Positions 1 through 64,000 of a DNA stretch of 64,000 nucleotides are shown here, one piece after another (the stretch's first letter is position 1; every line of letters begins with the position of its first letter). The DNA is from Pseudomonadota bacterium (GTDB lineage: Bacteria; Desulfobacterota; Desulfobulbia; Desulfobulbales; Desulfocapsaceae): the NCBI GenBank assembly GCA_018821985.1, contig JAHJKP010000032.1, positions 1 to 64,000 on the forward strand, read 5' to 3'. Position numbers and translations under genes: made by a program. The notes beneath the pieces are model-generated. The model saw only the letters and a list, made by a program, of their open reading frames with translations. It searched no databases and had not been told where the DNA came from.

Positions 1-1732
1 TCTCCACCGCCAGTGCCAGTTGGTTTGAGGTCTCCAGATTGGCCCCTTCCGCTGCCTTGATCTCGACGAAGGCCCGGTTCGGCTCGGACTCGGGGAAGAG
101 CTCCACTCCGTGACCGAGCAGGCCGTAGCTGGCGATGATCAGGAACAGCAGCAGAACCGCACCGCCGATCACCCGGCCGCGGTGATCAAGCGACCTCTCC
201 AGCAGCCAGCGATAACTGCGGAGGACGCGGGACTCTTCGCCGCCAGCGCTCATATTGGTATGGCCGATGCGCATGAAGGAGGCGCAGAGCACCGGGTTGA
301 TAACCAGGGCGACAAAGAGCGATGAACTCAGGACGATGATCAGGGTCAGCGGCAGGTACTTCATGAACTCACCCATTATTCCCGGCCAGAACATCATCGG
401 CCCGAAGGCGCAGAGGGTGGTCACCGTCGAGGTGATGATCGGCCAGCCGACCTCTTTGGCAGCCAGGCGGGAGGCGCTGCCCCGGTCCTCGCCTTCCTGC
501 ATGTGCCGGTAGATGTTCTCGACAATGACGATGGCATTGTCCACCAGCATCCCCAGCGCCAGGATCAGACTGAAGAGGACCACCATGTTGAGGGTGATCC
601 CCAGGGCCTGCAGGACGGCAAAGGAGAGCAGCATGGAAAAGGGAATGGCCGAGGCGACGAAGAGGGCGTTGTTCAGCCCGAGGAAGAAAAAGAGCACCAC
701 AACCACCAGGATCAGACCGGTGAGGATGTTGTTCTCCAGATCAGAGACCATGCGCCGGATATCCTTGGACTGGTTCAGGGTGACGGAGATCTCGACCCCC
801 TCGGGCATCTGACTGCGGGCCATCTCCAGCAGGGCGAAGACGTGGTCGGCAACGGCGATGATGTTCTCGCCGGTCCGCTTTTTGACCGCCAGGGTCACGC
901 TGTTGCGGCCGTTGAGTCTGGCGTGGCTGGTGCGGTCTTCAAAGGTGTCGCGGACCGTGGCCACATCCGTGAGGTAGATTGGCCGGCCATCGCGGATCGC
1001 CACCATCAGGGTGTCCACCTCGGCCGGGTCGGTGAACTCGCCGGGGATACGCAGCAGATATTTCCCCTGGCCGAGATCAAGGCTGCCGCCTGGGATGTTG
1101 ACGTTCTCGCTTCGGACGGATTGGAGGATTTCGGCAAAGGAGAGTTTGTAGGCGGCCATCCGGTCCGGGTTGAATTCCACGCGGATCTCCCGCTCCCGGC
1201 CGCCGATAAGATCGGCCTCCAGCACACCGGGAATCGCCTCTATCCGGTCCTCCAGTTCCTCCGCCACCCGCTTGAGCACGGACTCCTCGACGTCGCCGGC
1301 TACGGCCAGCATCAGAATCGGGAACTCGGAGAGGTTGATTTCGAGGATGGAGGGATCGTTTTCCAGGTCATCGGGGAGATCCCCCTGGGCCTGGTCCACT
1401 TTGTCGCGGACCCATTGCAGGGCATTGTTGATGTCCACCTTGGGGGTAAACTCGATGGTGATCAGGGAGGAGCCCTCGGCGCTCAGAGACCGGATCTCCT
1501 TCACATCCTTGAGGCCCTTGAGTTTGCGCTCAATGGGCAGGGTGATGAGGGTCTCGATGTCCGAGGGCGCCACCCCCTCATAGGTGGTGCTCACCAGGAC
1601 GTAGGGGATGGTGATGTCCGGGGTCGACTCCCGGGGCAGGGTGATATAGCTTGCGACCCCGACCACGATGAACATCAGCATCAAGACGAAAATGGTGCTG
1701 CGGTGTCCGATGGCGACATTGGAGATCAGCAT
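1..1732 (-). CDS. RND-family efflux permease, N-terminal part (cut by window edge)
   Basis: Inner-membrane proton-driven pump of the AcrB/HAE1 family; the reading frame enters at 1732 and runs off the left edge, so about 577 N-terminal residues are visible. After an N-terminal membrane helix comes the LPRESTPDI stretch typical of the first periplasmic loop. Further on are several hydrophobic helices and the TM4 motif GMLVDNAIVIVEN, whose Asp belongs to the proton relay. The ATG lies one base beyond the stop codon of the adaptor gene upstream (1734-2807), so the two are co-transcribed and presumably translationally coupled. The substrate cannot be told from sequence. The outer-membrane partner is not visible and may lie outside the window. 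Confidence 0.93.
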   Translation of the reverse strand, partial: MLISNVAIGHRSTIFVLMLMFIVVGVASYITLPRESTPDITIPYVLVSTTYEGVAPSDIETLITLPIERKLKGLKDVKEIRSLSAEGSSLITIEFTPKVDINNALQWVRDKVDQAQGDLPDDLENDPSILEINLSEFPILMLAVAGDVEESVLKRVAEELEDRIEAIPGVLEADLIGGREREIRVEFNPDRMAAYKLSFAEILQSVRSENVNIPGGSLDLGQGKYLLRIPGEFTDPAEVDTLMVAIRDGRPIYLTDVATVRDTFEDRTSHARLNGRNSVTLAVKKRTGENIIAVADHVFALLEMARSQMPEGVEISVTLNQSKDIRRMVSDLENNILTGLILVVVVLFFFLGLNNALFVASAIPFSMLLSFAVLQALGITLNMVVLFSLILALGMLVDNAIVIVENIYRHMQEGEDRGSASRLAAKEVGWPIITSTVTTLCAFGPMMFWPGIMGEFMKYLPLTLIIVLSSSLFVALVINPVLCASFMRIGHTNMSAGGEESRVLRSYRWLLERSLDHRGRVIGGAVLLLFLIIASYGLLGHGVELFPESEPNRAFVEIKAAEGANLETSNQLALAVE

Positions 1733-1733
1733 G

Positions 1734-2807
1734 TCACTTTCCTTCCCCAACTACGGAGGCACCAGCCTTGACCAGATGCTGGCCCTTGACGATGAGCTGC
1801 TCCCCTGGCGCGAGCCCCTCTTCAATCACTGCCAGGTCGCCGACAATGGGGCCGACCTTGACCGGACGCAGCTGCGCCTTGCCGCCCACTTCCACATAGA
1901 CCACCTTGACCCCGTCGCGATCGACCAGGGCATAGAGGGGGACGGCGATCACCTGAGAGAGTTCCCGGCGGCTGAAAGCGACCTGAACGATCATCCCGGG
2001 GCGCAGGGTCCCCGCACTGTTGTCCACCGCGATCTTGGTCTGGTAGGTGCGGGTGGCGGGATCGGCCCCGTAGGAGAGGTGGATGATCTCGCCGTCCAGT
2101 CCCGGGCCGCTCCCTCCCCGTACCGGGGCCGCGAAAACCAGGGCCTTCCCGCCCACGGCCAGGCCGAGGATCTCCTTCTCGGGCACGTCCACCAGGGCCC
2201 GCAGCCGGTTGACCTGCATCACAACCGCCGCTGCGTCCCCTTCGGAAACGTACTCGCCCCGATCCACCAGCAGCCGGTCGAGAATGCCGTCCACCGGGCT
2301 GCGCAGGGTGCTTTTGTCCAGGGCCACCTTTGAGAGCCGGAGCTGGGCCTGGGCCTGTTCGAAGGTCTTGCGGGCATCTTCAAATTCCTGCTGACTGACC
2401 AGCTCGCGCTCAACCAGCGTCCGCCGGCGCTCCAGGTGTTTCTGCTGCAGTTCGAACTCAATCTGGTCGCGGGCAAGCTCTGCCTCGCGTCTTTCAGGAT
2501 CGATGCGCAGGATGGCCTCCCCCTTTTTCAGCCGATCTCCCTCTTTGGGGCCGATCCAGCGGACCGGGCCGGCCATCTCAGCGGCCAGGGTCAGATCTTC
2601 CCACGCCTCCAGGGTGCCGGGCAGGGTGAAGGTCTCCTGTATGTCCTGCCGGACCACCGTGTTCAGTGCGACGTTGGTAACCTTTTCTCGGGGCGGAGAG
2701 GGGGGCTGGGTCTCGGTTTCCTCGCCGTTGCTGCAGCCGGTCAGCGTCAAGGATGCCAGAAGAGCCAGGCAGGCTATCTGAATGAGGCGAAGATGAACGG
2801 ATTTCAT
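1734..2807 (-). CDS. RND efflux periplasmic adaptor (membrane fusion) lipoprotein
   Basis: Links the inner-membrane RND pump to an outer-membrane channel. The 357-residue product starts with a lipoprotein signal ending in the lipobox LTGC (Cys about residue 25). A biotinyl-lipoyl-like half (GPKEGDRLKKGEAILRID) follows, then a coiled-coil hairpin around residues 105-165, the second lipoyl half (LRSPVDGILDRLLVDRGEYV) and a beta-barrel/membrane-proximal domain ending near VKGQHLVKAG. This is the normal order and length for the family. It is first in a two-gene operon with the RND permease, which begins one base after its stop. Confidence 0.93.
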   Translation of the reverse strand: MKSVHLRLIQIACLALLASLTLTGCSNGEETETQPPSPPREKVTNVALNTVVRQDIQETFTLPGTLEAWEDLTLAAEMAGPVRWIGPKEGDRLKKGEAILRIDPERREAELARDQIEFELQQKHLERRRTLVERELVSQQEFEDARKTFEQAQAQLRLSKVALDKSTLRSPVDGILDRLLVDRGEYVSEGDAAAVVMQVNRLRALVDVPEKEILGLAVGGKALVFAAPVRGGSGPGLDGEIIHLSYGADPATRTYQTKIAVDNSAGTLRPGMIVQVAFSRRELSQVIAVPLYALVDRDGVKVVYVEVGGKAQLRPVKVGPIVGDLAVIEEGLAPGEQLIVKGQHLVKAGASVVGEGK

Positions 2808-3182
2808 TGCTGGTCTCCGGAGTTTTATATTTTGTATAGAATTATAGCTTTGGTAGATTGCATTTTGAAGTGCAACTCACAGTGGTGATGCACTATAATG
2901 CATCGTCTGAGCAAAGAATACCTCAAATGGGGTTATGATTCCCATGATTTTACGAGGCCGGTGGTTGAGGCTTTTACCTGCGCCCGTTTTCCCTTGATGC
3001 CCGGATCTTTGTTACCGAATGTCGATATATCCTGTGCCGGATTTTCGTCCTTAAATTCAGGAGGTTGGTAAAATTGTTTGTGTCTAACGAATTACTTGCT
3101 AAAAGGATTTTCTCGGGTAGATTGGTTTCAATCATACGTTCAGGTGTCTTTTGAATTTGGTACAGCAATTTAGGGGGGAGCT
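2808..3182. other. Intergenic region between divergent genes
   Basis: No gene is supported here. The region separates the leftward efflux operon from the rightward NERD gene and must contain both promoters. On the minus strand a TATAAT hexamer (2846-2841) lies 34 bp before the adaptor start and could be its -10 box; no convincing -35 is spaced correctly. A palindrome at 2887-2904 is listed separately. The rest is AT-rich and featureless. Confidence 0.5.
2887..2904. promoter_or_regulatory. Inverted repeat, candidate operator upstream of the efflux operon
   Basis: GATGCA-ctataa-TGCATC is a perfect 6-bp inverted repeat with a 6-bp spacer, about 80 bp upstream of the adaptor start codon and just beyond a possible -10 box. 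Size and position suit a dimeric regulator. No regulator gene is adjacent, so the assignment is inference. Confidence 0.3.
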
Positions 3183-4103
3183 GTGGAGCGTTTTGTAAGT
3201 CAAGTGTTGTATCTCGTGGTTGCGATAGCGTTGGCAATGGGTCCGGGAATTCTTTTTTTGTTGTGGTTCAGAAGGCAACGACGAGAAAAACGCAGTCCAA
3301 TTTGCCGGCATATCCTGCGTGGTTCTGGGGAGTCATTGCGAAAGAAGATTGCCCAGCTTGATGATCAGATAAATGATCAGATCTTTCTGTTTGCTGTTAC
3401 ACCGGTTGTTCTGGCTGGTTTTATCTTGGGGGGAGTCTTAGTAAAGGGTGGTAATCCTACCCTAGCCAACTATTTGACTCTCATCTTCGCGCTAGCTATT
3501 TTCCTGCCTATTCCTTTGGTTAAATTTGCTCGGAGATTCCGAGAAAGGTCCAATTACCAATTAGGGCTCGATGCCGAGTTAGCGGTCGGGCGGGAACTGA
3601 ATCTCATCATGCGGCAAGGATTTTACGTCTTTCACGACTTTCCTGAAGAGCATAACAATATCGATCATGTGGTGGTGGGACCGTCCGGAGTCTTCGCGGT
3701 GGAGACCAAGGGGCGGTCCAAGCCGGACAAGGGCAGGGGGGCGGTGGACGCCAAAGTCATATACAACGGCGAAGCTCTTTACTTCCCAGACAAAGCCAAG
3801 GAAACCGCCGCTATTCATCAGGCCAGGAAACAGGCCACCACCTTATCAAAATGGCTGAGCAGTGCCGTGGGTGAGCCGGTTATGGCCCGACCCGTACTGG
3901 CACTTCCAGGTTGGTTTGTGGAGCGGAAGAAACCAGATGATTTGATCCTCCTGTACGGTAAGAGCGATAATTACGCCCGGAGCCTCAAAGGGCCGGAAGT
4001 TCTGTCGGAAAATATGATCAAACGGATTGTCCATCAACTGGAAACTAAATGCCGGGATGTAGAACCAATTGCATATAGCGGCAATAAAAAGAAGCAGAGT
4101 TGA
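3183..4103 (+). CDS. Membrane-anchored NERD-domain protein
   Basis: A 306-residue protein with a GTG start preceded by a purine-rich GGGGGGAG. Hydrophobic segments lie near residues 8-29, 67-87 and 93-112, with a nuclease-related (NERD) domain from about 120 to 230. The NERD signature is visible: a Gly/Glu-containing helix (GLDAELAVGREL), then IDHVVVGPSGVFAVETKG with the Asp and Glu-x-Lys expected of the PD-(D/E)xK-like fold. NERD proteins are thought to process DNA, but their role is poorly defined. It stands at the left edge of the island; whether it works with the genes after 4280 is unknown. Confidence 0.85.
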   Translation: MERFVSQVLYLVVAIALAMGPGILFLLWFRRQRREKRSPICRHILRGSGESLRKKIAQLDDQINDQIFLFAVTPVVLAGFILGGVLVKGGNPTLANYLTLIFALAIFLPIPLVKFARRFRERSNYQLGLDAELAVGRELNLIMRQGFYVFHDFPEEHNNIDHVVVGPSGVFAVETKGRSKPDKGRGAVDAKVIYNGEALYFPDKAKETAAIHQARKQATTLSKWLSSAVGEPVMARPVLALPGWFVERKKPDDLILLYGKSDNYARSLKGPEVLSENMIKRIVHQLETKCRDVEPIAYSGNKKKQS

Positions 4104-4142
4104 TATTACGAGGCTTGGCCATGGGTAAAGATTGCGACAAGA

Positions 4143-4160
4143 GTCAAGCAAAGACTTGAC
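4143..4160. repeat. Short palindromic intergenic repeat (REP-like)
   Basis: GTCAAG-caaaga-CTTGAC forms a 6-bp stem, followed by CCCCTTTTATCCTTTT. It may help end NERD-gene transcription. Related fragments containing 'tcaagtccgct' or 'ttgaccc' recur in other gaps of this window (near 7660, 9535, 12538, 14930 and 46575), so it looks like part of a dispersed repeat family. No transposase is encoded nearby. Confidence 0.45.
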
Positions 4161-4279
4161 CCCTTTTATCCTTTTATCCGTTGATGAAATTTCGGCCAAA
4201 ATTAACGAAAACCAGAAGATGCTTCCATTAGCATAAAAAAACTTGTCTTTGGGTTAACTTTGAACAAGGAAAAATTGAT

Positions 4280-5488
4280 ATGTCCAAACAGGATATTATA
4301 GATAACGACATCAACCAAGAGCTTGCAGCTGATGGACGTCAGGCTGGCATCGAAGAGGAACCCATCACCCCTTTTCCGTTTGATGCTGATAGAATTTCTA
4401 TTTCAAATAAGCCTGTGCCGCTTCAGACACTAGTGCGCCGATTAGAGCAAGGCACCATCTCTTCTCCACTGATTCAGCGAGGTGAGGGGATATGGAACGA
4501 TGGCCAACAAAGCCGTCTCATTGAATCGCTCATGCTAAAGATTCCACTGCCTCTTTTTTATGTCGCGGCAGATGAGGACGAAAAGTGGAAGGTAGTAGAC
4601 GGACTTCAGAGAGTGACAGCAATTCGTCGTTTTGTTCTCACTAAAGAATTTGCCTTAACTGACTTAGAATTTATCAGAGAACTCAATGGGAAAAAATTTA
4701 ATGAATTGCCACAAAAATATCAAAATAGAATTTTTGAAACAGAATTTACGTTTGCTATTATAAATCCCGTTACTCCCCCAGAAGTACAGCGCAATATTTT
4801 TAAACGGCTGAATACAGGTGGATTACCACTTACACCGCAAGAGATTCGTCATGCCCTTTACTACGGCCGGTCTGCTGAGCTACTCAAAGAACTAGTTTGC
4901 ATGGAGTCATTTAAAAAAGCAACAGACTATCGTGTCAATGATAGCCGAATGGGTGCACGCGAACTCATTCTTAGATTTATTTCATTCTTGATTCGAGGAA
5001 CAGCCTTATATCCAAAAAACGAAGATATGGATGCATTTTTATGCGAAACAATGCAATTGATTAACCTCATGCCTGATTTTGATCCTGCGGATATAATAAA
5101 AGCATTTGGCGATCGGGATATTGTGCTAAAGGTTAACTATGACAACAATGAAGATATTCACTCTAGGTTCGAAACAGCTATGTGCCGCGCTTACGCCCTT
5201 TTTAATATTCATGCTTTTCGGAAATCAACCCCGCGCTCTAATTACAGAACTCCTGTAAATAAATCACTTTTTGAAGCATGGTCTGTGGTGTTGGCGGAGA
5301 TGGAAGAAGAAACATATCTTGTTTTGAAAAAGAGGAAGAATAAACTGTACCAAGAAATAAATTCTCGGATGTATGACCTTAACCAAGAATTTGAACGTTC
5401 AATATCCCGAGACAGCCATAAACCAAGCGGCGTTAGAGCAAGATATCGTATTATTAATGAGATTGTTAAAAAAATTATAGAAGAGTAG
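4280..5488 (+). CDS. DUF262 (ParB-like/GmrS-type) protein, first gene of a candidate defence operon
   Basis: A 402-residue protein with a DUF262 domain, the ParB/sulfiredoxin-like fold also found in the GmrSD restriction enzyme and in BrxU. Visible motifs are QRGEGIWNDGQQSRLIESL (about residues 65-83), VDGLQRVTAI (about 106-115; the family usually has DGQQR, here DGLQR) and LNTGGLPLTPQEIRHAL (about 177-193). In related enzymes this domain hydrolyses nucleotides. An AAGGA ribosome site lies 9 bases before the ATG. The DUF3696 ATPase starts 3 bases after the stop, so the two are co-transcribed. Base composition is clearly more AT-rich than the flanking housekeeping genes, which fits acquisition by transfer. 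The standalone role is unknown. Confidence 0.88.
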   Translation: MSKQDIIDNDINQELAADGRQAGIEEEPITPFPFDADRISISNKPVPLQTLVRRLEQGTISSPLIQRGEGIWNDGQQSRLIESLMLKIPLPLFYVAADEDEKWKVVDGLQRVTAIRRFVLTKEFALTDLEFIRELNGKKFNELPQKYQNRIFETEFTFAIINPVTPPEVQRNIFKRLNTGGLPLTPQEIRHALYYGRSAELLKELVCMESFKKATDYRVNDSRMGARELILRFISFLIRGTALYPKNEDMDAFLCETMQLINLMPDFDPADIIKAFGDRDIVLKVNYDNNEDIHSRFETAMCRAYALFNIHAFRKSTPRSNYRTPVNKSLFEAWSVVLAEMEEETYLVLKKRKNKLYQEINSRMYDLNQEFERSISRDSHKPSGVRARYRIINEIVKKIIEE

Positions 5489-5491
5489 CTT

Positions 5492-6502
5492 ATGATTGAT
5501 CAATTAGAAATTGTCGGGTTTAAATGCTTTAATAATGAAACATTAAATGTCGCACCTCTAACACTACTCTCTGGATTAAACAGCTCCGGTAAAAGTTCTT
5601 TTATTCAAGCTCTGAGGCTGCTGAAAGAGGGGGGGGCATTGGCTGGATATGGTTCATTGGCGGATTTGAAGTCCCGGGCACATGCGAGCTTCAAAATTTG
5701 TGCTCGGAAAGACAACGTACATTTCGGATTAGAATATACGGGCTCCGGTCAACTTAACAATTTAAATAAAAAAGTAGCATTTTTCCCTCCACTTTTTTCA
5801 TTTATCAGTGCTTCACGATTTGGTCCCCAGTCTTCCTTGCCCATTTATCCTGGCGACAATCTTTTATCAGTCGGAGAAAGAGGCGAATATGTAATCGACT
5901 TCTTTGAGCGTAATTACGAGCTTTCCGGCCTTTCGCCGATGCTTCGGATGGCAGGTCCGGAGACAAGCAGCGTTCGTCAGAACATTACAGCTTGGTTAAA
6001 TGTTATTTCTCCGGGTGTAACATTTGATACCAAAATCGACAGAATGGCGGACATGGGGCGGACAGAATATGGTGGTTTCAGAGCTTCTAATGTTGGTTTT
6101 GGCCTTTCATATACCCTACCTATTATTGTTAATATTCTTATTTATTCTGCCCTTATTGAATCTAATAAGCATAATTCTGCAATTATACTTATTGAAAACC
6201 CTGAAGCTCATCTTCATCCATCAGGCCAGACTAAAATTGGTGAGATGTTGGCTCGAGCTGCTGCATGCGGAATACAGATTATTGTCGAAACACACTCTGA
6301 CCATCTATTAAATGGGGTTAGACTTGCAGTAAAAGATGGACTTCTCAGAGCAAAAGATTCTGTTTTCTACTATTTCGCCCACAATTTTGAGGAAGATTAC
6401 ACATCAATTGAAACTCCAACTATTGATGAATTTGGCATGTTTGATGAGTGGCCAAATGGCTTCTTTGACGAGTCTGAAAAAAATCTCGGGAGACTTTTGT
6501 AG
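5492..6502 (+). CDS. AAA ATPase with DUF3696 tail (OLD/SMC-like)
   Basis: A 336-residue ABC/OLD-type ATPase. The N-terminus reads as a typical DNA-associated ATPase, with Walker A GLNSSGKSS at about residues 28-36. A Walker B-like ILIENPEAHLHPSGQ follows at about 233-247 and VETHSDHLLNGVR at about 265, the usual order in AAA_21/RecF-like proteins. The last 45 residues (…FDEWPNGFFDESEKNL) match the DUF3696 tail. No TOPRIM domain is seen, so this is not a full OLD nuclease. The tail end is 2 bases from the next gene. By analogy with other defence ATPases it probably senses a ligand or DNA and controls its partners; that is inference. Confidence 0.87.
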   Translation: MIDQLEIVGFKCFNNETLNVAPLTLLSGLNSSGKSSFIQALRLLKEGGALAGYGSLADLKSRAHASFKICARKDNVHFGLEYTGSGQLNNLNKKVAFFPPLFSFISASRFGPQSSLPIYPGDNLLSVGERGEYVIDFFERNYELSGLSPMLRMAGPETSSVRQNITAWLNVISPGVTFDTKIDRMADMGRTEYGGFRASNVGFGLSYTLPIIVNILIYSALIESNKHNSAIILIENPEAHLHPSGQTKIGEMLARAAACGIQIIVETHSDHLLNGVRLAVKDGLLRAKDSVFYYFAHNFEEDYTSIETPTIDEFGMFDEWPNGFFDESEKNLGRLL

Positions 6503-6504
6503 CC

Positions 6505-7380
6505 ATGCCTGACGTGTATTTAAACCCCTACCCAGGTGCTGAGGTTGATATAGAAATCGGAAAGGAAAAATTTCTTGCAACAGCCGAGGCATTATATGAA
6601 TTAAGAGACAACTTTCGCTTTTTTTATAATCCAGCCGTTGACACGCCAATACGAGCGTTCACTTTGATTCGAGACGCTGAGACCAAAGCAACTTATCGTA
6701 TTCAAGATATTATTTTTAGGCTGAGTGGGCGCCAAAAAGAAATTGCTCGTGCTTTTCTTGATTTTTTTAGCCGTGGCCAAAAATTAACGGAAGAACATCT
6801 ACAACATTGTGAAGACTGGGAACTATCATGCCTTAAAGCACCAGCACCGATTCTCGAACTTGCACTTCGCAACGAGGGAATGGTCACCACAATTGCGACT
6901 GAGAAAGAATGGGAAATAGATTTTATTGAATTCACTCAGACTGACAAATTGCTTCCAAATATTTGGGGGCAGAACAATCTTGAAAAAATTAAGCAATGGA
7001 TAATTTCTTGGAACGAAACGAATCTAGCAAATCTTCAACTCCTTGAGGAAATTTACAACGTACTTATCTGTGATGGTGCAATGGATAATTACCTTCCGAC
7101 TCATTCAGAATGGCCTACGATTTTTAAAATGTTTAAAAAGGCCTCAGCATCAAATTTTATCCATGATGGTTACCAAATTAAAGATGTCGACTCATCTTCT
7201 TTTGGAGTACTTAAGCAATTGAAGCATTTGGGCTCTGGCTTGCGTGTTTATGTCACGCCACACGATTCTAAACTTCTTTTAGGTGGCTTTTATAAAAAAG
7301 GGCAAGGAAACCATCAAGATGCTCAAAATAAAGCTATCAAGAAGGCTATGAAAAGAATTGAAAAGTTCTTAGCTACATAA
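6505..7380 (+). CDS. Unknown protein with RelE/HigB-like C-terminus, third gene of the candidate defence operon
   Basis: A 291-residue protein; I do not recognise the first ~225 residues. The final ~65 contain LKHLGSGLRVYVTP, then a hydrophobic strand (KLLLGGFYKKG) and a Gln/Asp/Lys-rich helix (DAQNKAIKKAMKRI). This is the strand-strand-helix pattern of RelE/HigB-type toxins, where G-x-G-x-R-[VI]-Y is followed by [LI]LLxGG-x-K and a C-terminal helix. It starts 2 bases after the ATPase stop and shares its AT-rich composition, so all three genes form one transcript. I infer a toxin-like effector held inactive until the ATPase/DUF262 pair responds. Catalytic residues cannot be assigned and family membership rests on pattern recognition only. 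Confidence 0.7.
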   Translation: MPDVYLNPYPGAEVDIEIGKEKFLATAEALYELRDNFRFFYNPAVDTPIRAFTLIRDAETKATYRIQDIIFRLSGRQKEIARAFLDFFSRGQKLTEEHLQHCEDWELSCLKAPAPILELALRNEGMVTTIATEKEWEIDFIEFTQTDKLLPNIWGQNNLEKIKQWIISWNETNLANLQLLEEIYNVLICDGAMDNYLPTHSEWPTIFKMFKKASASNFIHDGYQIKDVDSSSFGVLKQLKHLGSGLRVYVTPHDSKLLLGGFYKKGQGNHQDAQNKAIKKAMKRIEKFLAT

Positions 7381-7739
7381 AGCCAACTTTGGATAAGCAT
7401 CAGAAAACGCCTGTCCTAACTGAACGGTGTTGGACCACGGCAACCAATTGATACCATGTATGTAAATGTAATATTCAGTAGTTGTTTTGACTTTAAACGT
7501 AAACTGACATCTTTTGATGTCTAAAAGGGCCGTTTAAGAAAAAGGTACATACATGATTTTTGTTAGACTATCCATTTCATACCCAAAAATGTATTTTTAA
7601 GCCTTGGAATCGGTCTTTTTCAAAGTTCTTTTGTTATTATTTCAGCTCGATATTGTGGTCTGACCCCAAGCCTCAAGTGATTGACTTATAATGAGCCCCT
7701 GCCGATGTGTTCTTGCTAATGGCTCTGAAACGAAAATTG
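7381..7739. other. Intergenic region after the DUF262 operon
   Basis: AT-rich, no supported gene. It contains the near-palindrome AAAAATGTATTTTT around 7587 and a stretch near 7660-7700 with 'gtctgacccc' and 'ttgactt', similar to the dispersed repeats elsewhere in this window. A promoter for the methyltransferase gene is expected here but no clear -35/-10 pair stands out. Confidence 0.4.
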
Positions 7740-8330
7740 ATGGAAGAAAAAATTTTACACTTTTATCGTGTGAATGCAGATACCTATATCGAGGAGACAA
7801 AAGGCCTTGATATGTCACAAACTCTGTATCGGTTTTTAGAGTATTTGCCATCGAAAGGACATATCCTTGACCTTGGTTGCGGTTCTGGGCGAGATACTAT
7901 TTTTTTTCAGCAACACGGCTACAGGGTCACGGCAATGGATGCTGCCCCTGAAATAGCCAGTATCTGTAGTCGGAATATCGGCCAGGAAGTTCTTGTTATG
8001 TCGGCCCAATCTATGGATGAAAGGGAATGCTATGATGGCATATGGGCCTGTGCCAGTCTGCTCCATATCCCAGAGATGGAGTTGGGTGATACCTTGCACC
8101 GGCTAAATGTTGCACTCAAACCCGGTGGTGTCTGTTATATGTCTTTCAAAAAAGGGCAAGGGGAGCGATGGGATGAAAAAGGGCGTTTTTTCTTTGACAC
8201 CACCCCTGACATTATTCGTCAGGCTCTTTCCTATCTCGAGAAGATCGATATTATCGATATCGAAGAACAAATTAGGCCACTCCGAGGCAAGCGACAGGCT
8301 TGGGTGAATGTTTTTTTTCGGAAAGGATAA
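7740..8330 (+). CDS. Class I SAM-dependent methyltransferase
   Basis: A ~196-residue small methyltransferase with the Rossmann motif I LDLGCGSGRD at about residue 44, an acidic motif II (TAMDAAPE) and a hydrophobic motif IV region (YDGIWACASLLHIP). This resembles Methyltransf_11/25 and TehB-like enzymes rather than a DNA methylase: no NPPY or DPPY motif is present. The frame is open from 7707 (GTG), but the ATG at 7740 places the conserved ILHFYRVNADTY start near the N-terminus as in relatives. The ribosome site is weak whichever start is used. The HNH nuclease gene follows after 158 bp. The substrate is unknown. Confidence 0.82.
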   Translation: MEEKILHFYRVNADTYIEETKGLDMSQTLYRFLEYLPSKGHILDLGCGSGRDTIFFQQHGYRVTAMDAAPEIASICSRNIGQEVLVMSAQSMDERECYDGIWACASLLHIPEMELGDTLHRLNVALKPGGVCYMSFKKGQGERWDEKGRFFFDTTPDIIRQALSYLEKIDIIDIEEQIRPLRGKRQAWVNVFFRKG

Positions 8331-8488
8331 GTTTATGTACCGAAAAATGCATCATTGGAGCTCAAGATGGCTCGTTCACATAACCCTGCTCATTCCCGAT
8401 TCTGGATGGTAAAAATATCATTACCGCTTTTATTCTTCAGTAGTGAAGGTTGAATTTAAAAAAAAATGGATGCAAAGCGAGGTCGAGA

Positions 8489-9523
8489 ATGACGGATGAT
8501 GCGCGTTTTTACGAAATTGAACCGACTCGTGAGAACTACTGGCGTGCCATCATTCTATTTGGGAGAAATGTTGCCTCGTACAAATTTGCTTTGGCAAAAG
8601 CTCTCTACGAACTTCGTAGTCATCCGCAAGAACTTATACGAATGGATGAACTGGCCCCCGTATTTGCCAAGCATATTTCTGAACATCTAAAGCTTTGTGA
8701 CAAGCAAGCAACATCAAGCAAGAGCCGCTTTCTTGATATATGTCGGTCATTCAACAATGGAGAAATCCAGGAATCCAAATTGATCGAGCAGACCGTCAGG
8801 CTCGGCTTTCAAAATGTCATTGATGCTTTTCACAATGTTCACGGCAGTGAAATCCCTACGAGATTCTTTCTTGATGAACGAAGCACAAATGGTGGCATCC
8901 GCCTTACTGATCAATTTTACACTCTATCAGAAAATCCAGTAATTCATGATCTGAACCTTGAAACTGAAGCCCGTTGGCGTTTAGTAGAGACTGCTTGGGA
9001 TTTAAGTCTTTCCCCGCATATAATTCAGATCACACACGATGAAACTAACAAATTACTACACACGTTATCAGCGAAAAATCGCAGAGTGTCGATTACCTCT
9101 TCGCGGGACGCACTCAACGGGTATCAGAAAGGACGTTGTTTTTATTGTTTTAGAAAAATTTCAGTAGACACATTTTCGCCAGATCTTGCAGACGTAGACC
9201 ATTTTTTTCCTTATAAACTGAATTATTGTGCAAATGATAAACCGATCAATGGGGTAGCAAATCTGGTTCTTGCATGTAAAGAATGCAATCGTGGTACCAG
9301 TGGAAAATTCGATAGGCTTCCAAGCATAGGTCATTTGGAGCGTCTCCATTACCGGAATGAATATCTCATAAAGAGCCACCATCCTCTTCGTGAAACTTTG
9401 ATGTTGCAGACAGGTCTTTCAGGACCGGATCGCCGATCGTTTCTTCAGTCAGCATACAATTGTGCAAAGAGTACGCTTATTATGAATTGGGCACCACCAG
9501 CATGCGGTGATGCTGTTTTTTAG
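8489..9523 (+). CDS. HNH endonuclease
   Basis: A 344-residue protein with a C-terminal HNH nuclease domain: first zinc knuckle CFYC (about residue 217), catalytic-strand DVDHFFP (about 235), and ACKECNRG with the second CxxC (about 263). This is a complete zinc-bound beta-beta-alpha metal HNH arrangement. The ~200 N-terminal residues (…FGRNVASYKFALAKALYEL…) form an unrecognised helical domain. The ATG at 8489 has GAGG seven bases upstream and is preferred over the TTG at 8450. An intrinsic terminator overlaps the stop codon. Probably a restriction-like or defence nuclease, given the neighbours; target unknown. Confidence 0.85.
   Translation: MTDDARFYEIEPTRENYWRAIILFGRNVASYKFALAKALYELRSHPQELIRMDELAPVFAKHISEHLKLCDKQATSSKSRFLDICRSFNNGEIQESKLIEQTVRLGFQNVIDAFHNVHGSEIPTRFFLDERSTNGGIRLTDQFYTLSENPVIHDLNLETEARWRLVETAWDLSLSPHIIQITHDETNKLLHTLSAKNRRVSITSSRDALNGYQKGRCFYCFRKISVDTFSPDLADVDHFFPYKLNYCANDKPINGVANLVLACKECNRGTSGKFDRLPSIGHLERLHYRNEYLIKSHHPLRETLMLQTGLSGPDRRSFLQSAYNCAKSTLIMNWAPPACGDAVF
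9498..9521 (+). terminator. Intrinsic terminator overlapping the end of the HNH gene
   Basis: CAGCAT (9498-9503) pairs with ATGCTG (9510-9515) and is followed directly by six T. The T-run carries the TAG stop codon, so coding and termination signals overlap. Confidence 0.7.
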
Positions 9524-10128
9524 TTAGAAAAAGGGGTTAAGTCCGCTCTGGCTTTTATCGGTTGTTGGAGAAAACTTCATTCCTGTCCAGACCATTACGC
9601 ATAGAATTCCTCGGTGTTTGATATCATGTCATGAACCGGGGACGCAGCTTTATGTTTGATCGTTACCTTCGGTTGTTCGTTAGTTAAGTGAATACGATTT
9701 CCATTAACTAAGGACGAGGTTAAGTAAAATGTGGCACAGACCAAGGAATAGGTTATCGAATCATAAGGAATGGGGCCGGGCCGTGACCACAATTGAACGT
9801 CTACGAACACTATTAAAAAAAATTACATCCAAAATTTCTTCTCCCGGGCTATCAATACAATCCACGTTTCTGCCTTCGTTTTCCTCCATCATACTGATGC
9901 CAATACAGAATTGGGATAAGGGAGTGATACTCCTCATTTCCTTTAAATGACAACACCGCCGAAGACCCATGAAAATAAGGGTATGGTTGGATTTGAAAAA
10001 ATTGTTGTCTGCCTGGGAAATATGATAGTCTTTTAATAATTACTTTCTTTCGTCCGCCTTATTTGAAGACCCGCTCATATCGTTGCAACCTCACTTTTAT
10101 TGTAAATAAAGAAAAAGGAGCATACCCT
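9524..10128. other. Intergenic region with repeat debris
   Basis: No intact gene. It starts with a 'ggggttaagtccgct' fragment of the dispersed repeat type. It contains 'taaggaatgggg' near 9762 (also at 14764) directly joined to a fragment of the ABC-ATPase gene start (listed separately). An AAAAAGGAG ribosome site at 10112-10120 belongs to the lipoprotein gene. Confidence 0.5.
9779..9828 (+). pseudogene. Fragment of the ABC-class ATPase 5' end (third copy)
   Basis: About 50 bp encode RAVTT-ERLRTLLKKI, almost identical to the starts of the truncated copy at 12703 and the intact gene at 15121. The similarity stops abruptly after the AAAAAAAATT run, and the frame has no valid downstream gene. 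It is a leftover of duplication or recombination in this locus, not a functional gene. Confidence 0.7.
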
Positions 10129-10626
10129 ATGAAACTGTATCAACTGATTGCGGCCAGCGCGCTGCTATTAATGATCATTGCCGGTTGTACTACTACCGGT
10201 ATTGGGCACGGAGAAATGACAGCCCTGGGCAAACCCGCTCAGCCCGTTCTGTTCAGCTGGAAAAGCATGGACGGAGGAATTTCCGGCACAATGATGGCCA
10301 AACTCCCTGATGCAGTTTACGAAGGAAAATTCTTTCAGATTACCCACCAGACGCAGAGTGTAACCCTTGCTCCAATGTGGAACGGCTGGATCGAAGGCTG
10401 GGGCGACTGGCCGTACAGGAGACATCCTTATCCTTATAGTTATCCTTATACTGCTACGCAGTTCATTACCTACTACAGCGGCAAAGTTGTTGCCAACCTG
10501 GAAACCTACGACGGGCAGCATATGCGCTGCCGCTTCAATCTGGCCAATCCGGCAAGCGGTATGACCGGTGGCGGCCAAGGCGAGTGTCAACTCTCCGGCG
10601 GCAGAAGCATTAAGGCAACATTTTAA
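10129..10626 (+). CDS. Small outer-membrane or periplasmic lipoprotein of unknown function
   Basis: A 165-residue protein with a lipoprotein signal ending in the lipobox IAGC (Cys about residue 21). An AAAAAGGAG ribosome site 8 bases upstream fixes this ATG over the longer frame at 10063. The mature part is predicted beta-rich with an aromatic Trp/Tyr/Pro-rich middle section (HPYPYSYPY) and a Gly-rich end (GMTGGGQGECQLSGGR). The end resembles small lipoproteins with a repeated 'G.C.l..G..i' pattern, but I assign no named family. It is monocistronic; repeat debris flanks it on both sides. Confidence 0.75.
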   Translation: MKLYQLIAASALLLMIIAGCTTTGIGHGEMTALGKPAQPVLFSWKSMDGGISGTMMAKLPDAVYEGKFFQITHQTQSVTLAPMWNGWIEGWGDWPYRRHPYPYSYPYTATQFITYYSGKVVANLETYDGQHMRCRFNLANPASGMTGGGQGECQLSGGRSIKATF

Positions 10627-10720
10627 TTGTATAACAGGCACATTTCACAGCGAAAGCGAGGAATGAGAGCAGATGAACATAAACGGCCAACTCGAACGAT
10701 AATGAGAATAGGGTCGGGCC

Positions 10721-10810
10721 ATACTAACTAACTGAAAGTATGGGTAGTCATTATTGAAAGCATGCTTTTCCCGGGGCTATAATGACGTTTTTAAGGATAA
10801 AAACGCAAAG
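10721..10810 (+). repeat. Repeat A, copy 1
   Basis: A ~90-bp sequence beginning 'tactaactaactgaaagtat' and ending 'gacg...aaacgcaaag'. It is nearly the same as 14784-14871, and its first ~40 bp recur at 21221-21260. In this copy it runs directly into the hsdS remnant, while copy 2 runs into repeat B upstream of the intact ABC-class ATPase. The junction at about 10808 is therefore a recombination breakpoint. Confidence 0.75.
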
Positions 10811-10938
10811 AGCCCAGGAACAACACCGCATCGTCGCTAAAATCGACCAGCTTATGGCTCTCTCAATTGGAAAACCAAATCGATGCCGCCACCATCAAAC
10901 AGACCGTCCTGCTCAATGCCGTGATGGCGCAGGTGTAA
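10809..10938 (+). pseudogene. hsdS: hsdS remnant: C-terminus of a type I restriction specificity subunit
   Basis: The frame from 10809 encodes RAQEQHRIVAKIDQLMAL, the signature of the HsdS C-terminal conserved helix. A small deletion then shifts the frame, and SQLENQIDAATIKQ followed by TVLLNAVMAQV ends at the TAA (10936-10938). This is the usual HsdS ending. Everything upstream, including both target-recognition domains, is missing. It is a dead fragment and part of a dismantled type I system together with the pieces at 10948 and 13074. Confidence 0.85.
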
Positions 10939-10947
10939 GGAAACTCC

Positions 10948-11031
10948 ATGCGCCTGCAAGCGGTTACCATCGGCAAGTCCAATCTGTTCGCGGCGCTCAT
11001 CGAAATCTTCCGAAACCTCTACGAGTACGAT
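10948..11031 (+). pseudogene. Remnant of an AAA ATPase gene from the type I locus
   Basis: The ATG has AAGGAAA upstream and encodes MRLQAVTI joined directly to GKSNLFAALIEIFRNL. In intact AAA_21-type ATPases of type I restriction loci, about 20-30 residues separate the start from the Walker A GKSNL. An internal deletion has therefore fused the two, and coding similarity is lost after about residue 28. It sits 9 bp after the hsdS remnant, as ATPase genes often do in such loci. Not functional. Confidence 0.65.
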
Positions 11032-11098
11032 ATACTGGAGGTATTTTCTTGCTTCTTGAAATATCTGTATTTGCCGTTGGCGGCGAGGAGAACATGGT

Positions 11099-12445
11099 AT
11101 GTCGACGAAAATACGTACTCAATTGATCGCCCTTGGCCCTGAAAAGCTGGCGGATGCCCTGCTGGCGATGGCCGACAATTATGATGAGGCCGCTGCACTG
11201 GTGGCGAGACTGGTGGCCACCCCCGATGAAAAGGTGAAACGGTTTAAGGCCAAGCTCGCCGGCTTGAAGCGGTCGCGCCGGTTTATTGACTGGCGGGAAG
11301 GTGGCTCTTTTGCCAGGGATTTGGCGGGGCTGCTTACTGATCTTGAAGAAGGCGTGGAAGACGGCAAGGTCGGCGTGGAGTTGGTGGCGCGTTTTTTTGA
11401 ATGCGACCGGGCGGTCTTTGAGCGTTGCGATGATTCCAACGGCATGGTGGGGGATGTTTTTCGCCATGACGCCAGCAAGCTTTTTGTACGTTTTGCCGCA
11501 GCCTGTCCGGATAAGAAATGGCTGACTGAACTGCTTGTCAAACTTTTCGGTGGCAACGACTATGGGGCCAGGGATTGCCTGCTGGAATCAGCGGCCATGT
11601 TTCTGCCCGAGGAAAATCTGCGTGGCCTGGCCGAGCAATTCTGGCAGTTGGCAGAAAAGGAAAAAGACGAGTATCAACGGCGGAGCTGGTATCGGGGGGT
11701 GGAGGAACTGGCAGCTCAACTGGGTGATGCGCCCCTTTTTGAAAAAGCGCGGCTGGCCGCCTGGGGTGAACCAGGAACCGCGGCCTGTCTGGATATCGCC
11801 GAGGTGTATCTGAAGACCGGAGAGGCGCAAACCGCCCTTGCCTGGATTAAACGGGACAAGGAGCCGGGCGCTTTTATGGCGGATAAGCGTGACCAGCTTC
11901 TCCAGGCCATCTATACGGAATTGGGTGAATCGGAAAAGGTCACGGAGATTGCCTGGAAACGTTTTCGCAGTCATCGCAGCGTTGCCGGTCTGGATGAATT
12001 GTTGGCGGTAATCGGCCAGGAGCAGAGGGAAACGGTAATTGCCGGGCAAGCCCGGGAGATCATGGCGGCAAAGGGCTTCAGTGCGTCCGATGCCAAGTTT
12101 CTCCTCCTGAGCGGGTGTCTTGACCAGGCTGAAAACTATCTCCTCCAATCCGTTGAACAATTGAACGGCGATTTCTACGACTCTCTTCTGCCGCTTGCGC
12201 AGGCCATGGAAAAAGAGGCGCGCCATCTTGCCGCCTCCATGCTCTATCGCGCCCTGCTCGACTCCATCCTCCGAAGAGCGCAGACCAAGACCTATCCGTA
12301 CGGTGTCCGTTATCTCAAAAAACTTGATGCGCTGGCTCCGGCGATCAGCAACTGGCAGCGTTTTACCGGTCATGAAATTTACAAAAAAGAGCTTAAGCTG
12401 GCCCATGGCCGCAAGCACAGCTTCTGGGGAAAGTATGATAAGTAA
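11099..12445 (+). CDS. DUF6880 family protein
   Basis: An intact 448-residue mainly helical, probably TPR-like protein. It shows the pattern I associate with DUF6880: RSRRFIDWREG (about residue 60), FERCDDSNGMVGDVF (about 101-115), and a C-terminal HEIYKKELKLAHGRKHSFW. GAGGAGAAC lies just before the ATG. Function is unknown. It lies between the hsdS/AAA fragments and the duplicated ABC-ATPase fragment; it is the only complete gene in that stretch. It may be cargo of the former restriction island or may work alone. Confidence 0.8.
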   Translation: MSTKIRTQLIALGPEKLADALLAMADNYDEAAALVARLVATPDEKVKRFKAKLAGLKRSRRFIDWREGGSFARDLAGLLTDLEEGVEDGKVGVELVARFFECDRAVFERCDDSNGMVGDVFRHDASKLFVRFAAACPDKKWLTELLVKLFGGNDYGARDCLLESAAMFLPEENLRGLAEQFWQLAEKEKDEYQRRSWYRGVEELAAQLGDAPLFEKARLAAWGEPGTAACLDIAEVYLKTGEAQTALAWIKRDKEPGAFMADKRDQLLQAIYTELGESEKVTEIAWKRFRSHRSVAGLDELLAVIGQEQRETVIAGQAREIMAAKGFSASDAKFLLLSGCLDQAENYLLQSVEQLNGDFYDSLLPLAQAMEKEARHLAASMLYRALLDSILRRAQTKTYPYGVRYLKKLDALAPAISNWQRFTGHEIYKKELKLAHGRKHSFWGKYDK

Positions 12446-12492
12446 TCCTCAACAGGGTGAGAGTTTGTAATTATTGGAACATAATACTCAAA

Positions 12493-13072
12493 CAACTCAT
12501 GGCCAGGGCTGGCTCAGAATGAGCATGGAAAAGGGGATTGACCCTTTGCCATTAAATAAAAAGCCGGCTATCTTCTAGCTGGATATGATCGCGACTCGGG
12601 TGCGGGTTAGCGCCAAATGCGACTGTGTAGGAAGGCAAGTATACTCTTTGACCTTGCCCTGATTAAACGAGTACTGTTCAACATGAATAAAAAATAGTTT
12701 TTTTGCGGGCCGTGACCACAAAGGAACGTCTACGAACACTCTTAAAAAAAATTGATGGGCGAGGGTACAAGGCCTATAAGGAACTGAAGGGGAGCTATCA
12801 GTTTAATGGCTACCAGTTCACTGTCGATCATGTCCAGGGAGATCCTTTTGCCCAGCCTTCGCGGATAAGCATTCATGTGCCGTCATCGGCAACTCCTCTT
12901 CCCTCTGAACTCTGTTCTGGCAAGATACGGAAAACCGCTGCGGAAGATTTTCTGGCAAGGGCCGTTGCCAGGGCAATCCAGGCACACGTCAAGGGGCATC
13001 GGGGGATCGGCAAGAGTGGCGAGATCCGGATTGAAACGAGTGGACAGCAGATCCTGGTCAGAAATTCGGTGC
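12493..13072 (+). repeat. Repeat B, copy 1 (duplicated upstream region plus 5' end of ABC-class ATPase gene)
   Basis: About 580 bp matching 14884-15470 at roughly 90 % by eye. It covers a ~215-bp noncoding stretch ('attgaccctttgccattaaa' region) and the first ~120 codons of the ABC-class ATPase. Similarity ends sharply at about 13072, where hsdM-derived sequence begins. Small indels and substitutions show that the two copies have been diverging for some time. Confidence 0.85.
12703..13072 (+). pseudogene. Truncated ABC-class ATPase (N-terminal ~123 codons)
   Basis: Encodes the same IDGRGYKAYKELKGSYQF start as the intact gene at 15121, then QGDPFAQPSRISIHVPSS, and stops matching after LVRNSV. 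It lacks the whole nucleotide-binding domain. The ATG of the intact gene reads AAG here. The frame continues 36 codons into foreign sequence before a stop. Not expected to be functional. Confidence 0.85.
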
Positions 13073-13073
13073 A

Positions 13074-13298
13074 ATCAGAAACGGGCGCAAGACCACCGAA
13101 CACGCCTGGATGGTCTCGGTCCAGGAGATCGTGGCGCTTAACTACAACATCGACTGCAAGAATCCCCATGAAGTCGAAGTAAACTACAGCAACCCGGAGG
13201 AACTGATGCAGGAGTATCTGGAAATCGCTCGCCAACTCGAAACGGTGCAGAACACGTTGAAGGCCGAGTTGATGGCGGCATTGGGCGGTACTTCATGA
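13074..13298 (+). pseudogene. hsdM: hsdM remnant: C-terminus of a type I restriction methylase
   Basis: In the frame ending at TGA 13296-13298 the sequence reads RKTTEHAWMVSVQEI, then NYNIDCKNPHEVE and a helical tail ending LKAELMAALG. The W-x-V-S-x-x-E-I … NYN-[LI]-D-x-KNPH pattern is the C-terminal signature of HsdM. The catalytic domain with NPPF is gone, replaced at about 13073 by the truncated ABC-ATPase copy. The stop overlaps the ATG of the AlbA_2 gene (ATGA), preserving the original operon junction. Confidence 0.85.
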
Positions 13299-14713
13299 AC
13301 GGTGAAACCTTGCTCACCCTTAACGAAGGGAAGACCCTTGAATTCAAGCGGGATCTGTCATCTCCCAAAGGACTGCTGAAGACCCTTGTCGCCTTTGCCA
13401 ATACAGCGGGCGGTAAACTGATAATCGGGGTGGAAGACAAAAGTCGACAGGTGATCGGTGTCGACTTTCCGCTCGACGATGAAGAGCGGCTGTGCAGCCT
13501 GATTGCCGACTCCATCAGCCCCCGCTTGGTTCCCAATATTGAAATGACCACAGTGGACAACAGAACCCTGCTGATTGTCGAAGTCTTCCCCAGCAATTCC
13601 CGTCCCCATTATCTACGTTCTGAAGGCCCGGAAAACGGCGTCTATGTCAGGCTCGGCTCCACCAACCGGCAGGCGGACCGAGAGCTGATTGGCGAACTGC
13701 GACGTTCTGCCGAGGGTGTTTCGTTTGACGAAATGCCGCTTCCGGAACTCTCAAGAGACGACTTGGACCTCAAGGCCGCACGTAGAGCATTTGCAGGAAA
13801 ACGTGAACTTGACGAACAGGAGTTAATCACCCTCAAGTTGCTTCGGAGTGAACAGGGGCGACTGGCTCCCACCAAAGGGGCGATGATCCTGTTCGGGAGG
13901 GAGCGCACCTTTCATTTTCCCGACGCCTGGGTGCAGTGCGGGCGTTTCATCGGCCACGACAAGACCGACATCTTCGACCACATCGAACTGGACGAACCGC
14001 TGCCCCAGGCCGTGGAAAGCATCATGTTGTTTCTCAAAAAACACGCAATGCGCGGGGCAGATTTTTCCGAAATTCAGCGCAAGGATGTCTGGAGCATTCC
14101 CCTCACAGTTCTGCGCGAAGTGGTCATTAATGCTCTGGTACATACCGATTACTCCCAGCGTGGTGCCCCGATCCGCATCGCTTTCTTCGACGACCGCATC
14201 GAGGTTGAAAATCCGGGCATTCTGTTACCGGGGATGACCATTGAGGATATGAAGAGCGGAGTTTCCAAGATCCGCAATCCTGTCATTGCCCGCGTCTTCC
14301 GTGAACTGAAGCTGATTGAACAATGGGGCAGCGGCGTGCGCAACATCCTGCACCAAAGCCGGGAAATGGGCCTGCCGGAACCGTTGGTTCAGGAACTCGG
14401 TATGCGTATGCGTTTCACCGTCTTTCTGGCCAGGCCGATTGTCCTTGATAAGCAGAAGGTCGGTTCACGGTCAGGATATCAACCTGGGTTGGTAGATGGG
14501 TTGGTAGATGGGTTGGCAGAAAGTCAACGCCAGATCCTGTTACTGATTACCGAAACCCCTCACATCTCCAAACGGGAACTGTCTGAGCGGATCGGCATCA
14601 GCACCACGGCTATCGACAAGAATATCAAGACCTTAAAAAACAGAGGAGCTCTGCGGAGGGTGGGGCCAGATAAAGGCGGCTACTGGGAAGTAGTGGGATA
14701 CAGTCATGAATAA
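13295..14713 (+). CDS. AlbA_2 / Schlafen-type putative DNA-binding ATPase-like regulator
   Basis: An intact 472-residue protein. It begins with an AlbA_2 domain (LEFKRDL at about residue 15, TAGGKLIIGVED at about 37) and a middle GHKL-like HATPase_c_4 region (VINALVHTDYSQRGAPI, then IEVENPGILLPGM). It ends in a winged helix at about 410-470 (ISKRELSERIGISTTAIDKN). Its start overlaps the hsdM stop, the usual place for such genes between hsdM and hsdS. With hsdM gone it is an orphan. A 12-bp unit (gggttggtagat) is repeated from 14486, giving a LVDGLVDGL linker that could change length by slippage. Confidence 0.9.
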   Translation: MNGETLLTLNEGKTLEFKRDLSSPKGLLKTLVAFANTAGGKLIIGVEDKSRQVIGVDFPLDDEERLCSLIADSISPRLVPNIEMTTVDNRTLLIVEVFPSNSRPHYLRSEGPENGVYVRLGSTNRQADRELIGELRRSAEGVSFDEMPLPELSRDDLDLKAARRAFAGKRELDEQELITLKLLRSEQGRLAPTKGAMILFGRERTFHFPDAWVQCGRFIGHDKTDIFDHIELDEPLPQAVESIMLFLKKHAMRGADFSEIQRKDVWSIPLTVLREVVINALVHTDYSQRGAPIRIAFFDDRIEVENPGILLPGMTIEDMKSGVSKIRNPVIARVFRELKLIEQWGSGVRNILHQSREMGLPEPLVQELGMRMRFTVFLARPIVLDKQKVGSRSGYQPGLVDGLVDGLAESQRQILLLITETPHISKRELSERIGISTTAIDKNIKTLKNRGALRRVGPDKGGYWEVVGYSHE

Positions 14714-14783
14714 AGGGAGCGTGGAGTAGCTGAGTAACAAGGGCACGGATCTATTTAAATCCTAAGGAATGGGGGGCTAGCCG

Positions 14784-14871
14784 TGCTAACTAACTGAAAG
14801 TATGGATAGTCATTATTGAAAGCATTCCTTTTCCCGGGCTGTAATGACGTTTTGAAGGCCAAAGACGCAAA
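14784..14871 (+). repeat. Repeat A, copy 2
   Basis: Matches 10721-10810 with scattered substitutions ('gctaactaactgaaagtatg' at its start). Here it is followed directly by repeat B and the intact ABC-class ATPase, which is probably the ancestral order A-B-gene. The 14714-15120 gap contains no gene, only repeat A, repeat B and the 'cctaaggaatgggg' motif at 14761. Confidence 0.75.
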
Positions 14872-14883
14872 TATAGAGTCACG

Positions 14884-15470
14884 CAACTCCCTGGCCAGGG
14901 CTGGTTCAGAATGTGCATGGCAAAGGGGATTGACCCTTTGCCATTAAATAAATAATCCGGCTTTCTTCTAGCTGAATATGATCGCGATTCGGGTACGGGT
15001 TAGCGCCAAATACGACCGTGTCGGAAGGAAATTATATACTCCTTGCCCCTGCCCTCGCTCTGATTCAACGAGTTCCGTTCAATAGGAACAAAAAATGGTT
15101 TTTTGCGGGCCGTGACCACAATGGAACGTTTACGAACACTCTTAAAAAAAATTGATGGGCGAGGGTACAAGGCCTATAAGGAACTGAAGGGGAGCTATCA
15201 GTTTAATGGCTACAGGCTCACTCTCGATCATGTCCAGGGTGATCCTTTTGCCCAGGCTTCGCGGATAAGCATTCATGTTCCGTCATCGGCAGCTCCTCTT
15301 CCCTCTGAACTCTGTTCCGGCAGGATACGGAAAACTGCTGCGGAAGATTTTCTGGCAAGATCTGTTGCCAGGGCAATCCAGGCACACGTGAAGGGGCATC
15401 GGGGGATCGGCAAGAGTGGCGAGATGCAGATTGAAACCAGTGGTCAGCAGATCCTGGTCAGAAACTCGGT
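14884..15470 (+). repeat. Repeat B, copy 2 (upstream region plus 5' end of the intact ABC-class ATPase)
   Basis: The partner of 12493-13072. Its last ~370 bp are the 5' part of the intact ATPase gene, showing that the duplication took the gene start and its leader together. The direct orientation and 2.4-kb spacing make it a substrate for deletion by homologous recombination. Confidence 0.85.
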
Positions 15471-16812
15471 GCTGATAGACAGTGAAGGTGTCGAGGCACG
15501 GTTGACCGTCGGTCTGCCTGCAGCAGGGCGAACGATCATGGCAAGGGATGTGGAAGAAATGTTTTTCAGGGAACTCCCGGAAGTTGTCTCTCATGGTCTT
15601 TATTTTGAAAATCTGGATCAAGGCAGCTTTCAAAGACATGTCGAGTCTGCTGAAGATCAGGACTGTTTGCGAGGCCTGCTGCTGCCCAACAATCTTGCCG
15701 CTTTTGTGGCCGACAACTCCCTGTTGCCAAGACAGAGCGGGATTGATGACCGGCCCCTTAAAGGAAAGGTTATCCCCTTTGTGGCCCCGGAATCACTGGC
15801 CTGCACGCTTGTCTTGCCCAACAGGGGCAAGGTTCGGGGGATGGGCATTCCCAGGGGGGTAACCCTGATTGTCGGCGGCGGTTTTCATGGGAAATCAACA
15901 CTCCTCCATGCACTCGAAAGGGGTGTCTATAACCATATCCCCGGCGATGGCAGAGAGCTTGTGGCAACCGATCCCTCGGCAGTCAAGGTCCGGGCGGAAG
16001 ACAACCGGGTCGTTTCCAATATTGATATCAGCCCCTTCATCGACCGGCTGCCCTTTGCCAGAAATACGACCGGTTTTTCCACTGAGAATGCCAGCGGCAG
16101 TACCTCCCAGGCAGCCAACATCATTGAGGCCCTGGAAGATGATGCCGCTCTGCTCCTGATTGATGAAGATACGTCGGCCACGAATTTCATGATTCGCGAT
16201 GAGCGGATGCAGAGGCTGGTGGTCAGGGAAAAGGAACCGATAACGCCCTTTCTTTTCCGGGTGCGGGAGATGTATCACGTGCTCGGGGTCTCCACGATTC
16301 TGGTCATGGGAGGTTCCGGCGATTATTTCGCGGTAAGCGATACGGTCATCATGATGGATTCCTACAGACCGGAGGATGTCACCCTCAAGGCGCAGGCCCT
16401 GGTCGACCGGGAACAGGTTCAGGAAAAACCGGGCGATCTGCCGCCCATTGTCAGAAAGTCGGCAAGACGTCCGGACGCCGGGCGACTCAATCCGGTGCGG
16501 GGGAAAAAGGATGTTTATATTGAGACCCGCGGCATTGACACCCTTTTGTATGGCCGACATGAGATTGATCTGAGTAAGGTGGAGCAGCTGATCGATATCG
16601 GTCAGACCAGGGCCATCGGCCTCATCATCCACTATTACGCCAGAAACTATGCTGACAGGGCTGAAAATCTTACGGAAGGGCTGAGGCTTGCCCTCAAAGA
16701 TGTGGAAGAAAAGGGGCTCGATATCCTGTCGCCCTGGAAAACCGGAACACTCGCGCTGCCCCGGTTGCACGAGGTGGCGGCCGCGATCAACCGAATACGG
16801 GCGGAAGGGTGA
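15121..16812 (+). CDS. ABC-class ATPase of the PF09818 family (predicted)
   Basis: A ~563-residue soluble protein of the 'predicted ATPase of the ABC class' family. N-terminal region: IDGRGYKAYKELKGSY, then HVQGDPFAQASR. Walker A is GGGFHGKSTLLHAL at about residue 250. The region around Walker B, ALLLIDEDTSATNFMIRDER, carries the family-specific Asp-Glu-Asp. The rest, to INRIRAEG, has normal family length. No membrane segments or transporter partner. The ATG at 15121 is preferred; GTG 15112 and TTG 15103 are in frame, and no clear ribosome site decides. Function is unknown. Two truncated copies of its 5' end lie upstream. Confidence 0.87.
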   Translation: MERLRTLLKKIDGRGYKAYKELKGSYQFNGYRLTLDHVQGDPFAQASRISIHVPSSAAPLPSELCSGRIRKTAAEDFLARSVARAIQAHVKGHRGIGKSGEMQIETSGQQILVRNSVLIDSEGVEARLTVGLPAAGRTIMARDVEEMFFRELPEVVSHGLYFENLDQGSFQRHVESAEDQDCLRGLLLPNNLAAFVADNSLLPRQSGIDDRPLKGKVIPFVAPESLACTLVLPNRGKVRGMGIPRGVTLIVGGGFHGKSTLLHALERGVYNHIPGDGRELVATDPSAVKVRAEDNRVVSNIDISPFIDRLPFARNTTGFSTENASGSTSQAANIIEALEDDAALLLIDEDTSATNFMIRDERMQRLVVREKEPITPFLFRVREMYHVLGVSTILVMGGSGDYFAVSDTVIMMDSYRPEDVTLKAQALVDREQVQEKPGDLPPIVRKSARRPDAGRLNPVRGKKDVYIETRGIDTLLYGRHEIDLSKVEQLIDIGQTRAIGLIIHYYARNYADRAENLTEGLRLALKDVEEKGLDILSPWKTGTLALPRLHEVAAAINRIRAEG

Positions 16813-16890
16813 TTTCCATTCATTCATTCATAACTTTTCAAAAATGCGAAAAAATGGCGGCGGCAGTTAATCACACCAAGGTGTTAAACA

Positions 16891-17619
16891 ATGTCTGAGA
16901 TACAAGATCGAGTCCAGCTGCACCCTTCCTGGAAGAGCCGGATAGGAGGTGAATTTGAGCAGGAGTATATGCAAAAGCTCAGAGAGTTCCTGATTCAGGA
17001 GAAAGAGGCCGGCAAGATCATCTACCCGGAAGGGAAAAATATCTTTAATGCCATGAACATGATCCCGTTTGAGGACGTGAAGGTAGTGATTATCGGCCAG
17101 GACCCGTATCATGGCCCGGGTCAGGCGCATGGCCTCTGTTTTTCCGTGATGCCGGGGGTGGTGCCGCCACCGTCGCTTAAAAATATTTTCCAGGAAATCC
17201 AGGCCGATCTCGGCATCCCACCGGCCAGCCATGGACATCTCCACAGCTGGGCCGAGCAGGGCGTGCTGCTGCTCAACAGTGTGCTCACCGTGGAACAGAA
17301 CAGGGCGGCCTCGCACCAGGGTAAGGGCTGGGAACGTTTCACCGATGCCATTATTCAGACGCTGAACCGGGAGCATTCCGGGCTGGTGTTTTTCCTGTGG
17401 GGCAGCTATGCTCAAAAAAAAGGGGCGATTATTGATAAGAAGCGGCACCTGGTACTGCAGTCGGTTCACCCGTCCCCCTTATCCGCGCATCGTGGTTTTT
17501 TTGGGAACAAGCATTTTTCCCAAGCAAATTCATATCTGCAAGCTCAGTCAAAAGCACCAATTAACTGGGAACTGCCTTTACTGAATGCAGGGAACAACAA
17601 CCCATATAATCATTTGTAA
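16891..17619 (+). CDS. ung: Uracil-DNA glycosylase, family 1
   Basis: Removes uracil from DNA as the first step of base-excision repair. The 242-residue product has the family-1 water-activating motif [14 protein letters not shown] (Asp about residue 71), the uracil-stacking [10 protein letters not shown], the FLWG strand and the minor-groove loop [13 protein letters not shown]. All key residues are present and the length is normal. It is followed after 69 bp by the MAT gene on the same strand. Confidence 0.97.
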
Positions 17620-17688
17620 ATCGTCCGGTTTTTCATACCTTATATTGACCTTTACTATCGTGTGGCATTCGCCAAGGAGAAAGATTGT

Positions 17689-18891
17689 ATGAATATTCTG
17701 ATTAGTTCTCTTTCCGGTCTTCCTGTTGCGGCCGGTCCGGTGGAAATGGTTGAACGCAAGGGCTTGGGGCACCCGGATACTATCTGCGATTATCTGGCTG
17801 AAAACCTCAGCCGGAACCTGTGCCGCTTCTATCATGACCGTTTTGGAATTGTCCTGCATCATAATGTCGACAAGGGTCTTCTTTTCGGAGGACGTTCGGC
17901 CCCGGCCTTTGGCGGTGGGAAGGTGCTGGAGCCGATGGACATATTTCTGGTGGGCCGGGCGACCATGTCCTTCCGTGGCATTAAGGTTCCGGTTGAAGAA
18001 CTGGCCATTGAGGGAACCCGGCAATGGTTCAGGGAAAATTTCCACGCCCTGGATCCGGAACGCCACTTGAACATCCATTGCCTCATCCGGCCGGGATCAC
18101 AGGACCTGACTGAGCTCTTTCTGCGCCAGGCGACAACCGGTATTGCCCTGGCCAATGACACCTCCTGCGGAGTCGGCTACGCGCCTTTCAGCGAACTGGA
18201 GACAGTTGTCCTGGAGTCAGAACGCTATTTAAACAGTCCCGTCATTCGCGATGCTCACCCGGCATTTGGCCAGGACATAAAGGTGATGGGTCTGCGCAAT
18301 GACGACCATATTGTGTTAACCGTGGCCTGTGCCTTTATTGACAAGTATGTGCGGGACCTAGAGGACTATCTGCAGCAGAAAAAGATGCTGGCGGGGTTGG
18401 TGCACGAACATGCTGCAAAGCTCACCCAGCAGGAAATTGCGGTGCACGTCAATACCGGGGACGATCCAGCGGCTGACAGTGTTTACTTGACAGTTACCGG
18501 CACCTCCGGAGAGGCTGGCGATGATGGCGAGGTTGGCCGGGGCAACCGACCGAATGGCCTGATCACTCCTTATCGCCCCATGAACATGGAGGCCGCGGCA
18601 GGCAAGAACCCGGTCACCCATGTTGGCAAGATATACAATGTTGCCGCGCGCCGGATGGCTGAGCAGATTGTTCAAAATATTCCGGCCGTGGAGGAGGCCT
18701 ATTGTTTCCTGGTCAGCCAGATCGGCTATCCGGTTCAGGAACCACAACGGCTGGAAATCAAACTGCGGGTTGCCGACGAGCGAGTTCTCCCGCAACTGCA
18801 GGGGGAGGTTTCCTTGATTGCCGAAAATTCCCTGCAAGAGATGAGCAACCTCTGGCGGCAAGTGATAAAGGGGACAGTGCCCGTATGTTGA
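17689..18891 (+). CDS. Archaeal-type S-adenosylmethionine synthetase
   Basis: Makes S-adenosylmethionine from methionine and ATP. The ~400-residue sequence belongs to the archaeal MAT family (PF01941), not bacterial MetK. Visible are ERKGLGHPDTICD near the start, HNVDKGLLFGG, NDTSCGVGYAPFSELE, GRGNRPNGLITPYRPMN and GKNPVTHVGKIYN, all family hallmarks. The GxGxGD and GGGAFS-type signatures of bacterial MetK are absent. AAGGAGAAA eight bases upstream selects this ATG over the GTG at 17662. Such enzymes are uncommon in bacteria, so transfer from archaea is likely. Whether a normal metK exists elsewhere cannot be seen. Confidence 0.93.
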   Translation: MNILISSLSGLPVAAGPVEMVERKGLGHPDTICDYLAENLSRNLCRFYHDRFGIVLHHNVDKGLLFGGRSAPAFGGGKVLEPMDIFLVGRATMSFRGIKVPVEELAIEGTRQWFRENFHALDPERHLNIHCLIRPGSQDLTELFLRQATTGIALANDTSCGVGYAPFSELETVVLESERYLNSPVIRDAHPAFGQDIKVMGLRNDDHIVLTVACAFIDKYVRDLEDYLQQKKMLAGLVHEHAAKLTQQEIAVHVNTGDDPAADSVYLTVTGTSGEAGDDGEVGRGNRPNGLITPYRPMNMEAAAGKNPVTHVGKIYNVAARRMAEQIVQNIPAVEEAYCFLVSQIGYPVQEPQRLEIKLRVADERVLPQLQGEVSLIAENSLQEMSNLWRQVIKGTVPVC

Positions 18892-18925
18892 ATGATTATC
18901 GTTATGGATTTGAAATGGCAAGGAA

Positions 18926-18949
18926 GGGGGGCAGACCGTACTAACTAGC
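18926..18949 (+). repeat. Partial repeat A-like sequence
   Basis: 'aggggggcagaccgtactaacta' resembles the start of repeat A with its upstream GGGG tract (14770-14792). The rest of the element is missing. The 18892-19154 gap holds nothing else recognisable. Confidence 0.4.
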
Positions 18950-19154
18950 AGCAGGCGAACTTTTTGACAGGTTCTTAAACCGTACCCCGGTGGGACTCTG
19001 CTGGATCCGTTTGCTGTACTCGTGGATATCGCAATGGCTATGTTGCCTTCGCAGTTAACGATTTTGCGGAGAATCACTTGTCTAGAGTGGTGGTATGACG
19101 AAAGGCCGCGAAGCGTCCATGGGGAGATAAACCTGCTTCGCAATGGAGTGTTGT

Positions 19155-20177
19155 TTAGTGCTTGGCAAGTTCCAGGAGGGTAGGGACAAGGCCGGTGACA
19201 ACCCGGGCCATCCGTTCATAGTCGAGTTTCTCAGGGGTGTCTGCTGAGGTATGATATGAGGCATAGCGATAAAAGGCGGTATCGGTGACCATGATGGCCG
19301 GGTAGCCCATCCGCCAGAAGGAGAGGTGGTCGGACCAGCCGACACCGCTGATAAAACCCGGTGCCGCCAAGCCCTCGGAGGGAAATCTGCCATGATGGCG
19401 AAAGGCCTTGATTGTCTGGCGGACAAGTTGCCGTGAGCGGATATTGCCGACAAAGGCGATGAAGTTGGCGGTATCAGGATAGAAGAGGGAAAAGGGGATG
19501 GGGTAATGTTGGCTGCCGGGGTTGTCGCTGTAATAGCCTATGGTCTCTAGAGAGAGCATGGCCACGATGTTTTCTTTTCGCTCACGGCAGCGGGCCGCAT
19601 AGAAGGCGCTGCCCATGGTGTTGCTGAAGAAAAAGGGTGGTTCTTCGTTGGCAAAGGCGACCAGCCGAACGGTACGTTGCGGGCTGGAGCCGTGTAAAAA
19701 ACGGGCCAGTTCCAGCAGGGCAGCCACTCCGGAACCATTGTCATTGGCACCCGGACAGTCCGGGACGGTGTCGTAATGGGCTCCAATCACAACAAGCTCT
19801 TCAGGATACAGGTGGCCGTGAATTTCCACCTCCAGGTTCACTGATGTGATATCGTAGGCTCTGAATTCCTGCCTTTGAACACTATACCCCAGATCTGACA
19901 GAACCTTATCGAGGTAGCTGACAGTGCTCTCCATTGAAAAGGACCGCCAGATATTACGGGGACCGATGTTACCCGCCAGAATATGAACATGTCTTTCGAG
20001 AAGAGCGGCTGAGTGTTGCTCCTCTGAGCTCAGAGGCGACAAGGTGCCGGTAAAGGAGGAACCGGGCATATTGATCAAGGGAAAGAGGCCGGTCATAAGT
20101 ACCAATAAAAGAAAGAAGATCCGGATGAGAGCCCACAGCCATTGCTGAACGCCTTTGGGATACAGTGTCAATTTCAT
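19155..20177 (-). CDS. M28-family zinc aminopeptidase, membrane-anchored
   Basis: A 340-residue exported peptidase. A single hydrophobic segment (about residues 12-36) serves as anchor or uncleaved signal, and the M28 catalytic domain follows. Metal ligands and catalytic residues are visible in GAHYDTVPDCPGANDNGSG (first His and bridging Asp), FANEEPPFF (Glu-Glu pair), SDHLSFWRMGYP and the terminal His in SYHTSADTPEKL. It should cleave N-terminal residues from peptides outside the cytoplasmic membrane. The alpha/beta hydrolase gene lies upstream on the same strand, 63 bp away, possibly in one transcript. Confidence 0.9.
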   Translation of the reverse strand: MKLTLYPKGVQQWLWALIRIFFLLLVLMTGLFPLINMPGSSFTGTLSPLSSEEQHSAALLERHVHILAGNIGPRNIWRSFSMESTVSYLDKVLSDLGYSVQRQEFRAYDITSVNLEVEIHGHLYPEELVVIGAHYDTVPDCPGANDNGSGVAALLELARFLHGSSPQRTVRLVAFANEEPPFFFSNTMGSAFYAARCRERKENIVAMLSLETIGYYSDNPGSQHYPIPFSLFYPDTANFIAFVGNIRSRQLVRQTIKAFRHHGRFPSEGLAAPGFISGVGWSDHLSFWRMGYPAIMVTDTAFYRYASYHTSADTPEKLDYERMARVVTGLVPTLLELAKH

Positions 20178-20240
20178 CTGGCCCGTTGTTTTTTCTGATC
20201 CCTCATGGTTCCTGTAGGCAGCGAAAATCTCAACATATCG

Positions 20241-21098
20241 TCAGGGGATCTTTTCTGCAGAAATGCTCTCTCTCAAAAAACTGTCGATCCCGTCTCTATA
20301 TGCTTTTCCTGTAATAAGGAAGCCGTCATTATGGCCGCCGCGAAGCTCCAGGAAATGTTTCGGTTCCTTTGCCGCTGCATACAACGCACGTCCATGTTTG
20401 TAAGGGATGATCTCATCGTTGCTGCTATGGGCAATGAGCACCGGGCATGCCACATTCGCAAGCTTTTCTCTGGCGTTGAAGTGGAGCCGGCTCAGCAATC
20501 TGGCCGGCAGGAATGGGTATACGTCGGCGGCAATATCAGGTACGGATGTGAAACATGATTCCATGATCAGGGCTCCGGGAGTGTGCAGGGTAGCCAGGTG
20601 CGCAGCCACCGCAGCACCAAGGGAGCGGCCGAACAGAATGATCTGCTGCGGAGGAACACTTCGCTCTTGGGTCAGGTCTTGCCAGGCGGCCTCCGCATCC
20701 CGGTACATCCCCTGTTCCGAGGGTTTACCCTGGCTGCGACCATAGCCTCGGTAGTCGAAGATGAAGGTGCTGAGCCCCAACTTATTGAGCAAAAGGAGTG
20801 TGTCGAGACGGTGGGAGATATTGCCGGCATTGCCGTGGAAAAAGAGCACAACGCCGCGAGACTGAGGAGCGGGAATAAACCAGCCGTCCAGCTTGACATT
20901 GTCACTGGTTAGCAGTGTCACCGACTCATAGGGCAAACCTGCTTCCCCTGGCGACATAGCTACTGCGCGAGAGGGGATATTCGGGAAAAACAGCAGCCGT
21001 GGCTGGTAGAAGTATATAAAAGCCAGGAAGGCCGAATATCCGCATACCGCAAGCAGCAGAAAGTGCATTAGACCATTCATCGATTTGTTGCTACGCAT
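20241..21098 (-). CDS. Alpha/beta hydrolase, BEM46-like, membrane-anchored
   Basis: A 285-residue serine hydrolase with one N-terminal membrane segment (about residues 10-30). The oxyanion region FFHGNAGNISHR is present, as are FDYRGYGRSQG and the nucleophile elbow GRSLG (Ser about 160). The catalytic Asp is probably in HSSNDEIIPY and the His in RGGHNDGF. This is the typical BEM46/YhaG-like layout. Substrate unknown. Confidence 0.9.
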   Translation of the reverse strand: MRSNKSMNGLMHFLLLAVCGYSAFLAFIYFYQPRLLFFPNIPSRAVAMSPGEAGLPYESVTLLTSDNVKLDGWFIPAPQSRGVVLFFHGNAGNISHRLDTLLLLNKLGLSTFIFDYRGYGRSQGKPSEQGMYRDAEAAWQDLTQERSVPPQQIILFGRSLGAAVAAHLATLHTPGALIMESCFTSVPDIAADVYPFLPARLLSRLHFNAREKLANVACPVLIAHSSNDEIIPYKHGRALYAAAKEPKHFLELRGGHNDGFLITGKAYRDGIDSFLRESISAEKIP

Positions 21099-21220
21099 TG
21101 GACAATGTGGGCAAAGAGTATCGAAATTATTATTTTTTCCCTCTAATAATTTGTATCATGCCGGTCTCTATCGGCAAAGGAAAAATAATGGTGGTGGCTT
21201 TTTGGGATTTATGGAGGAGG

Positions 21221-21260
21221 GGCTGGCCGTGCTAAATAGCTGAAAGTATGGATAGTCATT
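21221..21260 (+). repeat. Repeat A-like sequence, copy 3
   Basis: 'ggctggccgtgctaaatagc' followed by 'tgaaagtatggatagtcatt' matches the first ~40 bp of repeat A at 14778-14813. Similarity then stops. It lies in the 272-bp gap between the hydrolase promoter region and the end of the adenylating-enzyme gene; no gene is seen there. Confidence 0.6.
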
Positions 21261-21370
21261 GCTTCGACTGGTTTCGTGCAGGTCGGAAATGGGGGGCATG
21301 TCCGCTCTCTTGTGTCGATGTGCCGGAGCATGCCTCTATTGATGCAATACAGGGGGTGTTGAACAGAATC

Positions 21371-22975
21371 TCAGTGCCCGTCACACTCCAGGGTGCGGAC
21401 CAGTGCGCCTCTGTCCACCTTGCCGTTGTGGTTTAAGGGCATCTGCTCGATATGGACAATTCTTGATGGTACCGAGTAGGCCGGCAACTGACGCTTCAAC
21501 CCGGTCAGGATCTGGGACGTCTCCATGGGCGAGCCGGCGATAAAGGCAATCAACCCTCTGGCGCTGCCATCGACCAGCGGCCAGGCCACCGTCGCCACCA
21601 ATTCCGTCTGGGACAGTTCGCGAAGGTGGGTGTCGATTTCCTCCAGCTCAACTCGGTTGCCGAGGACCTTGACCTGATTGTCGATTCGCCCGAGGTGATG
21701 GAAGGCGCCGGATGCATCACAAAACGCCAGATCGCCGGTCAAGTACCATCGTTTACCATGAATGATGGGGAATCTGGCCTCCGTCAATTCCCTGGCGTTC
21801 AGATAGCCTTCTGCGAGTTGGGCGCCGGAGAGCGCAAGCTCTCCAGGTTCATCGGTCGGTGCAAATTGGTGATCAGCAGTCAATATCGCAGCTTCGATGC
21901 CCGGAAACGGTGAGCCAATGGCAATAACGTTGCGCTTCGGCGTGACCGGGAGCGGGATGGTGACTGGCTGACTCAAACAGGAGACGGTCACTTCGGTGGG
22001 ACCGTACAGGTTCTGTATGACGCTGTTCGGCGCGGCCAGTTGCCATGCCTCCACGGTGTTGGCTGGCAACGGTTCACCGCCGAATACTGTGAGACGCAGG
22101 TCGGGCAGCACTCCTAGCTTAAGCGCCTTGATCTGGTTCAGCATGCCGACCAGAGAGGGCACTGAATTCCAGACCGTGAGCCTGCTCTCACGCGCGAACT
22201 TCACCGCGTTCATGACCCGGTTTGCCGGCAGCACATGCAAGGAGGCGCCAACTTGCCAGGTTGCGAACATGTCGAGCACCGAAAAGTCGAAACTGAGCTC
22301 ACAGACCTCAAGGACTCGGTCGCTGGCATCAAGTCCGAGGATTTCGGTGACGACTTCAATATAATGGTGAACAGCACCGGCAGAGACCATGACACCTTTG
22401 GGTGTTCCGGTCGTTCCCGAGGTAAAAATGATGTAGGCGAGATCCGTGGATTTGATATGGGCCGGAGGGGTGGCGTCTGTTACGGCAGGCAGATTATGAA
22501 GATCCTGAATGTCGATTTCCGGGCTGGATCCTGCCGGCAGGTGTTGTCCGGGCTCGGGCATCAGCACCAACGGTGGGCATGCCGCCAGCACCCTCTCCGT
22601 CAGAAGCTTGGCACCTTGGCTATCGCAGACTAGCGCCGAAAGCTGGCACTGGTCCATGATCGTGATCAGCCGATCCTCTGGAGACTTGAGCCCTATCGGG
22701 ATATAGGTTCCGCCCGCCCAACTTGTTCCCAGAAGCCCGGTACAGGCATCGATGCTGCGTGAAGCAAGGATTCCAACTCGAGGGAGAAAGCCCTCGCCAG
22801 CCCCCCAGCCCGGACTCTGGACCAGCGTTGCAGCGACACGCCTGGCCCGGTCTGCCAGTTCACCGTAGGAGAGTTCCAGACCCTCGAAGGCAATGGCCAG
22901 ACGTGCGGGTTCGCGCAGGCTCTGTCGATAGACCGCGTTTGCAATGTTAAACCCCTGGTTATTTTTCTGCATCAT
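21371..22975 (-). CDS. Amino-acid-adenylating enzyme (DltA-like AMP-binding ligase)
   Basis: A ~535-residue stand-alone adenylation enzyme that would activate an amino or other acid and load it on the carrier protein encoded just upstream. Core motifs: A3 FTSGTTGTPKG, A5 NLYGPTEVTVS, A7 YLTGDLA, A8 GRIDNQVKVLGNRVELEEID and A10 Lys in NHNGKVDRG. Overall it looks like D-alanine-carrier protein ligase or a single NRPS A domain; no condensation or thiolation domain is attached. The double ATG at 22975/22972 with CGGAAG upstream is preferred over the longer frame from 23083, which would overlap the carrier gene. Specificity residues were not decoded. Confidence 0.9.
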   Translation of the reverse strand: MMQKNNQGFNIANAVYRQSLREPARLAIAFEGLELSYGELADRARRVAATLVQSPGWGAGEGFLPRVGILASRSIDACTGLLGTSWAGGTYIPIGLKSPEDRLITIMDQCQLSALVCDSQGAKLLTERVLAACPPLVLMPEPGQHLPAGSSPEIDIQDLHNLPAVTDATPPAHIKSTDLAYIIFTSGTTGTPKGVMVSAGAVHHYIEVVTEILGLDASDRVLEVCELSFDFSVLDMFATWQVGASLHVLPANRVMNAVKFARESRLTVWNSVPSLVGMLNQIKALKLGVLPDLRLTVFGGEPLPANTVEAWQLAAPNSVIQNLYGPTEVTVSCLSQPVTIPLPVTPKRNVIAIGSPFPGIEAAILTADHQFAPTDEPGELALSGAQLAEGYLNARELTEARFPIIHGKRWYLTGDLAFCDASGAFHHLGRIDNQVKVLGNRVELEEIDTHLRELSQTELVATVAWPLVDGSARGLIAFIAGSPMETSQILTGLKRQLPAYSVPSRIVHIEQMPLNHNGKVDRGALVRTLECDGH

Positions 22976-23000
22976 ACATTTCAAAGTAACTTCCGATTGT

Positions 23001-23237
23001 TCAGGGGCTGACGAGGCGCATAATGTTGGAGAGCGAATCAAAATCATTTTGATCAAACCCTCGTTCCGCCAGATCGAGTCCAAACTCCTCCTCGAGAAAT
23101 ACCACCATCCGCAATACCGCCAGGGAGTCTAGAAGGCCGCTCGTCACCAGCAGGTCATCGTCACCAATATCCGTTTCCTTGCCATAATCAGTCAGGAGTT
23201 CCTGAAGGAAGGCCTTCAACTTTGTTTTATTGTCCAT
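23001..23237 (-). CDS. Acyl/peptidyl carrier protein (DltC-like)
   Basis: A 78-residue acidic helical carrier protein. The phosphopantetheine attachment motif is LLDSLAVLRMV, Ser about residue 38. Length and charge fit DltC or ACP. It lies 7 bp after the MBOAT gene and 25 bp before the adenylating-enzyme gene, so it is probably the shuttle between these two. Confidence 0.9.
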   Translation of the reverse strand: MDNKTKLKAFLQELLTDYGKETDIGDDDLLVTSGLLDSLAVLRMVVFLEEEFGLDLAERGFDQNDFDSLSNIMRLVSP

Positions 23238-23244
23238 GTTGCCC

Positions 23245-24705
23245 TTACGATACGTGAATATTGAAAAGTTTCAGTAAAAAAATGAAATGATCGCCTAAGG
23301 TTAAGTTGCGGTCGGAGCTGTCAAATATTGACAGAATACAATAGAAGCCGACAACAAATACCGGTGTCACAAAGTTCTTTCTGAGCCAGGACATCTCCGT
23401 GGGCCTTTTTTTCTCATAGAGCTGGGATATGCTGATTGCCGTGCTCAAGACGATCCCGTAGAACATGTAGACACGAAAAGACCAGAGCGCCGGCCAGAAC
23501 CCTTTGTCGGCGATGGATCCTGTCTCACGCAGAAAATGATAGAGGACATTGCCAAAACCGGCTGCGGCAAACGTTGCGAAAAATAAACGTATCCTGGGCC
23601 ACTTCTTGAAATAGCGTAAAAAGGCCGGATAAAAAAAGTTGTCTACGAGCAACTCCTTGAAATAGTAATAAAATCTATTCCAGAAGTCAGCGATACTTAC
23701 CGATTGCAATGGTTTGTAGGTGTTGCGCAGGGCGTTGTATCCGGCCATCCGGCAGCAGGCAATGATGACGTGTCCCCACACCGAAAACCACAGCAACCTG
23801 GAAAAAAAATTGGCAATGAGTGCCAACCAGTTCATGTGCCACGGATAGGTATGTCCTGCCCCCTCATGCAGAACCGCATGAAAAGAAGGAATGTCCAGAG
23901 AAAATGCTATCTCTGCAAAGGCATGAGTGGCGTTTGCATTTCCATACAGAATCTGATTCAGCAGTTTTTCCAGGAGGGCCAGCAGGAGAGCCCAGTAGAG
24001 CAATTTGACCCCTTTGAGCTGGCTGATGGCCAACTGTTCAGGGTTCTTCGCCGCAATTTTCCGCAAATATGCCGCCCCTTTGGGAAAAGGGGTGGCGGAT
24101 CCTCCCCAGAAAGGGAAGTAATAGCCGGCCTGAAGGGCAAGCTGCGGTGTCTCCCTGTTATGACGGTCCAGTAGCGTATAATTGAAAAACCAGAGATGCT
24201 TGCCGAGCACCGCAAGAAATGTCCACAGATAGACATGCTGAGGGCTGGAAGAGGGGAGACCCGTTGCCGCTACAAGGAGGAGGATGTAGAAGACCAGTAA
24301 ATTTCTGATCGGTCGTTTTGCGTACCATCTCTCCTTGTTCTGCCTTACCGCCGTATAATATGCGGCAAAAAAAACAAGCACCGCCGCCAGAATCAGGGGT
24401 TTAAAGAAATAAAAGGTGGGATGCTGCTGCTGGTGAATGGACCAGGGGATCTCCACATTGGGCCAGCTTGCCAGATAAAGAGAGACAAAGGTGGCAATGG
24501 TCAGTAACACCGGCCTGAATTGCGGCAGGAAGGTCATCGCCGTCATGAATGCAGTGAGATGCAGCCAACTGTCGGTACGGAAAGAAAGCCCAGCTGAAAA
24601 AAGAGCAAGCAGCAGGACCTTTCCTGGCAGCTGTTGGGAAAAAGCCACAAGTTTCGGATAGGTGTCAAACGGTGGAATGAGCGTGAAATCGGCCAGTCTA
24701 GCCAT
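23245..24705 (-). CDS. MBOAT-like membrane acyltransferase (DltB-like)
   Basis: A 486-residue integral membrane protein with about ten hydrophobic helices. It has the MBOAT-type segment SIADFWNRFYYYFKE, then a Tyr/Phe-rich stretch and NVLYHFLRE, whose His would be the conserved catalytic residue. It is longer and more divergent than DltB, so family placement rests on these segments and on context: first gene of an operon with a carrier protein and an adenylating enzyme. It would move the activated residue across or onto a surface molecule. No dltD homologue is next to it. Confidence 0.78.
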   Translation of the reverse strand: MARLADFTLIPPFDTYPKLVAFSQQLPGKVLLLALFSAGLSFRTDSWLHLTAFMTAMTFLPQFRPVLLTIATFVSLYLASWPNVEIPWSIHQQQHPTFYFFKPLILAAVLVFFAAYYTAVRQNKERWYAKRPIRNLLVFYILLLVAATGLPSSSPQHVYLWTFLAVLGKHLWFFNYTLLDRHNRETPQLALQAGYYFPFWGGSATPFPKGAAYLRKIAAKNPEQLAISQLKGVKLLYWALLLALLEKLLNQILYGNANATHAFAEIAFSLDIPSFHAVLHEGAGHTYPWHMNWLALIANFFSRLLWFSVWGHVIIACCRMAGYNALRNTYKPLQSVSIADFWNRFYYYFKELLVDNFFYPAFLRYFKKWPRIRLFFATFAAAGFGNVLYHFLRETGSIADKGFWPALWSFRVYMFYGIVLSTAISISQLYEKKRPTEMSWLRKNFVTPVFVVGFYCILSIFDSSDRNLTLGDHFIFLLKLFNIHVS

Positions 24706-25251
24706 GCTGGAAATTTTTTATCGCCAGCAGGGAAGGGCGAAGAGAAGGAAACATGTCGGTCTTCAGTAATCCCATGGTGTTCTTATAAAAAAGGAGAGTT
24801 GCCAGGCCTCTTGCAACCTTCACACTAATCAGACAATCTGCTTATAATTAAAAAAAATGACAATAGATGATCTCCCTATGGAAAACAATCTATTTTTCGA
24901 TGATTTTAGCAAGAAAATGAAGCTCTTTGTCCGTGCCTGCAGAGGATCACCACAATTTCGTCAAGCTTGTACTGGAAGAGTTTGTAAAAACCTGTGCGAA
25001 GGGAATGCAATACGCTTTAGCGTCCGTCCCCAGGAGTTTGCTGTGTGGTAAAAGTAAATCACGTCGCAGGAAGTTAATTTCATATTATAAGAAAATGGGT
25101 CAAGTTCGCTTTTGGCATTTCCTGGTTGTTGGTGGTAAGATTTATTTATGTTCAGTTTGTTACCCATAGAATTCTCCGGTTCCTGGATTCATCACAAGAA
25201 CAAGGGCCACAGGAGAGAGGACTTCCGGCGACGCTATCAAGGTTGGTCTGG
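24706..25251. other. Intergenic region between the Dlt-like operon and the P-type ATPase
   Basis: Divergent promoter region for both transcription units. Short open frames at 24857 and 24927 lack good ribosome sites and resemble nothing I know. No repeat or RNA structure stands out. Confidence 0.4.
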
Positions 25252-28020
25252 ATGATCAATGCCAAGCATACCAAGGATTCTCCCATGGACAGCAGCGTGA
25301 CGACTCCCAATATACCCAACTCTATCTCTTCTCCCCATGCAGCAGAGAGTGAGCTTGTCCTTGTCGCACTGAAAAGTTCACTTCATGGGCTGACTCATAG
25401 TGAAGCTGCGGCCCGCCTTGAACTCTACGGACGGAACACATTACCCCAGGCCAGGCCACCAGGAATCGCAACCGTCTTTTTCCGCCAGTTTGCCAGTCCA
25501 CTCATCTATGTCCTTGTTGCCGCCGCTCTCTTATCCCTGATGATTAAGGATTGGTCTGATGCCGGCTTTATCTCGGCGGTCCTGTTCATTAATGCTCTTA
25601 TTGGGTCCATTCAAGAACATTCCGCCCAGCGGGCAGCAACTGCCCTGCAGGAGCTGGTACGCACGCGATGCCGGGTCTTGCGTGAGGGTGACAGTTACGA
25701 AATCAATGCCGAAGAGTTGGTCCCAGGCGATATTGTGCTTCTGGAGTCAGGTGATAAGGTCCCTGCCGACTTACGGCTGCTCGTCTCCCATGATCTGGAG
25801 GTAGATGAATCCTTGTTGACCGGAGAGTCGTTACCTGTGGCGAAAGACGGCAACACCGTGTTAGGCGAAGATATTGGCCTGGGCGATCGAGTGAATATGC
25901 TTTTCACGGGCACCTTGGTAGGTCGAGGGCGCGCTCGAGGGGTGGTGGTAAGTACGGCGCTTAACACTGTATTGGGCTCTATTGCTGCCGATGTTCTGTC
26001 TAAACAGCCTCCTAAGGCCCCCTTGCAGGTCCGGATGGACAGGTTCACCCATCGTGTGGCGATCCTGGTTGGCATAGCGGCATTAACTATGTTGGGAGTG
26101 GCGGTTACCCGTGGCACGCCATTCGCCGAAATGTTCCTGCTCGTGGTCGCCCTTGCAGTATCCGTCATTCCCGAGGGCTTGCCGGTGGCGCTCACCGTGG
26201 CTCTGGCCATAGGCATGCGGAGAATGGCCCGGCGAAACGTTATTGTTCGTCGGCTGTTAGCGGTGGAATCGCTGGGTTCCTGTACGCTCATTGCAACCGA
26301 CAAGACAGGTACGCTTACCGTTAATCAACTGACCGCACGTTGCATTCTCTTTTCAAACTTTGACCTGTGGGAGATAAGTGGTGAAGGCGTCGTGCCCGAG
26401 GGCCAGATCCTGACACCACGAGGCGCACCCTCTGCCGAAGAGAAAGTACTTCTCGACCGGCTTTGTCAGGCAGCTGCCCTGACCAATGAAGGCTTCCTTG
26501 GTCGTATCGATTCCGGCTGGTCCCACCATGGTGATGCCGTGGATGTTGCTTTTCTGGTGATGGCGCATAAGGCCGGTGTCGTCAAGGCAGAGATTACCAA
26601 TACCTTTCCCGAAATTGACACTATTCCCTATGAATCGGAGCGGCTGTTTTCAGCCAGTTTGAACGAAGTGAATGGGAGAAAGTGTGCCTTTGTCAAAGGG
26701 GCTCTTGAACGGCTGCTACCCATGTGTAAGACTATGGCGACGCCTGGGCAGAACGTAATCATGGATCGTGCTCTGATCGAGCAGCAGGCTCATAAACTGG
26801 CCAGTGGCGGCTATAAGGTGCTTGCCCTGGCGGACGGTGAGATTCAACTGCGTCAGAGTGAGGTCTTTAGCGAAGAGCATCTGCTCGGGCTTACCCTGAT
26901 TGGTCTCGTGGGCATTATCGATCCCTTGCGCATGGAGGTGAAGGCTGCCGTCACAGCCTGTCGGCAGGCGGGAATTGAGGTGGCTATGATCACTGGCGAC
27001 CACCCAACCACCGCTTTTGCCATTGCCTGGGAATTAGGCATGGCGGAACGTGCCGAACAGTTGGTGAGCGGCCCGGAATTGAGCTTGGCGCTCGAATCCG
27101 GAACCATTGACCAGCTGACTCGCGATGCACGGGTTTTCGCACGCGTGGGACCGCACCAGAAGCTGGACATCGTTCAATCCCTGCAGCGGCATGGACATTT
27201 TGTGGCGGTGAGCGGAGACGGCGCCAACGATGCACCGGCGTTACGCGCCGCCCAGGTTGGGGTCGCCATGGGGATGAGCGGGACCGATGTGGCCCGGGAA
27301 ACAGCCGACCTGATCATCACCGACGACAATTTTGCCTCCATTGTCGCCGGTGTCGAGGAGGGGCGAGTCGCCTATGCAAACGTACGCAAGGTGATTTTTC
27401 TCCTCATCTCCACCGGTGCCGCAGAGTTGGTGCTGTTCACCCTGGCCTTATTGACCGGCTTGCCTCTCCCTCTGATGGCTGTCCATTTGCTGTGGTTGAA
27501 CTTGGTAACCAATGGGATTCAGGATGTGGCCCTGGCGTTTGAACCCGGCGAGGGCGACGAATTGCGTCATCCGCCAAGATCGCCCCGCGAGCCCATCTTC
27601 AATAGACTCATGATAGAGCGGGTAGTGCTCTCGGCCTTGGTCATCGGGATTGTCGCCTTTCTTGTCTTCCAGTGGTTCGTCGCCAGAGGTTTTAGCCTGG
27701 ATGAGGCCCGCAATGGAACCTTGCTGCTGATGGTGTTGTTCGAGAACGTCCACGTGTTGAACTGTCGATCAGAACTCCGCTCAGTATTTCGCCACAATCT
27801 ACTGCACAATCCGATCCTTGTAATCGGGACGGTTGTCGCCCAACTCGTGCATATCGGCGCCATGTACACGCCCTGGGTCAGTGATGTCCTGCATATCCAA
27901 CCTGTAACGCCACAACATTGGCTGGTGCTGCTGGGGCTGGCATTGAGCGTGCTGATGGTGATGGAACTTCATAAAGCCGTTCGCCGATGGTGGTATAATA
28001 ATGAATATAATAATTATTAA
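25252..28020 (+). CDS. P-type (type II) cation-transporting ATPase
   Basis: A ~922-residue ion pump. The cation-ATPase N domain (LVLVALKSSLHGLTHSEAAA) is followed by the actuator loop with LTGESLPVAKD. The TM4 ion-site motif PEGLPVALT comes next, then the phosphorylated Asp in DKTGTLTVNQ (about residue 350), MITGDHPTTA and SGDGANDAPALRAAQ. The C-terminal helices carry NLVTNGIQDVALAFEP. PEGLP and the domain order place it with Ca2+/SERCA-like or Na+-type pumps rather than heavy-metal pumps, but the ion is uncertain. Starts at 25252 and 25285 (AAGGA upstream) are both plausible; the open frame reaches back to 25126. Confidence 0.92.
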   Translation: MINAKHTKDSPMDSSVTTPNIPNSISSPHAAESELVLVALKSSLHGLTHSEAAARLELYGRNTLPQARPPGIATVFFRQFASPLIYVLVAAALLSLMIKDWSDAGFISAVLFINALIGSIQEHSAQRAATALQELVRTRCRVLREGDSYEINAEELVPGDIVLLESGDKVPADLRLLVSHDLEVDESLLTGESLPVAKDGNTVLGEDIGLGDRVNMLFTGTLVGRGRARGVVVSTALNTVLGSIAADVLSKQPPKAPLQVRMDRFTHRVAILVGIAALTMLGVAVTRGTPFAEMFLLVVALAVSVIPEGLPVALTVALAIGMRRMARRNVIVRRLLAVESLGSCTLIATDKTGTLTVNQLTARCILFSNFDLWEISGEGVVPEGQILTPRGAPSAEEKVLLDRLCQAAALTNEGFLGRIDSGWSHHGDAVDVAFLVMAHKAGVVKAEITNTFPEIDTIPYESERLFSASLNEVNGRKCAFVKGALERLLPMCKTMATPGQNVIMDRALIEQQAHKLASGGYKVLALADGEIQLRQSEVFSEEHLLGLTLIGLVGIIDPLRMEVKAAVTACRQAGIEVAMITGDHPTTAFAIAWELGMAERAEQLVSGPELSLALESGTIDQLTRDARVFARVGPHQKLDIVQSLQRHGHFVAVSGDGANDAPALRAAQVGVAMGMSGTDVARETADLIITDDNFASIVAGVEEGRVAYANVRKVIFLLISTGAAELVLFTLALLTGLPLPLMAVHLLWLNLVTNGIQDVALAFEPGEGDELRHPPRSPREPIFNRLMIERVVLSALVIGIVAFLVFQWFVARGFSLDEARNGTLLLMVLFENVHVLNCRSELRSVFRHNLLHNPILVIGTVVAQLVHIGAMYTPWVSDVLHIQPVTPQHWLVLLGLALSVLMVMELHKAVRRWWYNNEYNNY

Positions 28021-28446
28021 GCTTGCCTGAAAACAGCTGATCCTGAAGAGTAGATGTTGCTACTGAGGAGATTTGCTGCGCTCTTTTCCGGCCGATCTTC
28101 ATCCAAAAATATCTGCTTCATTGACTTAGGTCAAGGCTCGGCATATGACAAGGTTGTAGAAAGATGACTGTGTTAGTCGTACGTTAAAAATGCATCTGCT
28201 CCTCAAAATAAAATGAGGAAAAAGATGAGACTTTTTCCTGTGATTTTCTTGCAGGCTTCCTGCTGGTGAAGGGAACCGACAAAACCTGGCCTGAGTGGCG
28301 CTTACTTTTGGTCGGTTTGAATGAGAAAATATCTGAAAATATTGGTTAAAATTTTTTTTGTAGTCAATAAGTAATTTAAACTGAAAAAAATACAAAGGGA
28401 GAGGATCATAAGCTAGTGAATATCTTCATTTGAGAGGAAACTACCA
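28021..28446. other. Intergenic region upstream of the cytochrome gene
   Basis: No gene longer than 34 codons. It holds the TTGAC-N4-GTCAA palindrome at 28121 and a GAGGA ribosome site at 28434 that serves the short frame starting at 28447. It may be a long leader for the cytochrome gene. Confidence 0.4.
28121..28134. promoter_or_regulatory. CRP/FNR-family type binding site
   Basis: TTGAC-ttag-GTCAA is a perfect 5-bp inverted repeat with the 4-bp spacing of CRP/FNR-superfamily regulators (FNR, DNR, HcpR types). A short cytochrome gene lies 0.4 kb downstream, which would suit a redox or nitrogen-oxide responsive regulator. No matching promoter was recognised at the expected distance. Confidence 0.4.
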
Positions 28447-28551
28447 ATGATTGAGAAGCTTGTAGAAGTTGACAAGAACGTAGTCAACCTATTTGCGGCT
28501 GCATTTTTTATTGAAATTGATAGCAATCAACCAACAGGAGAAAATATATGA
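28447..28551 (+). CDS. Short leader peptide, 34 residues, overlapping the cytochrome start
   Basis: The ATG has GAGGAAA 6 bases upstream. The frame encodes MIEKLVEVDKNVVNLF and continues to a TGA at 28549-28551, which overlaps the ATG (28548) of the cytochrome gene. The overlap suggests translational coupling. It also contains the inverted repeat GTTGAC-N9-GTCAAC (28469-28489). No known family; it could be an unexpressed frame. Confidence 0.4.
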   Translation: MIEKLVEVDKNVVNLFAAAFFIEIDSNQPTGENI

Positions 28552-28946
28552 AACAGATCTCTACCATATTGATGTTCCTTGTAATCCTGACGCATTCCAT
28601 GCAAGCGTACGCAGCCAAGCCTGTAAGCCGCTACGACGCCGCCACTCAAACATGCCGGGTACTCAGCGACGGACCGCTGGAGTGGGACAGTCGCTCTTGG
28701 GGTGAAGGAGGCAAGACATTCAAAGCCACTTGCCAGGGTTGCCACAACAGTAAAGATAAAATCGCGCCTTTCCTCTGGTCAGAATCAAAAAGTCAGGAGG
28801 CCTGGAACAGAGTCTTTGCCAGCCGCTATCCCAAGTGTGCTCAGGATGGTTCCTGGAATGCAATCAGCGAAGAACAATTGCGCAAGGTCAACGATTTCCT
28901 CTGGCGGTGGGCAAATAACTCCTTGGCAAGCAGCTGCCATGGCTGA
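28548..28946 (+). CDS. Small secreted c-type monohaem cytochrome-like protein
   Basis: A 132-residue protein with a cleavable signal peptide (about residues 1-22, ending AYA) and one haem-binding motif CQGCH near residue 62. Three further Cys (TCRV, KCAQ, SCHG) could form a disulfide. No distal Met ligand is clear. It probably carries electrons or binds a small molecule in the periplasm. ACAGGAG sits just upstream of the start. Confidence 0.8.
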   Translation: MKQISTILMFLVILTHSMQAYAAKPVSRYDAATQTCRVLSDGPLEWDSRSWGEGGKTFKATCQGCHNSKDKIAPFLWSESKSQEAWNRVFASRYPKCAQDGSWNAISEEQLRKVNDFLWRWANNSLASSCHG

Positions 28947-29271
28947 AAATAACGTATGATTCCCAGGTTGGGAAACACAGTAGAGAAATAAGGACAGACC
29001 AGAATGATGCCGGCTCAAGGTACTTTTACATGAGAACGTATCGAAACTATTTGATAAAATTTGTATGATTGCGATTACTGATGCGAAGTATAAGAGATGT
29101 GATGTCAATGCTCCCAGAATTTCATTTGTAGGCCCTGTGTTGAAAATTGTGCACGGCCCAGCAGAAACTCAGGAATTCTGGGAGTATTGTCCTTCAATAA
29201 TCCGGAGCTCATTACCGGTTATAAGCTTTGCGCTTCAATTCGCTTTGGTCCAGGCGGCATGAGCCCGCCAA
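28947..29271. other. Intergenic region between convergent genes
   Basis: The cytochrome gene and the leftward DUF3786 gene converge here. No gene, strong hairpin or recognised repeat was seen. Confidence 0.4.
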
Positions 29272-30072
29272 TCAGCGGTGATGCTCGGCAATCTTGGCAA
29301 ACATCTGCACGAGTCCGGAGCAGAGGGTGAAGATGGATTTGATATGGAGGTTGGTGCTGCAGCAGGCATCAAAGAAGATGGTGAGCTTTGATTGCAGATC
29401 ATCCTCCGGGGCCTGGTAACAGATGAGCATGGGGATTTTGGGTAAGGGGTACAGGATCAGGGCAATATCCGCCTCGTACCAGTCAACAGCCTTTCCCGCA
29501 AACAGAGTAACCAGATCAGTCAGCAGATCCGGGTTGTTATCGGCCAGCTGGCGCAGCGGTTCTTCACAGCGGCTGGTAAAGAGGCCCTGCCATTCAATCC
29601 CCCCTTTGATTTCCCGAAATGATATCCAGCGGCCGGTAATGTCGGCATGGCTCTGGTGGGTGATGTAGGAGAGGAGCGGTGCCTGTACCCAGGGGATGAT
29701 ATGGCATTCCGAGCTCATGTCGCCCTGGCGGTTCAGGACGAAATCCTTGCCCAGTGAATGGATGGTGATAGTCTCGCCCTTGACGGTTGCCCCGATCAGG
29801 GGGGCGACGGCGGCGAGATCAATCCCTGCCATCTTCTTCTGCAGTTTGTCGAGGAACTCCGCCTGATTTACCTCCTTGAGCCCCGGGCTCTGGTATTTGG
29901 CCGAGAAGGATGTCATGGCTTCATGATCGAGATCCGGGCAGTCTTTAAATTTCTTGCTGCCCGCCACGATTGCCGCGGCAAAGGCCAGGCAGGAGGGGAG
30001 CAGGCATTTCTGGCAATTGCTCTGCGGCAGGATCTTATAGACATCCAGGGGTTTGAAGGTGTTTTTAGTCAT
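29272..30072 (-). CDS. Fe-S domain / DUF3786 protein
   Basis: A 266-residue cytoplasmic protein. The N-terminus has a four-cysteine cluster motif, NCQKCLLPSCLAFAAAIVAG followed by KKFKDCP (C-x2-C-x4-C-x16-C). This is the Fe-S domain also found in the corrinoid iron-sulfur/CODH gamma subunit. The rest fits DUF3786 (GRWISFREIKGGIEWQGLF, then DIALILYPLPKIPMLICY). Such proteins are frequent in anaerobic deltaproteobacteria; their function is not established, though a role in corrinoid or Fe-S metabolism is often assumed. Confidence 0.87.
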   Translation of the reverse strand: MTKNTFKPLDVYKILPQSNCQKCLLPSCLAFAAAIVAGSKKFKDCPDLDHEAMTSFSAKYQSPGLKEVNQAEFLDKLQKKMAGIDLAAVAPLIGATVKGETITIHSLGKDFVLNRQGDMSSECHIIPWVQAPLLSYITHQSHADITGRWISFREIKGGIEWQGLFTSRCEEPLRQLADNNPDLLTDLVTLFAGKAVDWYEADIALILYPLPKIPMLICYQAPEDDLQSKLTIFFDACCSTNLHIKSIFTLCSGLVQMFAKIAEHHR

Positions 30073-30126
30073 GCCGGCAGGTTAATGAAGATTCGTGAAA
30101 TAATATGCCTGCGATTATTGCTGTTC

Positions 30127-30216
30127 CTAAAAAGCATTCCTGATGGCTTCTTCCAGTTATTGTAACTCGTCGGCTTTCTTCGGCTTGTTTTTAATATCAT
30201 TTATACCCACGATTTC
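30127..30216 (-). pseudogene. C-terminal remnant of a flavodoxin-family gene
   Basis: On the minus strand the frame reads EIVGINDIKN, then KKADELQ, an in-frame stop, and LEEAIRNAF with a final stop. This matches the C-terminus (ESVGINDFEN … AELQQLGEAIRNSIY) of the intact flavodoxin-like protein at 47947-48594. The rest of the gene is gone. It is a decayed paralogue left behind in this gap. Confidence 0.75.
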
Positions 30217-30236
30217 CTTTTACAGGTACTGATCTG

Positions 30237-30374
30237 GTGAACGTCCTCAAGAATCCGAACCTGGCCGAAGATAAGCTCTGCAGTTCTCTTGTCGTAACGG
30301 CTAATGCTCTGCTTAAATGTCTGCAGGAAAAACAATCAAATGAAAATTTCAGACTGGCTGTAGACAAAGGATAG
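30237..30374 (+). other. Short open frame, possible gene fragment
   Basis: A GTG-started 45-codon frame reads VNVLKNPNLAEDKLCSSLVV and continues with TANALLKCLQEK to a TAG. The composition looks protein-like, but there is no ribosome site and I recognise no family. It is more likely a fragment than a gene. The rest of the 30073-30467 gap shows only the promoter-side AT-rich sequence before 30468. Confidence 0.3.
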
Positions 30375-30467
30375 AAATATTGCTCTCAAAACGGCTAAAA
30401 CTCATTTAGAATAAAAAAAAATGGATTTGATCCCCTATTCTAATCTAAGATTTATCTGGAGTCAGCT

Positions 30468-31226
30468 ATGAAACAACTTTCTTTGATTATATATTTGTTT
30501 TCAATCTTTGTATCTCTGCCAGCTTATGGCAGTAGTAACTTTGTCATTGATTTTAGAGATGGAGAGTCTGTTCCGGGTGGTGAACATCTTTATTTGACAG
30601 ATCTTATTGAACGTAGGGCACCTGGGTATGCAGGGCAAAGAATTACTGATGTAATGGTATATGCAGACTCCAGAAATCGCCATCATGGGGGGTATGTACA
30701 GCTTTTGGATGATAACAGAAGACTTATTTCTGAAGACACTTTGTCAGAAGGGTACGCATCTTTACCCGTTTATGAGGGGTATCAAAGACCAGCGTTTCTA
30801 TATTTTGAAAATGATGTTTACCTGAACAGGATTGAATTTATTACAGAGGGACGTCCAAGGGGTTTTGAACAGAGAAGAGAAAGAAGGGCATCAAGACAGA
30901 ATGAATTTCTTGCGCCCACAAGAGTTCTTGAAATCGGTAATTTTGTTAAAACAAACTATAACTCTGAAGTCAAAAAGTTTTCTCTAGCCTCTGGAGGGTT
31001 TTCAAAAATCAATTTCAGGGTTCAGATCGGGGAAAAATATGCAGTAATTGTCAATTCGATCGTGGTCTTGTCAGGCGGAAATAATCGCGGCTGGAAAACT
31101 GTAGGGGCACGATTGTCCAATGGTGATAATGTGTTTGCACTGGATGTTCCTGAAGATGCAACAGATATTCAGGTGTCATTCGCGCATGGTCAAGGCTCTT
31201 CTGTACAAATTCTCCTGCTTCCTTAA
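30468..31226 (+). CDS. Secreted protein of unknown function
   Basis: A 252-residue protein with a signal peptide (about residues 1-21, ending AYG). The mature part looks beta-rich, with an Arg-rich stretch (RRERRASRQ) in the middle separating two domains. Each half has jelly-roll-like strand patterns (YVQLLDDNRRLIS; ALDVPEDATDIQVSF). No family was recognised. ATCTGGAG lies about 7 bases before the ATG. Composition is AT-rich compared with its neighbours, so it may be acquired. Confidence 0.75.
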   Translation: MKQLSLIIYLFSIFVSLPAYGSSNFVIDFRDGESVPGGEHLYLTDLIERRAPGYAGQRITDVMVYADSRNRHHGGYVQLLDDNRRLISEDTLSEGYASLPVYEGYQRPAFLYFENDVYLNRIEFITEGRPRGFEQRRERRASRQNEFLAPTRVLEIGNFVKTNYNSEVKKFSLASGGFSKINFRVQIGEKYAVIVNSIVVLSGGNNRGWKTVGARLSNGDNVFALDVPEDATDIQVSFAHGQGSSVQILLLP

Positions 31227-31323
31227 ATCTTAAGCCATCACAGGGGGTATGGATTGAATATATTTTCTTTTCCTTTCTTATCAAACTGCCTGGAGCATGG
31301 TCTGCAGTTTTTCTCTTCCTTCC

Positions 31324-32499
31324 TCAAGGAACCTGCAGAAATCCATCAGGAGCCAAGCTGGTCGCCTGCATTACCATATTGATGCCACGATGCGCAAGCC
31401 AGGTGTCTACCTCTCTATTGGCCTCATCCTGCCAGAATCTTTCGATTTGTTCGCCCACCGGCTGGTAGCCCATGAGCTCCTCGATACGTCTGTGGAGTGC
31501 AACACTCTCTTTAAAGGAGTCTCTCTTCTTCTGCAGCAATTCCTTAAGCCTTTCAACTGCATGCAGACCAATGGACAGACCGAATTCCCTGAATGCAAGA
31601 CGGTAACGCGCCGGAATCAGCAAGGTGTTCGTCTTGAGATAGGATTCCAATCCCAGAAGAGAGGAATCAAGCAAATCCAAGAGCAGCTTGTCCTGCCCAG
31701 ACCTGTCTCTGACCATCAGCTGTGCCACCTGGAGTCCGTTACATAAAAGTCCCCCAATGCCCAGTGGGTCTTCGGTCGCCCAACTCCTCCCCCTGCAGAT
31801 CCCGGCCAGCTCCTTGATCTCATCGGAGAGATCCAGCTGGGGCGATTCCTGCGGTATATCGCTCCTGTCCGCCTGCAGTTGGCTGTAGAGGATGAATCCT
31901 TCAAGCGGGTCGTGCAGGCCCATGGATGGGATCAGGGGACGGGAGAGATCTATGCTCATCTTCCAGTGGATATATTTCTGCCCATCGGCCGAGCTAAAGA
32001 CAAAGGCTCCATGCACCTTCTTGGCAAGCTCTCTGGCCCATCTGCTGTACACCCCTTCAGAGGTGGCTGTGGCCACGCATTGGAGGGCGTGCATCCATTT
32101 GATCAGGTAATGATAGTACTGTCCGTCACGCTCCCATTCCATTCTCTCGTCAAAGGGGTCGGTTGGGCCACGTTCGTTCATCTCTTTGCCGATGCGCATG
32201 CCCCCGGCGGTGGGATGCAGTCTCCCTTCGTCCTCGCCCAGACCGCTGATCCATCCCTGTCGTCTGTCATCCTGACGATGACGGCCAAGGGTCTCATGGA
32301 CCTGATCCACAAGGGAGAGGGCAAGCGACTTAAAGCTGTCATCACCGGTCTGGCGATAGAGCTCCAGGAGGTTGCAGACGGCGAAGGCGTCGGTCCACAG
32401 GTAACGGGATGGCGGCCTCCTGACCGGTGAAAGACCGGTTTGCTTGGCAAAATCAGTCATGATCTGCCGGACAAGGGTTAATGGCAGGTTTTGTTTCAT
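31324..32499 (-). CDS. Unknown protein, possibly alpha/alpha-barrel (six-hairpin) fold
   Basis: A 391-residue soluble, helical protein with Trp-rich motifs (YLWTDAFAVCNLLELYRQTG; ERDGQYYHYLIKWMHAL; SMGLHDPLEGF). The regular helix-pair spacing and aromatic residues resemble six-hairpin glycosidase-like proteins, but I cannot name a family or catalytic residues. The ATG at 32499 has GGGAG upstream and is preferred over the TTG at 32520. CapA is encoded 75 bp upstream on the same strand, so the two may be co-transcribed and linked to surface polymer metabolism. Confidence 0.75.
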   Translation of the reverse strand: MKQNLPLTLVRQIMTDFAKQTGLSPVRRPPSRYLWTDAFAVCNLLELYRQTGDDSFKSLALSLVDQVHETLGRHRQDDRRQGWISGLGEDEGRLHPTAGGMRIGKEMNERGPTDPFDERMEWERDGQYYHYLIKWMHALQCVATATSEGVYSRWARELAKKVHGAFVFSSADGQKYIHWKMSIDLSRPLIPSMGLHDPLEGFILYSQLQADRSDIPQESPQLDLSDEIKELAGICRGRSWATEDPLGIGGLLCNGLQVAQLMVRDRSGQDKLLLDLLDSSLLGLESYLKTNTLLIPARYRLAFREFGLSIGLHAVERLKELLQKKRDSFKESVALHRRIEELMGYQPVGEQIERFWQDEANREVDTWLAHRGINMVMQATSLAPDGFLQVP

Positions 32500-32573
32500 C
32501 TTCCGTTCTCCCGTTCTCAAGGGGCTTCGATAAGGCCAGCAGCTTGTCCTGAACTGTAAAGGTGTACCATCTT

Positions 32574-33848
32574 TTACTCCCAGTTAAGAGCAAAAGAGCC
32601 GTCTTTGGCCGGGAGCAGCCGGGTGCCGAACTGTTTGCCTTCCCTGTTCAATACCCGCAGGAGCCACTGGCTGTCGTCGGGTTTGGCATTGATGGCCTGA
32701 AAACGTCTTATCTGCATGGGTATCATGCGCATCGAGACAAGTCTGCCGGTCGATGGCTCAAAGCTTGGGAAATACATCAGGGTGAGGTCGTCGCGATATT
32801 GCTCATCCCCTTCAATACCTTCGTAGTCGTTGAGAAAGTCTCCACAGCCGTACAGGATAAGCCTGTTTTGGTAGACCTCGATTCCCTTGGCATGGTGGGA
32901 GGAATGGCCGTAAATGACATCAACCCCTGCATCGTCGATAAGTTTATGGGCGAAATTACTCTCCATGGGGGAGATGGCATAGCCCCAGTTTCCCCCCCAA
33001 TGAAGAGAGACCAGGACCAGATCGCCCGGCTCTTTTATGGCGGCGATATCCTTCTTAATGTGTAAGACCGTCTGCTCGGAAAGGTCGGAGAGCACATTGA
33101 CGCCGGGCCTCTCGTCGGTGGCGGCCCAGCTGGGAGGAACGCCACTGGTACCGGAACCGTAAGCAAAGATGAGGACGCGGCCCTTGCCCGGAATTGCCAA
33201 TACCGCCGGAGTCTGGCTCTGCTGCCTGTCCCGGCCGGCCCCCACGCCCTTTATCCCTGCCTGTTCTAGGACAGCAAGCGTCTCGACCAGACCTGCATGC
33301 CCCCAGTCAAGGACGTGATTGTTGGCCAGCACGCAACAATCGAGGCGGGCGGCGGTGAGACAGCCGATATTGCCGGGGTGCATCCGGTAGTTGATCCCCT
33401 TGTCCGGCCAATACACGTCACTCTTCGTGACGCTGGTTTCCAGGTTGATAATCCGCAGATCCGGTTTTACCGTATCCAGCACCGCCAAGGCATCGCCCCA
33501 GATATAGGAATCGTCGACCGGTTTTGGGATGAGACCATTTGTCTGTTCCGCCAGCTCCACGTAGCCGTAGGCACTTCGCATATACGGTTCATAAATCAGT
33601 GGATCGCTCGGGTGGGGCAGCACCTGGTCGATCCCCCTGCCGGTCATCACATCACCGGCCAGAAAGAGGGTTATGTCCTGCGACCGGCGAGAAAGGATCG
33701 CTTCCAGCTCATCAATTTGCTTGTTCCCTGAAGGCGTTTTCCCTTTCTGGCTGGCCCAAACATGTTTTTCCATAGTGCAAAATCCTGTGGCTATAATGGT
33801 TGCCAGACAAAACAACCAGCTCAACCTGCAGCGCCATTTTACGCTCAT
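32574..33848 (-). CDS. CapA-family protein (poly-gamma-glutamate/capsule-type metallophosphatase)
   Basis: A 424-residue exported protein with a calcineurin-like CapA (PGA_cap) fold. A signal segment (about residues 9-25) is followed by LFLAGDVMTGRGID and INLETSVTKSD. LANNHVLDWGHAGLVETL and SLHWGGNWGY come next, then VIYGHSSHHAKGIEVYQ, the expected order of metal-ligand motifs. In PGA producers CapA helps polymer export; in most other bacteria the substrate is unknown, and capBC are not adjacent here. The 7-bp tandem repeat lies 38 bp upstream of its start codon. Confidence 0.92.
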   Translation of the reverse strand: MSVKWRCRLSWLFCLATIIATGFCTMEKHVWASQKGKTPSGNKQIDELEAILSRRSQDITLFLAGDVMTGRGIDQVLPHPSDPLIYEPYMRSAYGYVELAEQTNGLIPKPVDDSYIWGDALAVLDTVKPDLRIINLETSVTKSDVYWPDKGINYRMHPGNIGCLTAARLDCCVLANNHVLDWGHAGLVETLAVLEQAGIKGVGAGRDRQQSQTPAVLAIPGKGRVLIFAYGSGTSGVPPSWAATDERPGVNVLSDLSEQTVLHIKKDIAAIKEPGDLVLVSLHWGGNWGYAISPMESNFAHKLIDDAGVDVIYGHSSHHAKGIEVYQNRLILYGCGDFLNDYEGIEGDEQYRDDLTLMYFPSFEPSTGRLVSMRMIPMQIRRFQAINAKPDDSQWLLRVLNREGKQFGTRLLPAKDGSFALNWE

Positions 33849-33886
33849 ATGGTTATTTGCCTCAATGCCATGGATAGTTTATTTTG

Positions 33887-33949
33887 TGCCCACTGCCCAC
33901 TGCCCACTGCCCACTGCCCACTGCCCACTGCCCACTGCCCACTGCCCAC
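33887..33949. repeat. Heptanucleotide tandem repeat, 9 units
   Basis: Nine exact copies of TGCCCAC (GTGGGCA on the coding strand of capA), followed by a degenerate tenth TGCCTAT. They start 38 bp upstream of the capA start codon, inside its promoter or 5' leader. Seven-base units of perfect identity are prone to slipped-strand length change. Confidence 0.97.
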
Positions 33950-34111
33950 TGCCTATGGATTTATCTCAGATATTCCATCTCAAAGGTTTATAAAATGGAG
34001 GGGATCTGTGCCTGTACGATATAAGCTTTTTCTGCCGAATCAGCCTGTAAACTTACCCGCACCTGGAATGGAATTTGGGAAAATCTGACCAACTTGTCGT
34101 GCAAGTAGCCC

Positions 34112-34480
34112 TTACGGGAGGATGGCGGGTTTCTTTTGTTTTTCCTCCATTTCGGCTTCACATTTTCGACAAAAACGGGTAGCCGGCAGGACTTCCAGCC
34201 GCTCCAAGGAAAGCTGCTTTCGGCATTTTTCACAAATCCCATAGGTGACATTCACCATTTTTGTTAAGGCTAGCTCAATGTCCTCGAGTTCCTGCCTTTC
34301 CCGCTCCTCCAACTGGTCAAACAGGCTGGCCAGATCCGCTTTCTGTGCCTCTTCTTCTCGCTCGATGTCACGTTCACTCAAGGCCTGCCAATCCGATTCA
34401 AGTCCCTGCAGGCGGACAAGGATCTCCCGGCGCTGCCTTAAAAGCAAATCCTTCAGATGTGTTAAATCTTTTTCACTCAT
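34112..34480 (-). CDS. DksA/TraR-family zinc-finger transcription factor
   Basis: A 122-residue protein that is expected to bind the RNA polymerase secondary channel. An N-terminal coiled coil (about residues 5-75; LLLRQRREILVRLQGLESD) carries acidic residues, followed by a C4 zinc finger GICEKCRKQL … RFCRKCEAE. The length is close to DksA-like proteins of deltaproteobacteria. The tip residues of DksA (DxxDxA) are not exactly conserved, so activity on ppGpp targets is uncertain. Confidence 0.9.
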   Translation of the reverse strand: MSEKDLTHLKDLLLRQRREILVRLQGLESDWQALSERDIEREEEAQKADLASLFDQLEERERQELEDIELALTKMVNVTYGICEKCRKQLSLERLEVLPATRFCRKCEAEMEEKQKKPAILP

Positions 34481-35107
34481 ACACTTCCTCCCAGTTCCCT
34501 ATGGTTTGGTTTTAGGCTTTACCAACTGGCATTCTAACTTTCCAGGGATTCGCAAAAAAAATTATTAGTAAACCTACTGGCGCCTAGTGAGAGATATCTC
34601 AGGTAAATTCGTCCATTGCTCAAACATTTTTTCGAAAAGTGAAAAAAGAGCAAATTGAAGATCTCTGATATTTAATTACCTCAAGAATAAAAATCTTTGT
34701 CAAACAAAAAAATCCACAGGGAAGAAATATCATACAATCAGAAAAGAGAGGGGGCTGTCTCGTAACCTCGTGAAACCTTACTGACATTAGCCTCAAACTG
34801 TGTTGTCAATGGTCGGAAAACGTCTCTGTAAAAAAACATGGCGAATCGCAGGGTAGAGTCAGCTTTCCATGGTGCGCCTTTTATTTGCTCTGTTCGTAGA
34901 TCAATGCCCAGGCAAAACCGATTAAGAATATTCCCCTGGAATACAAGTTCAACAATGTGATACTCTAATTAAGAATGGGGATATCACAGGGGAGAAGTTC
35001 AGCGAGAACCTTGCCAAACTGGATATATCAAGACCTGTGGAATGAGGTGCCGGGTGCACAAATCGAGCGTATGTAGCCGCTCACCAACGTATCGGGAGGA
35101 AATTGCC
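34481..35107. other. Long intergenic region
   Basis: No intact gene. Near its end, 34930-35043, the open frame LIKNGDITGEKFSENLAKL, ending SRPVE before a TGA, looks coding-like but has no start or ribosome site and may be a gene fragment. GGGAGGAAATT at 35095 is the ribosome site of the CBS gene. Confidence 0.4.
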
Positions 35108-35563
35108 ATGCCTATTGGAGAACTTTGCAACCGGGCAGTCGTGTTTGCCACAAGAAAGACCAGCATCACAGAGGCAGCGCAACTTATGCGTCAGTATCAT
35201 GTGGGCGATCTGGTGGTCATGGACCTGGTCAAGGATGATAAACGGGTGCCAGTCGGTATCGTCACAGACCGTGACATCGTCATCGAGATCATTGGGGACT
35301 CCTTGTCGGTTGATGACTTCACCGTAGGTGATATCATGAGTCAGCAGCTTATCAGCGTGCCGGAAAATGCAGGGGTGATTGAAACAATTCGGCTCATGCG
35401 TGCCCATGGCATACGCCGTATCCCGGTGATCAATGAAGGGGGAGGGCTTGCAGGCATTATATCGGTAGACGACATGATGGACCTTCTGGCTGAGGAGCTG
35501 ACAGAACTGGCCAAGGTCGCCCCGCGCGAACAGGAACGGGAAGCTCGAACCAGGGTAAGTTGA
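35108..35563 (+). CDS. Two-CBS-domain protein
   Basis: A 151-residue protein made only of a CBS pair. The first CBS spans about residues 10-60 (ITEAAQLMRQYHVGDLVVMD, then VGIVTDRDI). The second spans about 75-130 (VIETIRLMRAHGIRRIPVIN, then LAGIISVDDM). CBS pairs bind adenosyl ligands such as AMP and usually regulate partner proteins. GGGAGGAAA 7 bases upstream fixes this start over the frame at 35042. The partner is unknown. Confidence 0.9.
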   Translation: MPIGELCNRAVVFATRKTSITEAAQLMRQYHVGDLVVMDLVKDDKRVPVGIVTDRDIVIEIIGDSLSVDDFTVGDIMSQQLISVPENAGVIETIRLMRAHGIRRIPVINEGGGLAGIISVDDMMDLLAEELTELAKVAPREQEREARTRVS

Positions 35564-35684
35564 AACTATTGGCATCGGAGACCCTGGCATATTCTATGGC
35601 AGGGGGTACAGCCATATCACGGCTGACAGGCTTCAGTGAATTTTAGTTTGTGATTTTAATCTTTGTGGCCGAGGGGGAGAATCC

Positions 35685-36449
35685 ATGCGTCTGAGCGAAC
35701 GCCGCAAAGAGGGAGAATTCTACTTTGCAGTGCAGCAGGCAGCAGGGGAGGTGGTGGGAGGCGAGGTGGAAATAGCTGTCTTTGCCGCCACCCACGAAGG
35801 GGAGGGCGTTCTACTCCTGCAGCGCACCCTCTATTTTGATGAGCAATCACACGAGCATATCGACAACTTCTGCAAGGAATTCTCCTACGATGCCCATTAC
35901 CGCCAGATCTGCCTCGATGGTGCAGCCCACTGGTGTCGCGTGGCCCCACTCTATGAAACCAACGCCCGTATTTTAAAAGACGAACAATCCCTTGGACCGG
36001 AACTCCTGGAAAAGAATTGTCAGGAGCTGTTTCACTTGCTCCGCCGCGATCTGGTCCGGATTGAGTCCAGATCGGAATACCAGGAAGAGATGGCACGGGT
36101 AAGACGCGGTGAGGAGGACGACCTCCAGGAAGCCCTTGCCCTCCTGGCCAGGGTGAAGGAGCTGAAGATTGCCTCGGCCTGCCAAGGGGCCGCCATGTTG
36201 CAGTTTGAAGAGAGACAGATATACCTGCCCTCCTGCCATTCACTCAAGGCTATCATCACCATGAGCAACTTCCCGCAGCTCCTCAAAAACTACCTGCACA
36301 GCGGGCCATTGGGGCAACATCATCTCGCTCTGTTCGAAGAAAACCAACTCAGTGCGCGGCATGCCTTCCAGAACAAGAAGTTCATCCGGGTGCTCACAGC
36401 TTCTCTGTACGCCTTCTTGCAAAAATATGGAGGCTGCAAGGGAGCTTAG
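35685..36449 (+). CDS. Hypothetical cytoplasmic protein
   Basis: A 254-residue protein without signal or membrane segments that I do not recognise. It is rich in charged residues, with a predicted helical middle section (VRRGEEDDLQEALALLARVKEL) and scattered Cys (NFCKEF, QICLDG, HWCRVA). GAGGGGGAGAATCC precedes the ATG. It lies 121 bp after the CBS gene on the same strand and may share its transcript. Confidence 0.7.
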   Translation: MRLSERRKEGEFYFAVQQAAGEVVGGEVEIAVFAATHEGEGVLLLQRTLYFDEQSHEHIDNFCKEFSYDAHYRQICLDGAAHWCRVAPLYETNARILKDEQSLGPELLEKNCQELFHLLRRDLVRIESRSEYQEEMARVRRGEEDDLQEALALLARVKELKIASACQGAAMLQFEERQIYLPSCHSLKAIITMSNFPQLLKNYLHSGPLGQHHLALFEENQLSARHAFQNKKFIRVLTASLYAFLQKYGGCKGA

Positions 36450-36541
36450 GTTGTTTGTTACCGCGTTATGATCACGGTTCCTCAAGAGGCGGCAGAGTTC
36501 AGAAACATGATGCCTGGCAGCACCAGGCAGTTTCAGAGTCT

Positions 36542-38965
36542 TTACTCGTGGTTTTTGTCGTTTCCTTTCCCTTCCTTATCAAAGTCCTGGAGATTTTTGG
36601 CAAAGGCCTGGAGGGTGGCCTCCACCAGGCCGTTGATCGAGTCGGCCGGGTAGTTGCCTTCAGCGTCACGTTCGCCGGCGGATAGGCCGGTGAGCTGCTC
36701 CACCGCCTCATCCACTGTGCTCACCGCCGTCACGCTGAATTTCCCCTGCTCCATGGCCTCCACCACCTCTTTTTTCAGCATCAGATGGCGGACATTGCTG
36801 GCCGGGATGATAACGCCCTGGTCGCCGCTGAGGCCCCGGTTTTCGCAGAGATCGAAAAAACCCTCGATCTTTTCGTTGACGCCGCCGATGGCTTGGACCT
36901 CGCCCTTCTGGCTCACCGAGCCGGTGATGGCCAGCGTCTGCTTGATCGGCACCTCGGCCAGGGAGGAGAGCAGGGTGCAGAGTTCGGCACAGGAAGCGCT
37001 GTCGCCCTCCACGCCGCCGTAGGATTGCTCAAAGACCAGGCTGGCCTGGAGGCTGAGAGGGAAGTTGCGGGCATAGCGGCTGCTTAAAAAGGAGGAGAGA
37101 ATCATTACCCCCTTGGAGTGGATGGGGCCGCCCAACTCCACCTCCCGTTCAATGTCGATAATCTTGCCTTTGCCGGGTCTGGTCAGGGCGGTGATCCTGG
37201 TCGGACAGCCAAAGGAGTCGTGACCCAGCATGAGGACGGAGAGGCCGTTAATCTGCCCGACCTTGGCCCCATCCGTCTCAATATGGTGGATGTTATGCTC
37301 CATGGCCTCGAATAAACGGTCCTGGATCCTGCCCCCCCTCCGTTTACTGGCGGCAATGGCCTTTTCCACATCGGTGTCGTTAATTGTGGTTTTGTTGTCT
37401 TTTTTGGCCAGATAGTCGGCCTCCTGCATCAGGTCGGCAAATTCCCGGATACGCAGCGACAGTTTTTCCCGGTCGCCGGCCTCACGGGTGGCCTGCTCAA
37501 TGAGGCGGGCCACGGCAGTGCGGTGCAGAGGCAGTAGATCTTTGTCCTTGGCCAATCTGGCAATGAGGGTGGCATAGAGATCCTGGCTTTCCTTGCTGCG
37601 CTTCATGTCACTTTCAAAATCGGCCTGGACCTTGAACAGCGAGATGAACTCGGGGTCATAGGCGTTCAGAAGATAGTAAATGAGGGGCTCGCCGATGAGC
37701 ACTACCTTGATGTTGAGGTCTACGGGCTCAGGCTCCAGGGTAACCGTGCTTATCAGGCCGAGGAGCCTCTCCACCGGTTCAATACGGATTTTGCGGGAGC
37801 GCAGGGCTCTTTTCAGGCCTTCGTAGGCAAAGGGCTGCATGAGCAGCCTTCTGGCATCCAGAATAAGATAGCCGTTGTTGGCCTGGTGCAGACAGCCCGG
37901 TTTGATCAGGGTGAAGTTGGTGCTGAGCATGCCCATCCTGGCCTGGTGTTCAATACGGCCATGGAGATTCTGGTAGGTGGGCAGATCTTCATAGATCACG
38001 GGTGAGCCGTGGTTGTTCTGGTGGCTGATCAGGACATTGACCTCGTACTGATCAAAGGATAAAGTGTGGCCGCCGCCAATGGCAAGAATGAACGGGTGCT
38101 GCCCTTCTTCACCGTCACTGAGAAAATCATCCACATTCTCGGTGATGACATCTTCAACATCCTCAAAATAATGGACAATTTTTTCATGATCTTTATATGT
38201 TCCCTTTAAGGTCTCAATAAGAGGGGAGACCGCCTGCTTGGCCGTATCCTTCTTGAGTTTGCGGTTCTGTTCCTCGGTTTCCCTCTTCCAGATACTGATC
38301 TGGTGAATGGACTCCTGGAGCATGGTCTGCAGTTTCTCAATGGTCTCTGCTATCTTTTCTTTGACATCATCCGGCAGTTTGCGGAACTCCTCGAGACTGA
38401 GGGGCTCACCTTTGCCGTCAGTAGGCGAAAAACGAAACCCCTGATCACTACGCAACACAGCAATACTCTGGGCCTTGGCAGTTTTTTCCACTTCATGATA
38501 AAGGGCCTCGATTTTCTGGGCGAGAAGATCCGTGATGGCCTTGTGCCGTACACGGTAATCATCGCCTTCAAAAATGGCCGGGATGGTGGTCTTCAGAGTG
38601 TCAATGAGTTCATACATCTGCCCTTTGAAGATCATGCCCTGGCTGGGAGGGAGCTCAAGGGCCAAGGGTTTATGCGGGTGGTGGAAATTGTAGACATAGC
38701 ACCAGTCGCTGGGAGTTGCCTCTTTACTGGCCTTGTCGTGGATGAAGGATTCAACCACACTGTGGCGGCCGGAGCCCTCAGGGCCGATAACAAAAAGATT
38801 GAAGCCCTGCTGCTGCATGCCAATGCCGAAATCAACGGCCTCAAGGGCCCGGTCCTGGCCGATAAAATGGGAAAGTTCTTCTACCTCTGTAGTAGTTTCA
38901 AAAGAAAAGCTGTCCGGGTCGCAGCGATGATAGGCCTCATCCGGGCTGATTTTGTGTACGGTCAT
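36542..38965 (-). CDS. Lon-like (LonB-type) AAA protease
   Basis: An ~807-residue standalone ATP-dependent protease of the large Lon-like family. The P-loop near residue 61 reads GPEGSGRH, with Arg instead of the usual Lys. A long helical insertion of about residues 150-300 follows. The C-terminal S16 protease domain has the nucleophile in GDSASCAELC (Ser about 655) and the Lys of the dyad in GVNEKIEG (about 697). It lacks the N-terminal LON substrate domain of LonA. GAGGAGAA ahead of the ATG at 38965 selects this start over 39016. It degrades unfolded or regulatory proteins; targets unknown. Confidence 0.92.
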   Translation of the reverse strand: MTVHKISPDEAYHRCDPDSFSFETTTEVEELSHFIGQDRALEAVDFGIGMQQQGFNLFVIGPEGSGRHSVVESFIHDKASKEATPSDWCYVYNFHHPHKPLALELPPSQGMIFKGQMYELIDTLKTTIPAIFEGDDYRVRHKAITDLLAQKIEALYHEVEKTAKAQSIAVLRSDQGFRFSPTDGKGEPLSLEEFRKLPDDVKEKIAETIEKLQTMLQESIHQISIWKRETEEQNRKLKKDTAKQAVSPLIETLKGTYKDHEKIVHYFEDVEDVITENVDDFLSDGEEGQHPFILAIGGGHTLSFDQYEVNVLISHQNNHGSPVIYEDLPTYQNLHGRIEHQARMGMLSTNFTLIKPGCLHQANNGYLILDARRLLMQPFAYEGLKRALRSRKIRIEPVERLLGLISTVTLEPEPVDLNIKVVLIGEPLIYYLLNAYDPEFISLFKVQADFESDMKRSKESQDLYATLIARLAKDKDLLPLHRTAVARLIEQATREAGDREKLSLRIREFADLMQEADYLAKKDNKTTINDTDVEKAIAASKRRGGRIQDRLFEAMEHNIHHIETDGAKVGQINGLSVLMLGHDSFGCPTRITALTRPGKGKIIDIEREVELGGPIHSKGVMILSSFLSSRYARNFPLSLQASLVFEQSYGGVEGDSASCAELCTLLSSLAEVPIKQTLAITGSVSQKGEVQAIGGVNEKIEGFFDLCENRGLSGDQGVIIPASNVRHLMLKKEVVEAMEQGKFSVTAVSTVDEAVEQLTGLSAGERDAEGNYPADSINGLVEATLQAFAKNLQDFDKEGKGNDKNHE

Positions 38966-39056
38966 TGGTTCTCCTGAGGATTCTTGTGACAAGGGGTGAT
39001 AGGCGTGGTGCCCCAACTTTTCCTGTTAAAAAAACAGGCCCCTGTATGGGCAGTGA

Positions 39057-39674
39057 TCACTTTTTATCATAGGGGTTAAACTGTGGATAAAGCCGGCTTG
39101 CACAGTCAGGGCAGATACTATGGGTGAAATTGATATCGGAATTTTGGCGGAGATATGCCTCGATCTGATTCCAGTAACCCTTGTCGTCCCTGATCTTCTT
39201 ACAGGAGGAGCAGATGGGCAGTATGCACTGCAGAGTTCTGATCTCTTTCAGGGCATTTTCAAGCTCCCTGTTGAGGCGCCAGCATTCCATCAGGTCGTCG
39301 TGACGGGCCAGGGCCATGATGATTGCCCGTTCAAGTTCCTTGTTCTTTGGCGGTTTGGTCAGATAGGAGGAGGCACCGACCTCACTGGCCTTCTTAATGA
39401 GGTCTTCCCCCTCATGGGCAGTCAGGATAACCACCGGGGTTGGTTGAAGCGTCTGGATCTGCCGGGTAGCTTCCAGGCCGTCAAGTTCGGGCATCTCGAT
39501 ATCCATGAGAACTACATCGGGTCGCAGCGATACTGTCATTTCCACGGCCTCAATTCCAGTGACAGCCAGCCCTGCCATCTCAAAGCCGTTCACCTGCAGG
39601 TAATGCTTGATCATCTCAGAAACGACCTGGTTGTCCTCAGCCACAAGAACGCGTATATTTTCTTTGATTTTCAT
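39057..39674 (-). CDS. Response regulator with C-terminal cysteine motif
   Basis: A 205-residue protein: a REC domain at about residues 6-120, with AEDN acidic pair, phospho-acceptor Asp in VVLMDIEMPELDG and Lys in YLTKPP. After a short coiled coil comes the motif CSSCKKIRDDKGYW … FTHSICPDC, a Cys4-type output segment often found behind REC or PAS domains. No DNA-binding domain is present. It lies downstream of the hybrid kinase on the same strand, with a 250-bp gap, and may be its partner. Confidence 0.9.
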   Translation of the reverse strand: MKIKENIRVLVAEDNQVVSEMIKHYLQVNGFEMAGLAVTGIEAVEMTVSLRPDVVLMDIEMPELDGLEATRQIQTLQPTPVVILTAHEGEDLIKKASEVGASSYLTKPPKNKELERAIIMALARHDDLMECWRLNRELENALKEIRTLQCILPICSSCKKIRDDKGYWNQIEAYLRQNSDINFTHSICPDCASRLYPQFNPYDKK

Positions 39675-39923
39675 GAATGCTTTATCCCAGGGATGATGAT
39701 ACGGGTTGATTCTCAAAATATGTTTTCAAGAGATCCTTCCTGTTAAATAGCAGCAAGAAATGATAGTAACCTGAAAAATATGTCTCATAAATAACTTTAG
39801 CATTTTTAGCATCGTTATTGCTAATGATTGTTTTGTCCTTGGAATGGGAGCCCCTTTTGCTGTTTTCTTTGTGTGCGATTCAGATTATCCTCCAGAGTAC
39901 AGGCTCAGTCTGGTGTGAACTTT

Positions 39924-42221
39924 TTACGACAGGGCGTTGTTGATGGCCTCGGCGAGCTGATTGATGGTATAGGGTTTGCGAAGAAAGCCGGAAGCCCCGA
40001 GTTCAATGGCGCGACGTACCTCGTTGCTTGCGGAGAAACCGCTGGCCAGCAGCGCTTTCTGGCCCGGGCGAATGGTGATAATTTTCTCATAGGTCTGCCG
40101 GCCGCCCATGCCGGGCGGCATGATCATGTCAAGGAGAACAAGTTCCGTCTTGTTGTCTTTTATGAAGGTAATCGCCTCTTCGCCGCTCTTGACTGCCCGG
40201 GCGGTATAGCCGAGACGTTTGAGCATGCTTGCCGCAATCAAACGCTGCTGTTCATCGTCATCCACCACCAGGATTTCTTCCCCATGTCCAATGACAAGGC
40301 TTTCCTTTTGAGTCTGGGAGGGAGTCAGGATGTTATCTTTGCTTGCCGGGAGTTGGATTTCAAAGGTTGTTCCCGACTGGCTGCTTACTGCCTCAACCGT
40401 GCCCCCATGCTCCTGGATGACGTTCCACACCACGGCAAGACCGAGGCCGGTGCCGCTTCTTCCCATAACTTTGCTGGAATAAAACGGTTCGAAAATCCTC
40501 TCCAGGTCCTCATCAGCTATTCCCGGTCCATTGTCGCTGACCCGGAGAATGATTTTTGGTGAAGAGCCCAGATCAAGGGAGGAGTCTACTGAGGTGGAAA
40601 TGAGAATTTTCCCAGAACCGTCAATGGCTTCGGCGGCATTGGTAACGAGATTCATCAGAGCTTTGATGATCTGCACCGAAGAGCCAGTCAGAAGAGTTGG
40701 CTTGTCTGTCAGGTCGGTACTATAGGAAATATTCGGATAACGTGTGCTGAGCTGGCTGAATTCCGGGGAGTTTAGATACTGATCGATGATCTGGTTGAGA
40801 TCGACTGGTTCTTTTCTCTGGGCAATGCCGCGAGCAACAGTAAGCAGGTCGTCGACAATGGCAGCGGCCCTTTTGCCGGCTTGTTTGATGATTGTCAGAG
40901 GTCGGTGCATGGGGCTGCCTTCCGGCTGGTCAAGAAGAAGTAAGTCAGGGTAGGAGACAATGCCGGCCAGGATGTTGTTGAGGTCGTGGGCGACTCCGCC
41001 GGCCATCATGGCGATGGCTTCCATTTTCTGGAAACGATGCTGGCGTTCTTCCACCTCCTGCCTTTCCAGTTGCGCCTTCTTCCGTTCGCTTATGTCAAAA
41101 ACAAGAACATGAAATGCTTTGCGGTTATCATCCCAGTCAATCATCTGGCCGTGAATTTCGTACCATTTATCATCTTCTTTCCTTTCGCTGGTAAATTCGC
41201 AACCTGGTTGGCCTGGATCAAGTTGAGCCTTTCGGTCAGAGCAGCAGGAGCATATTCCTTCATTGCCTGCCTCCCCGAAAATCTGATAACATTTTCTGCC
41301 GACAACATCACCGACACGCTGGCGGGCATACCGGTTCACGAACAGGATTTCGTGGGTGGCGAGGTCAGACACATAAACGATATTATCCAATCCGTCGACT
41401 ATGCCGGCAAAACGGCGATAGGCGTTTGCTAAGGCATCCTTGGAGCGTTGCAGCTCCGCCATTGCCTGCTGTTTTCGATAAACATTGGTAGTGAACAACA
41501 GGACGGTCAAGATGGTGCCGAAAATCAGGAAGGTTTGCAGTTGCTCGTATTGTTTATGTTTGGCGTCGACGATCTTCTCGAAATGGGAGAGGCTCTCTCT
41601 GCTGTTGAAAAAGAGCTGGTTGGCATTTTCGTTCATGCGGACAAAGCTGGGAGATACCTTCTTGAGAAAGTCTTTGATGATGTTGATTGATCCTTTCCAT
41701 TCCGCAATATTTTTACTTCCTTGGAGTTCGTCTCGAGTTCTGGCCAGCTCAATCAGGGTGTCCGTTTTTTCGGTGATATCGGCAAGTTTCGGACGGAGGT
41801 CGATGATCTCAAGAATGTATGTTTCCTTGTGGCTCGGCTGGTAATGGACGGTGGTGATCATCTCATCATGCTCAGGGAGATTCAGTGGCAGGTGAAAATC
41901 GATGGTGCCGCCGTTTTCAATGATACGCAAAGATTGGTTGATCCGGGCAAGCGTGGCAAGAATATTGTCGTGAAGCAGTTGTTGGGTTTCCGGGTCGGTT
42001 GACGTGGGCAATCGATAAAAAAGGGCCTCCACCTGGCGCAGATCGACGATGATCATCTCTCCGATGACAATGCGGTTGTGCTCATTTTCAACCTGGGTCT
42101 CTAATTTGTCATTCAGGCTCTCAAAAAGACTGTGCTGTAGAAGCAACAGGCTGAAACCAAAGAGAAAAATCGTAAGCAGGACGTAGAGCCCTTTTCCGGA
42201 GATTGAGGAGGAAGTGTTCAT
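39924..42221 (-). CDS. Hybrid sensor histidine kinase
   Basis: A 765-residue membrane sensor. TM1 lies at about residues 10-30, then a periplasmic helical sensor of ~200 residues, TM2 at about 228-247, a PAS domain at about 270-390 (with a CSCC cluster), and HisKA with GGVAHDLNN (His about 412). HATPase_c (VTNAAEAI, DNGPGI, GRSGTGLGL) follows, and a C-terminal receiver (VVDDDEQQ, Asp in LVLLDMIMPPGMGG, Lys in LRKPY). The ModA-like lipoprotein gene is 126 bp upstream in the same direction, so ligand-loaded binding protein may signal through this kinase. Confidence 0.93.
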   Translation of the reverse strand: MNTSSSISGKGLYVLLTIFLFGFSLLLLQHSLFESLNDKLETQVENEHNRIVIGEMIIVDLRQVEALFYRLPTSTDPETQQLLHDNILATLARINQSLRIIENGGTIDFHLPLNLPEHDEMITTVHYQPSHKETYILEIIDLRPKLADITEKTDTLIELARTRDELQGSKNIAEWKGSINIIKDFLKKVSPSFVRMNENANQLFFNSRESLSHFEKIVDAKHKQYEQLQTFLIFGTILTVLLFTTNVYRKQQAMAELQRSKDALANAYRRFAGIVDGLDNIVYVSDLATHEILFVNRYARQRVGDVVGRKCYQIFGEAGNEGICSCCSDRKAQLDPGQPGCEFTSERKEDDKWYEIHGQMIDWDDNRKAFHVLVFDISERKKAQLERQEVEERQHRFQKMEAIAMMAGGVAHDLNNILAGIVSYPDLLLLDQPEGSPMHRPLTIIKQAGKRAAAIVDDLLTVARGIAQRKEPVDLNQIIDQYLNSPEFSQLSTRYPNISYSTDLTDKPTLLTGSSVQIIKALMNLVTNAAEAIDGSGKILISTSVDSSLDLGSSPKIILRVSDNGPGIADEDLERIFEPFYSSKVMGRSGTGLGLAVVWNVIQEHGGTVEAVSSQSGTTFEIQLPASKDNILTPSQTQKESLVIGHGEEILVVDDDEQQRLIAASMLKRLGYTARAVKSGEEAITFIKDNKTELVLLDMIMPPGMGGRQTYEKIITIRPGQKALLASGFSASNEVRRAIELGASGFLRKPYTINQLAEAINNALS

Positions 42222-42347
42222 GGTTTCTCTTTTTAAGCGTAATTGTATAAATACTTACAATTTGTAATCTTGATAAAAAAAATAACAAAATTAGTGGTAG
42301 AAACAAAACAAAAGAGTGAAAAAATATAAGTATTTTTACCGAAAGCC

Positions 42348-43115
42348 CTACTGGAATCCATGGCGGGCAAATATCTCCTTACCCTGTTCCGATCCGGCAA
42401 GGGTGAGAAAGCTGCGGGCAATGTCCGGATAGGGTGAGAATGTCAGCAGGCCGAGGATAAGTTTATGGGGGGGGGCTATGTCGTCATCGAGCGGCAGCGC
42501 ATCCATAAACGGCTTGTTTTCCTCCCAGAGGGCAGTGGCATACCAGTTCAGGACAAGGTCTGCTTTTTGTTTGTTAAGAGCTTGAACCATCCCTTTGGAG
42601 TCGGAGGTCAGGTACAGGGCATTCTCGATGGCTTGCTGGTAAAAGCCGATTCTGCCAAGAATCCGTTCCGTTTCTTTACCGATGCTGCCATTCTCAGCCG
42701 AACCGAGTACAATTCGATAATTTTTATTGAGCAGATTGTGGAGATCGGCCGTGATGGCCAGGGGATTGCCTTTCTGGACGATCAGCGCGGCACGGTTAAA
42801 ACCAACATCGACGGTTTCTTTTACCCACCCCTTTTCCAGGCAGATTTTCATGTAAGATTCCGAGCCGGGCAGAAAAAGGTCACCTACCATGTTGGTCTCA
42901 ATGCTTTTTAGCAGCGCCCCTGAGCCCTGTTTGGTGATTTTGATTGTACAGTTATGTTTTTGTTCGATGATCCGTGCTATTTCCTGCATGGGGCGGATCA
43001 TGGTGATGCCGCAATAAATCAGGAGTTCTTTTTTGGGAGAGTTCTCTTCGGTCTTCTGGCAGCCGACGGTCAGCATGAAAGATAACAGAGTGAAATAAAA
43101 AATAAATTTTTTCAT
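42348..43115 (-). CDS. ModA-like substrate-binding lipoprotein
   Basis: A 255-residue periplasmic-binding protein with the lipobox TVGC (Cys about residue 19). It has ELLIYCGITMIRPMQEIARI, then TKQGSGALLKSIE and GDLFLPGSESYM, the ModA/Wtp-type oxyanion-binding pattern. No modBC transporter genes are nearby; instead a hybrid kinase and a response regulator follow. It more likely works as a sensor than as a transport component. The ligand (molybdate, tungstate or another oxyanion) is inferred only. Confidence 0.85.
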   Translation of the reverse strand: MKKFIFYFTLLSFMLTVGCQKTEENSPKKELLIYCGITMIRPMQEIARIIEQKHNCTIKITKQGSGALLKSIETNMVGDLFLPGSESYMKICLEKGWVKETVDVGFNRAALIVQKGNPLAITADLHNLLNKNYRIVLGSAENGSIGKETERILGRIGFYQQAIENALYLTSDSKGMVQALNKQKADLVLNWYATALWEENKPFMDALPLDDDIAPPHKLILGLLTFSPYPDIARSFLTLAGSEQGKEIFARHGFQ

Positions 43116-43380
43116 ATGTAAACTACTGGGTTACCAGTGAAAGAAAAGATTGAGTTGTGGCTGATTGTAAGTATCGTCATGATAAAGGCATATGAGCTGA
43201 TCTGTAAGATTACTTATAGTCCTTAACATTGTAACTATTCACCATAAAAATTAGTCTCTTGTAAAATTATTCAATGGTTTGTGCATTGTCTAGGCGAAAA
43301 TAACAGTCAAGCCCACACTTGGCATTTATTTATTCGGGGGGAAGTTCATCACGTCCGAGCCTTTACTTTATGTATAGAAC

Positions 43381-43546
43381 TTACCTGTTTCTGGTAACAT
43401 GTTTTGACTCGGGAACCCAGGAGAGAGGAAACCTTTTGTTATCTCAAAGTGGGGAGACCTCCCCTGGAAATCCAGAAGGTAGAATCCTGCAGGACTACAC
43501 CTTAAAACCCCATCTTCTGCAAACAAAAACTCTCCAAAGGAGAGTT
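43381..43546 (+). ncRNA. Candidate structured RNA upstream of the LytS-type kinase
   Basis: Four potential helices follow one another in a 500-bp gap (43116-43613) without a credible gene. They are TTACC…GGTAA (43381-43397); CCAGG…CCTGG enclosing GGGGAGACCTCCCC (around 43417-43467); AAGGTAG…CTACACCTT around TCCTGCAGGA (43478-43503); and AACTCTCC-AAA-GGAGAGTT (43528-43546). The last lies 67 bp before the kinase ATG and lacks a T-run. It could be a leader regulating the kinase or an independent RNA. It matches no RNA class I can name. Confidence 0.35.
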
Positions 43547-43613
43547 ACATTTAACGGTTGGATATGATATGTAATAACTATGATATCTTTTACTACTCTA
43601 GGAGTAACCACGC

Positions 43614-46529
43614 ATGACTGATGCCGCTTTTCTAGGCCTGGTCCAGAACGCCGCCCTGTTGCTGGCAATGGCCTTCGTCTATGATATAATGACCAGCCGT
43701 TATCGGCTCGGCCCGCGCCCCTTTATTCAGGTGGTGATCGGCATTACGCTCGGCATCTTTGGCTGCATCCTCATGCTTTCGCCCTGGACCTATGTACCGG
43801 GGATTGTTTTCGATACCCGTTCAGTATTACTGAGCGTCTCCGGAATTTTTTTTGGTGTGATACCGACTGTGATAGCAATGGCAATTACAGCCGTTTTTCG
43901 TCTCTCTTTGGGTGGTACTGCCGCCCTAGCCGGTGTTGCCGTGATCTTGGTCACGGGCTCCCTGGGCATTTTCTGGGGCCAGTATCGCCGTCGAAATCTG
44001 CAACATATTCCATGGTATGAATTTTACCTCTTTGGTCTCCTCGTTCACCTGGTTATGCTGGCGCTAATGTTTATCCTGCCTTGGGAAAAAGCCTTGCAAG
44101 TGCTTGCTCAGATCAGCCTCCCTGTTTTGCTGATCTATCCTCTGGCCACGGCCCTGCTGAGTATGCTCATGGTCAATCGGCTGCGACGGGAAGGCAATGC
44201 GACAAGGCTATTGGCAAGCGAAGAGCGGATGCGTCTCTTTTTTGAACGGCAGATTGTGGGCATGGCCATTACCTCGCCAGAAAAAGGCTGGCTGCAGGTA
44301 AATGACAAGTTGTGCCAGATTCTGGGTTATTCCCGTGCAGAGTTGTTGGAATTAAACTGGGAACAACTTACCCACCCCGATGATCTTGAGGCCTCTTTGG
44401 TCCATTTTAATCGGCTCCTCTCCGGCGCCATCGATGAATTTTCCTTGAGAAAGCGTTTTCTCCACAAGGACGGCTCCATTGTCTGGATGGAAGTTTCCAT
44501 CGGCTGCGTGCGACGTGCAGACGGAACGGTGGATTATGTCCTCGCCCTGCTGGTGGATATTACTAAACGAAAGCAAACTGAAGATCAATTACGTGAGAGC
44601 GAGACCCGTTTTCGGATTTTTTTCGAAAATGCGCCTGCCCCTTACCAATCCATGAACGCCGAAGGGTGCCTCTTGGAAGTCAATAAAGCATGGCTGGAAA
44701 TGACGGGATACCACCATGAAGAGGTGATCGGGCGTTCCATTGCGGAATTTTTCACCCCAGCCAGCTTGCCTCGGCTCAAAGAGTGTTTTCCCGTCTTTCT
44801 CCAGAATGGGTTTGTTCATAACGCCGAATTTGATTTTGTCGGCAAAAAAGGCGAAATTATCACTGTAGTAGTGGAAGGGCGCATCAGCTGCCATAGTGAC
44901 GGTACCTTTAAGCAGGCCCATTGCGTGCTGCACAACATCAGCGAACGAAAACAAGCAGAGCAGGCCTTGCAAGAAAGTGAGGAGCGGTATCGAACCCTGG
45001 TCAACAATCTTCCAGGTGTAGCCTACCGCTGCTTGAACGACGAACATTGGACCATGGTCTTTTTCAGTGCAGGAATCGAACGGATGACTGGTTATCCAGC
45101 TACGGATTTTATCGACAATGCTGTCCGTTCCTACACCAGCATTATCTACCCGGAGGATTGCGGGTTAGTGGACCGTGCAGTCCAGGAAGGGGTGAACGTG
45201 CACAAACCCTTCGAAATGGAATATCGCCTCCTCCGGGCCGACAACACAATGCTCTGGGTATATGAAAGGGGGCAGGGGATTTTCGATGCCGCAGGAAAAC
45301 TGCTGTGGCTGGACGGGGTCATCATTGATATCTCTGAACAACGGCGGGCACAGGAAGAAAAAGAACGCTTGCAGGTGCAGCTGCTCCAGGCGCAGAAAAT
45401 GGAGTTGGTGGGCATACTGGCCGGCGGAGTGGCCCATGACTTCAACAACATGCTCCAGGCTATTCTCGGCTACAGCGATCTCTCTCTTGCCCAGATTGAG
45501 GAAACAAGTCCTGTGCATGAAGGGCTTCTGGAAATCCGCAAGGCGGCCATGCGCTCCGCTGATCTCACCCGGCAGCTCCTCGCCTTTGCCCGGAAGCAGA
45601 CAATAAACCCTAAGATCCTTGACCTCAACGACACTGTCGTGGGCATGCTGAAAATGCTTCAGCGGCTCATCGGAGAAAACATCGACCTTGCCTGGCTGCC
45701 GGGACATGATCTGTGGCCAGTGAAGATGGATCCTTCTCAGCTCGACCAGATCCTGGTCAACCTGATGGTCAATGCCCGCGACGCCATTGCCGATACCGGC
45801 AAGATCACCATCGAAACGAAAAAAATCTCGCTGGATATGGCCTATTGTGCCGACCACCCGGGCTTTCGCCCTGGTGAATACGTCCTGCTGACAGTCAGTG
45901 ATAATGGCTGCGGCATGAATAAGGAGATGCTTCCCAAGATTTTCGAACCTTTCTTCACAACCAAGGAAAAGGGTAAGGGAACCGGCTTGGGGCTATCCAC
46001 CGTCTATGGCATCGTCAAACAGAACAACGGTTTTGTTTATGTCTACAGCGAGCCCGGTCAGGGCACCACCTTCAGCATCTATCTACCCAGCTTCTCAACA
46101 GCAATGGTTAAAATAGAGACCCCTTTGACAGAGGCAACTGTGGGCGGTACGGAAACAATATTACTGGTGGAAGACGAGGCCGTACTCCTGAATCTCGCCG
46201 AGACCATCCTCCAACGCCTTGGTTACACTGTGCTTACCGTTAACAGTCCGATGGCTGCGCTTCAACTGGTCCAGGAACACCCCGGGAAGATCGATCTTCT
46301 CATTACCGATCTGGTGATGCCCGGGATGAATGGCCGGGAATTGGCGCAACGGCTTTCTTCCCTCCGACCGGCCATGCACTGCCTCTACATGTCGGGCTAT
46401 ACGGCGGACGTCATCGCCCATCACGGCGTACTTGACACAGGGGTTCACTTCATCCAGAAGCCTTTTTCCATAGATAATCTGGCTCGCGCAATTCGCGAAG
46501 CCCTGTGCGATATCACTAAGAACCCATAA
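43614..46529 (+). CDS. Hybrid histidine kinase with 5TM-LytS sensor and PAS domains
   Basis: A 971-residue kinase. The N-terminus (about residues 5-195) has the 5TM-5TMR_LYT type membrane sensor ([13 protein letters not shown] … [14 protein letters not shown]). Three PAS/PAC repeats follow at about 205-325, 330-455 and 460-580. HisKA has [17 protein letters not shown] (His about 608). HATPase_c shows VNARDAI, DNGCGM and [14 protein letters not shown] receiver closes the protein (LVEDEAV, Asp in [13 protein letters not shown], Lys in IQKPF). TAGGAGTAA lies upstream of the ATG. It is likely free-standing; its output partner is not adjacent. Confidence 0.94.
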
Positions 46530-46694
46530 GCAATGGGGCGGAATTTAACAGCTAGTCCCAAATGAAAGGAAAAGGGAGTCAAGTCCGCTCATCTCTTAAA
46601 AATATGTTGGCTGTATTTTGAGGTGAAACATGCAAACAACGGCTGAAAGACCAGCTGTAACATTTATTGGTGAGCTATTTAACTACCGAACATT

Positions 46695-47165
46695 ATGGAA
46701 AATTACCACATCGAAATGCGCTCGTATCGGATCATTGGCTGGGGTTGGATTGTGTTCTGTGCTGTTGGCATGATTGTAACATTTCTGTCTAAACTTTATT
46801 GGCCGGCTGCGGGATGTGTTTTCTCTTCACTCTTTGGGGCATATATGGTGCTGGGGTCCGGCAGCTTTGATATCGACCATGATGGCCTTATCCACAAGTC
46901 ATCGTTTGGCACATGGCAAATACGCTGGGATGAAATATCCAGGGTTGAGATTGGAGAAGTAGAGGGCACAATGGTGCTCCATGGAAATAATAAGCGTTTT
47001 ATTCTCTCTTCACCCGGTGGCTGGGATGGGTCTGTAAAAGACGACGCCTTTGCCTTTGTAATCAAGCAACTTGAAGCGCGCGACATTCCTCTGCAACCTA
47101 GCGGGACTGCCGCCTACAAAATCATGAAAAATACTCGCGTTTTAACAAATCAATCAAACGGATGA
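46695..47165 (+). CDS. Small membrane protein with PH-like domain
   Basis: A 156-residue protein with two hydrophobic segments (about residues 13-33 and 37-55). A cytoplasmic beta-rich domain follows (FDIDHDGLIHKSSFGTWQI, then WDEISRVEIG and KRFILSS), of the kind seen in bacterial PH-like membrane proteins. Function unknown. The gap before it (46530-46694) contains a 'gggagtcaagtccgct' fragment of the dispersed repeat. Confidence 0.7.
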   Translation: MENYHIEMRSYRIIGWGWIVFCAVGMIVTFLSKLYWPAAGCVFSSLFGAYMVLGSGSFDIDHDGLIHKSSFGTWQIRWDEISRVEIGEVEGTMVLHGNNKRFILSSPGGWDGSVKDDAFAFVIKQLEARDIPLQPSGTAAYKIMKNTRVLTNQSNG

Positions 47166-47242
47166 CGAACGATATCTTCAAGATTTTACAAGAAAATAGC
47201 TGAGATCAGCAATTAGCAATTGAACAACAGGAGTTCAGATCT

Positions 47243-47626
47243 CTATTCTTGTCCAAAACGATTGAGAACTGATGACGGGGCGTGATCAACGAGATGAACT
47301 CCCATCCTGAAAGGTCTGACACTATCTTCCATGTCTCGATCAAACCAGATAGGCCGCGCCAAGAGAGTTGTTATGTTTTCAGTATCATCATCCGTGGGCC
47401 GAAAGACGATTACTATAAATATAGTATCTGAATCAAGTGCGGCATAAAAAAGGTGCTGGCCATCAATGAGAGCCTTGGAAAATTTTAACCCCGCCCCATC
47501 CTTGGACAGGTCTGAAAGCCAAGCGGCCACCCGACCTGTCAGTGGAGAATCGTTGTCCCGGTTATAGAGAAATAGTTCGACATCTTGCGGAGTTGAGAGT
47601 CTTGGATGTTTTCTTCTGTTCTTCAT
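47243..47626 (-). CDS. PilZ-domain protein
   Basis: A ~127-residue single-domain PilZ protein. The N-terminal RRKHPR supplies the RxxxR c-di-GMP motif, and LSDLSKDGAGLKF supplies the (D/N)xSxxG motif. The open frame extends to 47863, but the ATG at 47626 with GAGGTT upstream puts RRKHPR right at the start, as normal for PilZ. Likely a c-di-GMP receptor; target unknown. Confidence 0.83.
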   Translation of the reverse strand: MKNRRKHPRLSTPQDVELFLYNRDNDSPLTGRVAAWLSDLSKDGAGLKFSKALIDGQHLFYAALDSDTIFIVIVFRPTDDDTENITTLLARPIWFDRDMEDSVRPFRMGVHLVDHAPSSVLNRFGQE

Positions 47627-47946
47627 TGGGGCATTAACCTCGAGTAAACAAGAAGTTGTCGATTTTGTCGTTTCTTCTTTGAAATCCTGTGTGTTTTTCA
47701 GACTCTTTTTTTGATGTAACAGCTCCTGCGGATTATATATCCACTCTTGAGAAAGTGTCCAGTAATAACCTATATCACGTCGTCGGCTGCATTGCACTGC
47801 TCTTAACTGTACTAACCCGTACTGCTCTCGCCGTCGCTCACTCGTCGTTGAGTCTGCGCTCAACTACTACCCATCAGTGTCAACTTGAATGTTTTTTTGG
47901 AATAACAAGCTTTTTTGCGGAATAGTATGCTTGTTATCATTTGTTG
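47627..47946. other. Intergenic region with a 9-bp inverted repeat
   Basis: ATAACAAGC (47902-47910) and GCTTGTTAT (47929-47937) form an inverted repeat with an 18-bp loop, just downstream of the flavodoxin-family gene stop. It could be a weak terminator or a regulator site. No other feature in the gap; short frames on the plus strand look spurious. Confidence 0.4.
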
Positions 47947-48594
47947 CTAATAAATAGAATTCCTGATTGCCTCTCCCAATTGTTGCAGCTCGGCGACCTT
48001 CTGCGGGTCGTTTTCAAAATCATTTATGCCCACGCTTTCCGGGGTAGCGTCCTGGCCATGGATCATCTTTAAACTGGACATCTGACACTGGCCATCTTGA
48101 CCGCAGCGCACACAGGGAACATTACCAAGCAAAGACACCCCAGCAATAAACTTCATCCCTTCTTCCATCATGAAATCCTTGACGGCCTGAATGCCAATTT
48201 CAGCGGCTGAAGGTTTTCCTTCATGTCCGTAGGGAATGGCACTGGTAATAATGGCCGCGCCAGGTTTTCCTGCCATCAAACCATGGCGATGTCGCAGAGG
48301 ATAGAGTCGCTCCATATAAGCCTTGGTACGGCTATCAAGTGAAGAATAGGGAGTAAAGCCGGCAATGATTACGGCGTCAGCCTTGTAGGTTTTTTCAGCA
48401 AGCATTACCCCGTCATCTTTTTTTATACACCTATTGGTTTTGATACAACCCAGGCAGGCATCACACGGCCCGAAATTATAATCACTTAATTTTATGAACT
48501 CACTTTTCAAAGAGGTGGACTCAAGAACAATTTTCAAGGCACGATCTGTATTGCTATTTTTAATGGGTGAACCGGAAATACCAAGTATTTTCAT
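47947..48594 (-). CDS. Flavodoxin-family / NADPH-dependent FMN reductase with cysteine motif
   Basis: A 215-residue flavoprotein. The phosphate-binding loop ILGISGSPIKNSNTDRAL is at the start, followed by CDACLGCIKTNRCIKKDDG. The latter is the Cys-rich loop of the iron-sulfur flavoprotein (Isf)-like group, common in anaerobes, and CVRCGQDGQC lies further on. It probably reduces oxygen species or quinones. The ATG at 48594 (MKILG) is preferred over 48615. A decayed paralogue end sits at 30127-30216. Confidence 0.88.
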   Translation of the reverse strand: MKILGISGSPIKNSNTDRALKIVLESTSLKSEFIKLSDYNFGPCDACLGCIKTNRCIKKDDGVMLAEKTYKADAVIIAGFTPYSSLDSRTKAYMERLYPLRHRHGLMAGKPGAAIITSAIPYGHEGKPSAAEIGIQAVKDFMMEEGMKFIAGVSLLGNVPCVRCGQDGQCQMSSLKMIHGQDATPESVGINDFENDPQKVAELQQLGEAIRNSIY

Positions 48595-48675
48595 AATAAT
48601 CTCCAAACAAGACATGTCACTTCAGCCTTCCGCTTTTTATCTCAAAGGCCATGAAGTCACACAATATTTATTAGT

Positions 48676-49857
48676 TTAAGTGCTGCCACTGACCGTGACC
48701 GTATATCTGTTAATGAGTCTGGTTGCAAGCAGACTCAGACCGAGGACCAGGATACCGATCAGCAGGAAGGACCAGCTCAGGCCTAACCAGTCCGAGGTGA
48801 ACCCCGCCCCGATGGCCCCGATAAAGACCCCGCTGCTCATGGCCAGATTGAAGGCTCCCATCATGGATCCTTGTCCGTAGTGCCGCCCCTCTTCCGTGGC
48901 CAGCGCCCCAAGAGTTGGCCAGATGATAGCCTCGCCGCTGCCCAGGATCACAAATAAGCCGAGCAGGACCCAGAAATTCCCGGCCAAGGGGACGAGACAC
49001 ATCACGCCGCTGATCACCAGGCAGCCAATCCGCAGCAACTTGACCTTGTCCATGCGGTCGGCCAATCGGCCACAGGGGTGTTGCAGTACGGCATTGACCA
49101 GGGTTCGGGCGGCGATCACCATGCCGATCTGCATGCCGGTGGCCTGAAACCACTGATGCATCAGCAGGGGGAGTAGGGCCATGGTCGGGACCATGACGAT
49201 CATGGTTGCCATACGGGCCAGCAGGATCCCGGCAGTCCGATGGCTGGCCAGCATCGCCCGCAAGGATTTGATTATCCCGGGACGGCGCTCCGCCTTCGCG
49301 GGGGAGGGCGGGGCGGCCGGCAGCTGCACCATGATCAGCATCATGGCCAGGAAACTTAAGCTCGCCATGACATAAAAGGCGGAGGCCATGCCCCAGCGAT
49401 CATTACAAAACCCACCGATCAAGGGGCCGGAGCCGAATCCGGTAAAAATAGCGATATTGAGCATCCCCATGTAATGGCCTTCACGACCCACCGGCGTCAG
49501 ATCAGCGACGTAGGCCATTGCCACCGGCACGATCATCGCCGAGCCCACTCCGTGTAGGGCGCGGATCAGGATCAGAGAACCAAGGGAAGTGGCTTCGGGC
49601 ATCATGAGGCCGACCAGACCATAGACGAAAAGCCCGCTGATGAGAAACCTCTTCCGCCCCCAGCGGTCGGAGAGGTTACCCACTATTGGCTGACAGAAGC
49701 CCCGGGTCAGGGAGAAAGCCGCGACGATTATCCCCAGGGTCAGTCCTCCGGCCCCGAGACTCTCAGCAAACACCGGCATTACGGGCACAATGATCCCGAT
49801 CCCCAAGAGGGCGATGAAGACCGAAAGCAGCAGGATGATCAGGAGGTGTCGGGGCAT
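48676..49857 (-). CDS. MFS transporter
   Basis: A 393-residue protein with 12 hydrophobic helices. The loop 2-3 motif GNLSDRWGRKRFL is typical of MFS proteins, and PVMPVFAES in TM1 and GIGSAMIVP-like glycine-rich TM5 are characteristic of drug:H+ antiporters of the Bmr/TetA type. It probably exports a small molecule or drug. A 55-bp inverted-repeat element lies 64 bp upstream of the start. Confidence 0.92.
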   Translation of the reverse strand: MPRHLLIILLLSVFIALLGIGIIVPVMPVFAESLGAGGLTLGIIVAAFSLTRGFCQPIVGNLSDRWGRKRFLISGLFVYGLVGLMMPEATSLGSLILIRALHGVGSAMIVPVAMAYVADLTPVGREGHYMGMLNIAIFTGFGSGPLIGGFCNDRWGMASAFYVMASLSFLAMMLIMVQLPAAPPSPAKAERRPGIIKSLRAMLASHRTAGILLARMATMIVMVPTMALLPLLMHQWFQATGMQIGMVIAARTLVNAVLQHPCGRLADRMDKVKLLRIGCLVISGVMCLVPLAGNFWVLLGLFVILGSGEAIIWPTLGALATEEGRHYGQGSMMGAFNLAMSSGVFIGAIGAGFTSDWLGLSWSFLLIGILVLGLSLLATRLINRYTVTVSGST

Positions 49858-49920
49858 GATGGGATAGAGGTGCTCCAGGTGTTTGGTGTTTGAGTGATCC
49901 GTAACTTGTACCCTGATTAT

Positions 49921-49975
49921 CAGGAACCGTTAAGAAATAATTTGGCTATTGATAATGCTTTCTGAACGGTTCCTG
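49921..49975. repeat. 11-bp inverted repeat upstream of the MFS gene
   Basis: CAGGAACCGTT (49921-49931) and AACGGTTCCTG (49965-49975) are perfect inverted repeats 33 bp apart. This may be a regulator binding pair, a stem-loop or a miniature element. The rest of the 49858-50235 gap shows only an AT-rich YwbE promoter region. Confidence 0.6.
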
Positions 49976-50235
49976 GCTTGTTCACTTTTCAGAAAGCTGA
50001 ATTGCTACTTTGCAACGGCACATGGTATGCACAAAAAAATAGTGGTTTGATAAAAAGAGGGTGGGCAGGCCACAGATATTTCTTTCTGTCCGATCATATT
50101 GTATTGTTACTAAGGGCAGATTTGCACCATTTACCAATAATTCAAAGAATCAAACTTGCCACAGCCTATGTTTAAAGTATCTAACAGGCGCAAATTCCCA
50201 GAGATTTGTAATCAGGCAAAAAAGAGATGATAATC

Positions 50236-50463
50236 ATGAATGGCATAAAACGGAATGACATAAAGGCTGGCCTTCGGGTTTTCATCGTCTTGAAAGAGGA
50301 TCAGCGATCCGCTAAACTCACTGAAGGAATTGTGAAAGATATCCTGACAAATTCCCCAACCCATCCCCATGGCATTAAAGTTCGCCTGGCTAGCGGGGAA
50401 GTCGGGCGAGTCAAAATGATTGAAGGTTGCAGGGAACTCGAAGGTTCCAAGCAAGGCGCCTGA
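50236..50463 (+). CDS. YwbE family protein
   Basis: A 75-residue protein of the YwbE family (DUF2196). The whole sequence fits: KRNDIKAGLRVFIVLKEDQR, then LTEGIVKDILTNSPTHPHGI and KVRLASGEVGRV. The ATG at 50236 aligns with the family start. The function is unknown. The sbcD gene follows 53 bp later. Confidence 0.92.
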   Translation: MNGIKRNDIKAGLRVFIVLKEDQRSAKLTEGIVKDILTNSPTHPHGIKVRLASGEVGRVKMIEGCRELEGSKQGA

Positions 50464-50516
50464 TTTGATGAGAAAATATTCATATTTTGACTATGTAATC
50501 AATTGATTTTAAAAAA

Positions 50517-51761
50517 ATGAAATTTATCCACACAGCTGACATCCACCTGGGGAAAACCTACCGCAACTCTTCAGGGGAAGCGGAACGGTACCAGGATTTC
50601 TTTCGCTGCCTGGCGGCCATTGTCGCAGATGGGGTCCGCGAGGCGGTTGACTTTGTCCTGATCGGTGGCGATCTCTTTCATACCGGCCAGATCCTGCCCA
50701 AGACCTTTGCCCGGACCATCGAAATCCTGCAGCCTCTGAAGGAAGCGGGAATCCCTTGTATTGCCATCGAAGGCAATCATGACTGGATTCACCGGCGCAA
50801 CAATATCTCGTGGATGGAAGCCCTTTCTGAAATGGGCTATATCAGCCTGCTGCGCCCGGCCCGAACTGTGGATGGCGGCTATTGTTTTGCCCCCTTCAAT
50901 GAAGAGAGCGGGGAGGGCGGCCATATCGAGATCGGCGGCCTGAATATATATGGTCTCGGTTATATCGGTGCCCAGGCTGGCAGCCATGTTGAGCGCATCT
51001 GCGAAGCGGTGACCACTGCCAACAACCTACTGATTTTCCATGTCGGCATCTGGCGCTACTCGCCGGTTGATATTGGCAACATGAAGATCGAAGAGGCCCA
51101 TCCCCTGGCCGAAAAATTCGGCTATGTCGCCCTTGGCCACGGTCATAAACCGTATGTCATAGAGACCCCGGACGGCAAACCCTACGCCTTTAATCCCGGC
51201 GCTCCCGAACGGGTCAACTTCGGCGAGGAAAAATATGATAAGGGCTACTATTTTGTGAGCCTTGAGGATGGCAAGTTTTCCCAGGAATTCAGGCCCACCG
51301 ATCCCCGGCCCATGCTGGTTGAGGTCATCAATCTGGATGGGGCAGGAGATGCGGATATAGCCTTGGCCCGTTTCCGGGAACAGTTAACGGAAAAGCTGGT
51401 CGGACTGACAGATGAGCGCGCCCCTTTACTGGAGTTGAAACTGGCTGGACGGGTTGGCTTCCATCCCTTTGAGCTGGGCCGCGAACGGTTACTGCTGGCC
51501 ATTGATGAGTTTGCCTCCCCCTTGCACGTCGAAATAAAAAATCATCTATCTATGCTGACGCGCTCCGGGGGGGAAGAGCTGGTCAAGAAGTCCCTTTCCG
51601 AGATCGAAAGTGATGTTCTCCAGGAATTGATCGGGGCTCACAGCAAGTACCAGGGACGAGAAGGTGAGTTAACCAAGCTGTCGCTGGCTATCCGCGATCT
51701 GGTCATGAAGGGTGATGTGGAAGATGACGAATTGCTCGGTCTTTTCGGGGAGCAGGGGTAA
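50517..51761 (+). CDS. sbcD: SbcD-type nuclease subunit (Mre11-like)
   Basis: The nuclease part of the SbcCD complex, which cuts hairpins and processes DNA ends. The 414-residue protein shows the metallophosphatase motifs in order: FIHTADIHLG at the start, LIGGDLFH, IEGNHDW, HVGIWR and GHGHKPY. Length and layout are normal. sbcC starts 3 bp after its stop, so the two are co-expressed. Confidence 0.93.
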   Translation: MKFIHTADIHLGKTYRNSSGEAERYQDFFRCLAAIVADGVREAVDFVLIGGDLFHTGQILPKTFARTIEILQPLKEAGIPCIAIEGNHDWIHRRNNISWMEALSEMGYISLLRPARTVDGGYCFAPFNEESGEGGHIEIGGLNIYGLGYIGAQAGSHVERICEAVTTANNLLIFHVGIWRYSPVDIGNMKIEEAHPLAEKFGYVALGHGHKPYVIETPDGKPYAFNPGAPERVNFGEEKYDKGYYFVSLEDGKFSQEFRPTDPRPMLVEVINLDGAGDADIALARFREQLTEKLVGLTDERAPLLELKLAGRVGFHPFELGRERLLLAIDEFASPLHVEIKNHLSMLTRSGGEELVKKSLSEIESDVLQELIGAHSKYQGREGELTKLSLAIRDLVMKGDVEDDELLGLFGEQG

Positions 51762-51764
51762 GCT

Positions 51765-54203
51765 ATGCAGATCCTCTCTATTTCGCTGAAGAATATCAAA
51801 TCCCACCGCGACAGGGAACTGCATTTTGTAGGCGGCATTAATGTCCTTTCCGGAGTCAACGGGGTTGGAAAAAGCACGATCTTTGAGGCCATCGGCTACG
51901 CCTTGTTCGGCGTTGATGCCCGTGACTTTGTCGGCAATATTGAGCGTTTCCTGACCATCGGGGCCAAGAAGGGTGAAGTAGCAGTAACCTTTGCCCCGGC
52001 TGATGGCGAAACATACCGGGCCTCCCGTACGGTTGGGGCCGGGTCCAAATGGCTGCTGGCCCGAGAGATTGGCGGTACCTTTGAGGTTGAGGATCATGCC
52101 GGCGCCCTGGAAACAGAGGCCCGGATCAAGGAGCTGCTCGGACTCGATAGCGGCCGTCCTTTGGCTGATCAATTTAAACTGGTGATCGGCCCTTTTCAGA
52201 ACGAATTTCTGGGTCCTTTTGTCCTCAAACAGCCGGCCAAACGGCAGGAGGCCTTTGATGAGATCCTCGGCATCGATGCCTGGCGTAAAACCTATAAGGG
52301 CACCAGCACCCTGCTCACGGCGGTGAAAACCAAGATCGATCTATTGACGGTTGAGATCGAGGGCAAAGAGGAACAGGTTGTCGCTCTTCCTGAACGGCAA
52401 CAAGAATTGACTGGACTGGTTATCGAGGTAGAGGCCCAGCAGAAGCTGCTGGCAGATAAGGAAAAGAGCTTTGGCGCAACAGAGGCACAACTTGCCAAAC
52501 TCGATGGCCAGGAAAAGACGAGCCAGACGGTGAAGGCTGATATCCAGGTGCTGGAGAATCGGATTCGGGACGGGGAAGGCAAGATCGCCGACAACAAAAA
52601 AAGGGTGAAAGAGTCCGAACAGGCCCTGGAAACTCTGGAAAAGAGCCGGGCTGGTAAGGAAGCATTTGAGGAGGCTGAGGCCCAGCTCAAAGCCCTGCGG
52701 GAGCAGGAGAAGGAGCGCAGAGCGCTCGAACGGGAAATAATTGTTCTCGATAAAGAATCGGCTCGTCTGGCCCAGGCCGTGGAACACGAAAGGCGGGAGG
52801 TCGAAAAAATAGCTAAAGAGCAGGCGGCAGAAGAACACCGGCTCACAGCAGATCAAAAGAGACTTGTTGCCGGTGAGAGTGTAACCTTAGCAGCGGCCCG
52901 CTTGCCGGTCCTGAGAGAAGAGGCGGAAAGGCTGCGTCTGGCCCAGGGGCTTCTTGAAGGGCGGCGGGCCGGCTTGCAGGAAGGCAAGGAAAAACTGGCC
53001 AAAGGGGTCTGTCCCTTTTTTAAGGAAGAGTGCCAAAACATTGCCGGCAAGGCGTCGCGTGATGTCTTCAGCGCCCGGATGGACGACTTGGACAAGGATA
53101 GTCTTGATCTGCAGCAGCGCCTGGCCGGGCTGGTTTTAGAGATCGGAACGGCCGAGAAGGCCCAGCAGGAGCTTGAAACACTTACGGTTCGGGGGCAGGA
53201 ACTGGCAAAACAGCTCAGCGCCCTGGCCAAACGGCGTGACGACAACAGCAAGCGTCAAACAGCTCTGGTCGGAGCTAAAGAACAACAGGGAGAGGCCGAG
53301 AAAAAGGGTAGCGTCCGTAAGGAAAAGCTTAAAAAATACGCTGATCTTGATGGTGGAATAGCCAAGGTCGAAAAAGTACGCACAGCACATCAGGCCGCCC
53401 GTGATGCCTTCTTTGCCAATCAAAAAGATGCCTTGGATCTACAAAATCGGCGTGATTCCCTAGCCAGGATGGTGGCGCTTCTTGAGGATTTGCGCAAGAC
53501 ACTGGCTGCCAAACTGCAAGAGCTTGTTGCGCTGGCCCGGGACTATGACCCCCAGCGCCACGCTGAGGTCCGCCTGGTCAAGGAGCAGTTGGTTGGTGAA
53601 CTTGCCACCAGCAGGCAGAAGATCGCTGATCTTGGCCGCGATCGACTCCGTCTAGAGGGAGAGATAAAAAAAATGCAGCAGCTCAAAGAAGAGATCAAGG
53701 ACCGCTTGGCTGCAAGGAAAGGTTTTTCCCACAAGGAAGAGTTGGTCAAATTCCTGCGCAACCAGATCTTCAATAATGTTTCAGCCCAGCTCTCCCAGCG
53801 TTTCCGGGAAGAAATAAGTTTGCGGGCTGATCGTATCTACCGCAACATAGCCGAAACCGATGAAGAGCTTTACTGGGGCGACAAATACCAGATCGTGCTG
53901 CGTGACATGGAAAATGGCGAGCTCAGGGAGCGCAGCGATGACCAACTCTCCGGCGGCCAGACCATGAGCGCCGTGGTTGCCCTGCGCCTGGCCCTGCTGC
54001 AGACCATCGGCGCCAGGGTGGCCTTCTTTGATGAGCCGACCTCCAACCTGGATGCGGCGCGGCGCGCCAATCTGGCTCATGCCTTCCGGGCTATCGATGT
54101 CGGCCGTGAAGAGGTAACCGAACACTGGTATGACCAGCTTTTTCTCATCAGCCATGATGTTGCATTCACGGAAGTAACGGATCAGGTTATTTCCCTCGAA
54201 TAA
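51765..54203 (+). CDS. sbcC: SbcC/Rad50-type SMC ATPase
   Basis: The 812-residue ATPase of SbcCD. The N-terminal half-domain has Walker A GVNGVGKSTIFEAIG at about residue 30. Long coiled coils run from about 180 to 680, with a hook CPFFKEEC near residue 415 (a CP-x4-C variant of the Rad50 zinc hook CxxC). The C-terminal signature is DDQLSGGQTMSAV, followed by Walker B AFFDEPTSNLD and the His-switch region LISHD. Works with SbcD in double-strand break repair. Confidence 0.93.
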   Translation: MQILSISLKNIKSHRDRELHFVGGINVLSGVNGVGKSTIFEAIGYALFGVDARDFVGNIERFLTIGAKKGEVAVTFAPADGETYRASRTVGAGSKWLLAREIGGTFEVEDHAGALETEARIKELLGLDSGRPLADQFKLVIGPFQNEFLGPFVLKQPAKRQEAFDEILGIDAWRKTYKGTSTLLTAVKTKIDLLTVEIEGKEEQVVALPERQQELTGLVIEVEAQQKLLADKEKSFGATEAQLAKLDGQEKTSQTVKADIQVLENRIRDGEGKIADNKKRVKESEQALETLEKSRAGKEAFEEAEAQLKALREQEKERRALEREIIVLDKESARLAQAVEHERREVEKIAKEQAAEEHRLTADQKRLVAGESVTLAAARLPVLREEAERLRLAQGLLEGRRAGLQEGKEKLAKGVCPFFKEECQNIAGKASRDVFSARMDDLDKDSLDLQQRLAGLVLEIGTAEKAQQELETLTVRGQELAKQLSALAKRRDDNSKRQTALVGAKEQQGEAEKKGSVRKEKLKKYADLDGGIAKVEKVRTAHQAARDAFFANQKDALDLQNRRDSLARMVALLEDLRKTLAAKLQELVALARDYDPQRHAEVRLVKEQLVGELATSRQKIADLGRDRLRLEGEIKKMQQLKEEIKDRLAARKGFSHKEELVKFLRNQIFNNVSAQLSQRFREEISLRADRIYRNIAETDEELYWGDKYQIVLRDMENGELRERSDDQLSGGQTMSAVVALRLALLQTIGARVAFFDEPTSNLDAARRANLAHAFRAIDVGREEVTEHWYDQLFLISHDVAFTEVTDQVISLE

Positions 54204-54259
54204 GGCAATAGATATTCCCAATACCGGGCCGCCATCGGCGTAAACATTGGTGAGGTATT

Positions 54260-54610
54260 ATGAAAAAAAGAGAGCGAGAACCTGTGATTCCCCGTACGGC
54301 GCTGGAGACGACCCGTCATGCCATTATGACTCTTCTCCTCGAGGGCCCTATATCGGCAAAAGAGATTTCAGCGGCCGTCGGCCTTCCTGAAAAGGAAGTT
54401 TCCAACCATCTGGAGCATATTCGTCGCAGCCTGCACGCCACCAGTGGTGCGGCACTCGAAGTGGAGCCGGCCGAGTGCCGCATGTGTGGCTTCGTCTTTG
54501 TCAAGCGCGGGCGGATGACCTCCCCTGGGAAATGTCCTGTCTGCCACCATGAGGCGATCTGTGATCCGCTCTTCAGCATCCGGGGATTGCAGGAACTGCA
54601 GGCGGATTGA
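54260..54610 (+). CDS. Winged-helix protein with zinc ribbon
   Basis: A 116-residue putative regulator. The N-terminal winged helix at about residues 15-65 (HAIMTLLLEGPISAKEISAA, then EKEVSNHLEHI) is followed by a zinc ribbon with CRMCGF and CPVCH. It follows sbcC after 56 bp and may be transcribed with it. A function beside DNA repair is only suggested by this position. Confidence 0.85.
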   Translation: MKKREREPVIPRTALETTRHAIMTLLLEGPISAKEISAAVGLPEKEVSNHLEHIRRSLHATSGAALEVEPAECRMCGFVFVKRGRMTSPGKCPVCHHEAICDPLFSIRGLQELQAD

Positions 54611-54862
54611 CCCCTTGCGGTGTCAGCTTCTCTGAATCCTGCTGTACTGAAGACCTCTGTCAACAAAACGAACAACAAAGACACGAGTGGAATAGGCGGG
54701 AATGATGTCTGAAGTTGAAGATAGAAGAATTGCGATGGAGGTGTATGATGGGGCCATGCAAATATCTGCAAGGTCTTGAAAATGACCAAAGCTTTTTTGT
54801 ATTTCAATGATTTTTTTGATATCCTCCTCTTATATAGATAAGTCAAAACATCTATCTCCGGG

Positions 54863-56632
54863 GTGAAAAAAATGATAAACAAAGAAAGATTGGGAGAACT
54901 TCTGGTAGAAAAGGAAATCATCTCCCCCGTACAACTTACCGAGGCCCTGTTGCAACAGGAAACTCTTCAACTTCCCCTCGGCGAAACCTTGATCTCCCTT
55001 GGGTATATAACCGAGAATCAGCTCCTCCACTTTCTGAGTCAACAGCTTGAGGTAGATTTTATCAACCTCTCCGAGAACGACTTCCATGCTATTGATCGGT
55101 CTCTGGTCAATATTCTGCCTCTGCAGGTCTGCCAAACCCACAAGGTCTTGCCCGTGTTTGTCCTGGATGTGGAGAATATAAGGCAGATCACTCTTGCCAT
55201 GTCCAACCCCCTGAACGAGGATGCAATCCATGAGGTGGAGGAAAAAACCCTTTGTCAGGTGACGCCTGTTTTGACCATCTCCTCGGACATAGATGGCGGC
55301 ATCCGGAGGCTCTTTCAACTGGAGGATGTCACTCGTGAGGCAATCAGTCCAGAAGAACTCCCTCAGATCATCGAGGATCGGGTTCAGTTTGTTAACAAGC
55401 TGCTTGCCGAGGCGATTCAGCTCAAGGCAAGCGATATCCATATCGAACCCCATGCAAGGGAGGCCCATGTCCGCTTTCGTCTTGACGGCGTACTTCATAT
55501 GATCCAGACACTTCCGCTGGCAGAAATACCGCCTATCATCTCCCGTCTGAAGATCATGGGCAGCGAACACCACTCGTCCATGCAGCTGGACAAGAAAAAC
55601 ATACCCCACGAGGGCTCCTTTGCCAGGGTTGTCGGTGGCCATAACGTTGACTTCCGCATCTGTACTTTTCCCACGATCTACGGGGAGAAGGCGGCGTTGC
55701 GGATATTGGACAAGACCAGCCGTGCCTCGATCAGTACCATCACGGACATGATGATGGCACCAGACACGATGAGGCGATTCCTGCGCAGTATCAAACAGGC
55801 GAGCGGTATAATCATTGCCACCGGTCCCACCGGCAGCGGCAAGACAACTACCCTTCACGCCGCCATTAATGAGATCAATGAAGTGGGACTCAACATTGTG
55901 ACGGTGGAAGATCCGGTTGAATACCATGCAGGCGATTTCATTAATCAGAGCAACATCCTGCCACAGGTCGGCTTCACCTATCCTCGGGCTCTGCGATCGC
56001 TCCTCAGGCAAGATCCCGATGTGATCCTGGTGGGGGAAATCCGAGACCTGGAAACAGCCGAGATAGCTGTCCAGGCAGCCTTGACCGGTCATCTGGTCTT
56101 TACCACCATGCACACCGATGATGCCGCCGGTGCGGTCATCAGGCTGGTCGACCTCGGTATCGAGGAATTTCTTGTCTCCTCCACGGTGGTCTCTTCCATT
56201 AATCAACGGCTGCTCCGCAAAAACTGTCCCCATTGTTCAGAAGATTATCTCCCCTCCCGGGAGGAGATGGTCGATCTGATGATTGATACAGAAGTCATCG
56301 ATGAGATTCTCCAGAACGTGGATCGCTATACTATCCAAAAAGGACATGGCTGCCCCCTCTGCAGAAATTCGGGCTATCAGGGCCGTCAGGGGGTTTATGA
56401 ATTTCTCTCGGTGACCCCGGCGATCAAAAAAATGATCCTGGAGAAGGAGACTTCTGACATCATCTCTTTCAGGGCTCGAGAACAACAACAACTCAACATG
56501 CTCTTCGAGGATGGCCTGCGCCTGGTCCTGACCGGGGTGACAAGCTTTGAAGAGCTGAAACGCGTTCCCCGCGGAGATTATCCAATGAGGTCCATTGAGG
56601 AAATGCTGAAGATTGCAGATGGGGAAACTTAA
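54863..56632 (+). CDS. MshE/PilB-type secretion ATPase with MshEN c-di-GMP-binding N-domain
   Basis: A 589-residue type II secretion/type IV pilus assembly ATPase. The N-terminus has two back-to-back MshEN motifs, RLGELLVEKEIISPVQL…LLQQ (about residues 8-30) and PLGETLISLGYITENQL…LSQQ (about 36-58), which bind c-di-GMP in the MshE family. The motor has Walker A GPTGSGKTT (about 322), Asp box and Walker B LLRQDPDVILVGEIRD. A zinc site is at CPHC … CPLC (about 455-500). No pilC, pilin or secretin genes flank it, so it acts with parts encoded elsewhere; the next gene is a PilZ protein. Confidence 0.92.
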   Translation: MKKMINKERLGELLVEKEIISPVQLTEALLQQETLQLPLGETLISLGYITENQLLHFLSQQLEVDFINLSENDFHAIDRSLVNILPLQVCQTHKVLPVFVLDVENIRQITLAMSNPLNEDAIHEVEEKTLCQVTPVLTISSDIDGGIRRLFQLEDVTREAISPEELPQIIEDRVQFVNKLLAEAIQLKASDIHIEPHAREAHVRFRLDGVLHMIQTLPLAEIPPIISRLKIMGSEHHSSMQLDKKNIPHEGSFARVVGGHNVDFRICTFPTIYGEKAALRILDKTSRASISTITDMMMAPDTMRRFLRSIKQASGIIIATGPTGSGKTTTLHAAINEINEVGLNIVTVEDPVEYHAGDFINQSNILPQVGFTYPRALRSLLRQDPDVILVGEIRDLETAEIAVQAALTGHLVFTTMHTDDAAGAVIRLVDLGIEEFLVSSTVVSSINQRLLRKNCPHCSEDYLPSREEMVDLMIDTEVIDEILQNVDRYTIQKGHGCPLCRNSGYQGRQGVYEFLSVTPAIKKMILEKETSDIISFRAREQQQLNMLFEDGLRLVLTGVTSFEELKRVPRGDYPMRSIEEMLKIADGET

Positions 56633-56818
56633 ATCTGAACTGGCCCGAGTTCCATTAATGACAAATCCTAAGAGTCTGTAAGAAAAAAATTGACATCTAC
56701 ATGTTTTTTCGTAGTTAATGGTAATAAGGTGTGATTGCTTGGCAGGGATGCGCGCATCTTTATCACGATTTCTATCGCGTATCGTCTATTGTTTATCATT
56801 TGCCAGAGGGGGGAACAA

Positions 56819-57241
56819 ATGGGCATAACAAAGGATTACCAGGTACAGGGGAATCGTATTTTTTTTCGATGCCCAGTATGTAATACAAGAAGAATATATC
56901 CAATAGCCCACGATTTGCGGCAAATCAGTGTTCGTTGTTATAAATGTGGCGATAAGAGTATGTGCAGGTTGAATCGTCGTTTCCGTTTCCGTTCTCAACA
57001 GAGTGGTAAAGTGCTGCTGATAACGCAGGCAGGAAGGGAAATCGAGATCAACCTGAACGATCTTTCAGAGAACGGGGTCGGTTTTGATGTGCCGATTGGC
57101 ATTGCCCGTGCCCATGTGGTTTCGTTGGGTGAAGAGGTGCGTCTCAGGTGCAGCTGGAATCCGCGTCTTTTTGGCAGTAGTCGTTTTGTTGTCCAGAATG
57201 TGCACGGACAACGGGTTGGGGCCAAAAAGAGGGGCATCTAA
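56819..57241 (+). CDS. PilZ-domain protein with N-terminal zinc ribbon
   Basis: A 140-residue protein. The N-terminal zinc ribbon is FRCPVCNTRR … VRCYKCGD (two CxxC pairs). RLNRRFRFRSQ gives the basic RxxxR-like c-di-GMP segment and LNDLSENGVGFDV the DxSxxG motif. GAGGGGGGAACAA upstream selects this ATG over the frame from 56735. The placement behind the MshE-type ATPase gene links both to c-di-GMP control of surface machinery. Confidence 0.85.
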   Translation: MGITKDYQVQGNRIFFRCPVCNTRRIYPIAHDLRQISVRCYKCGDKSMCRLNRRFRFRSQQSGKVLLITQAGREIEINLNDLSENGVGFDVPIGIARAHVVSLGEEVRLRCSWNPRLFGSSRFVVQNVHGQRVGAKKRGI

Positions 57242-57244
57242 CCC

Positions 57245-57508
57245 TTAGCCTTTCTCAAATTTTTTTACTTTTTCGGCGACCATGGAGGACTTATCGCAGT
57301 GGGCACCTTCGCGAGGATGGCAATCGAGGAGGATGCCCATCACCCTGTCGGCGGCCCTGTAGCAGTCGGCGTCTTCCAGTCTTCCCAGGAGATCGGACAT
57401 CAGCTTGTTGAATTCCATGCATTTTTTATAATCAGAAGATGCGCGCTGGTGCAAGGTGCACGCCTTCTCCAGGTCTTTCTGGATATCTTCAGGGATTATT
57501 TCAGCCAT
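57245..57508 (-). CDS. Small cysteine-containing hypothetical protein
   Basis: An 87-residue soluble helical protein with five Cys (EKACTLH, KKCMEF, DADCYRA, LDCHPRE, AHCDKS). I recognise no family. AAGGATCC-like purines lie upstream of the ATG. It faces the PilZ gene; the stops are 3 bp apart. Probably a real gene, given its even amino-acid composition and intact frame. Confidence 0.65.
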   Translation of the reverse strand: MAEIIPEDIQKDLEKACTLHQRASSDYKKCMEFNKLMSDLLGRLEDADCYRAADRVMGILLDCHPREGAHCDKSSMVAEKVKKFEKG

Positions 57509-57727
57509 AAGGTCGGATCCTTTTATACTATAGAGCAGAATATGTACAGATTGCGGCTCCCCTTAATCAAAGAAGAAATAATAACGTATCGGCCGACAGT
57601 CTGCGACAGAAAACTTTAGGGAAATATACCTACGTGCAATAGATTCTGGTATTTGACACTGGCTACTATAAACATTCACGGTGGTTCCGGCATGGAAAGA
57701 AGGAATTCGCAGGGAGATCCGGTTACG

Positions 57728-58354
57728 ATGACGACACATAGACCACCCAGACCCTTGTCGATGATTCGTGAGTTCCATCTGGCCGACTGGTTTACCCTCG
57801 CCAACGCTGTCTGCGGTATAGGGGCGATATTCTCCACCATGACCTACCTGCAAATCAATGATATCAGGCACGTCTATTTTGCCTGTGCTCTGGTCTTGGC
57901 TGCCCTGGTATTTGACGTCCTGGATGGCCGCATCGCCAGATGGCGGCAGGTGGCGTCAGTGATGGGGCGAGAGCTGGATTCGCTCGCTGATGTCATTTCC
58001 TTCGGTGTCGCCCCGGCGATTATTGCCTACGGTTGCGGCATGCAGGGCCTCTACGACCGCATCGTCCTGGCTTACTTCGTCGCCTGCGGGGTCTCGCGTC
58101 TGGCCCGCTACAACGTGACCGCCGAAACACTCTCCGATGGTGGTGACAAGGTGAAGTACTTTGAAGGAACACCGATTCCGACCTCCCTTTTCCTTGTCTT
58201 GCTCCTGGCAGTCGCAGCTTCGTTTGGCGCGGTACACCAAGACCTTTGGTTTGGATACGTCAAACTTGCCGGTTTCCATCTCCATCCCCTCGTTCTGATC
58301 TTCGCCCTCTCAGGCTCGCTCATGATCAGCCGAATCCGCATTCCTAAACTATGA
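57728..58354 (+). CDS. pssA: CDP-diacylglycerol-serine O-phosphatidyltransferase
   Basis: Makes phosphatidylserine, the precursor of phosphatidylethanolamine, at the inner membrane. The ~208-residue protein has the CDP-alcohol phosphatidyltransferase motif D-G-x2-A-R-x8-G-x3-D-x3-D in DVLDGRIARWRQ … GRELDSLADVISFG (from about residue 63), plus several membrane helices. AGGGAG is upstream of the ATG at 57728; ATGs at 57653 and 57692 are in frame. psd is not adjacent. It could also be another CDP-alcohol transferase, but the GVAPA segment fits PssA. Confidence 0.87.
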   Translation: MTTHRPPRPLSMIREFHLADWFTLANAVCGIGAIFSTMTYLQINDIRHVYFACALVLAALVFDVLDGRIARWRQVASVMGRELDSLADVISFGVAPAIIAYGCGMQGLYDRIVLAYFVACGVSRLARYNVTAETLSDGGDKVKYFEGTPIPTSLFLVLLLAVAASFGAVHQDLWFGYVKLAGFHLHPLVLIFALSGSLMISRIRIPKL

Positions 58355-58451
58355 GGCCAATGCCTCTTTCCTGCTAAATTTGCCCTTATCAGTAGCGGGG
58401 GAGCCGGTGTAAAGATATCTGGCTGAAAGAAGAGAGCCCCCCGGTTCCTTG

Positions 58452-58480
58452 TTGACAGATAAATGACCAATGGATATTGT
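58452..58480 (+). promoter_or_regulatory. Promoter of the tetR-efflux operon
   Basis: TTGACA (58452-58457), a 17-bp spacer, then TATTGT (58475-58480): a strong match to the sigma-70 consensus, 37 bp upstream of the TetR start codon. Confidence 0.75.
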
Positions 58481-58493
58481 CCTTGAAGTTAAA

Positions 58494-58503
58494 CAAACGT
58501 TTG
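58494..58503. promoter_or_regulatory. TetR-type operator
   Basis: CAAACGTTTG is a perfect 10-bp palindrome, and the near-symmetry extends to AAACAAACGTTTGATT (58491-58506). It lies between the -10 box and the ribosome site, where a bound repressor would block initiation. It suggests that the regulator represses its own operon. Confidence 0.65.
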
Positions 58504-58517
58504 ATTAGGATAAGGAC

Positions 58518-59162
58518 ATGAAAAATAAAAGTGATAATAAAGAACCAAAAATGGACTCAAGGGAACGGATTCTGCAGGCAGCTGTCTCTCTCTTTGCCCG
58601 TCATGGCTTTGCCGCGACCGGCATGCGTGAATTGGCAGCTCATGCCGAGGTAAACATCTCGATGGTTGGTTATTTTTTTGGCAGCAAAAAGGGAGTGTTG
58701 AAGGAGATTCTTGACAGCTTCCTTTCGGGATATCTGGCCATCGCCAGAGAGGAACTGGCTGGTGCAGGTGATCTGCACGCCCGGCTTGCACGATTCATTG
58801 TCAGTGCCGTCAGTTATTTTGAGGTCCAGCGAGATTCCTTGATCATCGCCATCAGTGAACTGCCCCACGATGACCCTGAAATTATCGAACATAAAGCGGG
58901 ATGGGCCAGGCAGATGGTGGGGATCGTCAACCGGGAGGTCTGCCAGCCCCATGCAGCAGAAACAGGGAAACACATTCCTCCAACCAGTTTTTCTCCCATG
59001 CTGACTGCTCTCATGGCCTCTCGTTATCTCTTCGCGCCGGTTATGGAAAAGGTCGAGCCTGGCAGTTCTGAGACTGTCAATAGAGAAGAATATGCAAAGA
59101 TGATTGTCGGCCTGGTTCTCCACGGTATTAGCGGATCTGAGAGCAGGGCCACAACGAGTTGA
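58518..59162 (+). CDS. TetR-family repressor of the efflux operon
   Basis: A 214-residue regulator. The N-terminal helix-turn-helix reads RERILQAAVSLFARHGFAAT, then MRELAAHAEVNISMVGYFFG; the C-terminal ligand domain is helical. It is the first gene of a unit with TolC, adaptor and RND permease. A promoter and a palindrome lie directly upstream, so it is probably an autorepressor released by a pump substrate. Confidence 0.92.
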   Translation: MKNKSDNKEPKMDSRERILQAAVSLFARHGFAATGMRELAAHAEVNISMVGYFFGSKKGVLKEILDSFLSGYLAIAREELAGAGDLHARLARFIVSAVSYFEVQRDSLIIAISELPHDDPEIIEHKAGWARQMVGIVNREVCQPHAAETGKHIPPTSFSPMLTALMASRYLFAPVMEKVEPGSSETVNREEYAKMIVGLVLHGISGSESRATTS

Positions 59163-59190
59163 TCAAACACACTATTGGCAAAAACAAGCT

Positions 59191-60528
59191 ATGAAAAAAA
59201 TGTTCTTCACCCGGATTCTGCTCTTGGGCCTGTTCAATCAGGCCCTTTTCACCATTATTCCCTGCGCGAGCAGTGGTCTGACCATTGACGAGGCCGTGGC
59301 CCTGGCCCTGGCCAACAACCCTGATCTGCAAAAACAGCAGATGAATCGGACCTTAAGTGAAGAAGACTTGAGCGGCCAGAAGGCGCAGAACTTCGGCAAG
59401 TTTGATCTGGCGGCCTCCTATGGATATTATAACCTGCCGCGTACCCTGGCTCCGTTGACCCCGGCGTCAATCGCCACTGATCCCAAGGCGGTTCCCACCA
59501 CCGTGGATCTCTTTGCCACAGGCATCATGTATGAGGTGCCGCTTTTCACCGGCTTTGCCCAGCAGCGTTCAGTGGAGATTGCCGCCTTGGAAAAAGAGCT
59601 GGCTGGACTTGCATTCAAATTGAGCCGGGAGCAGCTCATCTACAATGTGAAGTCGCTCTATGTAAATATCCTTTCCCTGCAGGCCCAGGAAGAGGCACAA
59701 AAGGCCTACCATGAAGCATTGCAGAACCTTTACGATGATATCTTGCTTGAGGTCAAACTTGGCAGAAAGGCCCGGGTTGAACAGCTTAAAGCGGCAGCTG
59801 ATCTGGAAAATGCCAGGGTTCAGGCAGAGCAGATAAGCGGCAACATCAGGATAGTGAAGGCCGGTCTCTCCACCTTGCTGGGTGGAGAGACGATCAGCCC
59901 CCTGGAAAAGTTTTCCGTAGAGATGCCTCCTCCAGGCGAAACTGAGCCGAACAAAGAGATTCTGCAGCTCGATCGATACCGTTCTGCTCTTCTGGAGGTC
60001 GAAAAAAAGGCGAGACTGGTTGAGAAAAGCAGGGCAGCCTATTACCCCCAGGTAATCTTTAACAGCTTTTACGGCCAGAATTTTGGCCCCAATGACAGTT
60101 CCAATATCCATGAAGGGGACTGGAATAATCAGGAGGTCTGGCAGGCAACCGTCAATCTGAAGTGGACTCTTTTTGACTTTGGTGCCCGGAAGACAGCCAG
60201 CCGGATGGCAGCTATCCGTGAGCAGCAAAGTCGGCGGGATCGGGTGAAAACCGAGCTCGACTTGAAGAAATCGCTAAGCGAGGCAGAGATTAAAATTGAG
60301 ATGGCCAGGGATGCCTTTCATTCCGCCGAGTCCGAGCTGGCCCTGACCCGGGAAACGGAGATGATTGAGCAGGTCCGCTTTGATAAAGGAGCCACGGATG
60401 TGAATGATCTGCTCTATGCCAAGGCCCGAAATCAACTGGCATTGAGCCGCTCGATTTCTGCCCGCTATAGCTATCAGAATGGTTGTTTTTATCTGGATTA
60501 TCTGTTGGAAAACGGAGAGAGTAAATGA
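59191..60528 (+). CDS. TolC-family outer-membrane efflux protein
   Basis: A ~445-residue channel subunit with a signal peptide (about residues 1-29). Two repeats of the OEP helical/beta layout are visible, with LTIDEAVALALANNPDL at the start, the LYVNILSLQAQEEAQKAY helix, and the second-half coiled coil around TELDLKKSLSEAEIKIE. The ATG at 59191 gives a proper signal, unlike 59104. The adaptor starts within its last codons (ATGA overlap at 60525). Confidence 0.9.
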   Translation: MKKMFFTRILLLGLFNQALFTIIPCASSGLTIDEAVALALANNPDLQKQQMNRTLSEEDLSGQKAQNFGKFDLAASYGYYNLPRTLAPLTPASIATDPKAVPTTVDLFATGIMYEVPLFTGFAQQRSVEIAALEKELAGLAFKLSREQLIYNVKSLYVNILSLQAQEEAQKAYHEALQNLYDDILLEVKLGRKARVEQLKAAADLENARVQAEQISGNIRIVKAGLSTLLGGETISPLEKFSVEMPPPGETEPNKEILQLDRYRSALLEVEKKARLVEKSRAAYYPQVIFNSFYGQNFGPNDSSNIHEGDWNNQEVWQATVNLKWTLFDFGARKTASRMAAIREQQSRRDRVKTELDLKKSLSEAEIKIEMARDAFHSAESELALTRETEMIEQVRFDKGATDVNDLLYAKARNQLALSRSISARYSYQNGCFYLDYLLENGESK

Positions 60529-61604
60529 AGAAAATTGTTATAGGATTGTTGATTGTTGCCCTGCTGGTCGGTGCCGCCATGCTCCTCAAAAAACGTAAGC
60601 AGAGTATAACAAATACTCCGATTCCGGCCCCTTTGACCTATCAGGTGAAAGTCGTTTCGCCTTCCTCCGGGCGACTGGAGCAGACCCGTCCTTTTCTGGC
60701 CCACCTGGCCTCCCGGGAGAGTGCCGAAATTGCTTCCAAGCTGAGCGGCCGGATAATAGAGATGCTCGCCCGCGAAAACCAGTCGGTAAAAAAGGGCGAT
60801 CTCCTGCTGCGTATTGATGATCAGGAGATTGTCTCCAGCATCCAGTCCCTGCAGGTGACCATGAAGGCCCAGGAAAAAGATGTCCACTATACCGGCAGCC
60901 TCCATGAACGCAACAGGGCCTTGCTTGCGGTGGGTGGTCTGGCTCAGGAAAAATTCGAGGCCTCGGAACTTGCCTATCTCGACAAACAGGCAGCCCTGGC
61001 AGCGACTCGCCAGAAGATCAGCGCCCTTGAGGTGCAACTCAATTATCTCAACATCACGGCCCCTTTTGCCGGGACGGTCGGGACTCTCTTTGCGCACCAG
61101 GGAGACTTGGCGAGCCCCGGCAAGCCGCTGCTCTCCCTTAACTCTCCCGGACAGAAACTCACCTTCAGCTATGTCGCCGGGGAGCCTGTCATCCGCCCGG
61201 GGCAGGAGGCCTTCCTTGGTGGCCTGGCTGGCCGGAAGATTGGTCGGATCACAACCCTTTACAGTGATGCGAAAAACGGCCTCTCCGTTGCCGAAGTGTC
61301 CCTTGACAGCCCCCTTGCGATGCCGAACAACAGCTATCTCACCATTGATCTGCTCATCTTTGCCGAGAGTGGCTGCCTCATTCCCCTGGATGCACTCCTC
61401 CACCAGAAGGATGGAACAAAGGTCATGCTCCAGACAAAGGATACGTTCACTCCATTTCCGGTGCGTGTTCTGGGAGAAAATAGGGAACAGGCCCTGATTG
61501 AACCATGTCCCGGCTCACCCGTGGCCGTGGCACCGGAGGCAACGCTGGGGAAGCTGCCCGGCTATGGCGAAGTGTTGATCCGCAGGAGCGATGCCAATGA
61601 ATAA
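60525..61604 (+). CDS. RND periplasmic adaptor (HlyD/MFP family)
   Basis: A 359-residue adaptor with an N-terminal membrane anchor (residues 3-21). Lipoyl half SGRIIEMLARENQSVKKGDL is followed by a coiled-coil hairpin, the second half NITAPFAGTVGTLFAHQGDL and the barrel domain. The start overlaps the TolC gene stop and the end overlaps the permease start by 8 bp, so translation of the three is coupled. Confidence 0.92.
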   Translation: MKKIVIGLLIVALLVGAAMLLKKRKQSITNTPIPAPLTYQVKVVSPSSGRLEQTRPFLAHLASRESAEIASKLSGRIIEMLARENQSVKKGDLLLRIDDQEIVSSIQSLQVTMKAQEKDVHYTGSLHERNRALLAVGGLAQEKFEASELAYLDKQAALAATRQKISALEVQLNYLNITAPFAGTVGTLFAHQGDLASPGKPLLSLNSPGQKLTFSYVAGEPVIRPGQEAFLGGLAGRKIGRITTLYSDAKNGLSVAEVSLDSPLAMPNNSYLTIDLLIFAESGCLIPLDALLHQKDGTKVMLQTKDTFTPFPVRVLGENREQALIEPCPGSPVAVAPEATLGKLPGYGEVLIRRSDANE

Positions 61605-64000
61605 CAGTTTTGTAGAGCGCCTCCTGCGGCGGCCCTATTTCATCTATTCCTTTCTGGCCCTCTTTGTTTTCCTCGGAATTGCCGGTTATCAGAAGATTGA
61701 CCGGAAACTCTTCCCGGAATCGAATTATCCGGAGATTGCCGTCGTTATTATCCAGCCCGGTGGTTCTGCCAAGACCCTGGCGGCCAACGTTGCCGTGCCC
61801 GTGGAAGAGGAACTCTACAGCCTGGACAAGATACGCCGGGTCTATTCAACCACCATTGATGAAGTCTCTGTTGTCCGGGCCGAGTTTGAATACTCCAAAG
61901 ACCTGAGTATGGCCGCAAGCGATGTGACCAACTCCCTGAACAGGATCCGCTCTCTCTTGCCGCCTGATATCCAGGAACCGCAGGTCCATAAAATTTCCGC
62001 GGCCACAGCGCCCGTTGTGGTGATTGGCGTCAGTTCCGATCTGCTCGCGCTGCCTGATATCCGCCAGCTTGCTGAAAACGAGCTGCGCCATGAGTTGCTC
62101 AAGACGCCGGGCGTGGCCAATGTTGACATCTTCGGCAGCTATAAAAAAGAGGTGCAGATCATTATTGATAAGGCCAAATTGGATCAATATGGTCTGGGGC
62201 TGGCAGCGGTACTGGCGACCTTGCAGAGTAATAATAAAGACTATGCCATTGGTTTCATCTCCAATGAAAAAAGCCGTTACCTCCTGAAGTCATCCGGCAA
62301 AGAGGAGACGGTGCAGGGCCTGCGGGCTCTGCACCTGACCCCGGATGTGCGGCTGGCTGATGTGAGTGACATCTACTTCGGTCATTATGAAAACAGTTCG
62401 GGCTATTACGGAAATGGCCGGGAATCCATCGCCATCTCGGTGCAGCGCGGGCTCGATGCCGATGTGCTGGGCACCATTACCCGGGTTGAGGAAAAATTAA
62501 AGACATTCAAGAGCGCCTATCCACAGCTCCGCTTTGAGATAACAGACACCCAGAAGGACACCATCGTCCAGAGTACGGACAATATGTTCGAGTCCCTGCG
62601 GGACGCCATCATCATGTCCACCATCGTGGTCTTCTTTTTTCTGGCCAGCTTCCGCCAGGTGCTGGTGGTCCTGGCCACTATTCCGGTGGTCTATGCCGCC
62701 ACCATTGCCTTGATGTGGCTGGTGGGGATCGAATTCAATGTGGTGACCCTTACCGGTATTATCCTCGCCCTGGGCCTGCTGCTTGACGATACGGTGGTGG
62801 TCATGGAAAATATTGAGCGCCATTATAAGGAGGGAGGGGAGGACATCAGAAAGTCGGTGATCTCCGGGACCAGGGAGATCATGTTTGCCGATCTCTCCGG
62901 AACCCTCACCACCATGATTGCCCTGGCCCCCATCCTTTTTGTCGGCGGCTATCCCCAGACCGTATTCCGGCCCCTGGTGGGCACATTGCTCCTGGCACTC
63001 ATGGCCTCCTATGTTATTTCGATTACGGCCGTACCTTTGCTGTCGATGAAAATACTGACCATGGAGCCGCCCTGGCTGATGCGCATGGAGGATTTTTTCC
63101 AGCGCCTGACCGGCTTTGTCATGAATTATATCAACTCCTTTTTTAGTGGTGCCGTCAACCTGGCCCTGCAAAGGAAGGTTGTGGCACTGGCCTATTTTCT
63201 CGGTCTGGCCCTGCTCTTTGTCGTCAGTCTCCGGGGGGTGATGCCCACGGTGGGACAGGAGCTGATGCCCGCCATGGATACCGGCGGCGTCAAGGTCAAC
63301 ATTGTCACGGACCCTAATCTGCCCATCGAGGCCAGCCAGCGCATTGTTCTTGAGGCGAACACCCTGCTCGCTGACAATGGCCCCCTGCTGCGGCTCTCTT
63401 CAGCCATCGGCAGTGAGCCGGGGGTGCTGAGTATCGGCAGCGGCAGCGGCACGGATCGGATTGCCATTACCGCTACCTATGTAAATCGCTATGAGCGGGA
63501 TGAGTCCATCTGGGAGATCGAAAAACGGCTGCGCCCGCTCCTGGCCAGGATCGACCATGTCAAGCGGCTGGAGGTGGTGGATTTCGGGGCAACGGCCCTG
63601 GCAAGTATCCGGGCCAGTGTTGATGTGACGCTCTCCAGTGCCAGCTTTGACGATCTGGAAAAAGCTGGCGACCTGGTGGAAAAAGCCCTCTATAAAACCA
63701 GAGGGATCGTCTCGGTGGGGAGGAGCTGGGACAAGGATAAAAGCGTCTATAACCTTGAGATCGATCCGGCCAGGGCGGCCCTGTACGACCTTAAAAGCGG
63801 GGAGATTGCCAGGCAGCTGCAGACTGTTTTACGAGGAGCGCAGGTGGCCTCCTTTCCCCTGCAGAACGGTGTCGATTTCGGGGTCCGGGTCTGGCTTCCT
63901 GCCGGTCAACGGGATACCAGGGATATCCTGCAATCCACCTTGCTGGATACCCCGCAGGGCAAAATACCACTGGCCGCCATCGCCTCACTCAAGCGGGAGT
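61597..64000 (+). CDS. RND-family efflux permease (cut by window end)
   Basis: The inner-membrane pump of the second tripartite system; about 801 residues are visible before the right edge. It has an N-terminal TM helix, the KLFPESNYPEI segment, the RND periplasmic loop (PVEEELYSLDKIRRV) and the TM4 relay LLLDDTVVVMENIE. A second large periplasmic loop begins at about 540. The protein resembles the MMPL/HAE1-type permeases of deltaproteobacteria. Substrates are unknown. Confidence 0.93.
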   Translation, partial: MNNSFVERLLRRPYFIYSFLALFVFLGIAGYQKIDRKLFPESNYPEIAVVIIQPGGSAKTLAANVAVPVEEELYSLDKIRRVYSTTIDEVSVVRAEFEYSKDLSMAASDVTNSLNRIRSLLPPDIQEPQVHKISAATAPVVVIGVSSDLLALPDIRQLAENELRHELLKTPGVANVDIFGSYKKEVQIIIDKAKLDQYGLGLAAVLATLQSNNKDYAIGFISNEKSRYLLKSSGKEETVQGLRALHLTPDVRLADVSDIYFGHYENSSGYYGNGRESIAISVQRGLDADVLGTITRVEEKLKTFKSAYPQLRFEITDTQKDTIVQSTDNMFESLRDAIIMSTIVVFFFLASFRQVLVVLATIPVVYAATIALMWLVGIEFNVVTLTGIILALGLLLDDTVVVMENIERHYKEGGEDIRKSVISGTREIMFADLSGTLTTMIALAPILFVGGYPQTVFRPLVGTLLLALMASYVISITAVPLLSMKILTMEPPWLMRMEDFFQRLTGFVMNYINSFFSGAVNLALQRKVVALAYFLGLALLFVVSLRGVMPTVGQELMPAMDTGGVKVNIVTDPNLPIEASQRIVLEANTLLADNGPLLRLSSAIGSEPGVLSIGSGSGTDRIAITATYVNRYERDESIWEIEKRLRPLLARIDHVKRLEVVDFGATALASIRASVDVTLSSASFDDLEKAGDLVEKALYKTRGIVSVGRSWDKDKSVYNLEIDPARAALYDLKSGEIARQLQTVLRGAQVASFPLQNGVDFGVRVWLPAGQRDTRDILQSTLLDTPQGKIPLAAIASLKRE

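Follow-up and report, generated by a model that had tools for sequence, protein, structure and literature searches.

We asked how pieces of a type I restriction-modification operon came to lie, out of their usual order, around intact genes in a sulfur-cycle bacterium that belongs to a Desulfobulbales genus. The locus belongs to a defence-type region next to ung in the window (the whole stretch of 64,000 nucleotides that was analysed), and all its parts from 10705 to 14740 are on the plus strand (Table 1). An earlier note on this DNA had read it as one type I locus, shattered by stepwise deletion and recombination into three fragments. The fragments are real, as the hsdS and hsdM pieces align to the operon genes of two relatives (G003 and G004), and the note was right to see a type I operon taken through stepwise deletion and recombination. 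The history behind them is probably broader: operon and single-gene modules would be exchanged between species at a hypervariable island around ung and repeatedly broken, so that two independently truncated pieces now stand side by side.

Table 1. Coordinates in the window of the locus parts and neighbouring features.
Feature	Position	Strand	Evidence
ABC_ATPase 5'-end fragment, 48 nt, joined to the beginning of a REP-like sequence (shared CGGGCCGTG)	9777..9824	+	94% identity to 12706-12753 and 15106-15153
RAYT 5'-end repeat, copy 1, ~110 bp, REP-like GGGTCGGGCC...CTAACTAACT, putative promoter TTGAAA-18-TATAAT	10705..10813	+	Model R1, 100 bits; RAYT homology
hsdS C-terminal remnant, last 122 nt, 5-nt frameshifting deletion	10818..10939	+	blastn 80-81% to intact hsdS of G003/G004
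AAA ATPase remnant, 28 codons, 84-nt internal loss; gene usually after hsdS	10948..11031	+	Comparison with G004
Intact DUF6880 gene	11099..12445	+	PF21810 E 1.1e-50; 94% aa identity to G002; dN/dS 0.245
Second half of RAYT-derived leader plus ABC leader, with AAAGGGGATTGACCCTTT hairpin	12493..12702	+	90% to 14890-15100; repeat alignment
ABC_ATPase gene, second copy, truncated, ABC_N only	12703..13072	+	PF20446 E 4.7e-36; 94% to intact copy
hsdM C-terminal remnant, last 222 nt, about 73 codons	13077..13298	+	82-91% nt identity to relatives, 84-91% to G004 alleles
Intact AlbA_2 gene (Schlafen AlbA_2 PF04326, HATPase_c_4, wHTH)	13295..14713	+	dN/dS about 0.04 vs four relatives
hsdS 5' stub, 34 nt, stop after 7 codons	14706..14739	+	Homology to G004 hsdS start stops at 14739
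RAYT 5'-end repeat, copy 2, upstream of intact ABC_ATPase	14766..14879	+	Model R1, 101.6 bits
Intact ABC-class ATPase (ABC_N, ABC_ATPase, MRB1590_C)	15103..16812	+	
ung, common to the island in 10 genomes (window's included)	16891..17619	+	
Partial RAYT-end repeat near right edge of variable region	21217..21263	+	Model R1, 29 bits

Decayed restriction genes and their retained neighbours

hsdR is absent at the locus, hsdM is down to 73 codons and hsdS to its ends, and thus no type I system with hsdR, hsdM and hsdS present and intact is found there. The remnants are homologous to bona fide operons, with about 80-91% nucleotide identity to those of G003 and G004. As the earlier note had it, the hsdS C-terminus is frameshifted: it lacks 5 nt (CTCTGCGATCAACTGG to CTCTCAATTGG) and is out of frame relative to intact hsdS. 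The AAA remnant reads MRLQAVTIG joined to KSNLFAALIEIFRNLYEYD, with 84 nt (28 codons) lost in frame compared to G004 between two copies of a CGGC micro-repeat. The in-frame internal loss proposed before therefore stands, but it is not the whole of the damage; everything past codon 56 is also gone, including the 3' end, leaving about 28 of 621 codons. The open frame of the AAA remnant (60 codons, compared with G002) has a dN of 0.075 and a dS of 0.053 and bears no sign of constraint. A type I locus on contig C49 was ruled out as the source of the fragments; it matches the R, M and S queries at 29-31% identity.

The DUF6880 and AlbA_2 genes are full length by profile match and had rightly been called intact. 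Purifying selection on AlbA_2 is strong (omega about 0.04) and extends to copies that have lost the operon: over the first 375 codons dN/dS is 0.03-0.05 in all pairs, also between the orphan copies of G004:C174 and G009, neither of which has a whole operon at the site. Because dN/dS is low in AlbA_2 and the AAA frame is unconstrained, the remains of the restriction genes appear to be non-functional and AlbA_2 to be kept. That AlbA_2 outlives the operon in several species suggests a function of its own. AlbA_2 and DUF6880 are retained by selection, presumably as free-standing genes that probably act in defence. Our literature search found no paper naming DUF6880, and none of the three hits for AlbA_2 dealt, by title and abstract, with its place in type I operons.

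Intact operons and the histories of the two blocks

Intact relatives run R-M-AlbA_2-S-AAA or R-M-AlbA_2-S, and therefore the order at the locus is rearranged, in line with the earlier note, which had taken M-AlbA_2-S-AAA as the usual order. The longer form is present in G004:C250 (where the contig stops within AAA) and in G090 (with a divergent AlbA_2), and the shorter one in G003 (hsdR frameshifted) and in Pseudanabaena UWO311; G219 has M-AlbA_2-S-AAA at a contig edge and G151 has R-M-S-AAA. The HsdR of G090 belongs to the EcoAI family (1214 bits against a cut-off of 550, hsdR model NF046051). The intact AAA protein has 621 aa and resembles PtuA of Septu; in G090 (L145, 7871-9736) the gene behind hsdS is PtuA-like at 9.5e-55, and this operon thus joins a type I system, a PtuA-like ATPase and AlbA_2. 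The hsdM and hsdS remnants of the window are collinear with the intact R-M-AlbA_2-S-AAA operons of the order, as in an EcoAI-family operon, whereas hsdR is lost altogether, little remains of hsdM or hsdS, and the order is changed. The earlier note had also looked to intact loci carrying the same AlbA_2 and DUF6880 genes. Operons with AlbA_2 were found, but DUF6880 was unmatched in the intact operons checked (search and ORF lists).

The pieces form two blocks, hsdS'-AAA'-DUF6880 and hsdM'-AlbA_2 (primes mark remnants). In a second species, G002, the first block (10708-12491) is collinear at 92% identity, has the same internal AAA loss and sits upstream of an intact ABC gene. A search of the whole G002 genome (83% complete) for AlbA_2 gave no match, and hsdM'-AlbA_2 appears to be missing from it. 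The second block has its counterparts elsewhere. In G004:C174 the hsdM tail starts within 2 nt of its position in the window and is followed by AlbA_2 and a longer hsdS stub; in G009 only about 25 nt of hsdM are left before AlbA_2; and in G001 the 3' part of AlbA_2 and an hsdS stub are joined to the repeat described below. The hsdM remnant is 90-95% identical to G004:C174 over 13131-13310, compared to 78-88% for the intact alleles, while the end of AlbA_2 (after 14400) is 83-92% identical to intact alleles and 30-67% to G004:C174. With its 5' part nearest G004:C174 and its 3' part nearest the intact alleles, AlbA_2 is therefore itself a mosaic. We abandoned the idea that hsdM was truncated twice, at one base and in two species independently, and prefer a single shared truncation, hsdM' being closest to G004:C174. 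TCAG stands directly before hsdM' in both, although a match of four bases counts for little. A second island repeat (AAAAAGGGGTTAAGTCCGCTCTGGCTTTTATCGG..., window 9527-9647; L025; L050) is present in several relatives and lies at the hsdM' junction in G004:C174.

The modules also differ in dS, which is 0.13 for DUF6880, 0.17-0.25 for ABC, 0.34-0.42 for AlbA_2 and 0.56-0.73 for ung, so that all island modules fall below ung. Movement of modules between species that had already split would give such a spread, to which codon bias may contribute as well as transfer. Thus the hsdS'-AAA' and hsdM'-AlbA_2 pieces probably have separate histories, and one locus shattered in place, as the earlier note had it, is not the best reading. 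Could a single resident operon nevertheless have fallen apart on the spot through deletions and local rearrangements, with DUF6880 and the ABC copies inserted? The pieces are all of one operon type within 4 kb, the 5' and 3' hsdS pieces could derive from one gene, and a later loss of hsdM'-AlbA_2 in G002 would leave room for one ancestral locus. We nevertheless regard this as unlikely. The order S-AAA then M-AlbA_2 requires more than deletion, the blocks differ in nearest relatives and in dS, and G002 and G004:C174 come close to being separate donors, the one with only hsdS'-AAA'-DUF6880 and the other with only hsdM'-AlbA_2.

A RAYT-end repeat in a variable island around ung

Next to ung, gene content differs in each of about 10 genomes, and genes for NsnA/NsnB-like, PtuA-like, Fic and type I restriction-modification proteins are clustered and variable between relatives. 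As in hypervariable defence islands and hotspots, co-directional modules (Nsn-like, type I, Septu-like, Fic, AlbA_2) lie between shared flanks in species-specific sets; in contrast to these, no phage or ICE integrase was recognised in a casual look through the ORFs examined (not a dedicated search), and module borders often bear RAYT-end repeats. Upstream of the locus (window 4280-7380), three genes encode a GmrSD_N/NsnA-like protein, an NsnB-like AAA ATPase and an unmatched protein of 291 aa, a unit that from its sequence looks like an intact Nsn-type defence system, and 8450-9523 holds an HNH nuclease gene with weak similarity to PtuB (Septu). G002, G006 and G012 carry an aldo/keto reductase gene between ABC and ung that is absent here (16823-16853). 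In G001 (L047), ung stands between modules with the ABC ATPase downstream rather than upstream, and thus the position of ung within the island shifts.

The repeat is present in 11 of the 17 genomes of the genus, and the eight copies with at least 100 bits (model R1) are all on contigs bearing island genes; G008:C20 has island genes and no ung in the stretch read. Its 3' side varies by genome (hsdS', ABC, Fic, a second AlbA_2 protein or the aldo/keto reductase), and at least five different modules are preceded by copies in the genus. We identify it, by similarity, as the putative 5' end of a RAYT element, with a REP-like end, a promoter (11/12 match) and the first codons. This reading was chosen because a match to a RAYT pseudogene (L183; 85% over 61 nt, score 75 against 28 for the best of 100 shuffles) runs through the transposase start codon, and the codons after it match RAYTs (tblastn, 74% over 53 aa, 1.6e-21); L183 thus combines a REP-like end with a RAYT gene start. 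Weaker relatives of the repeat elsewhere in the family flank RAYT genes. The reference RAYT proteins pass the Y1_Tnp cut-off and score 65-71 bits with the NCBI curated RAYT model NF047646, below its cut-off of 80. A search of Rfam with the repeat gave no match, and a structured-RNA or attC-like repeat was dropped, since there are no compensatory changes and the breakpoints vary. RAYT (TnpA_REP) and REPIN elements are a known kind (PMC3116915, PMC8266576), and homology of the repeat to RAYT genes and pseudogenes in the family takes in their 5' flank, promoter and opening codons; unlike those, here the 5' end stands alone beside unrelated genes, with no RAYT gene seen at the site.

We tentatively suggest, while holding it to be unlikely, that exchangeable defence modules around ung have repeatedly landed at, and been expressed from, this promoter-bearing end of a domesticated transposase, the orphaned AlbA_2 from type I operons being one module that was kept. 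If so, genes joined behind the RAYT end would be expressed at once. It is improbable that the repeat is an active site-specific exchange site, where modules insert like cassettes after a fixed promoter, instead of a passive remnant that ordinary recombination uses. Such a site would be compatible with our preferred explanation and would account for at least five modules adjoining one element, all of them 3' of it. However, even G000 and G002 differ by about 20 nt in where the break falls past the element, no compensatory changes maintain the short inverted repeat TTTTTAAGGCCAAAAA, and no recombinase gene was noticed in a casual look (not a dedicated search) through the island ORFs examined. 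Of the marks of an integron-like cassette array, an integrase and precise attC-like borders, the borders were compared and vary by about 20 nt.

Junctions and the making of the locus

The earlier note had placed the fragment ends at the ABC ATPase copies. This is true of the hsdM fragment, which adjoins the truncated copy at 13072/13077, but the hsdS fragment starts at the RAYT-end repeat, and it is this repeat, not the ABC copies as such, that recurs at the joints. The ABC'/hsdM' join could fall in TCGGTG, common to ABC and to the island repeat at 9560-9625, six bases only. Assembly errors had been raised earlier as well. The hsdS'-AAA'-DUF6880 block is not an artefact, because it recurs in G002, and its junctions are thereby cleared; those at 13072/13077 and 14740/14766 are known from the window's genome alone, no second genome showing either. 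A chimera of assembly or binning that joined repeats (ABC copies, RAYT ends) is very improbable, for although the assembly is fragmented (57 contigs) and two of the junctions coincide with duplicated sequence or are close to it, the ABC copies are about 6-10% apart, too diverged for simple collapse, the first block is found again, and similar hsdM'-AlbA_2 and hsdS-stub/repeat junctions occur in G004, G009 and G001.

In the exchange that we consider probable, an EcoAI-like operon (hsdR-hsdM-AlbA_2-hsdS-AAA) would have passed between species at the island and been broken repeatedly by deletion, and single-gene modules (DUF6880, the ABC ATPase, Fic and the second AlbA_2 protein) would have been exchanged likewise. 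One piece, hsdS'-AAA'-DUF6880, would have been inserted behind the RAYT-derived promoter repeat, from which it may be transcribed, and the other, hsdM'-AlbA_2 with the hsdS stub, set between the truncated and intact ABC ATPase copies. The joins may have formed by microhomology, by short-repeat recombination or at RAYT ends, and parts without selection would erode.

Defence islands are a known kind (PMC8791490), restriction-system decay is also known, and this case is a new example of defence-island decay and shuffling. It shows, breakpoint by breakpoint, the dismantling of a restriction operon, and suggests that the joints of a defence island may be recognised by ends that come from domesticated transposases. 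Thus the locus is an instructive but ordinary instance of defence-island turnover, whose combination of features gives two testable leads: the free-standing AlbA_2 and the RAYT ends as joints.
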